Shown here in pieces: positions 1 to 45,348 of a stretch of DNA of 45,348 nucleotides. Position 1 is the first letter of the stretch. Each line of letters starts with the position of its first letter. This DNA comes from Christensenellaceae bacterium. Lineage in GTDB: Bacteria > Bacillota > Clostridia > Christensenellales > UBA1242. The stretch lies in the NCBI GenBank assembly GCA_031262595.1, contig JAISHI010000023.1, positions 1-45,348 of the forward strand. Reading direction: 5' to 3'. A program made the position numbers and the translations under genes. The notes under the pieces were generated by a model that was not told the DNA's origin, did not search any database, and worked only from the letters and a program-made list of their open reading frames with translations.

Positions 1-7
1 TGGACTT

Positions 8-91
8 ATGGCAAAAGCGTGCGGAAGCCGCGCATCAGTTAAAGCTTGCGGGGCGAAAGCCTGTTCAGCTTGCAGTAATTGCGCGAAGTAG
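8..91 (+). CDS. Cys-rich peptide, or C-terminal end of a Cys-rich protein that begins before the window (…MAKACGSRASVKACGAKACSACSNCAK*)
   Basis: Manual translation from 8 to the TAG at 89-91. Five Cys in 27 residues, with CxxC spacing. A terminator hairpin follows at 121-160. The frame is open to the window edge, so the start is unknown, and another frame is open to 146. Confidence 0.4.
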   Translation: MAKACGSRASVKACGAKACSACSNCAK

Positions 92-120
92 CAATGCGTT
101 GACATCAGTCATCAAAAAAA

Positions 121-160
121 CGAAACTCGCTGGGATCGAACCTTAGCGAGTTTTGTTTTT
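121..160. terminator. Bidirectional intrinsic terminator
   Basis: AAACTCGCT…AGCGAGTTT hairpin with an A-tract and a T-tract, between convergent genes. Confidence 0.75.
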
Positions 161-167
161 GTGTTTT

Positions 168-1943
168 TTATTTCCCTATTATAGCCTTAATTCTTCTAAC
201 GCCCGAACTCGATGCCTCTTCTTTCGTTATCTTAAAGGATTTAAGGTCGGCGGTATTTTTCGCGTGTGGGCCGCCGCACATTTCTAGCGAGAGGTCGCCG
301 ATTTTATAAACTTTAACGATTTCGCCGTATTTATTCGCGAAACTGCCTTCAGCCCCTATTTCGCGCGCCTTTTCGATAGTCATTTCCTCAAAAGTTATAG
401 GAATCTCGCGCCTTATCGCGTCATTAACGAAATCTTCGAGGAACTTAATCTCGGCTTCCGTTAGTTTATGGTCGCAATTAAAATCGAACCGCAACCGCTC
501 GGGCGTTATGTTGCTGCCACGTTGATGAACGCCCTCGCCGAGCAGTTTTTTCAGGCCCGCGAGCAACAAGTGCGTTGCCGTGTGTAAGTTCGTCGAGGCA
601 TCGCTTGTATCCGCGAGCCCGCCCTTAAAACTGCCTGCCGATGCGGTTTGCGAGAGTTCGGCGTGCTTTCGTTTCGCCTCCTCATACGCCGCCATGTCGA
701 CGGCTAGCCCTTGCTCTTTCGCAAGTTCAGCGGTTATTTCGATCGGGAAGCCATACGTTTCGTAAAGCCTAAACGCGGTTTTTCCGTTAAGTGTATTATC
801 TTTAACATACGGCAAAACTTTTTCGAATTCTTTAAGTCCTTGGGTTAAACAAGCATCAAACTTCTCGATTTCCTCCATAAATATCGCGATAATTTGGTCG
901 CGTTTATGAGTAAGGTTCGCGTAAAACTCACCGTGTTTAGATATATAAAAATCTATAATATTTATAAAAGTTTCTTTTGGCATCCCGAGTTTATTCGCCA
1001 TTCGGCTCGCGCGCCTAATAAGTCGGCGCAAAACATAGCCTTGCCCAGTTGGACTTGGCGCAACGCCGTCGCTTATGATTATAGTGCTCGCTCTAGTATG
1101 CTCGACGATTATATGGAAGAGAAACGCGTTTTCGCCGTTTATGTCGTATTTAACGCCAGAGTTTTTCGCGATAATCTCTATCGCCGGAGTAAACAATTCC
1201 GTTTCGTAAACCGACGAGAGCCCGTTTATGAAACAAAGAATGCGCTCGAGCCCCATTCCTGTATCGACGTTTTTTTGCGCGAGTGGGATTGCTTTTTCGC
1301 CGGCGTTTTCGATTTTATATTGCATATAAACGTCGTTGCCGATTTCGACGTATTTCCCGCAATCGCAAGACGGGTTGCAACCTTTTCCGCAAGCCGCCGC
1401 GCCCGTATCATAAAACATCTCGCTATCGGGGCCGCAAGGTCCGGTGCCAGAAGGGAGTTGCCACCAATTCTCGCTTTTAGGCAAGAAAAATATGCGCTCG
1501 TCGGGTATCCCAACCTCGCGCCAATATTTCGCGCACTCCTCATCTCTCGGCGCAACCTCGTCGCCCTCGAAACAACTAACCGCAATCCGCTCAGCAGGAA
1601 TTTTTAAAACCGTCGTTAAAAACTCAAAACTCCAAGCGACCTTTTCCTTTTTAAAATAGTCGCCAAGGCTCCAGTTCCCCATCATCTCGAAAAAAGTTAA
1701 ATGCGACTTATCGCCAACTTCCTCGATATCGCCGGTTCGGATACATTTTTGGATATCCGTTAAACGCTTGCCTTGCGGATGTTTTTCGCCCATAAGATAC
1801 GGCACTAACGGGTGCATGCCGCTGTTGATAAAAAGCGTGCTGCCGTCGTTTTCAGGCACAACCGGCGCGCTCGGGATTTCGATATGCCCCTTCGATTTAT
1901 AAAAATCGAGCCACATCGCCCTTAATTCTTTATAACTAACCAT
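168..1943 (-). CDS. alaS: Alanyl-tRNA synthetase, short form (catalytic plus editing domain, no C-Ala domain)
   Basis: FFEMMGNWSLGDYFK, HTATHLLLAGLKKLLGEGVHQRGS and CGGPHA motifs. Ends right after GVRRIKAIIGK. The second ATG (1943) is preferred because the first (1949) abuts the -10 box. Confidence 0.93.
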   Translation of the reverse strand: MVSYKELRAMWLDFYKSKGHIEIPSAPVVPENDGSTLFINSGMHPLVPYLMGEKHPQGKRLTDIQKCIRTGDIEEVGDKSHLTFFEMMGNWSLGDYFKKEKVAWSFEFLTTVLKIPAERIAVSCFEGDEVAPRDEECAKYWREVGIPDERIFFLPKSENWWQLPSGTGPCGPDSEMFYDTGAAACGKGCNPSCDCGKYVEIGNDVYMQYKIENAGEKAIPLAQKNVDTGMGLERILCFINGLSSVYETELFTPAIEIIAKNSGVKYDINGENAFLFHIIVEHTRASTIIISDGVAPSPTGQGYVLRRLIRRASRMANKLGMPKETFINIIDFYISKHGEFYANLTHKRDQIIAIFMEEIEKFDACLTQGLKEFEKVLPYVKDNTLNGKTAFRLYETYGFPIEITAELAKEQGLAVDMAAYEEAKRKHAELSQTASAGSFKGGLADTSDASTNLHTATHLLLAGLKKLLGEGVHQRGSNITPERLRFDFNCDHKLTEAEIKFLEDFVNDAIRREIPITFEEMTIEKAREIGAEGSFANKYGEIVKVYKIGDLSLEMCGGPHAKNTADLKSFKITKEEASSSGVRRIKAIIGK

Positions 1944-1949
1944 AGCCAT

Positions 1950-2000
1950 ATTATAAATTTTGTTTTTGCGCTTGTCTATAAAGAATTTTTATGTTAAAAT
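1950..2000. promoter_or_regulatory. Divergent promoter pair with overlapping -35 boxes (alaS leftward, small ORF rightward)
   Basis: Minus strand: TAGACA (1978-1973), 17 nt, TATAAT (1955-1950). Plus strand: TTGTCT (1972-1977), 17 nt, TAAAAT (1995-2000). Confidence 0.7.
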
Positions 2001-2005
2001 CGAAC

Positions 2006-2206
2006 ATGGGATTAGAAGATGATATCCGAGAAGCACATGCACGAGTTATTGCGATAGAAAGATATATAAGAACAAACACCGCGAGCGGCGGCGTTGACCG
2101 CGAGGATGAAAAAGACCTTGAAGAAGCCGAAGAAAAACTCGCTAAATTAAAAGCGCAACTTGCCGCTCAAGAAGCCGCTAATGAACCCGAACCGTCGCGC
2201 TTTTAG
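2006..2206 (+). CDS. Small predicted coiled-coil protein, C-terminal …NEPEPSRF
   Basis: ORF with its own promoter. Start at 2006 (MGLEDDI) matches the paralog start MNLEEQI. Confidence 0.7.
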   Translation: MGLEDDIREAHARVIAIERYIRTNTASGGVDREDEKDLEEAEEKLAKLKAQLAAQEAANEPEPSRF

Positions 2207-2251
2207 ACGGTTTTTAGTCTAAGCTATATTTTATAAATTTGATTTTTCCGC

Positions 2252-2280
2252 TTGTCTAGAAAGAATTTTTATGTTAGAAT
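2252..2280 (+). promoter_or_regulatory. Promoter of the second small ORF
   Basis: TTGTCT-17-TAGAAT, then AAAAT-ATG. Diverged copy of the 1972-2000 promoter. Confidence 0.7.
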
Positions 2281-2285
2281 AAAAT

Positions 2286-2486
2286 ATGAATTTAGAAGAA
2301 CAAATTAAAAATACCAAAGAACGGATTGGAATGTTAAGCGACGAAATAGATAAAGAACGCGCGCTTGGTCATGATGTTCGCGAGAGAGAAGCTGACCGTA
2401 GAGACGCTAAAACAAAACTCTACGACTTACAGGAGCAACTTAAAGAACAAAACGCCGCTAACGCACCCGAACCAGAGCGTTTATAA
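2286..2486 (+). CDS. Small predicted coiled-coil protein, paralog of the preceding ORF, C-terminal …NAPEPERL
   Basis: Similar length, promoter and C-terminal tail to 2006-2206. Confidence 0.7.
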   Translation: MNLEEQIKNTKERIGMLSDEIDKERALGHDVREREADRRDAKTKLYDLQEQLKEQNAANAPEPERL

Positions 2487-2496
2487 TCTTTAAAAT

Positions 2497-2702
2497 CCCC
2501 GCGAACCCCACGAAATTATTTGGGGCGCGGAACTGTTGATTAAGTCGGGAAATGGCTTTCGAGGTTATTTTCGAGGACAAAATCGAGGACTTTCGAGGAA
2601 GTTTACCTTAGTAAATGACCGAGAAAACCGAGGTTTTGAACCGAAAAGAACCCGAACGGCATTTAGCGCTTTAGCGCGTCCGAATTATTCAACAGTTCCG
2701 CG
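2497..2702. other. Candidate structured RNA or MITE-like inverted-repeat element
   Basis: 2526-2548 pairs with 2680-2702 (21 of 23 positions). Local hairpin CCGCG-AA-CCCCA/TGGGG-CGCGG at 2499-2530. Internal small hairpins and four TCGAGG repeats. Confidence 0.55.
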
Positions 2703-2708
2703 ATTTTC

Positions 2709-3299
2709 TTAGACGGTTTTTTCGTCTAAATAACTCGACATATTGTCCGCGATATGGAAAAGCAGCGCGATCGGATAAAGTTTAAACGCTTGACCTAACG
2801 CGTTGCCGTAGTCCGCGCGGCTGTCGTATGCGCCCATGTGCCAATTTATCGCCATAGCCTCCTCGCGCGAAAGTTTCATAAACCCGCAAACCATATAAAC
2901 GCTCTTTTCGCCGTGCCCATAAGGAAGTTTGTCGTCGACCGCATAAAACGGAACTTGAACCCAAGCGCCGTCGATTTTTTGGTTGCGCATCTCGGTTTTA
3001 TAGGTATCGACCTTACAAAGGTCATGCAAAAGCGCAATAACCGTCGCGGTTTCGAGGCGTTTTTCGTCTTTAAGATAATCCTCGCCGTATTCCGCAGTCA
3101 AAAGTTTAACGAAACGATGATAAACCTTAACGCAATGCTCGACTAACCCGCCCTCGAAGTTACTATGAAAGCGCGTGCTGGCCGGGCTCGAAAAAAAGTT
3201 GGTTTTCTCGATATATTCTAAAAGTTCCGCCGCCCCCTCGCGTTTAATTTGTTTAAATAAATCCAAATATTCTTTTTTATAATCAATTTCTTTTGTCAT
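2709..3299 (-). CDS. HD-domain protein (predicted metal-dependent phosphohydrolase)
   Basis: HSNFEGGLVEHCVKV and ALLHDLCKVDTY motifs. Confidence 0.7.
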   Translation of the reverse strand: MTKEIDYKKEYLDLFKQIKREGAAELLEYIEKTNFFSSPASTRFHSNFEGGLVEHCVKVYHRFVKLLTAEYGEDYLKDEKRLETATVIALLHDLCKVDTYKTEMRNQKIDGAWVQVPFYAVDDKLPYGHGEKSVYMVCGFMKLSREEAMAINWHMGAYDSRADYGNALGQAFKLYPIALLFHIADNMSSYLDEKTV

Positions 3300-3399
3300 G
3301 AGTTATTATAGCATATAGATAGAAAAACGCAATCGGTTGGTGGCGGGTTTTATTGCTCTTTCATTGGACAACAACATATTTTTCGTGTTAAATTTTGTC

Positions 3400-4239
3400 A
3401 TGAAAAACAAAAGCATTAAAGTTAATGGCATCGACGTTAATTATAAGGAAACAAAAGGCAATGACGAATTTATCTCGTTAACCGATATGGCAAAGTTTAA
3501 AAATCCAAACGAAACTTCGCTTGTAATCTCGCATTGGCTAAGCACAAGATATACTGTCGAATATCTCGGCATTTGGGAAAAAGTCAATAACCCAAATTTT
3601 AACACTACCGAATTCAGTAGTATTAAAAATGAGGCAGGCTCTCATGGTTATGTCCTAACAACAAAGAATTGGGTCGAGAAAACGAACGCCATTGGGATAT
3701 ATTCTAATGCTGGACGCTATGGCGGAACTTATGCACATCGCGATATTGCGTTTGAGTTTGCGACTTGGTTGTCGCCCGAGTTTAAGTTTTGGATAGTTAA
3801 AGAATTTCAACGGCTAAAAGCGGAAGAGCAAAAACAACTTGCTTGGAGCGCGAAAAGGGAACTTGCCCGAATAAATTATCATATACAAACGGACGCGATA
3901 AAAGAAAACTTAATCTTACCTAAATTAACTCCCTGGCAAAAATCGTTTGTTTATGCGGACGAGGCGGATTTGTTGAATGTTGTTATGTTCGGCAAAACCG
4001 CTGGCGAATGGCGAAAACAAAATCCTGATAAAGACGGAAATATCCGCGATTACGCGGACTTACACGAGTTATTGGTTTTAGCGAATTTAGAAACGCATAA
4101 CGCAAGTTATATCGATGAGAAAATGCCGCAAGCGGAGCGATTAGAAAAATTGCGTGGAATCGCGGAACGCGAGTTAGCGGTTTTGCGCAGACACGATATG
4201 AACGCGCCGTTGTTGTTGGATACCGATAATAATAAATAA
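3400..4239 (+). CDS. KilA-N domain-containing protein
   Basis: ISLTDMAK, ISHWLSTRYTVEYLGIWE and GGTYAHRDIAFEFATWLSPEFKFWIVKEFQRLK, typical of KilA-N. Confidence 0.85.
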   Translation: MKNKSIKVNGIDVNYKETKGNDEFISLTDMAKFKNPNETSLVISHWLSTRYTVEYLGIWEKVNNPNFNTTEFSSIKNEAGSHGYVLTTKNWVEKTNAIGIYSNAGRYGGTYAHRDIAFEFATWLSPEFKFWIVKEFQRLKAEEQKQLAWSAKRELARINYHIQTDAIKENLILPKLTPWQKSFVYADEADLLNVVMFGKTAGEWRKQNPDKDGNIRDYADLHELLVLANLETHNASYIDEKMPQAERLEKLRGIAERELAVLRRHDMNAPLLLDTDNNK

Positions 4240-4298
4240 TTACTTGACCACAAGTTTTCTTTGTAATAATATTTATTATCAAAATAAAAAGGAGAAAA

Positions 4299-4484
4299 AT
4301 GGGACGTATTACGCAATTCTTAGTAGCACACGCTAAAAGAAGCGTCGAAGAAGCGCGCGAAAGAGTCAAAGAAATGCGCGCTCAGGGAATGAGTGATAAG
4401 GAAATCTTAGGAAAAATTAGAGCGAAGCATACGAACGAACAGCCCAAACCGACAGAAACAAAAGACCCCGAACCAATAAGATAA
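4299..4484 (+). CDS. Small charged protein, C-terminal …KDPEPIR
   Basis: Good Shine-Dalgarno (AAGGAGAAAAATG); 61 aa; terminator downstream. Confidence 0.65.
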   Translation: MGRITQFLVAHAKRSVEEARERVKEMRAQGMSDKEILGKIRAKHTNEQPKPTETKDPEPIR

Positions 4485-4493
4485 AGCAACCAT

Positions 4494-4519
4494 CAAAAAA
4501 CACCTTGCGGTGTTTTTTT
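4494..4519. terminator. Bidirectional terminator
   Basis: AAAAAACACC-TTGC-GGTGTTTTTTT. Confidence 0.85.
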
Positions 4520-5051
4520 AAACTTCTTCGATTGTTAGGTTGCCGTTCGTAAAGATGCAAATCTCGCCGGCGATTTTCATCGCTTCTTTCGCGATTTCTT
4601 TCGCCGAGAGTTTCGTGAAATTCGAAAGCGCGCGCGCCGCCGCTAACGCATAATTCCCGCCGCTGCCGATCGCGCAAATGCCCTCCTCGGGTTCGATAAC
4701 GTTCCCGTCGCCGGAAATCAACAAAACCTTTTCCTTATCCGCAACAATCATCATCGCTTCAAGGTTTCTTAAAAACTTATCCGTGCGCCAAGATTGCGCA
4801 AGTTCAACCGCCGAGCGCAATAAATTGCCCGAAAACTTTTGGAGCATTTCCTCAAATCGCGCCGACAGTGTAAACGCGTCCGCAACCGAACCCGCGAACC
4901 CAACAACGACCTTATCGTTATACATTCGCCTAACTTTAACGGCGTTGCTCTTCATAACAACGCTTTGCCCCATAGTAACTTGCCCGTCGCCCGCGATAAC
5001 GGTTTGCCCGCCCTTCTTAACGGCGAGGATTGTCGTCCCTCTTAATTCCAT
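4518..5051 (-). CDS. hslV: ATP-dependent protease proteolytic subunit HslV (ClpQ)
   Basis: [29 protein letters not shown]…[15 protein letters not shown] and [16 protein letters not shown]. Confidence 0.93.
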
Positions 5052-5099
5052 ACCCTTATTATAGCACGGTAGCGCGAAAAAACAAGCAACAATTCGCTT

Positions 5100-7223
5100 T
5101 TACTTTTTATTAAACGCGCATTCGTGGTTGTTGCAATTAACAATGCCCGTTTTTTTATTTTTCATGACAAGCGCCGCGTTGCAAATCGGACAAAGTTCGC
5201 CCGTCGGTTCGTCCCAAGCAACGAAAGCGCAGTTCGGATAGTTCGAGCAGCCGTAAAAGAACCTGCCGTTCTTGCTTTTGCGTTTTGAAACTTGCCCTGT
5301 TTTGCATTTTGGGCAATTACAAATTATCGCTTCCGGCATCGGCATGAGCGTTCGGCAATTCGGGAAACCCGTGCAGCCCAAGAATTTTCCGTATTTGCCT
5401 TGACGAACCGCCATAGGTTTTCCGCAGTTTGGGCAAGGAATCTCGGTTATCTCGGTCGCGATGCGCATCTCTTCGCCGTCCAGCGCAACGACAAGTTCTT
5501 TATCAAACCCCTTGTAAAAGTCGTCGATAACGCGCGTCCATTCGAGCGAAATTTCGGGGTCGCAAATATCGTCGAGTTTATCCTCCATTTCGGCGGTGAA
5601 CCCGATATCCATGATATTTGGGAAATATTTTTCGAGCCAATCGACAACGGTAAACCCAAGTTCAGTCGGCTTTATCGCCTTGCCCTCTTTTTCGATATAA
5701 AAACGCGCGGAAATGGTTTGAATCGTCGCGTTATAAGTCGCTGGGCGCCCGATACCCTTTTCTTCCATTGCTTTAACAAGCGTCGCCTCAGTATAACGCG
5801 CAGGCGGTTTCGTGAATTTTTGGGCGATATCGAACTTAATAAACTTGCATTCATCGCCGATTTCAAGCGCAGGTAAATTGCCGGCTTTCGCGCCTTCGTC
5901 CTCTTCGTCGTCGTTCTTCTTTTTGTTATCCTCTTCCTCGTCGGTAGCCTTAACCCCGTAAACCGCGAGCCAACCCGCGAAAATCGGCGTTCTACCAGTC
6001 ACTCGGAAGCCGTAGCCGTTTGCGTTTATATCAACCGAAACGCTATTAAAAGTTGCCTCGCTCATTTGCGACGCTAAGAAACGGTTATAAATAAGGCGAT
6101 AAAGTTTTAGGATATCTTTCGTGTCTTTATCCGGAACAATCATTTTTTCGAGCTCGCTCGGCGTTATCTCGATATGCGTTGGGCGGATTGCCTCATGGGC
6201 GTCTTGTGCTTGTTTTTTAGTTTTGTAAAAGTTCGGGGTTTCTGGAACGAAATCTGCGCCGAACGTTTCCGTTATGAATTTCCGCGCGGTTGCTTGGGCT
6301 TCTGGTGAAACGCGAACGCTGTCTGTTCTTATGTAAGTTACGAGAGCGGTTTGACCTCGCTCGCCTAAATTAACGCCTTGATAAAGTTTTTGGGCGGTCG
6401 AGGTCGTTTTCGCGAGGCTCATGCCGGCTTTATTGAGCGCGTCTTGTTGCATGCTGCTGGTCGTATAGGGAGCGGGCGCGTGCTGTTTAGTTATAGACTT
6501 CTTAACGTTAGAAACGATATATTTTGCGCCCTGAATATCGCCGAAAACCTTATCGACTTCGGCTTTATTTTTAAGTTTGATTTTCTTTCCGTCTAAGCCC
6601 GTTATAAGGCTCGCCATAAACTCTTCGCGCGATTTTTCAAGCCAAACATTAAAATCCCAAAACTCTTCGGGTTTAAAATTTTGAATCTCGCGCTCGCGCA
6701 AAACGACAAGTTTAAGCGTTACGCTTTGAACGCGCCCTGCGGAGAGTTTTGGTTTTATTTTTTTAGAAAGAAGGGGCGAGAGTTTATAGCCAACAAGCCT
6801 ATCTAAAACTCGGCGCGCTTGTTGGGCGTCGACTAATCTCATATCAATAGGGCGCGGCTCGGTCAGCGCCTTTTGAACCGCGTTTTTCGTTATTTCGTGG
6901 AACGCAATCCTATGCGCCTCCTCGGGTTTAATATGAAGAATATGCGTTAAATGCCAAGCAATCGCCTCGCCTTCGCGGTCCGGGTCAGTCGCGATTAAAA
7001 CGTCTTCGGCGCGTTCGGCCTTATCTTGGATTTTCTTAACCGTTTCCGCGCTCTCTTTAATTATAACGTATTTAGGCTTATAGTTATCCTCAACATCAAC
7101 GGAAAGCGCGTGTTTTTGAAGGTCGCGGAAATGACCGCCGGTTGCCATAACCTCAAATCCCGCGCCCAAATATTTTTTTATTGTGTCTTTCTTTCCGATA
7201 CCCTCGATTATAACTAATTTCAT
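5100..7223 (-). CDS. topA: DNA topoisomerase I
   Basis: TOPRIM DPDREGEAIAWHL, LSAGRVQSVTLKLVVLRERE, YIRTDS; three C-terminal Cys4 zinc ribbons. Confidence 0.96.
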   Translation of the reverse strand: MKLVIIEGIGKKDTIKKYLGAGFEVMATGGHFRDLQKHALSVDVEDNYKPKYVIIKESAETVKKIQDKAERAEDVLIATDPDREGEAIAWHLTHILHIKPEEAHRIAFHEITKNAVQKALTEPRPIDMRLVDAQQARRVLDRLVGYKLSPLLSKKIKPKLSAGRVQSVTLKLVVLREREIQNFKPEEFWDFNVWLEKSREEFMASLITGLDGKKIKLKNKAEVDKVFGDIQGAKYIVSNVKKSITKQHAPAPYTTSSMQQDALNKAGMSLAKTTSTAQKLYQGVNLGERGQTALVTYIRTDSVRVSPEAQATARKFITETFGADFVPETPNFYKTKKQAQDAHEAIRPTHIEITPSELEKMIVPDKDTKDILKLYRLIYNRFLASQMSEATFNSVSVDINANGYGFRVTGRTPIFAGWLAVYGVKATDEEEDNKKKNDDEEDEGAKAGNLPALEIGDECKFIKFDIAQKFTKPPARYTEATLVKAMEEKGIGRPATYNATIQTISARFYIEKEGKAIKPTELGFTVVDWLEKYFPNIMDIGFTAEMEDKLDDICDPEISLEWTRVIDDFYKGFDKELVVALDGEEMRIATEITEIPCPNCGKPMAVRQGKYGKFLGCTGFPNCRTLMPMPEAIICNCPKCKTGQVSKRKSKNGRFFYGCSNYPNCAFVAWDEPTGELCPICNAALVMKNKKTGIVNCNNHECAFNKK

Positions 7224-7239
7224 AAAGCCCCTTTAAGTT

Positions 7240-8094
7240 TTATTTCGCATACAAGTTGCCTGCAAGTTTTTTAAGTAAACCACCCATCTCCATGTTTGTC
7301 AAGCGCGACGCAAGAACATGAACCGCGAGCCCCGACTTCTCTTTAATCTCGTCGAAATGAACTTCGTCGCCCCCGATTATATCCAAAATTTCTTTTTCCT
7401 CGTCTGTTATCGGCGCTATTTGCTGTTGGATAAAAACCGAATCCTTTATATGAAACTCGTTTAAGATATCGTCATAGCTCGTCATTATCTTCGCTTCCCC
7501 GTTTTTTATAAGCGCGTTTGTGCCCTTCGAAGTATCGCTTGTTATATTCCCGCAAACGGCATACAGCGTTTTATTAAGTTCTATCGCATGCCGCGCAGTT
7601 ATTAACGCGCCGCTTTTCTCGTCGGCTTCAACGATAACGATAACTTTCGCGAGCGCGGCGATAATCCGGTTGCGCTGAACGAAAGTATAACTCATCGCGT
7701 GGGTGTCGAAAGAATATTCCGTTAATAAAAGCCCTTTTTCGGCGATTTCTTTTTGCAGCGCGCGGTTTGATTCCGGCGAATAGTATCCGAGCCCGTTCCC
7801 TAAAACCGCAATCGTGTTTTCCGCGCCCGCGCCCTCGTGGGCTTTCGTGTCGATGCCCTCCGCTAAACCCGAGATAACGATAACCCCGTTTTCGGCGAGC
7901 TTAGCCGCGAGTTCTTTCGCAACTTCCTTTCCGTATCGCGTGCATTTTCGAGTTCCGACAATCGCGCAAATCGGGCGGTTAAGTAAGTCGATATTCCCAA
8001 CGCAGTGAATTTCTTTCGGCGCGTCCTTACCTAACTTTTCGAGTTCCTTCGGATATTCTTTCGCCTCGCCCATTATAAAAATTTTTTCTTGCAT
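7240..8094 (-). CDS. dprA: DNA processing protein DprA
   Basis: CAIVGTRKCTRYGKEVAKELA, VISGLAEGIDTKAHEGA, TFVQRNRIIAALA. Start chosen at MQEKIF; the ORF extends to 8160. Confidence 0.92.
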   Translation of the reverse strand: MQEKIFIMGEAKEYPKELEKLGKDAPKEIHCVGNIDLLNRPICAIVGTRKCTRYGKEVAKELAAKLAENGVIVISGLAEGIDTKAHEGAGAENTIAVLGNGLGYYSPESNRALQKEIAEKGLLLTEYSFDTHAMSYTFVQRNRIIAALAKVIVIVEADEKSGALITARHAIELNKTLYAVCGNITSDTSKGTNALIKNGEAKIMTSYDDILNEFHIKDSVFIQQQIAPITDEEKEILDIIGGDEVHFDEIKEKSGLAVHVLASRLTNMEMGGLLKKLAGNLYAK

Positions 8095-8240
8095 TGTTTT
8101 TAACCTAACATTTTTCGACAAAACTTTGCAATTAAATTTATTTTTCGATATTTTGCGCAATTTATTTCTAAAAAAATAGCCCCTATCTTTAAGTCATTCG
8201 TAAAACGAAAAACATTTTGAAAATCGGGGGAAATACAAAA

Positions 8241-8909
8241 ATGGAAATCTTAAATAGCACAGGCAACAACGTTTACTTGACTGGCGAAATCGTGTCGCCG
8301 CTAGTTCGAAGCGAGAATATCGCATATGAGGATTGTTTCGATACAATCTTAAAGGTCAACCGCTTATCGGGGGTTTGCGACAATATACCGATAACAATAA
8401 GCGACGAAATTATAAAAAATAACGGGCTTCATGTCGGGTCTTTTATCGCGATTTACGGCGAGTTTCGCAGTTATAATAAAATCATAAACGAGCGAAGTAA
8501 GCTTATGCTCTCGGTTTTTGTTAAAGAGCTAACTGAGCCTAATGAAGACAACCCGAACGCGATTGAGTTGACTGGATACCTCTGTAAAGCCCCAATTTAT
8601 CGCACCACGCCGTTTAACCGCGAAATCGCGGATTTACTCATAGCCGTCAACCGCGCGCCACAGACGAGCGACTACATCCCTTGCATCGCTTGGGGACGCA
8701 ACGCGCGAATGGCGAAATCTATGTTTATCGGCGATAGGATTTTCATCGGCGGACGTATCCAAAGCCGCGAATATCAAAAGCGTTTTGAGGACGGCAGCAT
8801 CGAAACCCGCGTCGCGTTCGAGGTTTCAATAAACCAACTTTTCCGCGAAGAAGAAAACCCCGAAAGCATGGAGCAGGCGCTGAGTTTAAATTCGATGAGT
8901 AGTTATTAG
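8241..8909 (+). CDS. Single-stranded DNA-binding protein, double OB-fold
   Basis: NNVYLTGEIVSPL… and IELTGYLCKAPIYRTTPFNREIADLLIAVNR…YIPCIAWGRNARMAKSMFIGDRIFIGGRIQSREYQK. SD upstream. Confidence 0.85.
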   Translation: MEILNSTGNNVYLTGEIVSPLVRSENIAYEDCFDTILKVNRLSGVCDNIPITISDEIIKNNGLHVGSFIAIYGEFRSYNKIINERSKLMLSVFVKELTEPNEDNPNAIELTGYLCKAPIYRTTPFNREIADLLIAVNRAPQTSDYIPCIAWGRNARMAKSMFIGDRIFIGGRIQSREYQKRFEDGSIETRVAFEVSINQLFREEENPESMEQALSLNSMSSY

Positions 8910-8918
8910 GGCGATAAG

Positions 8919-10448
8919 TTAAAGGGTTTTGTCGGTTGCTTCTACTTTCTCGTCCGTTTCTATTATATCAGCTGCTTCTATTGTTTGTGGCTCTTTAAGA
9001 CCTATCGTATTTATTAATTCGGTGTTTTTCTTTCTCAATGGAGGCTCGGGTATTTCACTCAGTTCAAATATGTTTTCTTTCCCCTCGGCTTCAAGTTTTT
9101 TGCCCGCTTCAATCAATTCATGAGCCTTATCACCATATTTTTCTTGCCATTCTTTAACCATATATGGATGAATACCCAACTTCCTAAGCTTGTTCTTGTT
9201 AATTTTATTGAGTTTAAGATCTATAACAACTTCCATTTTGAATTTCGGGTCATAAACACCGATTAAACTCTTCTCGCCCGCATCTCGTCGCAATTTAAGG
9301 ACTTCTAAATCTTCAAATGAATTAACTACAACTTTTTCTACACGAGCTCGCGGCTCGTAACCTATCATTATCTTCTCCAATAGTTGTTCAAAAACTTTCG
9401 GCTTCCCCTCCGCTTCGAGCCTTTTATCTTCTTTAATCAACTCAAGAACCTCAGCCCCATATTCTTTTTGCCATTTCTCAATCCTATAATAATGTAAATT
9501 CCATTTGAAATCCAAGTCAGATTTATTAGTCTTTTTGAGCTCAAGCGCCCCAACAATACCCTTTTTAAAATCCTCGGTATACTCAGCAACTTGTCGTTCC
9601 TCGCCCTTGGCTCGTTGTATTTGAAGGGCGCTTAGGTCCGCAAACGAACCAACAACTGGCTTTGATATATACTTATCAACACATGTCTCAATAAGCTTTC
9701 TGCTTACACCATAATCTTTTTCAAGTCCTATGTAGCCTATTTCTTTGTATTTCTCAGCTATCTCTTTTTTGTATTTGGGAGTATAATCAAGTTGATATCT
9801 CGAGTAATCACCTTTTTCCTTATACTCTTTCCACATCGCCAACGAGTTAATCTTAATCCTGCTGTTTTCCCCGCTTTTATTCCTCCTTCCCTTCCTTGCC
9901 TTTTCTTTTTCGGCTCTTTCTCTGTTTGCCGTTTCTCTTGCTTTGATTGCAATTTCTCTTGTGCTGTTTAGCCATTCTTCTTCTCGTTTTCTTCGTTCCG
10001 CTGCGCTTTCGCGGTTAAGGCTTGTTTTATTTACTATTGCGGTGTTCTTCTTTTCATTTTCGGTTGTTTGCTCTTTAAGATTTATATATCCGATAAGTTT
10101 CTTTCTAAACTCTTTACGACGTTCTTTTTCCTCAATCCAAAATTCAATAACTTTAACATGAACGCCATAAGTTCGCGCAGCCCATTCTATGGAATCGCCC
10201 CTATCAAGCATCCTTAAAATCGCTTCCATTATCGCAAGCGATTTGGGAGGAAACCCATCCATAAGGGCTGCGCTTTTTCTTAGTATTTCTATGTTTTCGT
10301 CGATTTCTTCAAATTCATCTAGTTCATATAGTTCCTTTGTCTCGTCTAACTCATCACGCTCGTCAAATTCGTCGAAATTGTCATCTTCCGCCGCCAATCT
10401 ACTCTTTACTTCTTCTAAACTAAATATGAATTTATTCAGCTTCTCCAC
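8919..10448 (-). CDS. Hypothetical protein with acidic N-terminus and several HTH-like repeats
   Basis: GTG start 5 nt from TATAAT (TTGATT-17-TATAAT). Repeats SFADL…W(Q)KEYG…LELIKEDKRLEAEGKPKVFE and SFEDL…VKEWQEKYGDKAHELIEAGKKLEAEGKENIFE. Confidence 0.75.
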   Translation of the reverse strand: MEKLNKFIFSLEEVKSRLAAEDDNFDEFDERDELDETKELYELDEFEEIDENIEILRKSAALMDGFPPKSLAIMEAILRMLDRGDSIEWAARTYGVHVKVIEFWIEEKERRKEFRKKLIGYINLKEQTTENEKKNTAIVNKTSLNRESAAERRKREEEWLNSTREIAIKARETANRERAEKEKARKGRRNKSGENSRIKINSLAMWKEYKEKGDYSRYQLDYTPKYKKEIAEKYKEIGYIGLEKDYGVSRKLIETCVDKYISKPVVGSFADLSALQIQRAKGEERQVAEYTEDFKKGIVGALELKKTNKSDLDFKWNLHYYRIEKWQKEYGAEVLELIKEDKRLEAEGKPKVFEQLLEKIMIGYEPRARVEKVVVNSFEDLEVLKLRRDAGEKSLIGVYDPKFKMEVVIDLKLNKINKNKLRKLGIHPYMVKEWQEKYGDKAHELIEAGKKLEAEGKENIFELSEIPEPPLRKKNTELINTIGLKEPQTIEAADIIETDEKVEATDKTL

Positions 10449-10513
10449 ATTTTATTATAAAATGTATTATAATAAAAATCAAGATTTATTGTAAAATTTA
10501 CGAGCGCGCGAAG

Positions 10514-11452
10514 TTAGTCGAATTCACAAAAGCTTAGCCCCGAAACGCGAAAGCCGGTTCTCCCGTTGCGCTCGGTGTTTTGCCCGACGATGACAACGAT
10601 GTCGTCGTTTTTTAAAGTTTCGAGTTTAGCTTTATTTTTTTCGGTCGGGAATATAACTGCGCTGGCTTTATGCGCGCCGTCGTTTAAAAGGAATGAATAA
10701 AAGAACTTTGTTTCGTCGTCTTTTTTATATTCGCGCTTTTGAAGGAAGGAAATCCGCCCGGCGATAACTTGGTCATCGCTCGAAACGCGCAAGAATTCGA
10801 TTTTTATCGGGCGCTGGTCTTTTATCGGTTTGCCGAAAGCGTATTCAACATTTTTAATTTTAAAAACCTTATTCACCGCCGTTTCGATAACGACTTTTTG
10901 GCTCGCGATATATTCTTCGAACTCACGATCCTCTTTTTCGAAGTCCTCTTTAGCCCCGTTAAAATAAAACGCGAACCCCTCGAAATATTCAGCTGTTAAA
11001 CCTTCTTTAAATGCGTTAAAAGCCGGACTTTTTTCGAGATGCGCGATAAAACTCTCCGGTAAAAACAAATTTACGATAAACTCCTCGCCTTTTCGCGAGA
11101 CTTTAACGTCGGCTGTCGTTAATGCGGCGCATTGTATTCTATAATTCTCTTTTAAAAAGTTTAAAACTTTAAGCGATAGAACTTGCTCGTCGAGATAAAC
11201 CTTTCTATATATAAAGTTAAGCGCGACATTAAAATTTAAAAGTTTCTTATATTCGTTCTCGAGAACCTCGCGCAGCGACGCGATTTTGTCCTCGATAATC
11301 GGCGAATAGTTAAAAGTTAACTCGAGCCTATTCTCGCTCTTATAATAGTCGGCTTTTAAAAACTTAATATGCGAAAAATCTTCGTTATAATTAAAACAAA
11401 GATACTCACAAATATTCTCGGCGTTAAGTTCGTTCACGAAATTAGTATACAA
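10514..11452 (-). CDS. Stand-alone protein resembling the N-terminal and OB region of DNA polymerase III PolC
   Basis: GKPIKDQRPIKIEFLRVSSDDQVIAGRISFLQKREYKKDDETKFFYSFLLNDG… resembles the PolC OB domain, in the locus after rseP. Exact start uncertain (TTG or GTG). Confidence 0.65.
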   Translation of the reverse strand: MYTNFVNELNAENICEYLCFNYNEDFSHIKFLKADYYKSENRLELTFNYSPIIEDKIASLREVLENEYKKLLNFNVALNFIYRKVYLDEQVLSLKVLNFLKENYRIQCAALTTADVKVSRKGEEFIVNLFLPESFIAHLEKSPAFNAFKEGLTAEYFEGFAFYFNGAKEDFEKEDREFEEYIASQKVVIETAVNKVFKIKNVEYAFGKPIKDQRPIKIEFLRVSSDDQVIAGRISFLQKREYKKDDETKFFYSFLLNDGAHKASAVIFPTEKNKAKLETLKNDDIVVIVGQNTERNGRTGFRVSGLSFCEFD

Positions 11453-12529
11453 CTAATTAAAGACATTTACAAACATATAAATAAGGTCAAAGACGACGAC
11501 AAGCCCGAACAGAACAATCAGCCCCCAAGTATGGATTTTCGCTTCGAGATTGCGGTTAACTGGCTTTCCCCGCGCCCATTCTATCCCAACGAAAACCATC
11601 CGCGCGCCGTCAAGCGCCGGAATCGGCAAGGCGTTAAATATCGCAAGGTTGACGGATATAAGCGGGAATAACAAGAGCAAGTTAAGTAAGCTTTGTTGCA
11701 TAACGTCCGCCATAACCGCGATTGTCGCGACCGTTCCGCCCATTTTCGTAATCGCGATTTGCCCAGTGATAAGTTGCCATAATATAACGAGAACCATCCA
11801 AGCGAGCTCACAGCAAAAGATAAACGCTTTCCCTAACGCCTCGAAAAAGTTAAGTTTAACATACTCCATTTGCGAGTTAACGATGCCCATACCGTAAACA
11901 GTTTGGTCGTTTCCGTCCGCGTCCTCGTAAGTGTATTCATGAAGAAGAACTTGGATCGTTTTTTCCTCGCCATCGCGCAAAATTAAAACGTCAACTGTCC
12001 CTTCGTCGCGGTATTTCGTAAGTAATGAAGTATGGCTCTTTATAATAGTAAACTTCTCGCCCTCGATGCCCATAATTTTATCGCCCTTTTCAAGGGTTTG
12101 ATGAAACGCTGGGTTGTTATCGTCGCTCGTTGCGAACTCTTTAACGTTAAGAGTATAGTTATAACCAACAACAAGCAGCAAAATAACCGAGAACAAAATC
12201 GCGGAAATAAAGTTAAAAATAACGCCAGCCGAAAGAACGATAAGCCGTTTCCAAGGCGCTTGGTTATTAAACGCGGTTGGGTCTTTTTGCGTCGCCTCGT
12301 CGGTGTCGTCCTCGCCAAACGCACAATAACCGCCGAGAGGGATTGCTTTTATATAAAAAATTTCGCCGTTTTTCTTGACCTTCTTATAAAGGACAGGCCC
12401 GAACCCAATCGAAAACTCTTGGATTTTAAAACTTAAAAGTTTGCCCGCGATATAATGCCCGAACTCGTGGATTGTTATCATTATAAGCAGCGCAACTAAC
12501 GCCATTACTATATAAAGAACTGTCGTCAT
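11453..12529 (-). CDS. rseP: Site-2 protease family zinc metalloprotease RseP
   Basis: HEFGHYIAGKLL, FGPVLYKK, FNALPIPALDGARM. Confidence 0.92.
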   Translation of the reverse strand: MTTVLYIVMALVALLIMITIHEFGHYIAGKLLSFKIQEFSIGFGPVLYKKVKKNGEIFYIKAIPLGGYCAFGEDDTDEATQKDPTAFNNQAPWKRLIVLSAGVIFNFISAILFSVILLLVVGYNYTLNVKEFATSDDNNPAFHQTLEKGDKIMGIEGEKFTIIKSHTSLLTKYRDEGTVDVLILRDGEEKTIQVLLHEYTYEDADGNDQTVYGMGIVNSQMEYVKLNFFEALGKAFIFCCELAWMVLVILWQLITGQIAITKMGGTVATIAVMADVMQQSLLNLLLLFPLISVNLAIFNALPIPALDGARMVFVGIEWARGKPVNRNLEAKIHTWGLIVLFGLVVVFDLIYMFVNVFN

Positions 12530-12556
12530 TTTTTAATTATCCCCCATTCCCTATCT

Positions 12557-13522
12557 TTACGCCAAGCAAAACGCAATTATCAAAAAATAAACCGCGTTAA
12601 ATGAAATTCCGTCTAGCCTGTCCATCGCGCCGCCGTGCCCCGGGATATATTTTCCGAAATCCTTAACTTCGGCTTTGCGTTTAATATAACTTGCGAATAA
12701 GTCGCCAGCCGTCGCAACAACCGCGCCGATTGCGCCGAATAAAACGAACCAAAGCGTCGTTGCGGTGTGGTTGCCGAGCTTATCGTAAAGATGGTCCGCC
12801 ATACTAAAAGTCGTATCGTCAACAACATTATAAAGTTTGAATTTTAAAACCATCCAAAGAACTAAAAGCGAAGCGATAATCCCGCCGATAACTCCGCCGC
12901 CGAAACCCGACCAACTTTTTTTTGGCGAAAGTTTCGGGCAAAGTTTCGGCCCCCGAATAGTTAAACCGAACGCATACGCAAACATATCCGTAAAACAACT
13001 AACGATAAAGACTAAAAGTATGCCCATAAAGCCGACGGTTTTAATGTGGTTAATCGGGATAAGCATTAAAAGAAGGAGCGACGGATATAGCGCCGAGTTT
13101 AAGAAGTCAAGGCTAGCCAAGAGGCTTTCTTTTTTATGCGATTTTTTCGCAACTTGGCATTCTTTTTCAAATTTCTTATCAACTAGCGCCATGAAATAAC
13201 TATAAAGCGCGAAGATTGCGAGAAGCCCCAGTTGCAACCCAATATGAAGCCAAACGGTAAATTTCTCGGTTAAAATCTCTTCGCCTAAAATATAAAAGAA
13301 ATAAGCGCATACAACCCAAAGGTATAGCGAAAGCGATTTAACGCCGCGCGTATCCAGTTTTCGGAGGTGGTGCGTTTCGAAAATCGCGACAAAAACAAAG
13401 AACAAAACAACAACATCAACAACATAAACCGTCCAAAGCCGAGTTAAAAAAATCGCGAAAAGAATGACAGCCATAACTGCGCTCGCGATTAAACGAGTTT
13501 GGAAATTCGAAAGTTTTTTCAT
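12557..13522 (-). CDS. cdsA: Phosphatidate cytidylyltransferase
   Basis: C-terminal KDFGKYIPGHGGAMDRLDGI signature; multiple TM segments; adjacent to rseP. Confidence 0.92.
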   Translation of the reverse strand: MKKLSNFQTRLIASAVMAVILFAIFLTRLWTVYVVDVVVLFFVFVAIFETHHLRKLDTRGVKSLSLYLWVVCAYFFYILGEEILTEKFTVWLHIGLQLGLLAIFALYSYFMALVDKKFEKECQVAKKSHKKESLLASLDFLNSALYPSLLLLMLIPINHIKTVGFMGILLVFIVSCFTDMFAYAFGLTIRGPKLCPKLSPKKSWSGFGGGVIGGIIASLLVLWMVLKFKLYNVVDDTTFSMADHLYDKLGNHTATTLWFVLFGAIGAVVATAGDLFASYIKRKAEVKDFGKYIPGHGGAMDRLDGISFNAVYFLIIAFCLA

Positions 13523-13693
13523 AAAGCAAATCTAACTTATTATTCCCAAAGTGTCAAACTATAAAAACATTAAGGAAATTAAGGAAATTCTAAAAAAGTG
13601 TTTGACGATTATTTATTTTTTTGGTTATAATTAAGCATATTCTTTTAAATCTTTTAAAAAAAGAATAAAAATATTATAAGGAGAAAAAAATCA

Positions 13694-13969
13694 ATGACAA
13701 AAGCAGATTTCGTTGCAAAATACTCGGAAAAGTTGGGACTTTCAAAAAAGGGGACAGAAGAAGTTGTTGTCGCTTTCGCTGAAACAATCGTCGAAGTTCT
13801 TCGCAGCGGCGATGAGGTTGTTTTACCTGAATTAGGTAAATTCGCAGTTGTTAAACGCGCTGCACACAACGCACGCAACCCACGCACCGGCGAAACAGTT
13901 AAAGTTCCTGCAACTTTAAAACCGGTTTTCAAAGCTGGCAAAAAGTTCAAAGACGGCATTTTAGCTTAA
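13694..13969 (+). CDS. hup: HU family DNA-binding protein
   Basis: GDEVVLPELGKFAVVKRAAHNARNPRTGETVKVPATLKPVFKAGKKFKDGI. SD AAGGAG, promoter TTGACG-18-TATAAT. Confidence 0.95.
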   Translation: MTKADFVAKYSEKLGLSKKGTEEVVVAFAETIVEVLRSGDEVVLPELGKFAVVKRAAHNARNPRTGETVKVPATLKPVFKAGKKFKDGILA

Positions 13970-13994
13970 TCTAACTTAAATGCGATTATCCGCG

Positions 13995-14022
13995 AAGGCT
14001 AAATCTTTGGTTTAGCCTTTTA
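13995..14022 (+). terminator. Intrinsic terminator after hup
   Basis: AAGGCTAAA-TCTTTGG-TTTAGCCTTTT. Confidence 0.65.
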
Positions 14023-14070
14023 GGGTGCTTTGTTTGGATTGAAATCTTAGTTTTGATTAAAATATTCCGT

Positions 14071-14109
14071 AAAAAAGCGAGTTTAACTTTATATGAACTC
14101 GCTTTTTTT
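14071..14109. terminator. Bidirectional terminator
   Basis: AAAAAAGCGAGTT…AACTCGCTTTTTTT. Confidence 0.85.
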
Positions 14110-14118
14110 GCTTTTAGT

Positions 14119-14715
14119 TTATTTTGTCGGCGCCGTTGGAGCGTCGCCTAAAGCTTTCATCGTTTCCGCCATACTCGCGGCATCGGCGTTCGAGGCGTCG
14201 GTGGTTGGAGCTTCTGCTTTTGGCGTTTCAGTATTATTCTCTCTGCCGTATTCGTCAACTGTTTCGTCTTTTTCCGAGGCGTCAAGGAGCGCTCGCCTGC
14301 TTTTCGATAACCTAACCGCGAAAACTATCGCGAGAACAAGACACACGCCGCCAGCAATCAAGAAATACGGCGAATAAGCCATAAAATCCGTTACAAAACT
14401 AGTATCGCCAAAGTCAACTTTACCCGAAAGATGCAAGGCCCCTAGCGTTACTATAAATAAGACTGTATGAATAAGGAAGAACAGCATCGGCCCGAAAAGC
14501 GATAAAACGCCAAGCAGCAGCAACAAAAACGCGAATGCCGAAAAGATATTCTTTAAAGCCCTATCTATTTTAAAACGCTTCTTTATTTTTGCGTCAACAT
14601 TAGGGTCTTTTAGCGCGAGTTTAATTTTTTTGCGCCTGCCTATCCTTCGCCTTTGTCTTTTGCGCTCGTAATTATAGTTATACGAGTTTCCAACCATAAA
14701 ATCCAAAAGTCCCAT
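14119..14715 (-). CDS. Hypothetical membrane protein
   Basis: Basic N-terminus, three hydrophobic segments, low-complexity C-terminus; SD GGGGGAG. Confidence 0.7.
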   Translation of the reverse strand: MGLLDFMVGNSYNYNYERKRQRRRIGRRKKIKLALKDPNVDAKIKKRFKIDRALKNIFSAFAFLLLLLGVLSLFGPMLFFLIHTVLFIVTLGALHLSGKVDFGDTSFVTDFMAYSPYFLIAGGVCLVLAIVFAVRLSKSRRALLDASEKDETVDEYGRENNTETPKAEAPTTDASNADAASMAETMKALGDAPTAPTK

Positions 14716-14829
14716 TCGCTCCCCCTTTCCAATATATATCCATATATTATCTTATAGTTTAATCATTAGCAAACAAAACTTTGCGCGCGGGCTTTGCACC
14801 CAAGGCAGCACCTTTTAATAAACTGAAGT

Positions 14830-16461
14830 ATGGGATTTTCAGACAAGTTTTGGTGTTGCGTTGGGCCGCGCGGCGCTACTGGAGCGACTGGCGCAACTGG
14901 TCCAGCCGGAACGGGTTGTAGCGGCGGTTGCCCGACAGGGTCAACAGGCGCAACGGGCGCAACGGGCGCAACGGGCGCAACAGGTATTGGGACAACGGGG
15001 GCTACAGGCGCAACTGGGGCAACTGGGATAGGAACAACTGGTGCGACTGGGCCGACTGGGCCGACTGGCGCGCTGGGTTCGACTGGCGAACAAGGCGTTC
15101 AAGGAATTCAAGGCGTTCAAGGTTTAGTCGGCGCAATGGGTTTTACGGGCGATGTTGGCCCGACGGGGCCGACAGGCGAAACTGGCGTTACTGGGCCGAT
15201 GGGTCCGACCGGCCCGCAAGGCATTCAAGGCGTTGCCGGTCCGATGAGCACCTTACTCGGCGCATATGACAGCCTCGAAGATTTAGAGGACGCTCACCCA
15301 ACGGGAACGGCGGGCGACGCATATTACGTGAGCCCTGACCTATATATTTGGGACCCCGACGTGGGCGCTTGGTATAACGTCGGGCGTTTGGCTGGGCCGC
15401 AAGGCGTTCAGGGCGTTCAAGGCATTCAAGGCGAGATGGGCGACGTCGGACCGACTGGTCCTGCGGGCGCAACGGGCTCGACAGGCGCGACGGGTCCGCA
15501 AGGGATTCAGGGTCCGACTGGTTCACAAGGCATTCAAGGGCTTCAAGGTCTTCAAGGATCAACGGGAGCTACTGGCGCAACCGGAGCGCAAGGAATACAA
15601 GGCATACAAGGACTTCAAGGCGCGATTGGAGCAACTGGCGCGGTTGGCGCAACGGGAGCTACTGGCGAGCAAGGAATTCAAGGTATTCAAGGGGTTCAAG
15701 GCGAAAAAGGCGCAACTGGTCCGACGGGTCCGACTGGCGCAACGGGTTTAATCGGGGCGACTGGGGCGACGGGAGCGACTGGCGCACAAGGAATCCAAGG
15801 CATTACGGGAGCAACGGGCGCGACGGGCGCAACTGGTTCAATCGGCGCGACGGGCGCAACGGGAGCAGTTGGTGCAACAGGCGCAACCGGCGCAACGGGC
15901 GCACAAGGTATTCAAGGCATTACGGGTGCAACCGGCGCAACGGGTCCGCAAGGGATACAAGGACTTCAAGGCGTTCAAGGTCCAACTGGCGCACAAGGAA
16001 TCCAAGGCGTTCAAGGGGTTCAAGGCGTTAAAGGCGCAACGGGTGCAACGGGTGCTACTGGCGCGCAAGGCGTTCAAGGTATTCAAGGCCCGACTGGCGC
16101 AGTTGGCGCGACGGGCGCGCAAGGGCTTCAAGGCGTTGCGGGTGCGACGGGGGCGACGGGCGCAACGGGAGCGACGGGTGCGACTGGCCCGCTCTTTACA
16201 CCTGTCGTGGTGTCGAGCCAAGTCGCGCTTTCTGCAGGCAAAGGCGGCGGCATTACCGCTAACTGCCCTTCCGGTTATTACGCGATTGGCGGCGGCGCGG
16301 AGAGTATGACGAAATTGCCGAACGGGCTGACTATTCTTGCAAGCAACCCCGCATACTCTGGGACAAACCCGCCGACGGGCTGGTATGCGAACGCAACAAA
16401 CAACACAACGACCGACGGCCTAGTCCTAACCTCCTACGCGGTCTGCATGCCGAAGGCGTAA
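14830..16461 (+). CDS. Collagen-like Gly-X-Y repeat protein
   Basis: Long GXY tract ([19 protein letters not shown]), one non-collagen insert ([15 protein letters not shown]…YNVGRLA) and a C-terminal globular domain ([14 protein letters not shown]…[13 protein letters not shown]). Confidence 0.93.
14936..15010. repeat. Short tandem DNA repeats in the collagen-like gene (gcaacgggc units)
   Basis: Consecutive 9-bp units encoding G-A-T. Confidence 0.8.
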
Positions 16462-16467
16462 AATATC

Positions 16468-16554
16468 TGGTGCGGTCGTCGAGACTTGAACTCGAAAGGG
16501 TTTAATCCCACAGGATCCTTAGTCCTGCGCGTCTGCCAATTTCGCCACGACCGC
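16468..16554 (-). tRNA. tRNA-Leu, anticodon AAG, CCA encoded
   Basis: GCGGTCG/CGACCGC acceptor, anticodon arm CAGGA-CTAAGGA-TCCTG, long variable arm, T arm TCGAG-TTCAAGT-CTCGA, A-CCA end. Confidence 0.93.
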
Positions 16555-16647
16555 TTGAAAACTTTATTATAATATCATAACTTTTAAAAAAGTCAACAAA
16601 AAAACGGCGCGTTTTGATTGCCGTTTTCGTTTAAGTTTTAAGTTTAT

Positions 16648-17163
16648 TTACTTTTTTTCTAGTTCTTCTTTTTCTTCTTCTCGTCTTTTCACGCCAGCGC
16701 TGGCAGCTACACCGACTAACGCTAAAGCCGCGCCCCAACCTATCGCCTTCCCTGCTGATTTTTGACTGTCTTTTGCTTCTTCGAGCCTATACTCCTTTTC
16801 GTCTGCTGGTTGAGTGCTATACCGAATTGCATCTTCGAGGTCTGAGCCGCCCACTAAACCAAGAACTCCAACCCCAGCGAGAATTGCACTTGCATTAAAT
16901 AATCCGCGAACAAGCTTACTCCTTTTATAGCCTTGTCCAACCATGGCAGCGACTTTGTCAACGAATGACTGTTTGCCTTCTTTAACCTCGGCGGCGACGG
17001 GCTGTTCAACTTCCTCGGTTTGTGTGTTTACGGCTAAATCTTCACCTTGTGGATTCGCAGCGTAGTATTTCTCATATTCCTCATACTCTTTTTTTGTTGA
17101 AACTACTGCTTTGCCGTTTTTAACAATCAAATGGCGTACATCGTTTACTTTTTCTTTTCCCAT
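16648..17163 (-). CDS. Hypothetical protein with two hydrophobic segments
   Basis: Promoter TTGCGT-17-TAATAT 5 nt from ATG; terminator-like hairpin downstream. Confidence 0.65.
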   Translation of the reverse strand: MGKEKVNDVRHLIVKNGKAVVSTKKEYEEYEKYYAANPQGEDLAVNTQTEEVEQPVAAEVKEGKQSFVDKVAAMVGQGYKRSKLVRGLFNASAILAGVGVLGLVGGSDLEDAIRYSTQPADEKEYRLEEAKDSQKSAGKAIGWGAALALVGVAASAGVKRREEEKEELEKK

Positions 17164-17330
17164 ACTTTATATTATCACAAAAAAACGGGCGACGCAAGCA
17201 TTTTTTTATAAAATCTATAAAATTTTTATAAAGATTATAAATTTGGTTTTTTGATGAATTTGTTGTTAAAATGCCAAACCGCGTTGCGGGCGGTTGCAAA
17301 AAAGCGTTTATGAGAATAAAATAAATGCAT

Positions 17331-17969
17331 ATGGAAAAGAAAATAAATGCGGGAACGAAAACGCAAACCGAAAAGAAAGTTTTAATTATCGTTTTCGCAC
17401 TGAACTTTGCGTTTTTCGCGATTGAGCTCGCGACGGGGCTAATCTCGAACTCGCTCGGGCTGATAACCGACAGCGCGGATATGTTTGCCGACGCGCTAAT
17501 TTACGGGCTTTCGCTGTTCGCGCTAGGAAAGGCGTTCGCGCGCAAGAAACGCATCGCGTTTACCCAATGCGGATTACAAACCGTTTTAATCGCGTTCGTC
17601 GGGTTCGAAATCGTCCGCCGATTTATCTTCGAAACGCCGCTGCCCGACTATAAATTTATGATAATAGTTTCGGCGTTCGCATTCATCGCGAACCTAACCT
17701 CGCTTTTGTTGCTCCGAAAGCTAAACAGCAACGACACAAACATAAAAGCCAGCGAGATTTGTTCGCGCGTTGATTGCGGCGTGAATTTAGGCGTTATCGT
17801 TGGTGGAATTTTGGTTTTAATTTTCGAAAGCAAGTTGCCCGACCTTATTATCTCGTCGCTGATTTTCGTTTGGGCGGCTCGGGAACTTATCGAAATGTAT
17901 ATGACAGCCTCTCGGGGCGAGGTCGGTTGCGGCTGCAACGCGCACGAACACCCCGAAGTTCACGTTTAA
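17331..17969 (+). CDS. Cation transporter, CDF-like
   Basis: ATELATGLISNSLGLITDSADMFADALIYGLSL-like TM pattern; C-terminal CGCNAHEHPEVHV. Preferred start is the second ATG. Confidence 0.75.
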   Translation: MEKKINAGTKTQTEKKVLIIVFALNFAFFAIELATGLISNSLGLITDSADMFADALIYGLSLFALGKAFARKKRIAFTQCGLQTVLIAFVGFEIVRRFIFETPLPDYKFMIIVSAFAFIANLTSLLLLRKLNSNDTNIKASEICSRVDCGVNLGVIVGGILVLIFESKLPDLIISSLIFVWAARELIEMYMTASRGEVGCGCNAHEHPEVHV

Positions 17970-17985
17970 AAACCTCACAACAAAC

Positions 17986-18014
17986 AAAAACCCCGCGTTA
18001 ACGGAGTTCTTGCT
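17986..18014. terminator. Terminator between convergent genes
   Basis: AACCCCGCGTTAACGGAGTT hairpin. Confidence 0.5.
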
Positions 18015-18040
18015 TAAAATAACTTTAAAGCGTTATTAAA

Positions 18041-18496
18041 TTACGCTTGTTGTTTTTTAGTAGCTACGCAAATAGCCGAACCAATAACAATCGCGCCTAA
18101 TAATACGCCCCAAACTGACATGAGTTGAGTCATAAACATACCAAACGCTTCGGTTTCGATTTTCTTAACCGCTAGTTTTATATCTGCGATATATGTATCG
18201 ATAACCGCCTTTCCTGCGTCGGTCGGTGCTGCTTCTTTCTCAGCCTCTAATTGCTTAATCATACGATTAACCGCTTCTTTCCCACTAATAACTTCGTCGC
18301 GGTCGGCAAGAGCGATTTCTTCTCCATTCTTATCCAATTCCGCAACAACTTGTCGTCCCCATATCATCCCAGTGCCTGTTATCGCTGAACTTTGTTTCGC
18401 AAACTCAGCTTGCATTATTGCATTAATTAACCCAAAAAGCATAACAAGCCCGATGAACGATGCTAAAACAATTTTCATTATACAATGTTTTTTCAA
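18041..18496 (-). CDS. Hypothetical membrane protein
   Basis: N- and C-terminal TM segments. TTG start with SD AAAGGAG; promoter TTGACG-17-TAAAAT with a leader. Confidence 0.65.
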   Translation of the reverse strand: MKKHCIMKIVLASFIGLVMLFGLINAIMQAEFAKQSSAITGTGMIWGRQVVAELDKNGEEIALADRDEVISGKEAVNRMIKQLEAEKEAAPTDAGKAVIDTYIADIKLAVKKIETEAFGMFMTQLMSVWGVLLGAIVIGSAICVATKKQQA

Positions 18497-18683
18497 ATTT
18501 AATTACTCCTTTTAACCACAGTTTTGTCTTGGATACCTCTTTTGTGGGTGGAAGTATGGGGTAATTTTATCTTTATAAACTAAAATCGTCAAACTTTTTT
18601 ATATAAAAATCGATTTTTTGGCATTTTTGGCAGTCCAATCCTTAAATTGCGGAGCGCAAACCCCCACGAAACGCCTAAACTAC

Positions 18684-18712
18684 TTGCTTTTCGCGCGCCG
18701 ATCGGCGATAAT
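18684..18712 (+). promoter_or_regulatory. Promoter
   Basis: TTGCTT (18684-18689), 17 nt, GATAAT (18707-18712), 8 nt, ATG at 18721. Confidence 0.65.
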
Positions 18713-18720
18713 CTTTTATT

Positions 18721-19524
18721 ATGAGTTTTACAGCTGGCGTTTGCCCGAAATGCAAAGAATATTTACTCCTTAAAGAGGGCGTTCCGTTTTTGGTCTGCCC
18801 GCTTTGCAGCGCGAATATCTCGTTCCAAAAATCGCAAACGTTGCTTAAAAACCGTTGCATGAACCCCGAGAATATCTCGAAACTAATCGAGGATTGCCTA
18901 ACGCTCGAGGTTCGCTACGGAAAAGAACTTCCGCTCTATATAATGGGCGAACTCGCGGACAATTTTCCGTCGAATGAGGAGGTTTCGTATCTGCTCTGCT
19001 CGCTAACGAACTTCGACGAGGCCCTAACGCGCGAGCATCTTAAAAAGTTCGCGGCTCTTCCCTCGAAGCCGGCTTGGGCGGAAAAACTTCTCGCGGCTTG
19101 CTTGCGGTTCGATTATCTCGACATCGAGGACACGCTTAAAACCTATATAAAAACAAAGCTCGACCCGAAATTTCACCCCGAATACCTCGCGAAATTAAAG
19201 CACCTCATGGGGCAATACAAGGGCGACCGCTATACGCGCTCGTCGACGGTTTCGCTTTGGGCGATGTTCGCTGGGTTCGCGGTTTTAAACCTCGCCGTGC
19301 CTGTCGTGTTTTTCGTCGCGCTGCCGATGCTGACGATACTCGCGACTGGGCTTATTGCGCTCGGGATTATGCTCCTCGAACTCGGTTGTTTATTCCTTCA
19401 TAACCGCGTCTTCGGCAACCGAACGGGCTTAGCCGGCGTCGAGAAAGTTTTGACCGTCGTTTTTGTTTGCAGCATCGTCTTTTTAGTTATGCTGAGCCTA
19501 CTCGCGGGGACAATACAAATATAA
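18721..19524 (+). CDS. Hypothetical zinc-ribbon membrane protein
   Basis: N-terminal CPKC…CPLC; C-terminal TM segments. Confidence 0.75.
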   Translation: MSFTAGVCPKCKEYLLLKEGVPFLVCPLCSANISFQKSQTLLKNRCMNPENISKLIEDCLTLEVRYGKELPLYIMGELADNFPSNEEVSYLLCSLTNFDEALTREHLKKFAALPSKPAWAEKLLAACLRFDYLDIEDTLKTYIKTKLDPKFHPEYLAKLKHLMGQYKGDRYTRSSTVSLWAMFAGFAVLNLAVPVVFFVALPMLTILATGLIALGIMLLELGCLFLHNRVFGNRTGLAGVEKVLTVVFVCSIVFLVMLSLLAGTIQI

Positions 19525-19537
19525 GGAAATAATAATA

Positions 19538-20398
19538 ATGAAAACACAAACCTTCACAGCCGTTAAAGGCGAATTGCTCTCGAAATTTATCCCGAACAAC
19601 CTCCATGGCGCGGGGTTTGCTTTCGTGCGCACGCTCTTAAAAAATAAGGACATTAAGGTTAATGGCGCGCGCGTTTCGGCGGACGTTATGCTCTCGGCGG
19701 GCGACACAGTTCAAATTTTCTACCCCGACGACGCGATAAAGGAATATAAACCTTATAAAATAATCTTCGAGGACAAAAATATCCTTGTCGTTCATAAAAA
19801 TCAAGGCATCGAAACAACGAGCGCGGTTAATAAAAACACGCTCGAGAACCTATTAAGCGCGAATTTTAAGAAAAATTTAATCGCGGTTCATAGATTGGAC
19901 GTTAATACGGAAGGCTTAGTCATTTTCGCGAAAAACGAAACCGCGCGAACCGAACTCGAAAACGCATTTAAAGAAGATTTCGTCGAGAAAACCTATAACG
20001 CGCTTTGTTTCGGAACGCTAAATAAGTCGCCGTTAACCCTCACGGGCTACCTTAAAAAGGATTCGGGCGCGGGGGAGGTCGTTATCGCGAAAGAACAATC
20101 GCCGGGATTCTTACCAATTAAAACGACCGTCGAGTTCGTTAGGAACCTCAAAGATTTCGGGCTATATAAAATTACGCCGCGAACAGGCCGAACCCACCAA
20201 ATCCGCGCCCATCTCGCGAGCATCGGGCTTTATATTGTCGGCGACGGGAAATACGGCGACGCAAAACTCAATAAAGCCTACGGCGAAACGAAGCAAGCCC
20301 TTTGCGCAACGGAAATTAAGTTTAAATTCCCACCCGCTTCCCCACTCGCCTATTTAAATAAAGAAATTTTTAAAACCGTGCCGAGTTTTTTAAAATAA
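19538..20398 (+). CDS. RluA family pseudouridine synthase
   Basis: AVHRLDVNTEGLVIFAKN; TPRTGRTHQIRAHLASIGLYIVGDGKYG. Confidence 0.94.
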   Translation: MKTQTFTAVKGELLSKFIPNNLHGAGFAFVRTLLKNKDIKVNGARVSADVMLSAGDTVQIFYPDDAIKEYKPYKIIFEDKNILVVHKNQGIETTSAVNKNTLENLLSANFKKNLIAVHRLDVNTEGLVIFAKNETARTELENAFKEDFVEKTYNALCFGTLNKSPLTLTGYLKKDSGAGEVVIAKEQSPGFLPIKTTVEFVRNLKDFGLYKITPRTGRTHQIRAHLASIGLYIVGDGKYGDAKLNKAYGETKQALCATEIKFKFPPASPLAYLNKEIFKTVPSFLK

Positions 20399-20474
20399 TT
20401 TTTGAAAATAGTGCGCGCCGCTATCCCACTCGATTATTTAAATCGTGTTTTATTAAATAATTTATAATAAATAT

Positions 20475-21178
20475 TTAAAATCCGCGCAATCGCACCTCGG
20501 CGACGGTTTTCGAAACAATATCCGCGAAGGTTTGCGCCTCGTCTTTCGAATACGGAACCAGCGCAACGAAGTTCGATTTCGAAAACTCGTTCGGGATGAA
20601 TTGTTGGATTTGATAGACCCCAGCGCCCGCGATTTCTTCGGCGATTTGCGTAAAATCGCTGCCGTTAAGATACGGCGAGAGCGTCGTTCGGAACATATAC
20701 TTATCTTTTTCGAGAGTTTTTAAAAACTCAATGCTTTTCGCGACGTCGTCATTAAGCGGAACGCCGGTTATATCCGCATAGCGCGAGAGCGGCGCTTTTA
20801 TATCCATCGCGACGAAATCGACGAGTTTTTCGTTAACGAGTTTCTTTAAAATCTCGAAATTCGTTCCGTTTGTATCGAGTTTAACGAGCAGCCCTAAGCC
20901 CCTTATCGCGTTTATAATCTCGCGAAGCCTAGGAAATAGCGTCGGTTCGCCGCCCGAGATAACAACGCCGTCTAAAAACTTTTTTTTACTCTCAATATCC
21001 GCGAAAACCTCAACGAAACTCATCGAATTGCTTTTTGGGCTAAAGATTTGGCTGTTATGGCAATAATGACAACGGAAATTGCAACCGCCCAAAAAGATAA
21101 CGCAAGAGACCTTTTCCGGATAATCAAGGAAAGATTGCGGTTGATACCCCGCGACTTTAATTTCGTTTATATCCATAA
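20475..21178 (-). CDS. nrdG: Anaerobic ribonucleoside-triphosphate reductase activating protein (radical SAM)
   Basis: GGCNFRCHYCHNSQI; SGGEPTLF; adjacent to nrdD; SD AAAGGGAG. Confidence 0.9.
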
Positions 21179-21193
21179 TTTCTCCCTTTAAAT

Positions 21194-21226
21194 TAAGAAC
21201 TTTAACCGACTTGATTAAAGTTCTTA
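21194..21226 (-). promoter_or_regulatory. Perfect 12-bp inverted repeat in the nrdD-nrdG gap
   Basis: TAAGAACTTTAA-(9 nt)-TTAAAGTTCTTA. Confidence 0.7.
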
Positions 21227-21247
21227 TATTTTTATAGTTATTATAAA

Positions 21248-23341
21248 TTATTCGCAGCCGCAATTCGCAACTTTATACTTAACGCGTTCTTTATATTCCG
21301 TAGTTTTCCCAGCGTTATAGTTTTGAACCGGACGCAAGAACCCAACAACCCTGCTCCAAACCTCGCATTCGCCGCCGCATTCCGGGCAAGTCCAATTCTC
21401 GCCCGCGATATAGCCGTGATTTTCGCAAACCGAGAAGGTTGGAGTAATCGAAATATATGGCATCTTCGAGCTCGCGAAAACCTTTTTTATAAACGCCTTA
21501 ATCGACTCTTTGTCTTCGAGTTTTTCGCCTGTATAAACATGCATAACCGTTCCGCCGGTATAAAGGCTTTGGAGTTCGTCTTGTAAGCTAATCGCTTTAA
21601 AAACGTCGTCGGTGAAGGTCACTGGGAGGTGGGTGCTGTTCGTATAATAAGGGGTTTCGCCGCCCGCGGTTATGATTTCTGGATAACGTTGCTTGTCTTT
21701 CATCGCGAGGCGAGGCGCAACGCCCTCGGCTGGGGTCGCTTCGAGGTTATAGATATGCCCCGTTTCTTCTTGGTATTGCATCATCTTCTCGCGCAAGAAG
21801 TTCATAGTCCTGAGCGCGAACTCTTGCCCTTTCTTTGTTTCGATGCCTTCCCCGAAGAGGTTTAAGCAAGCCTCATGCATGCCAACGATGCCGATTGTGT
21901 TGAAATGGTTCGCCCAATAGCCGCCTTGTCGCTCCTTAACGCCTTTAAGATAGAACGCGCTATAAGGATAAAGTCCTTTGTCGGTTTGGTCCTCAACGAC
22001 TTTGCGCTTGATTTCGAGGCTGGTTTTCGCGATGTCTGCGAGGCGACCGAGTTCGTTAAAGAACTCGTCCTCGTTGTCGCATTTAAAACCGAGGCGCGGT
22101 AAGTTAATGGTTACGACGCCAACAGAGCCCGTTAATGGGTTTGAGCCGAAAAGTCCGCCGCCGCGTTTTTTAAGCTCCCGAACGTCGAGGCGCAAGCGGC
22201 AGCACATCGAAACCGCGTCGTCTGGGTTAAGGTCGCTGTTAACGTAGTTCGCGAAGTATGGGATTCCGTATTTGCAAGTCATTTCCATAACCGCGTCCAT
22301 AACCGGGCTGTCCCATTCGAGATTTTTCGTCACGTTGATTGTCGGGATTGGGAAACTAAATACGCGCCCGTTGTTATCGCCCGCAAGCATAACCTCGCAA
22401 AACGCTTTATTAAACATATCTTGCTCTTCTTTAAACTCGCCGTAGGTTTGCTCTTGAACCTCGCCGCCGATTATAACGTATTCGTCTTTGAGTGTTTTTG
22501 GGCAAGTAATATCAAGCGTAACATTCGAGAACGGGCATTGGAAGCCGACGCGCGTCGCAACGTTCATGTTAAAAACGAATTCTTGGAGGCATTGGCGGAC
22601 TTGGTTATATGATAGGCCGTCGTAGCGGATAAATGGCGCTAAATAGGTATCGAAACTGCTCCAAGCCTGCGCGCCCGCGGTTTCGCCTTGAAGGGTGAAG
22701 GTTGCGTTAACGATATGCCCAAGCGCGGTTCGAAGGTGTTTTGCTGGTGCGCTCGAAACCTTACCGAAAACGCCGGTAAAACCGAGCATAAGGAGTTGCT
22801 TAACGTCCCAACCAACGCAATACGCGCCGAAGAACCCGAGGTCATGGATATGAAGTGCGCCGCTCCTATGCGCCTCTGCGACTTCGAACGGATAAACCTC
22901 GTTAAGCCAATATTTTTTCGTAAACTCCTCGCGGACGAAATTATTAAGCCCCGCAACGCTCTTTTGCGTGTTTGCGTTGTTCTTAACCGCCATGTCGTCG
23001 CCGTCGAGATAATCGCTAAACATCTTAATAACCGCGCCGGTTACCGCGTTATCTTCGCGCGCGCCGCGCCTTTTCTCGCGGTAAAGGATATAAGCCTTCG
23101 CGACTTGGTCGTGCCCAGCCTTAATGAGGTGGCGCTCAACTGTGTCTTGAACTTCCTCAACCGTCGGCGTTTTTTTGCCGAAAACTTGGGTTAGTTCCTC
23201 CTCAACACTTTGCGCGATTTTATCCGCGCCGCTGCGATCCGTTCCGCCGACAGCCTTAACAGCCTTGAAAACTGCTTCCGCGATTTTCGCGCGGTCGAAT
23301 TTTTGGGAGCTTCCGTCCCTTTTTAATACTTTTGTAATCAT
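21248..23341 (-). CDS. nrdD: Anaerobic ribonucleoside-triphosphate reductase
   Basis: N-terminal ATP-cone, C-terminal CPECGGECE…SRVVGFLRPVQNYNAGKTTEYKERVKY. The track start at 23347 is a TTG; ATG at 23341 preferred. Confidence 0.96.
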   Translation of the reverse strand: MITKVLKRDGSSQKFDRAKIAEAVFKAVKAVGGTDRSGADKIAQSVEEELTQVFGKKTPTVEEVQDTVERHLIKAGHDQVAKAYILYREKRRGAREDNAVTGAVIKMFSDYLDGDDMAVKNNANTQKSVAGLNNFVREEFTKKYWLNEVYPFEVAEAHRSGALHIHDLGFFGAYCVGWDVKQLLMLGFTGVFGKVSSAPAKHLRTALGHIVNATFTLQGETAGAQAWSSFDTYLAPFIRYDGLSYNQVRQCLQEFVFNMNVATRVGFQCPFSNVTLDITCPKTLKDEYVIIGGEVQEQTYGEFKEEQDMFNKAFCEVMLAGDNNGRVFSFPIPTINVTKNLEWDSPVMDAVMEMTCKYGIPYFANYVNSDLNPDDAVSMCCRLRLDVRELKKRGGGLFGSNPLTGSVGVVTINLPRLGFKCDNEDEFFNELGRLADIAKTSLEIKRKVVEDQTDKGLYPYSAFYLKGVKERQGGYWANHFNTIGIVGMHEACLNLFGEGIETKKGQEFALRTMNFLREKMMQYQEETGHIYNLEATPAEGVAPRLAMKDKQRYPEIITAGGETPYYTNSTHLPVTFTDDVFKAISLQDELQSLYTGGTVMHVYTGEKLEDKESIKAFIKKVFASSKMPYISITPTFSVCENHGYIAGENWTCPECGGECEVWSRVVGFLRPVQNYNAGKTTEYKERVKYKVANCGCE

Positions 23342-23346
23342 ACCCA

Positions 23347-23409
23347 ATTATATACACACCACAATATATTGTGCAACTAATTTTTAAAAAACCACAATAT
23401 CTTGTATAC
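23347..23409 (-). promoter_or_regulatory. nrdD promoter with two NrdR-like boxes
   Basis: TATAAT at 23352-23347. Palindromes ACAATATATTGT (23361-23372) and ACAATATCTTGT (23394-23405), 33 bp centre to centre. Confidence 0.8.
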
Positions 23410-23460
23410 TATGCACAAAATCGCGCTTTTTTTAATATGAGTTATAAAAATTTATTATTA

Positions 23461-23490
23461 AAAACCGCGAAAGTTACTCCGCGGTTTTTG
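23461..23490. terminator. Intrinsic terminator
   Basis: AAAACCGCG…CGCGGTTTTTGGTTTTT. Confidence 0.7.
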
Positions 23491-23506
23491 GTTTTTAGGC
23501 TAATTC

Positions 23507-26500
23507 TTAAACAACGCCGTTTTCGTCTTGGACGTCTTTTTCTTTTTTGCCTTTCTTTAACTTTTTAGGTGCGCCACCCTCGAATTTCGTTTGGCGACCC
23601 GTTATTATAAAGTATGCGATAACGCCGAGGAGCAAGCCACTCGCAAGAACAATTAAAATCGTTCCCCAAATCTTAGCCGTGTCAACTTTCGCCGCAGCCT
23701 CAGGCTCGGTTATTGTAAACGAGAAACTCTTGCTCGAATAAACGTTTGATTGCGAACGAATCGAAACAGTTATCGTATATGTGCCGGCTGTCGTTGGGGT
23801 TATGTCATAATGGAACTTGTTTTTCGTTTGAACGTTTCCGCTAGAATCGGTATACGAATACGTTTCCGTTTCCTCAACGCGCGTTAGTTCCGCCCCGCCG
23901 CTAACCGTTATGCTGGTATTCTCGTCGATATATTGATACATATAATCGGATGGCGTCCAACTTCCATCGTTGTTGCGAGTTCCGTAAACGGTTTTTCCGC
24001 CTGAAATTTCGATTTCCTCTAAGCTAATCGTAAAGGTTTCGTTGTTTTTCTCGTTAAGCTCACGGCTCGAACCCGAAAGTTCTTTAAGCGCGCCGATAAA
24101 CTCGATATCAGGCTTAACCGCATCGCCAATCGAAACGCCGAAGTCAAGGCTCGAACTTGCGTCCTTATAGTTAACCTTGAACGAAACGTTATAGGTATCG
24201 TCGACAACGATATTGTCGTCGTTCGTATGGTTATTGCGGTCGAAGAGTTCGGCTTTGAGCGCGTAAGTTGCCGCTGGGGTTAATTCCGTGTATTCGCCTG
24301 TTGGTGTAGACCCGCCGAGCGCATATTTCTCAACCGCCGTTAGGGTGCGTTTTGCTTGGATTGTCGCGTTTGGTTTAAATGCGAAATATTCTTGCCCGTT
24401 CGCCGTTGCGATAACGATTTCGTCGTCCTCGCCCGCGTTATTAAAGGCTTTAATTTCCCCCGTTTCACGGTCATAACGAAGCGTCATATTAAGCATAACC
24501 GAACTCGAATCGCTTGCGCGCGAAACCTTAATATCGATGCTAGATTGTTCGCCAAAGTCGCTTGGCGCGCTTAATTTATTAGTAAAGTAAGCGGTTGAAA
24601 GCGGAAGAACGATATAACCGTATTCGAGTTTTCGCTCGCTACCTTCGACGAGTTTTAAGCTATCAATCAAAACTTCGTCGCTAAGCGCAACGCTATTTGT
24701 TCCGCTAGTTGTATAATCGCCGAAGTCCGCGAGCGCGTTGGCCATCGCGTTAATGCTTTCACCGCCTTGTTTTTTAAGCGTGAATTCCGTTCCGCGGTTA
24801 ACCTTGTCGCCGTCGAACTCGCTATATTGGATTCCCGAGCCATAGTTAACGTCAACGTTAAAGTCGCCGGAAGCCACTTCGCTAACGTTAATAGCGAGGT
24901 TTATGCTCTTCTTTGCGTTGTCATCGTCAATCTCAACCGCACCGATCTTGCTGTTTATTTTATAGTCGCCGTCCTTAATGAACGAAACCTCATATTTAAA
25001 GTTATAAGTTCCCGCTGCTGTTGGCGAAAATTTGCCGCTATCAAGAGGCGCGCCATCCACTCTATACTCCGCAACCGCGTTTGCTGCGCTGATTGCATCG
25101 CCCTCTTTATATAAGTAGCCTTGTTTCGCGATAAACTTAATGCCGTTAATCGTCATTGTAAGATCCGGCATTGAAACGCTTTGCCCAACTTTCATTTGGA
25201 TATTTTCTTTTGAAAGGGTTAAGGTCGTATTTGGTTTGCCAACAACCGTAAACTTCGCGTAAAAAATCGAGGTTTCGCCGTATTTGTTGCTCGCCGTAAC
25301 GACAACATAATAATTTTCGCTATATTGCGTTGGGATAACGCTAAGGCCGCTGATAACTTTTTGCGAGGTCGGACGCAATGGGAATTCGAAGCCATACCCC
25401 AAACTAGACGAATCAAAACCTTCCGGAGTTTCGTCAACTTTTGTTGGCTCGCCCGCTTTAGGTTTCCAACCTTCTACGGTTATGATTTCTTGCTTACCCG
25501 TATCTGCGTTATAAACTTGAATAGAACCGCTTACAAACTCATCCGATGTTATTGAATCGTTCGAGATTTTAATGTCAGGCAATAAAAGCTCTTCGTTTTG
25601 TCTTGGAGTTTGGTTTTTTATTTCATCTAAGTAGCTGGCGGGGTCGTATCCAATCGTTGGATAAACTTCGTCGCCCACTTCCCTCGCGCCAACAACTTCA
25701 ACATCAATAACTTGAAGTGAAACTAAATTTTCGTATTCGCTTGGGACTGTTGTCCAGCCCGCGAAAGCAAACGAAGGCTCTTTTTGGATTGCTGTCCAAT
25801 TTCGCGCAACCGCGAAAATCTTATAACTTCCCGCTTCTTTCGCCTCGAAAGAAACTACCCCGCCACTTATATCTTCTTCTTTAATCTCGGTTGGCAAAAC
25901 GTCTCCGTCTTTCGCCCAATAATATTTAAGTTCGTTTGTCGAAACGTCGGTTGAGAGTTCGTTAAACGAAATCTCGTCGCCAGCGCGATAGTTATTAGTA
26001 TCCGTTGTTAATTCGCCGTTGATAACTGGGGCAGTTGCGGCATAGGTATCGCTAACATTAAAGTAATAACTTGGAAGATACGCGGTTTTATTCGTTCCGC
26101 CTATGCCTGTAATCGTTGCGGTTATATAGAAGGTTCCGTCGGCGATGTTGTCGTTGCGAAGGAATAAAACTGGAGTTTTTTCAACCGCGGTTTCGCCATA
26201 GAGCGCACTCGAATCGGGCGTGCCGAAATTAAGAATCAAACCCTTTGCGTTATTGTAATTAAACTTCATCTTATCTTCGTCGGTCTCGATTTTATTCGAA
26301 AATTCCGCAACCGAATCCCAAGTATTATTAGCCAATTTCTTATAGAGTTTAAGCGTATATGTTAAATCCTCGCTAGTTTTATCGCCGTAGTCATAACCCA
26401 TAAGCGCAGGGATATTTATTAGCGTATCGTTGCCCGCAGCAATTTTCGTTATGCTAGCGTCGCTCGAACTCGTTGAAGGCAAAAGCCAAGATTTGTCAAC

Positions 26501-27940
26501 AAGATCTTTACTCTCGAAAGCCTCTTTTTCGTCCATGCCATCGGTATAAGTGAACGCATCCGTCCATTTATATTTTGGCGCTTGAGTATTTTCCGCTTTA
26601 AGTTCGGTTGTAAATGGAACATACTTAATAAAGCCCGCGTTCCCGCTCTCGCCCGGTTCTGTGCCCGTCAGGATATTCATCTCATCGCCAGCCCAATTAA
26701 CGCCGTAGCCCCATGCGGTTGTTGTATAATAAGTAAAGCGATAATAGCCGACTGTATCAGGAACGAATTTATAATCCGTTGTCCAGCCTTTATCCGTCCA
26801 ATCCGTTAAGTTTGCGCTGTATTGGATTTTTATTTTCGTAAAGTTCGAAACTGCGGTCGAGGAGTCGATATTGTTGAACGAGATAACGGGTTTGCCCTCG
26901 CCCTCAGTCGCCGAGCTAAGATAAACGCTCGCGGTTGGAAGAGTATATTCCCTATTAAGTTCAATCGTCGTCGAAGGCGCGCCAACGGTCGGCATCTTAT
27001 TAAACTTGATAAGTTCGTCGTAAGACTTGCCCGTTTCGCCCGAAGGTTTTGTTGGCTCTTCGATATTGATAAATTGGCTTCGGCCAGTTGCTTTAATTTT
27101 ATCTTCATCCTTAACTCCCGAAAAGCCCGAGTTATCAAACGTATATTTAAGATAGTATTTTTGTCCTTTTTCCCATTTCGTTGCGGTCGTAGTTGTTGGA
27201 TTGAAAACTCCGCCAACTTTCATTGATGTGGTTCCAGCGACAACGCCGTTATCGCCGCAAAGTTCAACCTTTATGCCGTTGTTCGTTGCGTCGCTGTTAA
27301 TAAAATTAACGAGTTCTTCCCAAGTTATGTCGTCGCTAGCCGCGCCAACAACATGGGTTTCCTCCTCCGTAGTGCCAGCGCCGACAACAACCGTCACGCC
27401 CGCCATAACCTTTTTAAGGTCGTCGAAATTCTCTTCCGCTAAAAGGTTCTTGCCGTTGTCGTCTTTAAGTTCCGTAATCTTTGGGATTGCGATAGGTTTA
27501 TTAGGAGTTATAACTGTTGCGAAAATCTCGCCTGTTGCCGCCGCATAATTAGTCGCAACCGAAATCGAATAGCGGTTTTGCGAAACGTTAACTGTATGAA
27601 CATAAAACGCCTCGTCTGGGGTTGCGTCGTCTAAGTTTGTTCCCGCAGGATAAATGCGATACTCGTAAACGCCTGTGTTTTCGTATGTCGCTGTGCTAAT
27701 TTTTTTGCCTTGGAAGAAAACCGCAACAACGCCGGTTGTCGTTGGGAGAGTTATCGCGTCGCCAACGTTTGCGCTTTGTTTCGGTAAACCGCTGAATGTA
27801 ATGTCGCCCTTAACGCCGGGGTTCATTTGCTCCGCCAAAGTTGCAGCCGCGAGCCGCGCAACCGAAAGCCCAAAGCCGCCGCAAAGCGCAGTTGCAATCG
27901 CCATAACGACCGTTAGACCTAATATAAGTATTTTCTTCAT
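23507..27940 (-). CDS. Large exported, membrane-anchored repeat protein
   Basis: Signal peptide MKKILILGLTVVMAIATALCGGFG; repeated T-G-x-Y-x-(Y/F) Ig-like segments; C-terminal TM plus basic tail. SD AAGGAGA. Confidence 0.85.
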   Translation of the reverse strand: MKKILILGLTVVMAIATALCGGFGLSVARLAAATLAEQMNPGVKGDITFSGLPKQSANVGDAITLPTTTGVVAVFFQGKKISTATYENTGVYEYRIYPAGTNLDDATPDEAFYVHTVNVSQNRYSISVATNYAAATGEIFATVITPNKPIAIPKITELKDDNGKNLLAEENFDDLKKVMAGVTVVVGAGTTEEETHVVGAASDDITWEELVNFINSDATNNGIKVELCGDNGVVAGTTSMKVGGVFNPTTTTATKWEKGQKYYLKYTFDNSGFSGVKDEDKIKATGRSQFINIEEPTKPSGETGKSYDELIKFNKMPTVGAPSTTIELNREYTLPTASVYLSSATEGEGKPVISFNNIDSSTAVSNFTKIKIQYSANLTDWTDKGWTTDYKFVPDTVGYYRFTYYTTTAWGYGVNWAGDEMNILTGTEPGESGNAGFIKYVPFTTELKAENTQAPKYKWTDAFTYTDGMDEKEAFESKDLVDKSWLLPSTSSSDASITKIAAGNDTLINIPALMGYDYGDKTSEDLTYTLKLYKKLANNTWDSVAEFSNKIETDEDKMKFNYNNAKGLILNFGTPDSSALYGETAVEKTPVLFLRNDNIADGTFYITATITGIGGTNKTAYLPSYYFNVSDTYAATAPVINGELTTDTNNYRAGDEISFNELSTDVSTNELKYYWAKDGDVLPTEIKEEDISGGVVSFEAKEAGSYKIFAVARNWTAIQKEPSFAFAGWTTVPSEYENLVSLQVIDVEVVGAREVGDEVYPTIGYDPASYLDEIKNQTPRQNEELLLPDIKISNDSITSDEFVSGSIQVYNADTGKQEIITVEGWKPKAGEPTKVDETPEGFDSSSLGYGFEFPLRPTSQKVISGLSVIPTQYSENYYVVVTASNKYGETSIFYAKFTVVGKPNTTLTLSKENIQMKVGQSVSMPDLTMTINGIKFIAKQGYLYKEGDAISAANAVAEYRVDGAPLDSGKFSPTAAGTYNFKYEVSFIKDGDYKINSKIGAVEIDDDNAKKSINLAINVSEVASGDFNVDVNYGSGIQYSEFDGDKVNRGTEFTLKKQGGESINAMANALADFGDYTTSGTNSVALSDEVLIDSLKLVEGSERKLEYGYIVLPLSTAYFTNKLSAPSDFGEQSSIDIKVSRASDSSSVMLNMTLRYDRETGEIKAFNNAGEDDEIVIATANGQEYFAFKPNATIQAKRTLTAVEKYALGGSTPTGEYTELTPAATYALKAELFDRNNHTNDDNIVVDDTYNVSFKVNYKDASSSLDFGVSIGDAVKPDIEFIGALKELSGSSRELNEKNNETFTISLEEIEISGGKTVYGTRNNDGSWTPSDYMYQYIDENTSITVSGGAELTRVEETETYSYTDSSGNVQTKNKFHYDITPTTAGTYTITVSIRSQSNVYSSKSFSFTITEPEAAAKVDTAKIWGTILIVLASGLLLGVIAYFIITGRQTKFEGGAPKKLKKGKKEKDVQDENGVV

Positions 27941-28095
27941 TTCTTTCTCCTTATGTTGATAAGATATACCATTAAAGTTAGCATCCGCGCCGAAAACTGT
28001 CAATGCGTTATTTTTTTATAATTTCTATATTATTATTTGAACTTTATCTTCTTATATACTTGATTTGAACGCGCAAATCATATATATATAAGGTT

Positions 28096-29841
28096 ATGTT
28101 AAAGTTGATTTTTAGATTTAAAGGCTGGGAATGGCTGATTTTAATCGTTGCGTTCGGGGCGATAGCCGCGGGGGTTTGGGTTGACCTTAAATTGCCGGAC
28201 TTTTTAGCGGAAATGATTTCGATATTAACGCCCGCGAACGGCGTTATGACGGGAACAATGACCGACATCCTTATAAACGGCGGACTTATGCTGGCTTGCG
28301 CGTTCGGGTCGATGTTTATAACAATTTTCGTGAGTTTTGCGTTCGCGTTTTTAAGTTCGCGCATGCAAATTCGCTTGCGCTACGACATTATAAGCCATGT
28401 AATGAACTTTTCCCAAGCCGAAGTGAATAAGTTCTCGATTCCGAGCCTCATGACCCGAACAACAAACGATTTATATCAAATTCGAATGTTCGTTGCTATG
28501 GCGCTCCAAGTTATGATTAAAGCGCCGCTGACTGCGATTTGGGCAATCCTTAAAATCCTCGGGAAAAGCGCGGAACTCTCGACGATAACTTTCTCGGTTG
28601 TTGTTATGCTTTTATTGGTCGTTGCGCTCTTAATTATAATCGTTATCCCCCGCTACCGAAAAATCCAAACCTTAACGGATAACCTAAATGGCGTTGCGCG
28701 GGAGGGTTTAACGGGCTTGCGCGTCGTTCGCGCTTATAACGCGGAATCTTTCCAAGAAGAAAAGTTTGATAAACATAATAAAACCCTTTCGAATACCTTC
28801 CTGACCGTAAACCGCGCGATGGGCGCGTTCATGCCGTTCATAAACCTTGTTTTAGGCGGAATGGGACTCGCAATTTATTGGTATGGCGCGAGCCTTCTTA
28901 ATATGGGGAAAGTAGACCTTGGGAACTTAATGACCTTCCAAAACTATTCCGTTCAAATTATCTTTTCGTTTATAATGTTGATTTTCGTTTTTATAATGTT
29001 GCCGCGCGCGCTCGTTTCCGCAAAGCGTATCAACGAAGTTTTTAATACTAGCCCGACTATCGTTTCCGCAAAAAACCCGATAACCCCGACCGAAAAAGGA
29101 ACACTCGAATTTAAAAACGTTTCCTTTAAGTATCCTGACGGGAAGAACTATATTATCCGCGACATAAACCTAAAAGTTAAACGCGGCGAAACGCTTGCGT
29201 TTATAGGCGCAACGGGTTCGGGCAAAACTACCCTCGTTAACCTTCTTCCCCGCCTTTATGATGCAAGCGAGGGCGAGGTTTTGGTTGACGGCGTTAACGT
29301 TAAAGACTATGACCTTAAAACTCTTCATAATATAGTCGGTATCGTTCCACAAACAACGACGCTTTTCCGCGGAACAATCGAATCCAACCTTGCGTTCGGG
29401 GTCGCTAACGGCGCAATCGACGAGGCGGCGATAAAAAAGGCAATCGATATCGCGCAAGCCGCTGAGTTTATCGACAACCTACCTAAAAAACTTAAAAGTA
29501 AGGTTGCGCAAGGCGGAAAGAACTTCTCGGGCGGACAAAAACAACGCATCTCAATCGCGCGTGTTATCGCCCGAAACCCCGAGATTATAATCTTCGACGA
29601 TTCGTTATCAGCGCTCGATTATAAAACCGACCGAAAACTACGCGAGGCACTTAAAAAGCAATTACCCGAAACGACAATCGTTCAAGTTGCGCAACGAATC
29701 GGCACTATTAAAGAAGCCGACCAAATCATTGTTCTCGATAAGGGCAAAATCGTCGGCGTCGGCAAGCATAAAGACTTATTAAAGAACTGCGCGGTTTACG
29801 AAGAGATTGCGTTGTCGCAACTTTCAAAGGAGGAATTATGA
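28096..29841 (+). CDS. ABC exporter half-transporter, degenerate nucleotide site
   Basis: GATGSGKTT; FSGGQKQR; IIIFDDSLSALD (D in place of the catalytic E); VAQRIGTI (Q in place of the H-loop His). Confidence 0.93.
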   Translation: MLKLIFRFKGWEWLILIVAFGAIAAGVWVDLKLPDFLAEMISILTPANGVMTGTMTDILINGGLMLACAFGSMFITIFVSFAFAFLSSRMQIRLRYDIISHVMNFSQAEVNKFSIPSLMTRTTNDLYQIRMFVAMALQVMIKAPLTAIWAILKILGKSAELSTITFSVVVMLLLVVALLIIIVIPRYRKIQTLTDNLNGVAREGLTGLRVVRAYNAESFQEEKFDKHNKTLSNTFLTVNRAMGAFMPFINLVLGGMGLAIYWYGASLLNMGKVDLGNLMTFQNYSVQIIFSFIMLIFVFIMLPRALVSAKRINEVFNTSPTIVSAKNPITPTEKGTLEFKNVSFKYPDGKNYIIRDINLKVKRGETLAFIGATGSGKTTLVNLLPRLYDASEGEVLVDGVNVKDYDLKTLHNIVGIVPQTTTLFRGTIESNLAFGVANGAIDEAAIKKAIDIAQAAEFIDNLPKKLKSKVAQGGKNFSGGQKQRISIARVIARNPEIIIFDDSLSALDYKTDRKLREALKKQLPETTIVQVAQRIGTIKEADQIIVLDKGKIVGVGKHKDLLKNCAVYEEIALSQLSKEEL

Positions 29842-31841
29842 GCGAAGAAATAATCGATAGCGAAGAGCTCGAACTCGATGATAAACAAGGCGGCGCAAAC
29901 CGCATGGCAAAAAGCGGCGTTAAAGTTCCTAATAGCGAAAAAGCGAGCAACGCGAAAAAGGCTTGGGGCGATTTATTCCGTTTTAGTAAGCGTTATCTTC
30001 CGCTTATTATTATTGCGATTGTTTTCGCGATTGGGTCGGTTATCCTCCAACTCATCGGGCCTAATAAGATGCAAGAAATCCTCGAAGAAGTTATGACCGC
30101 CGTCGGGATTTCGGCGGCAACGCAAACGCCGCTCGTTATAAATATCGACGCAATCGCGAAAACAGGGTTCTTATTAGTCGGGATTTTTGCCCTTAGTTTT
30201 ATCTTTAACTTTATCCAAAACTGGATTATGGCGGGAGTCACCCAAAACCTCGCGAAAGGACTTCGAAATAACATCTCAACGAAAATAAATAAGTTGCCGT
30301 TTGAGTTTTACGATAAAACGAACATCGGCGATATAATGAGCCGAATAACAAACGACGTCGACACGGTTTCGTCAACGCTCAACCAAAGTATCGTAACCCT
30401 TATAAGCGCGACGATTTTATTCTTGGGTTCGGCTGGGTTTATGTTCGCGACCAACGCTCTTATGGCGGTAGTTGCGGTCGGGGTTAGTCTTTTAGGTTTT
30501 ATCGGCATAAGTTTTATAATCCGCGCATCGCAAAAATACTTTAAACGTCGCGCCGACCTTTTCGGCGTAATAAACGGCAAAATCGAGGAATGTTATTCCG
30601 GGCAAAGCGTTATAAATACCTCGAACGCGAAAGCGCAAACCATGGCGGAAATCGACGAACTCTTAAAGAAACATTATAAAAATACTCTAAAGAGTCAGTT
30701 CTTTTCGAATACTATGCAACCGCTTATGGGTTTTGTCGGGAATTTAAGTTGGGCGGCGGTTATGATTGTCGGCGCGGTTTTGGCGTTCGACGACCCCGCG
30801 AAATATATCCCGATTATCGGTGCGTTTATGATTTATGTCCGCTTGTTTACTCGCCCGCTTAGCGACATCGCCCAATCGCTCCAAAACCTCCAAGATACCG
30901 CCGCCGCGAGCGAGCGCGTTTTCGAGTTCCTCGGCGAGCCGGAACAAGCCGACGAGAGCGCGATTATCCAAAAAGTTTATATAAAGTCCGCTGGCGGTTC
31001 AAGCGAGGCGGAGTTTAAGATTGCCCGCCCAGACGCGAAACTTTTAAACGACGACGGAACAAAAATTGCGGTTGGCGAACTCGTTGCGACTAATGCGCTA
31101 GAAGAAATAAAAGGCGAAATCGTCTTTAAAAACGTTAAGTTCGGCTACGATAAAGAAAAACCGCCCGTTATTAAGGATTTTAGCCTAAACGGGAAGGCGG
31201 GTTCAAAAATCGCAATCGTTGGGCCTACGGGAGCCGGCAAAACAACAATCGTCAACCTTTTAATGAAGTTTTATAACATCGATGGCGGCGATATCCTTAT
31301 CGACGGCAACAGTATTTCTAACCTAAAACGCGAGGATATTCATAAACTCTTCGCGATGGTGCTCCAAGATACTTGGCTCTTTAACGGAACGGTTCGCGAA
31401 AATCTTTGTTATAACATCCCGCGCGTTTCCGACGAAACGCTTTATGAGGTTTGCGAGGCTGTTGGGCTAACTCATTTCATCCAAGCTCTCCCTAACGGGC
31501 TAGATACCGTTTTAGACGAACAAACAAACGTTTCGAGCGGACAAAAACAACTCCTAACAATCGCGCGCGCGATGATAAAAGATTCACCGTTCCTTATCTT
31601 AGACGAGGCAACTTCGAATGTCGACACGCGAACTGAACTTCAAATCCAAACCGCGATGGATAAGTTAATGAGCGGACGAACAAGTTTCGTTATCGCGCAT
31701 AGGCTCTCGACGATTAAAAACGCGAATACAATTCTAGTTTTAAAAGACGGAAACGTTATCGAAAGCGGAACGCATAACGAACTACTCGCAAAAAAAGGTT
31801 TTTACGCCGAACTTTATAACAGCCAATTCGCGAATAAATAA
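29838..31841 (+). CDS. ABC exporter half-transporter, canonical Walker B and H-loop
   Basis: GPTGAGKTT; VSSGQKQL; FLILDEATSNVD; IAHRLSTI. ATGA overlap with the previous gene. Confidence 0.93.
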   Translation: MSEEIIDSEELELDDKQGGANRMAKSGVKVPNSEKASNAKKAWGDLFRFSKRYLPLIIIAIVFAIGSVILQLIGPNKMQEILEEVMTAVGISAATQTPLVINIDAIAKTGFLLVGIFALSFIFNFIQNWIMAGVTQNLAKGLRNNISTKINKLPFEFYDKTNIGDIMSRITNDVDTVSSTLNQSIVTLISATILFLGSAGFMFATNALMAVVAVGVSLLGFIGISFIIRASQKYFKRRADLFGVINGKIEECYSGQSVINTSNAKAQTMAEIDELLKKHYKNTLKSQFFSNTMQPLMGFVGNLSWAAVMIVGAVLAFDDPAKYIPIIGAFMIYVRLFTRPLSDIAQSLQNLQDTAAASERVFEFLGEPEQADESAIIQKVYIKSAGGSSEAEFKIARPDAKLLNDDGTKIAVGELVATNALEEIKGEIVFKNVKFGYDKEKPPVIKDFSLNGKAGSKIAIVGPTGAGKTTIVNLLMKFYNIDGGDILIDGNSISNLKREDIHKLFAMVLQDTWLFNGTVRENLCYNIPRVSDETLYEVCEAVGLTHFIQALPNGLDTVLDEQTNVSSGQKQLLTIARAMIKDSPFLILDEATSNVDTRTELQIQTAMDKLMSGRTSFVIAHRLSTIKNANTILVLKDGNVIESGTHNELLAKKGFYAELYNSQFANK

Positions 31842-31852
31842 ATAACATATAT

Positions 31853-31876
31853 AACCCCGCAAAACTGAGCGGGGTT
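31853..31876. terminator. Intrinsic terminator
   Basis: AACCCCGC…GCGGGGTT. Confidence 0.7.
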
Positions 31877-31887
31877 ATTCGTTTAAT

Positions 31888-34800
31888 TTAAAAATCAAAC
31901 GCTTTCTCGAATAACTGTAGACGTAGTTTCATAAAAGGGCTACTATAATAGTTTACAGATTTGTTATCGCCAAAAAGCGAGAGCCCAAAGTTATTGCAAA
32001 CATCTTTAATCGAGAAAATAACCGAGCCGGTATTATTCCCCCCAAGCGACCCCGGCGCGAAGTCTATATCAAAAGTATAATCCTCGCCGTCGATTGTGGT
32101 TGTTCCTGCGAGATGAGTTCCATTATTTAGGAACGACCCCGTTCGAAGCGTAAAGCCGCTATGTAGCGAAACCCCACCCTCGCCGACAAGAATTTCACTT
32201 AAAACAGTAAGCCCGTCCTCGCGATTAACGATAAAGTCGCCGCCGAGGGTTAAATCCTTAATTATAATCCAACCCGATTGCCCTGTTGCTTCGTTTTTAG
32301 TTATCATAAAATCATGCAAAAGAGTAAAGTCCTCTTCCCTCTTATCAAAAACCATTTCGTCGCTGATAAACTCGCCCTCGTCGTCAACATACCGCCCAGT
32401 AACCGTTTCGCCCGCGCGGATAACCGTCCCCGCTGGAATAATGTCGCCGTCATCGAAGGTGAAACCTTGGCGACCGGTACTTCCCGTTTCCCCCCAGTTA
32501 TAAAGCGTTAACATTCGCTTAACTATAAGAGTTCCACCGAGAGTTAAATCTTTCGAAAGTTCCATATCCGCGCCGAGCTCGAAGTCTTTTAAAAGAACTA
32601 AATCGCGCATAAAAGTTAAATCGTTCTTAAACACCCAATCTCCGCCGAGCGTCATTGCCGCGCCTAACATAAAACTCTTTGAAATTTGCCAGTCCTCGCC
32701 GACAGTCATCGCGCCAACAAGTTCTAAATCTCTTTCAAGTTTTATAAAATCGCCTAAAATAATCTCGCAAGGAGTTTCTATTGTTTCTGTATTGCCGAAG
32801 AAATCCTTCATTCGAGCGTCCGCGCCTAATATAATATCCGCGTTAGCCGTCCAAAGCGCGCTTAGTTTTAAAGCCTTTATAAGTATAATGTCCTCTTCTA
32901 GCGTAAGGTCAGAATTTAATATTACATCATTAAGCTCCCAACCAGCCTTAAGAATATTCCCTGCTTTTAAAACCGTTCCTACCGGGAAAACCGTTCCCGC
33001 ACTAAAAGTTGCGGATTTTAAAACCGAACCCGCCGGGAGAATTTGTTCGCCATAAAAACTGCTACCCGAAGGAATATTCGTTCCTTTAGAAAGATATAGG
33101 TTTTTCGGTAAAATTTGCCCCGCGGCTAAGATAGTTCCTGAAGGGATAACCTCGTATTGTCGAATAGCCGTTCCTGAAGGGATTTCTTGCCCCTTTGAGA
33201 GTTTACTAATGGATTTAATTCGCTCGTTTGCTTGCCTTGGATTTTGTAAACTTCCATACTCATCAAGTATAATAAGGTTTCCTTGCGAATCCCGATCGCC
33301 CTCCATAAACCAACGAACCCAATCCGTCTCGCCTGCGTAAAGCGTTTCGCCCGCTTTAATAACTGTTCCCGCGGGGAGTATTTCGCCCGCTAAAATCTTC
33401 GAATATTTTGGTAAAATTGTGCCTGCTTTAAGAACGCTGTCCGGGTTGCCGTCCTCGTCCTTGTCTTCTTTCGTATCGCTATAAATAATCGCAATTCGCC
33501 CGCGCAAAACCGAACCGCCGCCTATTACCGTTCCCTCCGCTAACTTCGAGCCTTGAGTTATAACGCTACCCTCAGTTAGGAACGAATAGTCGTTGTCTTT
33601 GATTATGCTGCCTCGCGTTGCGTAGATGCTGCCTGTTATTTGCGTGCCTAACTCGAGGACATAATCGTTAATTAGCGTCATATCCGAGTTTATATACATA
33701 TTGCTTCCAATAACAAAATCTTCTTCAATCTCAAACTCGTTAGCTATCGTGAGCCAACCGCCAAGCATAACTTCCTTAGTTGAAACCCAATCTTTTTCGA
33801 AGATATAGTCTTGCGTTAGTATAAGGTCTTCTTCTAACGTTTCGTCGTCTATAATTTCGCCCGCTTTAAACATAGAGCCAGCAGGAAGAACTCGCCCCTT
33901 AAAAAATGTAATCCTCGACGGAAGTGTTTGTTGCGTTAGACGCAAATCGCCACCGAGAATAAGCGACGCCCCCGCAGTCAAAGTCCAATCCTCGGTTAGA
34001 GTTTTTGCGCTTGCGAATTTTAAATCCTTATTCGTCGTAAACTCGCTATTTATAACCCAATCCGCGTATAAAACCTCCGAGGTTTCGAGCGTTGTTTCCG
34101 CCTCGGTTGTTTGAGCTATTCCGTTTACATTATAAGTTTCGCCAGCAGGTATAACAAACCCGACAGGCAACGTTATGCCCGCTTTAACGATATAACCTTT
34201 TTTAAGAACTGTCCCTTCTTTAAATAAAATCGTATCCGCAGGCAAAGTCATTCCAATCTTAAAAACTTGTCCTTCGGTAAAGGTCATCCCCCTAGGAAGA
34301 GTTGTTCCGTTCGTAAAGATAGTCCCCGCGGGAATAGTTTCGCCCGCTTGAAACGTGAACCCTTCGCCGAAAACAGAGCCTTCTTTTAAGATAGTTTCCT
34401 TTTGGATATCCGTTCCCGGCGCAAAAACCGCCCATTCGCCGCTAAATCCATCAAGTTCAAGCGACTTAACTTTCTCAACCTCAAAGCCGCCGGCGCCGTT
34501 CCCCTCAATCGAGGCTAAAACTTCTAGATCCTCATAAACATAGTTATACGGGAACTCAATATATGTTATAACCCCCGCATACGCAGAAACCGACCCAACA
34601 ATAAAGTACGTATCTGGGTTTATCGACGGTTTGACGGGGTTTCTAGATGCCTCATCCTCATCTCCACCCATACTGCCCATTGCCCAATCTTTATGATCCT
34701 CGTTCCTGTCTCCCACGTCAATTTCAGTGTTATTTTGAACTTTTAAAACTGGCGTGTCCTCATCAACCCCAGCGACTTCGCGGTTTTGCGTATAAACGCC

Positions 34801-37800
34801 TTGATCCGCTAGCCAATAGAAAACCAGCGCGGTGCTTTTATATTCTGGATAGCGCGAATCATACGGCGAATAGATAATTTCAACGCGACGATCCCAACTC
34901 GAATGGTCGCGATGACTATAATTTGTTATAACGATTGTAGGTTCGCCAAAGCCTTCTTGTTTCGCGAGATTAGCCATGCCATCGTAATACATTCGAGTAT
35001 AAAACCCGAGTTTGCTATAATCAACCTGATAGCCGGTTCGCCACATTCTATCAACAAAATCAGTTTGTAAGTTTATCTGCATGCTGTCATTCGCTTGGTC
35101 TGGGTTAAAATAGTTGTATTTTTTAAGAACGTTCTTCATAACATTCTCTATAACCATATTTTGGATATCCGCCTCGCCGTTGTTTAGAGCCGTCGCTTCC
35201 GATTTCCATTTCTCGTCGCCAATCGCGCCAACCATAACGCCCGAAATTATGCCGTAATCATCAGGTTTACTTTCGTCTTTAAGAACGTTGCCTTGGAAAC
35301 TTGCGATTATCGCGTTGACGTCAACTGCGCCTTTTCCATTCGCAACGTCGCTCCAATTATCCCGCGCAAAACCTTCAATTAGCCCATAAGTTGCCGAAAA
35401 CTCATAGGTAAAATATATATAAACCGTATAGGAATATTTATTCTTATTTATATAAGTTGCGCTAACAACCCAACCAAGTTCTTCCGGTTTTGAGGAAACC
35501 TCGCTGACATTCGCGACTCCGTTATGGTTCATTATTTCGCTATATTCATAAGCCCCAACGCCGACGTTTTTAGCGGAAATAGTCGTTGCGCCGTTTAGGA
35601 TTGGGCTTAGGATTGCGATTTGTTCATACCCAACAGTTCCCAACTTCGCGGCTAAGATATTCGCGCTCTCAATTTCTTTGTCATCCTTATCTTTTGGCGC
35701 GACGTTATTACTTAAAAGCGCGTCTTTTAAAATCGTTCCTAGAACTTCTATATCCAAACCTGCTTCTATATAGTTTACATAAAGATAAGAAGTTAAGTTC
35801 GGAGCAATGCCTTCTAAATATTCGTTAAAGTCGTCGTATTCTTGGATTATTGCTGCGTTGTTTTCTATTGCTTCTTCGCTCCAACCGCCACTTAAAACAA
35901 GTAAAACCCATGTCTCGCCAACCATTCTCAAATCAACAACCGTTCTCGTGTCTTCATTTTCGACTATTGCATCTTGTATTGCGTTTTGCGCGATTTTGGC
36001 GGTATTTTCATCGTCGAAGATATGCGCGGCAACTATATACGCAAAATCTGCGCAAGAATAGGAAACAGTCGCGTCTGGCTCCGCGCCAATAAAATATTTT
36101 ATATAGGTATCTAGGGCTTTACTTGAATTATCGCTATTTTCGCTAACGATTAAATCCGGCGTTTGCGCGGCGGTTATATTCTCGGCGATAACTTCCGCTA
36201 AATCTTGCATGTCCTCAATATCAATATTGCCTAAGCCAGTTATAACAAGAATATAATAATAAGTATTTCCACTCTTAATAACTTTTTGCGCTAATATAAC
36301 CGCGTTATATGGCAAGTTAAACTTGATTGCTTGGAACATAAATTCCGCTTTCTTTTCGTCGGTAAACGAATACGCATCAACCGCATACGAATAATTATCG
36401 CTCGTAAACTTAACGCTGGCTTTCGTTTCCTCAGTCAATAAATCTATTATAAATGTCGAAAGTTCGTTGCCGACTGGGAATTTCATTTCTTCTTTATCCG
36501 CGAATGCGAAGTCGCCTATCGCCTCGCCCTCCGCATCGATAATAACCGACGAAATTCTAACCTCTCCGTCTATCGGCGCATCAATAACCTCGGTCTCCTC
36601 TGGTGGGTTCGGGTTCGGCTCAGTTGGCCGCTCGTTAAATATTTCAAGGGCGTCTAGTATATGCCCCGCAACGGCATAGTTCCGCTTTTGGTTTGCGCTA
36701 AACCCTGCGGTTGGGTCGTTATTATATTCGCCGATATAATTGTCGTCATCGCTGGTATCGGTTGGTTCTGGCTCCGTGCCAGTGCCTGTGCCCGTGCCTG
36801 TGCCTGTGTCTTCAACTTCGGTTGGTTCAGGGCTCGAGACAACTAAAATAACCCCGAAAAATTTATATAAAACTGGAACGCCCTCTTCTAAAATTTCAAC
36901 GTTATCGTAAGTTCGCCCCAAAACGATTGTTTGGAAATCTTTACGGCCGTCCATGATATCGTAAGTTATTTGATAACGTTTTGCGGCGACCTCTACCTTT
37001 TCTATATCTTTTTCTTTTATAATATAGGCGACTATATCGTATTCATACCCGTCCGCGGTTTCGCTCTTAAACTTAACTGCGCCGTCCGCAGTAAAGTTAA
37101 ACGTATCTAAAACTGTAGCCTCTTCCTCGTTAGCATTGTTAGCATTATCGTTTTTAAGGTTTTCTTTTTCGTATCTTTCAATCTCTTTTCTTAAAATTTC
37201 TACTAACGCCGTTCCGGAAGGAACTTCAAAAACCCTATAATGCTCATGGTTTTCTTTACAATAGAATTTTATTATGCCGTTATCGGTTTCGGTTGGGAAT
37301 TTCGTATAAACGCCTTTCGCTTCCCAAACATGTTTATGAACTAAAACATCCGCCGCCTTTATGTCATCCGCCGAAAGGTTAAGCTTCTCGAATAAATTCT
37401 TGACCGCAGGCTGATCATACGCCGGATTAAGCTCGCCGTATTTGTTGTTTTTTATAAACTCTTGGTATTTATCCCAATAGTTATTTAATAAATAAAGTTC
37501 GTAATCAACAGTATTCGCTTTTTCGGGCGTTAAAATTATTTCTTTGCTATCTATTACGATACTTCCACCGTCTGGATCCTCGCAAAGTTCCACGTAATAA
37601 TCATAACTAATCGCGCGCGCATATTCGTGAACCCAACTATCGCCCGAATTAGGGTTGCCGTCGTCATACTCGCTTTCTTTTTCGTTATAGAACGGAATCG
37701 TATATTCCTCGAAATAGGCGATAACCGCGTAAGAAGGTTTAGTCATATCTTGCATAGTCTTCTCGACGTCAAGATACTCTAAAAGAGTTTTATGATACAT

Positions 37801-39882
37801 AACGCCCTCGTTAAAGTTAACGCCGAGTAGCGTCGCGTAATCTTTATAGCTGCTTTTTATGTCGGGGATAGAAACACCGGGTTTAAATTCGATTATCGCA
37901 ACCGTTGGCGTGCGGCTGCCGTTTGGATTTGCGCCAATCGGGCTCGCATTATCTATTCCGTCGTCGTAAGGCGAACGGTCGTCAAGGCTCGAATTAGGGA
38001 GGAGTTTAACTATACTCCTAATGCCTTCCATAGTAAAACTGCTGCGTTCAACCTTTTGCCCATCAACTATAACGTAATCACCGGCTTTATATTCTTTTTT
38101 ATCGCTTATGTCGTCTTGGGTATAAACGGCGTATTCGATAAATTTTTCTTTGATATCTTTAAAGAAGATTTGGCTAGTCGCGTTCGTATAACCTGCGGCT
38201 GATAATTCGTCGTAATATGCCCGCATCCTATCGCTAAGCCTACCGCGCGCCCAAGTTAAATCGTTCGCGTCGTTTGTGCTTTTTATAGGTTCATATTTAA
38301 AAGTTTCGCTGGCGGCACGCGGATTATCCGCTTCTCCGTCATCGTTCCTATCGATAACAACATTTATTTTCTTCTCGTTGTTGCTTTCGTCTCTATATAT
38401 TTGAACAGTTTCGGTTGCGCCTAACCTAAGTTTAGCCTTAATCCTATTAAAAAGTCCGTTATAATGGTCTTTATTTTTTTGATAAAAATCGCTCCAATAC
38501 TGCGCAGGATTTGCCTCTGCACTATAACCCAAAACGCCCATAACGCCTATATCGTAAGTTCTAAGGAAATATTTAACGGAAATAACGTAATTCCCGACGC
38601 GCTCGATTCGAACATTCATAGGTTCGTCGGCGGGAATGGATTTTTCGTTTTTTAGGTTTGCGAAATGCGTTTTGCCTTGTTGCCTTAGTTTATTATAAGT
38701 TGCGATAGCGTCGTCCTCGATAGGGCGATAATAAACTTCTAGGTCATATCTAAAATCGGCAACCAATCGCCTATCGCCTTCCAAAACAAAGTCCCACAAG
38801 TCGCGATACGCACCAATGGCGAACGAAAGTTTTGCGTAGATATTATTAGGGTCGTTTGAAACGTCTTTTATAACTGAATAATTGCCCTTATGTTCGCGTA
38901 AATAATTGATTTGAGTTTGGTCGAGTAATAATCCCGAACTTTTAAACTCTTTAACCGAACCCGTTATAGTTTCCGCGCTAGGACTAATGCCGGAATTTTG
39001 CGACGCGGATGACGTCGTTTTATTTCCGCCGATAAGAGTTAAGCCAGTTTCAGCTTGAATATCTTTTCCGTTTATTCTAACCTTTTTAGTTTCCGGATAA
39101 AGAATCTCGAGTCCTGTATCTTCTTCGAGGATCTCGAAAAGCGCTAATTGCATATTCGGCGTAGATAAAACCTCGTCGGTTATATAACTTTTTGGGCCGT
39201 CAACGCTTTCGTCGTGTTTTGGGTCATGGCAAGAATATGTTTTATTGCCGTTTGAGTTTAATATTAAGTCGTTTTCGGCTAGTTCGTCGCTCGGGATGAA
39301 TTCGATGCTTCCGTCCGCGAGGGTTCGCCTATAACCCGAAACGCCGTCTTGAACCGTTAGCGTTAAGCCCGCATTCTTAACCGAATCGCTTGAAATGCCA
39401 ACTTTATTAACATTTTCCTTCCAATCGTGCCCCGCCGCTGGAACGCTTTCGATTACCTCTTCTAATCCGCAATAAATACACCTTTTGATTCTTTGCCCAG
39501 CGCGCGTGCAAGTTTCGGTTGTTCGTTCGCTAAAAACATGCCCTGTCGTTCGGGTTTTCGCCGTATAAGTAGCGTCATTTACCGCTGCGATTATGCTCGG
39601 CGTCCAACCGTCGAAGAGGGTGTGCGGGTCGCTATAAGTTGGGGTCGCTCCTGTATACTGAGGAACAGAGCCTTTTAAAAATTGCTTGGTTTCGAGCTGC
39701 GTTCCGTCGACGTTATTAAATGTTATTGTATAATAAACTTGTGGTGTGGGTTTGCCACCCGTTCCGAGGCTATTTATTCCGTCGAAAATTGTTTTACAAC
39801 CAGACAAAACGACGCCAGCCGTCAGGACAATAATCCCAACAACCCAGACAAAAAGGGCGTGCTTTATCTTTTGTTTCCCCAT
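31888..39882 (-). CDS. Giant predicted lipoprotein with Flg_new/InlB-B-like N-terminal repeat and a C-terminal hexapeptide-repeat tract
   Basis: Lipobox VVLSGC; YYTITFNNVDGTQLETKQFLKG…DGWTPS; long C-terminal xGxxxP and xDxxxx hexads. Confidence 0.85.
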   Translation of the reverse strand: MGKQKIKHALFVWVVGIIVLTAGVVLSGCKTIFDGINSLGTGGKPTPQVYYTITFNNVDGTQLETKQFLKGSVPQYTGATPTYSDPHTLFDGWTPSIIAAVNDATYTAKTRTTGHVFSERTTETCTRAGQRIKRCIYCGLEEVIESVPAAGHDWKENVNKVGISSDSVKNAGLTLTVQDGVSGYRRTLADGSIEFIPSDELAENDLILNSNGNKTYSCHDPKHDESVDGPKSYITDEVLSTPNMQLALFEILEEDTGLEILYPETKKVRINGKDIQAETGLTLIGGNKTTSSASQNSGISPSAETITGSVKEFKSSGLLLDQTQINYLREHKGNYSVIKDVSNDPNNIYAKLSFAIGAYRDLWDFVLEGDRRLVADFRYDLEVYYRPIEDDAIATYNKLRQQGKTHFANLKNEKSIPADEPMNVRIERVGNYVISVKYFLRTYDIGVMGVLGYSAEANPAQYWSDFYQKNKDHYNGLFNRIKAKLRLGATETVQIYRDESNNEKKINVVIDRNDDGEADNPRAASETFKYEPIKSTNDANDLTWARGRLSDRMRAYYDELSAAGYTNATSQIFFKDIKEKFIEYAVYTQDDISDKKEYKAGDYVIVDGQKVERSSFTMEGIRSIVKLLPNSSLDDRSPYDDGIDNASPIGANPNGSRTPTVAIIEFKPGVSIPDIKSSYKDYATLLGVNFNEGVMYHKTLLEYLDVEKTMQDMTKPSYAVIAYFEEYTIPFYNEKESEYDDGNPNSGDSWVHEYARAISYDYYVELCEDPDGGSIVIDSKEIILTPEKANTVDYELYLLNNYWDKYQEFIKNNKYGELNPAYDQPAVKNLFEKLNLSADDIKAADVLVHKHVWEAKGVYTKFPTETDNGIIKFYCKENHEHYRVFEVPSGTALVEILRKEIERYEKENLKNDNANNANEEEATVLDTFNFTADGAVKFKSETADGYEYDIVAYIIKEKDIEKVEVAAKRYQITYDIMDGRKDFQTIVLGRTYDNVEILEEGVPVLYKFFGVILVVSSPEPTEVEDTGTGTGTGTGTEPEPTDTSDDDNYIGEYNNDPTAGFSANQKRNYAVAGHILDALEIFNERPTEPNPNPPEETEVIDAPIDGEVRISSVIIDAEGEAIGDFAFADKEEMKFPVGNELSTFIIDLLTEETKASVKFTSDNYSYAVDAYSFTDEKKAEFMFQAIKFNLPYNAVILAQKVIKSGNTYYYILVITGLGNIDIEDMQDLAEVIAENITAAQTPDLIVSENSDNSSKALDTYIKYFIGAEPDATVSYSCADFAYIVAAHIFDDENTAKIAQNAIQDAIVENEDTRTVVDLRMVGETWVLLVLSGGWSEEAIENNAAIIQEYDDFNEYLEGIAPNLTSYLYVNYIEAGLDIEVLGTILKDALLSNNVAPKDKDDKEIESANILAAKLGTVGYEQIAILSPILNGATTISAKNVGVGAYEYSEIMNHNGVANVSEVSSKPEELGWVVSATYINKNKYSYTVYIYFTYEFSATYGLIEGFARDNWSDVANGKGAVDVNAIIASFQGNVLKDESKPDDYGIISGVMVGAIGDEKWKSEATALNNGEADIQNMVIENVMKNVLKKYNYFNPDQANDSMQINLQTDFVDRMWRTGYQVDYSKLGFYTRMYYDGMANLAKQEGFGEPTIVITNYSHRDHSSWDRRVEIIYSPYDSRYPEYKSTALVFYWLADQGVYTQNREVAGVDEDTPVLKVQNNTEIDVGDRNEDHKDWAMGSMGGDEDEASRNPVKPSINPDTYFIVGSVSAYAGVITYIEFPYNYVYEDLEVLASIEGNGAGGFEVEKVKSLELDGFSGEWAVFAPGTDIQKETILKEGSVFGEGFTFQAGETIPAGTIFTNGTTLPRGMTFTEGQVFKIGMTLPADTILFKEGTVLKKGYIVKAGITLPVGFVIPAGETYNVNGIAQTTEAETTLETSEVLYADWVINSEFTTNKDLKFASAKTLTEDWTLTAGASLILGGDLRLTQQTLPSRITFFKGRVLPAGSMFKAGEIIDDETLEEDLILTQDYIFEKDWVSTKEVMLGGWLTIANEFEIEEDFVIGSNMYINSDMTLINDYVLELGTQITGSIYATRGSIIKDNDYSFLTEGSVITQGSKLAEGTVIGGGSVLRGRIAIIYSDTKEDKDEDGNPDSVLKAGTILPKYSKILAGEILPAGTVIKAGETLYAGETDWVRWFMEGDRDSQGNLIILDEYGSLQNPRQANERIKSISKLSKGQEIPSGTAIRQYEVIPSGTILAAGQILPKNLYLSKGTNIPSGSSFYGEQILPAGSVLKSATFSAGTVFPVGTVLKAGNILKAGWELNDVILNSDLTLEEDIILIKALKLSALWTANADIILGADARMKDFFGNTETIETPCEIILGDFIKLERDLELVGAMTVGEDWQISKSFMLGAAMTLGGDWVFKNDLTFMRDLVLLKDFELGADMELSKDLTLGGTLIVKRMLTLYNWGETGSTGRQGFTFDDGDIIPAGTVIRAGETVTGRYVDDEGEFISDEMVFDKREEDFTLLHDFMITKNEATGQSGWIIIKDLTLGGDFIVNREDGLTVLSEILVGEGGVSLHSGFTLRTGSFLNNGTHLAGTTTIDGEDYTFDIDFAPGSLGGNNTGSVIFSIKDVCNNFGLSLFGDNKSVNYYSSPFMKLRLQLFEKAFDF
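36774..36811. repeat. Hexanucleotide repeat (cctgtg)n encoding (TG)n in the giant lipoprotein
   Basis: ccgtgccagtgcctgtgcccgtgcctgtgcctgtg. Confidence 0.8.
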
Positions 39883-39992
39883 ATATTTTTATTATGTTTA
39901 ATTCGCGCGAAAATAGCAAACAATTTCGCGAAAATTTCGACTAATTTTTTAGAGGTAGATTTTTTCGGACGACGCCGCGCGGTTCGAGCGGA

Positions 39993-40820
39993 TTATAACT
40001 CCATTAGGCATTGCACCGCAAGATTAAATAGCTTTTCGCGTTCGTCGGTTTTATTATGCCAATTTCGATATTCCCAACCTTCTGGCTTAACGAGGTCGCC
40101 GGCGTAAAGAAGTTGTCCGCATTGGAGGCGTTTAAATTGCGCAACCGCATAATAAGCCGCGCACTCCATTTCAACAACCGAACACCCCTCACGTTTTCGG
40201 AGCATAACTTTACTTGGGGTTTCGCGGAAACTCGCGTCGGTTGTCCAAGTCTTAACGTTGCGGAAGGCTTCCCCGCTAGCGGTTAGGACTTTTTCGATTT
40301 TCTTTTGAACAGTCGGGTTTATTTCGACGGTTCTTGACGGCGGAAGATAATGATAACTCGTTCCCTCGTCGCGGACAGCCGAGGTCGGCAACAAAATTCG
40401 GTTGTTCGTAACTTCTTCGTCGAGCGAACCCGCGCCGCCGCAGACCATAAACTTTTTAATCCCGAGCGCCGCCATTTGTTCGAGCATTCGCGCGGCTTGC
40501 GGAGCTCCGGCCGGCACCGGCACAACATAAATATATTCGTTCCCGACTTTCATCTCCATAACGCGCGGCCGAACGCCCTCGGTTCGCATTAGGAAAACTT
40601 GGTTAACTAAGTAATTTCGTTCGTAAACGCCGATAATATCTTGGAAATAAGTAAAAAGACATCGCTCGACTTTATGCGAAAGGTCATAGTCAGTTTTGGG
40701 TTTAGTTATGGATTTATAATCAGGGTCGAACTCCATAAGCGGCAGTTCTTTCTCGTCTAACTCGGCGTAGCGCAATACTTTTTCCATTTGGATTTCGTTT
40801 TTTTCGGTTTTTTCTTTCAT
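39993..40820 (-). CDS. Nucleoside phosphorylase (uridine phosphorylase-like)
   Basis: MVCGGAGSLDEEV; WTTDASFRETPSKVMLRKREGCSVVEMECAAYYAVAQF. Start at MKEKTEK preferred. Confidence 0.85.
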   Translation of the reverse strand: MKEKTEKNEIQMEKVLRYAELDEKELPLMEFDPDYKSITKPKTDYDLSHKVERCLFTYFQDIIGVYERNYLVNQVFLMRTEGVRPRVMEMKVGNEYIYVVPVPAGAPQAARMLEQMAALGIKKFMVCGGAGSLDEEVTNNRILLPTSAVRDEGTSYHYLPPSRTVEINPTVQKKIEKVLTASGEAFRNVKTWTTDASFRETPSKVMLRKREGCSVVEMECAAYYAVAQFKRLQCGQLLYAGDLVKPEGWEYRNWHNKTDEREKLFNLAVQCLMEL

Positions 40821-40884
40821 ATTGCTTAATATATTATAACATCGCCCCGAATAAAGCAAAATAAAAGAATTTATATTAACTATA

Positions 40885-40909
40885 AAAACGCCCGAACCCG
40901 AGCGTTTTT
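40885..40909. terminator. Terminator after secY
   Basis: AAAACGC-CCGAACCCGA-GCGTTTTTG. Confidence 0.7.
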
Positions 40910-40947
40910 GTTTATTTGTTTTATAGCCGAAAAGACGCCGTAAAATC

Positions 40948-42267
40948 TTATTTCAAAAAGCCTTTGTATGTCTTCATCATCATCTGTGCTTGAAGTTGTT
41001 TATCGAATTCAAGCGCAACCGAAACTATAATCAGCATACCCGTTGCGGTAAACGCCGAGATCAAGCCCGAACTCGAAATCGCAGGAATGGCCTTAAAAAT
41101 AACCGCCGGAACTAACGCCATAAACATCAAGAAGAGCGCGCCGAAAAGCGTTATTCTATGCGAAACTTTTCTTAAGTATTGGGTTGTTGGTTTGCCCGGG
41201 CGATAGCCGAGGATAAAACCGCCGTTTTGTTGGATTTGCCGCGAAACGTCCTCTGGATTAAAGGAAAGCGTTGCGTAGAAATACGTAAAGCCCAAGATAA
41301 GTAAACTCGTCACGACAATATTAACCCAAGCACCCGTTCCAAGATACTTCGAGAACCAAGCGTAGGCTGGCGACGAAGGCCAAAAGATACTCATAATAAG
41401 TTGCGGGAAGTTTATAATCGAGAACGCAAAGATAATCGGCATAACGCCAGTTGCGTTAACTTTTATCGGGATGTTTGCGGTTTGTCCGCCATACATTTTG
41501 TTGCCCTTAACTTGTTTTGCGTAAGTTACTGGAATTCGGCGCTCCGCAAGGTCAACCCAAACGATAAGCGCGAAGATAACGATAAGCGTTACGATGAAAA
41601 CGATTGGGGTTACAATACGGCTTGCGTCGCTGAAAACTTCAACGATACTTTGATAGAACGCGCCGACACCCGTCGATAAGATACCAACGAAAATCAGCAT
41701 ACTCATGCCGTTAGAAACGCCCTTCTCTGTAATTTTATCGCCGATAAAGACCGTAAACATCGCGCCCGCAACCAGCGTTAGAACTGTTATCGCCGCAGTC
41801 AGGAATGGCGGGAAGCCAAGATTACCGTTAAGCGAACCCGTTCCCGAGAGTGAGATAACTATCGCGATAGCTTGAGCTAGGCCTAAAGCAAGCGCAACAT
41901 AACGCGTTATGACCGCGATTTTTTGGCGCCCTTCGTTCCCTTGTTTTGAAAGTCGTTCGAGCGCAGGAATCGCGATTGTTAACAATTGGATTACGATACT
42001 CGAAGTAATATAAGGTCCAACGCCGAGCGCGAGGATTGCCCCGTTCGAAAGCGCGCCACCCGAAAGGCTAGATAAAAGCCCAAGGAAACTTGTTGCCTCG
42101 CCGAACGAGTTATTATTAACGCCGTTTTCGATTTTAAAGACTGTTGGGTCGATACCGGGGATTGGGATAAAACAACCGATGCGGTAAATCAGCAAGAGAA
42201 GAAGCGTCCATAAGATTTTACTTCGAACGTCTTTCATCTTAAAGGCTTCAACGAGTGTTTTCCACAT
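40948..42267 (-). CDS. secY: Preprotein translocase subunit SecY
   Basis: YRIGCFIPIPGID; GGQTANIPIKVNATGVMPIIFA; end of the spc operon. Confidence 0.97.
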   Translation of the reverse strand: MWKTLVEAFKMKDVRSKILWTLLLLLIYRIGCFIPIPGIDPTVFKIENGVNNNSFGEATSFLGLLSSLSGGALSNGAILALGVGPYITSSIVIQLLTIAIPALERLSKQGNEGRQKIAVITRYVALALGLAQAIAIVISLSGTGSLNGNLGFPPFLTAAITVLTLVAGAMFTVFIGDKITEKGVSNGMSMLIFVGILSTGVGAFYQSIVEVFSDASRIVTPIVFIVTLIVIFALIVWVDLAERRIPVTYAKQVKGNKMYGGQTANIPIKVNATGVMPIIFAFSIINFPQLIMSIFWPSSPAYAWFSKYLGTGAWVNIVVTSLLILGFTYFYATLSFNPEDVSRQIQQNGGFILGYRPGKPTTQYLRKVSHRITLFGALFLMFMALVPAVIFKAIPAISSSGLISAFTATGMLIIVSVALEFDKQLQAQMMMKTYKGFLK

Positions 42268-42322
42268 AAAAGACTACTCCTTTTATTAGATTTTAGATAT
42301 AAAGTCGGTTTTCGGCAACAAG

Positions 42323-42790
42323 TTATTTTGTTTCTTGTTTTTCGGATTTCAAAATAATCGCTTGTCCGCCGACTTTTTCGATTGCCTCTTTTGCTGTTTT
42401 CGTAAATGCGTTTGCCTTAACGATAAGTTTTTTCGTTAAGTTGCCCGAACCTAAAACTTTAAGCCCATACTCTTCAATTTTTGACAAAAGACCGAAATCC
42501 AACAACAATTCTGCCGTAATTTCTGTTCCGTCTTTGAAAACTTCGAGAGCGGATATATTTACGATTGAATAGTTTTTGCGGAAGTTGTTTGTAAACCCGC
42601 GTTTTGGAACACGGCGAAGAAGCGGCATTTGACCGCCCTCGAAGCCGACACGAACGCCGCCGCCCGAACGAGCCCATTGCCCTTTATGCCCCTTACCCGA
42701 GGTTTTGCCATGACCTGAACCGATACCGCGCCCAAGACGTTTCGAATCGCGTTTTGCTTTTGGGTGTGGTGATAATTCGTTAATTAACAT
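42323..42790 (-). CDS. rplO: 50S ribosomal protein L15
   Basis: RLGRGIGSGHGKTSGKGHKGQWAR; FEGGQMPLLRRVPKRGF. Confidence 0.97.
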   Translation of the reverse strand: MLINELSPHPKAKRDSKRLGRGIGSGHGKTSGKGHKGQWARSGGGVRVGFEGGQMPLLRRVPKRGFTNNFRKNYSIVNISALEVFKDGTEITAELLLDFGLLSKIEEYGLKVLGSGNLTKKLIVKANAFTKTAKEAIEKVGGQAIILKSEKQETK

Positions 42791-42804
42791 TTTCGTTTTC
42801 TCCT

Positions 42805-43002
42805 TTATTTGCTAACCACTTCTGTGATTTTAACAAGGTGTTCGATTTTTTTCGCAGCGCCACGAGATGCGGCGTTGTCTGGGTGAACTTTTTTATCGCG
42901 TGGACGCGAGAGCCCAAGAGCCTTTGCCGTTGCGATTTGGCGCTTTGTGCAAGCAGTTAGCCCGTGAACGAGTTCGATTTCAATAAATTTCTTTGTTGTC
43001 AT
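42805..43002 (-). CDS. rpmD: 50S ribosomal protein L30
   Basis: Size, position and KRQIATAKALGLSRPRDKKVHPDNAASRG. Confidence 0.93.
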   Translation of the reverse strand: MTTKKFIEIELVHGLTACTKRQIATAKALGLSRPRDKKVHPDNAASRGAAKKIEHLVKITEVVSK

Positions 43003-43012
43003 GCTTTCCCCC

Positions 43013-43648
43013 TTAAATTTCCTCTGGCTTTTTGCCGCGGAGCGACGCGATTTCCTCGCGTGTTCTCATCGAGCAAAGCGCATCGAGTGTTGCCTTAACA
43101 ACGTTCATCGAGTTTCGGCTTCCGTAGCATTTCGCGGTTACATCTTTATAACCAGCAAGTTCTAAAACCGCGCGAACGGAAGTTCCGGCGATAAGTCCAT
43201 TACCTTCTTTTGCAGGAAGGAGTTTAACTTTACTCGAACCGTATTTCCCAACAAGTTCGTGCGGGATTGTTCCGTTAACGATTGGAACGGTGCGGAAATT
43301 TTTGCGTCCGTCGCTCTCGGCTTTTTTAATAGCCTCGGATACTTCCCGCGCCTTTCCTGTTCCTATTGCAACGCGTCCGTTTTTGTCGCCAAGAACAACA
43401 ACGCTGTTAAAACGCAAGGTTCGTCCGCCTTTAACGACTTTCGTTATGCGGTTAACGCCGAGCATTTTTGTTTGGATTCCGCCCTCGGATTGTTCCTGAG
43501 CGCGTGGTGCGCGTTTTTGCGCCGAACGATACATCGCTTGTTTTTGCATAGCCTTAGCGTCCGCGCGCATGTCTGCGGTTGTGCTTGAAAGCGCTTCGTT
43601 TGCGCCAACTTCGGTTTGTTGAACTTCAACTTCTTTATTTTCTTCCAT
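43013..43648 (-). CDS. rpsE: 30S ribosomal protein S5, with N-terminal extension
   Basis: VNRITKVVKGGRTLRFNSVVVLGDKNGRVAIGTGKAREV. Confidence 0.97.
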   Translation of the reverse strand: MEENKEVEVQQTEVGANEALSSTTADMRADAKAMQKQAMYRSAQKRAPRAQEQSEGGIQTKMLGVNRITKVVKGGRTLRFNSVVVLGDKNGRVAIGTGKAREVSEAIKKAESDGRKNFRTVPIVNGTIPHELVGKYGSSKVKLLPAKEGNGLIAGTSVRAVLELAGYKDVTAKCYGSRNSMNVVKATLDALCSMRTREEIASLRGKKPEEI

Positions 43649-43659
43649 CTTTTCCTCCC

Positions 43660-44025
43660 TTAAAATTTAACGCCAACGCTTCGAACGCCGTCTGCGACTT
43701 TTTGGATTCTACCCGTATAAAGGTAGCCGTTGCGGTCAAAAACCGCTTCTTTAATTTTCTTTTCGATAAGTATTTTGCCTAGCGCTTCGCCAACTTTAAA
43801 AGCTTGCTCCTCTTTATTTAACTTTTCGATTGCTTTTGCTAGGTCTGGTTGTAATGTATTTGCTGCGCAAATCGTAACGCCTTTATCGTCGTTAATCGCT
43901 TGCACATAAATATGATTAAGACTGCGGAATACAGACAGTCTTGGCTTTTTAGCCGTTCCATGAATTGACGCTTGGCGCTTTGCTCGTTGCTTGCGCGCAG
44001 AATTCTTGTCAATTTTGTTAATCAT
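43660..44025 (-). CDS. rplR: 50S ribosomal protein L18
   Basis: KPRLSVFRSLNHIYVQAINDDKG; FDRNGYLYTGRIQKVADGVR. Confidence 0.97.
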   Translation of the reverse strand: MINKIDKNSARKQRAKRQASIHGTAKKPRLSVFRSLNHIYVQAINDDKGVTICAANTLQPDLAKAIEKLNKEEQAFKVGEALGKILIEKKIKEAVFDRNGYLYTGRIQKVADGVRSVGVKF

Positions 44026-44083
44026 TTTTCTTTTCTCCTTATTTTATTTTTTATCTTTTTAAGAGATATAACTTTTTTAGGGT

Positions 44084-44674
44084 TTATTTTTTACCCTTAG
44101 CTCCCGATTTACTTTCCTTACGGCGAACGCGCTCATCGCTATAACGAACGCCATACATATGGTATGGTTCAACAGGACGCAAATCGCGGATTTTCGACGC
44201 CATCGCGCCAACTTTTTCCTTAGACGCGCCGGAAACTTCGATTGCAACAGGTGCGCCGTCTTTCGGAAGCCCAGCAGCCAACATTTCGGCTGGGCTGAGG
44301 ATTTTAAAGGTTAAACCGAGCTCAGCCTTAACTTCGATTGGGTGGCTATAACCGATTGCAAGCGAAAGGTCTTGCCCTTTCATCGTTGCTCTATAACCAA
44401 CACCGTTTAAAATCAAGATGCGTTTGAAACCTTCGTTAACGCCTTTAATCATGTTTGCGATAAGGCGGTTATAAAGCCCGTGGAAGGCTTTTGCTTCGCG
44501 CGTATCGTTTGGGCGCAAAACTTTAAGTTCGTCGCCGTTAACTTCAACTGTAATTCCGCCCTTAATCTCTTGGGTCAAGGTCGTATTGCCTTTCGAAACC
44601 GAAACGAAGCCCGTTTGATGCATAACTTGAACGCCACTAGGGACTTTTAAAATTGTTTTTCCAACTCTACTCAT
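44084..44674 (-). CDS. rplF: 50S ribosomal protein L6
   Basis: MSRVGKTILKVPSGVQV; GVGYRA; C-terminal KIRDLRPVEPYHMYGVRYSDERVRRKESKSGAKGKK. Confidence 0.97.
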   Translation of the reverse strand: MSRVGKTILKVPSGVQVMHQTGFVSVSKGNTTLTQEIKGGITVEVNGDELKVLRPNDTREAKAFHGLYNRLIANMIKGVNEGFKRILILNGVGYRATMKGQDLSLAIGYSHPIEVKAELGLTFKILSPAEMLAAGLPKDGAPVAIEVSGASKEKVGAMASKIRDLRPVEPYHMYGVRYSDERVRRKESKSGAKGKK

Positions 44675-44687
44675 TTATCCGCCCTCC

Positions 44688-45086
44688 TTACCATACATAA
44701 GCGAGAACTTCCCCGCCTAAATTCTTTTCGCGTGCTTGTTTATCCGTCATGATGCCGCCGCTCGTTGAAACGATTGCGATTCCAAGCCCAGACAAAACGC
44801 GTGGCATATCGTGCGCCGTCGAATAAACGCGAAGTCCGGGTTTCGAGATGCGTTTTAAGCCTTGGATAACTTTTTGTTTTCCACCGTGAAGTTTAAAGAT
44901 TATGTTAATCATCTTTTTGTTGCCTTCTACGGTATTAGAATAACTTTCGATATAACCTTCTTGTTGCAAAATCTTTGCAATTTCGGTTTTCATTTTTGAC
45001 ATAGGAACAAGAACGCTCTCTTTACGCGCCATAATCGCGTTGCGGATTCTTGTTAACATATCTGCTATTGGGTCTGTTGTTATCAT
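44688..45086 (-). CDS. rpsH: 30S ribosomal protein S8
   Basis: [62 protein letters not shown]. Confidence 0.97.
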
Positions 45087-45104
45087 TTTTTCTCCTCCTT
45101 ATCC

Positions 45105-45305
45105 TTACCAACTTGCCTTTTTAAAGCCCGGTATTTCCCCTGCTAAAACAAGTTTACGGAAGCAAACACGGCAAATGCCATATTTACGCAAAACCGCGTG
45201 AGGTCGTCCGCAAAGCGAACAACGGGTATAACTTCTAACTTCGCAAGCCTTGCCATTGCGGCGTCCGCCGCGTTTTTGTTTTTCTTTCATTGCGCTTTTA
45301 GCCAT
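45105..45305 (-). CDS. rpsN: 30S ribosomal protein S14 type Z
   Basis: [22 protein letters not shown]; zinc-binding form. Confidence 0.95.
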
Positions 45306-45348
45306 TATTATTTACCTTCCTTTTTAAATGGGAAACCCATGAGTTTCA

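Follow-up and report, generated by a model that had tools for sequence, protein, structure and literature searches.

Prokaryotic MITEs, among them Correia, ERIC, QMITE, RUP and others, are shorter than 500 bp, have inverted ends, occur in many copies without a transposase, lie mostly between genes and are predicted to form a stable hairpin when transcribed (PMC10969869). The Rickettsia palindromic elements (RPE) are palindromic hairpins of about 150 bp that lie inside genes, including in frame (PMC10969869). The element described here resembles MITEs in each of the respects listed. It lies in a window of 45,348 nt, the whole stretch of DNA analysed, from a Christensenellaceae bacterium whose genome (G000; 811 kb, 29 contigs, 83% complete) contains 19 copies of 108-173 bp. 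We consider it probable that the window copy is a MITE belonging to an order-wide family, mobilised in trans, with a plus strand selected as RNA. Throughout, plus denotes the orientation with the better RNA fold.

Inverted arms at 2526-2548 and 2680-2702, described in an earlier note on this DNA, are real: a repeat search of the window returned them as 23-nt arms that are 91% complementary and separated by 131 nt. The four TCGAGG repeats and the small inner hairpins that the note listed also lie where it placed them. Close copies can be aligned over their whole length, from GGAACTGTTGATTAAGTCGG to CCGAATTATTCAACAGTTCC, which delimits the unit as 2529-2699 (171 bp, with inverted ends of 20 bp), and comparison with other copies assigns the outermost CGC/GCG of the arms to the flank rather than to the repeat. 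The features of the locus are as follows.

2286-2486, plus strand: upstream small ORF of 66 aa, its 3' end 42 nt from the element
2499-2530, plus strand: neighbouring hairpin CCGCGAACCCCA...TGGGGCGCGG, a feature of the flank
2529-2699, plus strand: repeat element of the close subfamily, a long hairpin of 171 bp; six more genomic copies share these ends
2529-2548, plus strand: left inverted end GGAACTGTTGATTAAGTCGG, one of the inverted-repeat pair, common to close copies
2555-2661, plus strand: structurally conserved core (R2 match E 3.6e-22), with covariation and with sequence-only matches elsewhere
2574-2575, plus strand: bulged A2574, then G2575 pairing with C2641; here the core varies least (alignment A4)
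2603-2616, plus strand: terminal hairpin TTTACCTTAGTAAA; at columns 79/84 of alignment A1 the pair is CG in five and GC in two, so pairing is kept
2666-2677, plus strand: side hairpin GCGC-TTTA-GCGC in the 3' arm, in the A1 consensus fold (columns 139-142/149-152); close subfamily only
2680-2699, plus strand: right inverted end CCGAATTATTCAACAGTTCC, one of the inverted-repeat pair, common to close copies
2709-3299, minus strand: convergent gene with an HD domain (PF01966, E 1.3e-5), its stop codon 9 nt beyond the element

The 226-nt stretch 2487-2712 folds at -87.4 kcal/mol on the plus strand against -55.95 +/- 4.07 for shuffles (z -7.7), and the minus strand also folds better than shuffles (z -5.0). 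There is no gene inside the element, the longest frame through the window copy being 58 aa. A coding role for the 57-codon open frame was rejected because stops interrupt it in several close copies: L003, L005 and L006 have stops within the element in that frame, which is open through element and flanks only in the window and mnmG copies among the seven close copies.

When the element is removed, the joined flanks form a GC-rich stem followed by ATTTTC (-21 to -24 kcal/mol), and the element thus seems to have inserted next to, or within, a stem resembling a terminator. The hairpin at 2499-2530 probably represents that terminator stem, which would predate the insertion. The alternative CGCGG pairing follows from that landing and is not a family feature; the "competing fold" is incidental. 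Several other features of the neighbourhood may be recorded. Tandem small ORFs at 1991-2206 (71 aa) and 2286-2486 (66 aa) have similar endings, NEPEPSRF and NAPEPERL; a 72-nt region upstream of each (1948-2019 and 2228-2299) is 83% identical, and a TTAAAAT/TAGAAT box stands a few bases before an ATG, in what looks like an arrangement for leaderless transcription. A third small ORF (4299-4484) ends in KDPEPIR. Housekeeping genes surround a phage-type gene at 3337-4239, which encodes a protein with a KilA-N domain (PF04383, E 2.7e-19), and a long array of collagen-like repeats of the Gly-X-Y type (GGCGCAACG... units), with a period of 9 nt, occupies approximately 14860-16190.

BLASTN of 2487-2712 against G000 brought the number of close copies to seven: of the six new ones, five are full and 88-92% identical and the sixth is truncated, at 86%. 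R1, a covariance model built from these seven, recovered additional copies that are very diverged, and a second model (R2), built from 18 aligned cores of 107-112 nt, found the 19 copies and then a sharp gap to the next match at E 0.1. Seven of the 19, the window's included, make up the close subfamily; the other 12 have different arms that still pair, their sequences unrelated yet complementary, and the core 2555-2661 is common to the diverged own-genome copies and other families of the order. Most other copies adjoin gene 3' ends and many begin at or within the stop codon: rpoC and rbfA run into the element and take their stop codon from it, several copies fill gaps between convergent genes, rsmD/secA and rpoD/cmk being examples, and further copies follow rplL and efp. 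QMITE2 of Coxiella is likewise found mostly in 3' untranslated regions (PMC10969869). Orientation relative to neighbouring genes is mixed, both with and against, and a fixed transcript function at each site is therefore unlikely.

The clearest intragenic insertion is in rnpB. The copy at C14:352-512 lies within this gene between the 3' strand of P2 and AACAGAACCCGGCUUA, and the surrounding sequence is intact, matching the Rfam class A RNase P RNA over its entire length (E 9.5e-74). The distance from CR I to CR V is 460 nt here vs 259-276 nt, with a short linker, in relatives with readable motifs; the insertion occupies a junction able to accommodate an additional helix and offers a natural experiment on the tolerance of RNase P RNA to insertion. 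Immediately beyond the rnpB 3' end begins another copy, different from the first (L056:21-546, C14:547-704). The divergent genes mnmE and mnmG are separated by a 171-bp copy at C12:335-505, through which the mnmG frame stays open. No ATG, GTG or TTG occurs between this element and the conserved DVVVIGAGHAG motif of mnmG, and an ATG stands upstream of the copy, behind a TATAAT-like box, which makes an in-frame insertion of 57 codons at the mnmG start probable.

Evidence of transposition comes from relatives. In G308, 17 complete copies of 176-180 bp have ends GAGGCTGCGGAATAATT, and 15 of them are bordered on both sides by identical 3-mers, which vary (AAA, AAT, GTA, GAA, TAT, TTT, TTA). In G554, where the ends are GGGAACCTCTATTTAG, identical 5-mers flank 11 of 14 genuine copies, a count that leaves out two further end pairs due to chance, and in G267 the duplication also looks like 5 bp. 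Sharp ends with target duplications in two relatives mark these repeats as non-autonomous DNA transposons (MITEs), and the MITE reading put forward in the earlier note is supported by them and by the many genomic copies. Target duplications are a feature of young MITE copies (PMC10969869). The own genome retains weak traces, CGA/CGA for one copy, partial duplications for three and CGC/GCG for the window's, as would be expected if its copies are older; these traces fall short of proof for the own genome. The mechanism of DDE transposases ties the length of the target duplication to the transposase, and duplications of 3 bp and of 5 bp would on that reasoning point to different transposases. No autonomous element with these ends was seen in the own genome, G308 or G554, all of them incomplete drafts. 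Longer end pairs in G554 were considered as autonomous partners and rejected: those of 293-551 bp are the element plus extra non-coding inserts, and those of 687 and 1271 bp are unrelated chance pairs. Some G554 elements (L222, L225, L226, L236) are enlarged by non-coding DNA of CCTCACCTTATGACGCTTTTGC-type sequence, an insert of about 77 bp or longer.

How widely is the element distributed? By blastn, a check that the earlier note had also proposed for relatives, 58 of them gave no real counterpart, the single match being a 19-nt chance one, and a search of 196 other family members with R1 found no match. When 396 genomes of the order were searched with R2, 16 of them matched, belonging to 12 genera in 8 families; many of these genomes have numerous copies, the copy numbers per genome being lower bounds among the matches listed. 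Fifteen genomes beyond the own one match the core model, and 12 of the 15 have sequence-only support. Over 391 genomes of the class R2 matched the own genome alone and none outside the order, a search that doubles as a specificity control. A profile that ignores base pairing matches the same places and strands, down to E 5e-13, and its reversed-sequence control gave nothing below E 0.16; the loci had been selected by R2, so this agreement is a check of kind rather than an independent discovery. The matches in G339, G548 and G474 (sequence-only E 0.02-0.05, weak) are doubtful. The exact end pattern matched once in 84,980 named species, in an Anaerolineae MAG and at about chance expectation; the core pattern was absent from viral contigs, and blastn gave no match in plasmids and phages. 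In G236:C78 (L125, L139) identical 3.1-kb inverted stretches surround a copy, with tandem repeats of about 90-150 bp, and either an assembly artefact or a real inverted duplication is possible. Close-paired copies, a few hundred bases apart or slightly more, occur in several genomes (G257:C6:9179-9446 (L180), L157, L165, L169, L145).

The evidence for RNA constraint lies mainly in the core. In a sequence-only alignment of 18 cores from own-genome copies, 20 of 34 pairs show compensatory changes, a result reached in 0 of 500 shuffles, and covariation is 0.365 vs 0.122 +/- 0.014 shuffled and at most 0.089 with partners slid. Over 86 copies from 16 genomes it is 0.652 vs 0.164 shuffled, in an alignment that was fitted to the model and thus leans toward it. 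Among G458 copies aligned by sequence only, both sides changed in 6 of 58 pairs. At the bulged A of the motif UUUUYG-A-G...C-CRAAAA, none of the 86 copies that have a letter departs from A, and the adjoining G-C pair (G2575-C2641) is kept in 84 (alignment A4). Full-length copies fold better in the plus orientation, as set by the core, in 79 of 83 cases. Among single mismatches in Watson-Crick-only folds, read on the plus strand, G.U outnumbers A.C by 101 to 25, much alike whichever strand is folded; in the outer arms, outside the R2 model, the counts are 42 and 16, with 8 genomes above parity and 0 below. Since copies in the same genome are related to one another, the events counted are not independent. 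Such an excess in one orientation suggests that the plus strand is selected to fold as RNA, which we regard as likely, not proven. The asymmetry is not given by DNA hairpins alone and would be by one-strand RNA selection, and the DNA cruciform was set aside as the selected form for that reason; strand-biased mutation could also be its source. Rfam gave no match in the window at gathering score, and an E-value scan of seven loci returned RNase P only, plus one chance-level match away from the elements. The earlier suggestion of a structured RNA thus gains from compensatory change and G.U asymmetry and finds no counterpart among Rfam families.

Could the element be an ordinary palindromic MITE without an RNA role, in which processes at the DNA level (quasi-palindrome template switching, cruciforms, the needs of a transposase) maintain the complementarity of the arms and the core is similar by descent only? 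Palindromes are common among MITEs, and stable folds are predicted for their transcripts (PMC10969869), the insertions and duplications require nothing further, and template switching between arms can restore pairing without selection. We nevertheless think this account rather unlikely, given the G.U excess whichever strand is folded, its consistency across genomes in the outer arms, and a core kept despite changed ends and duplication length; the bulged A and flanking mismatches, which homogenising would erase, are kept, and template switching leaves such asymmetric bulges unexplained. Far less probable is a cis-acting RNA or bidirectional terminator at gene ends, of benefit to the host and repeated by duplication. 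The copies that start at or in stop codons or fill convergent gaps would suit it, but it is contradicted by the mixed orientation, by the copies in rnpB and at the mnmG start, by absence from all 196 other family members searched and by the transposition that target duplications in relatives show.

The earlier note had also proposed a locus-specific, riboswitch-like RNA with two mutually exclusive stems. Its local hairpin is present, with CCGCG at 2499-2503 and then CCCCA and TGGGG-CGCGG within 2506-2530, and the two stems contend for CGCGG only, as 2526-2530 can pair with 2499-2503 or with 2698-2702; in the best fold both stems largely coexist. The first stem is flank, outside the repeat, and was found beside no other copy, the locus lies between two convergent gene 3' ends and leads no downstream gene, and Rfam offers no match. 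A switch is not supported, is already largely refuted and has in our judgement next to no chance of being correct.

The reading we favour, a mobile MITE with an RNA-selected strand, would work as follows. On this reading the element is a non-autonomous DNA transposon of about 110-220 bp, forming one long imperfect palindrome, with no protein of its own and presumably moved in trans by a transposase. The family extends across one bacterial order and, to judge from the 3-bp and 5-bp duplications, has been carried by at least two transposition systems. Its arms diverge between lineages with pairing kept, around a core with the bulged A and neighbouring non-Watson-Crick positions. Own-genome copies have settled mostly by gene 3' ends, once in rnpB and once, putatively, in frame with the start of mnmG. 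Because it folds by itself, the hairpin would cause little disturbance at such sites, probably the reason that the insertions persist. Our best guess is that the RNA fold is recognised by a host RNase or RNA-binding protein, which would limit damage at landing sites or serve the upkeep of the element itself. We advance only tentatively the further idea that MITEs with different transposases have a structured RNA in common as their conserved centre and move it with them, the hairpin rather than the ends being selected across the order, for example by recruiting an RNA-binding protein. If so, the recruited host or transposon protein would promote mobility or shield the host from polar effects.

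Among known systems, REP/BIME also place palindromic repeats at gene 3' ends. REPs are shorter than this element, and the RAYT (Y1) transposase PF01797 is absent from the own genome (83% complete), with control genomes positive. The sequence GGAACTGTTG bears what we take to be a faint likeness to the end of IS26 (IS6/IS26 type); unlike in that type, no 8-bp duplication is seen, and the resemblance is probably chance. Like RPE, the element is a palindromic hairpin of similar size found inside genes, but it offers one probable in-frame case (mnmG) and no conserved peptide, where RPE show many in-frame insertions in protein genes with such a peptide; it works partly like RPE and, judged by these descriptions, is not filed with them. 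It is short and multicopy, has terminal inverted repeats, target duplication in relatives and no internal transposase, and agrees with the working MITE definition of PMC10969869 apart from an identified parent. Unlike described MITEs, it has a structure-conserved, covarying core with one-strand G.U bias across different ends and duplication lengths, and no report of a MITE with such an order-wide core was found in the literature searched. The usual view of MITE hairpins is that they are a by-product of inverted ends, whereas here fold and invariant bulge outlast changes of ends and of target-duplication length, together with a strand asymmetry for which RNA selection would account, and the role of bacterial MITE RNA thereby becomes directly testable. 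What is new is a covarying, one-strand, RNA-like core common to MITEs with different ends across an order.
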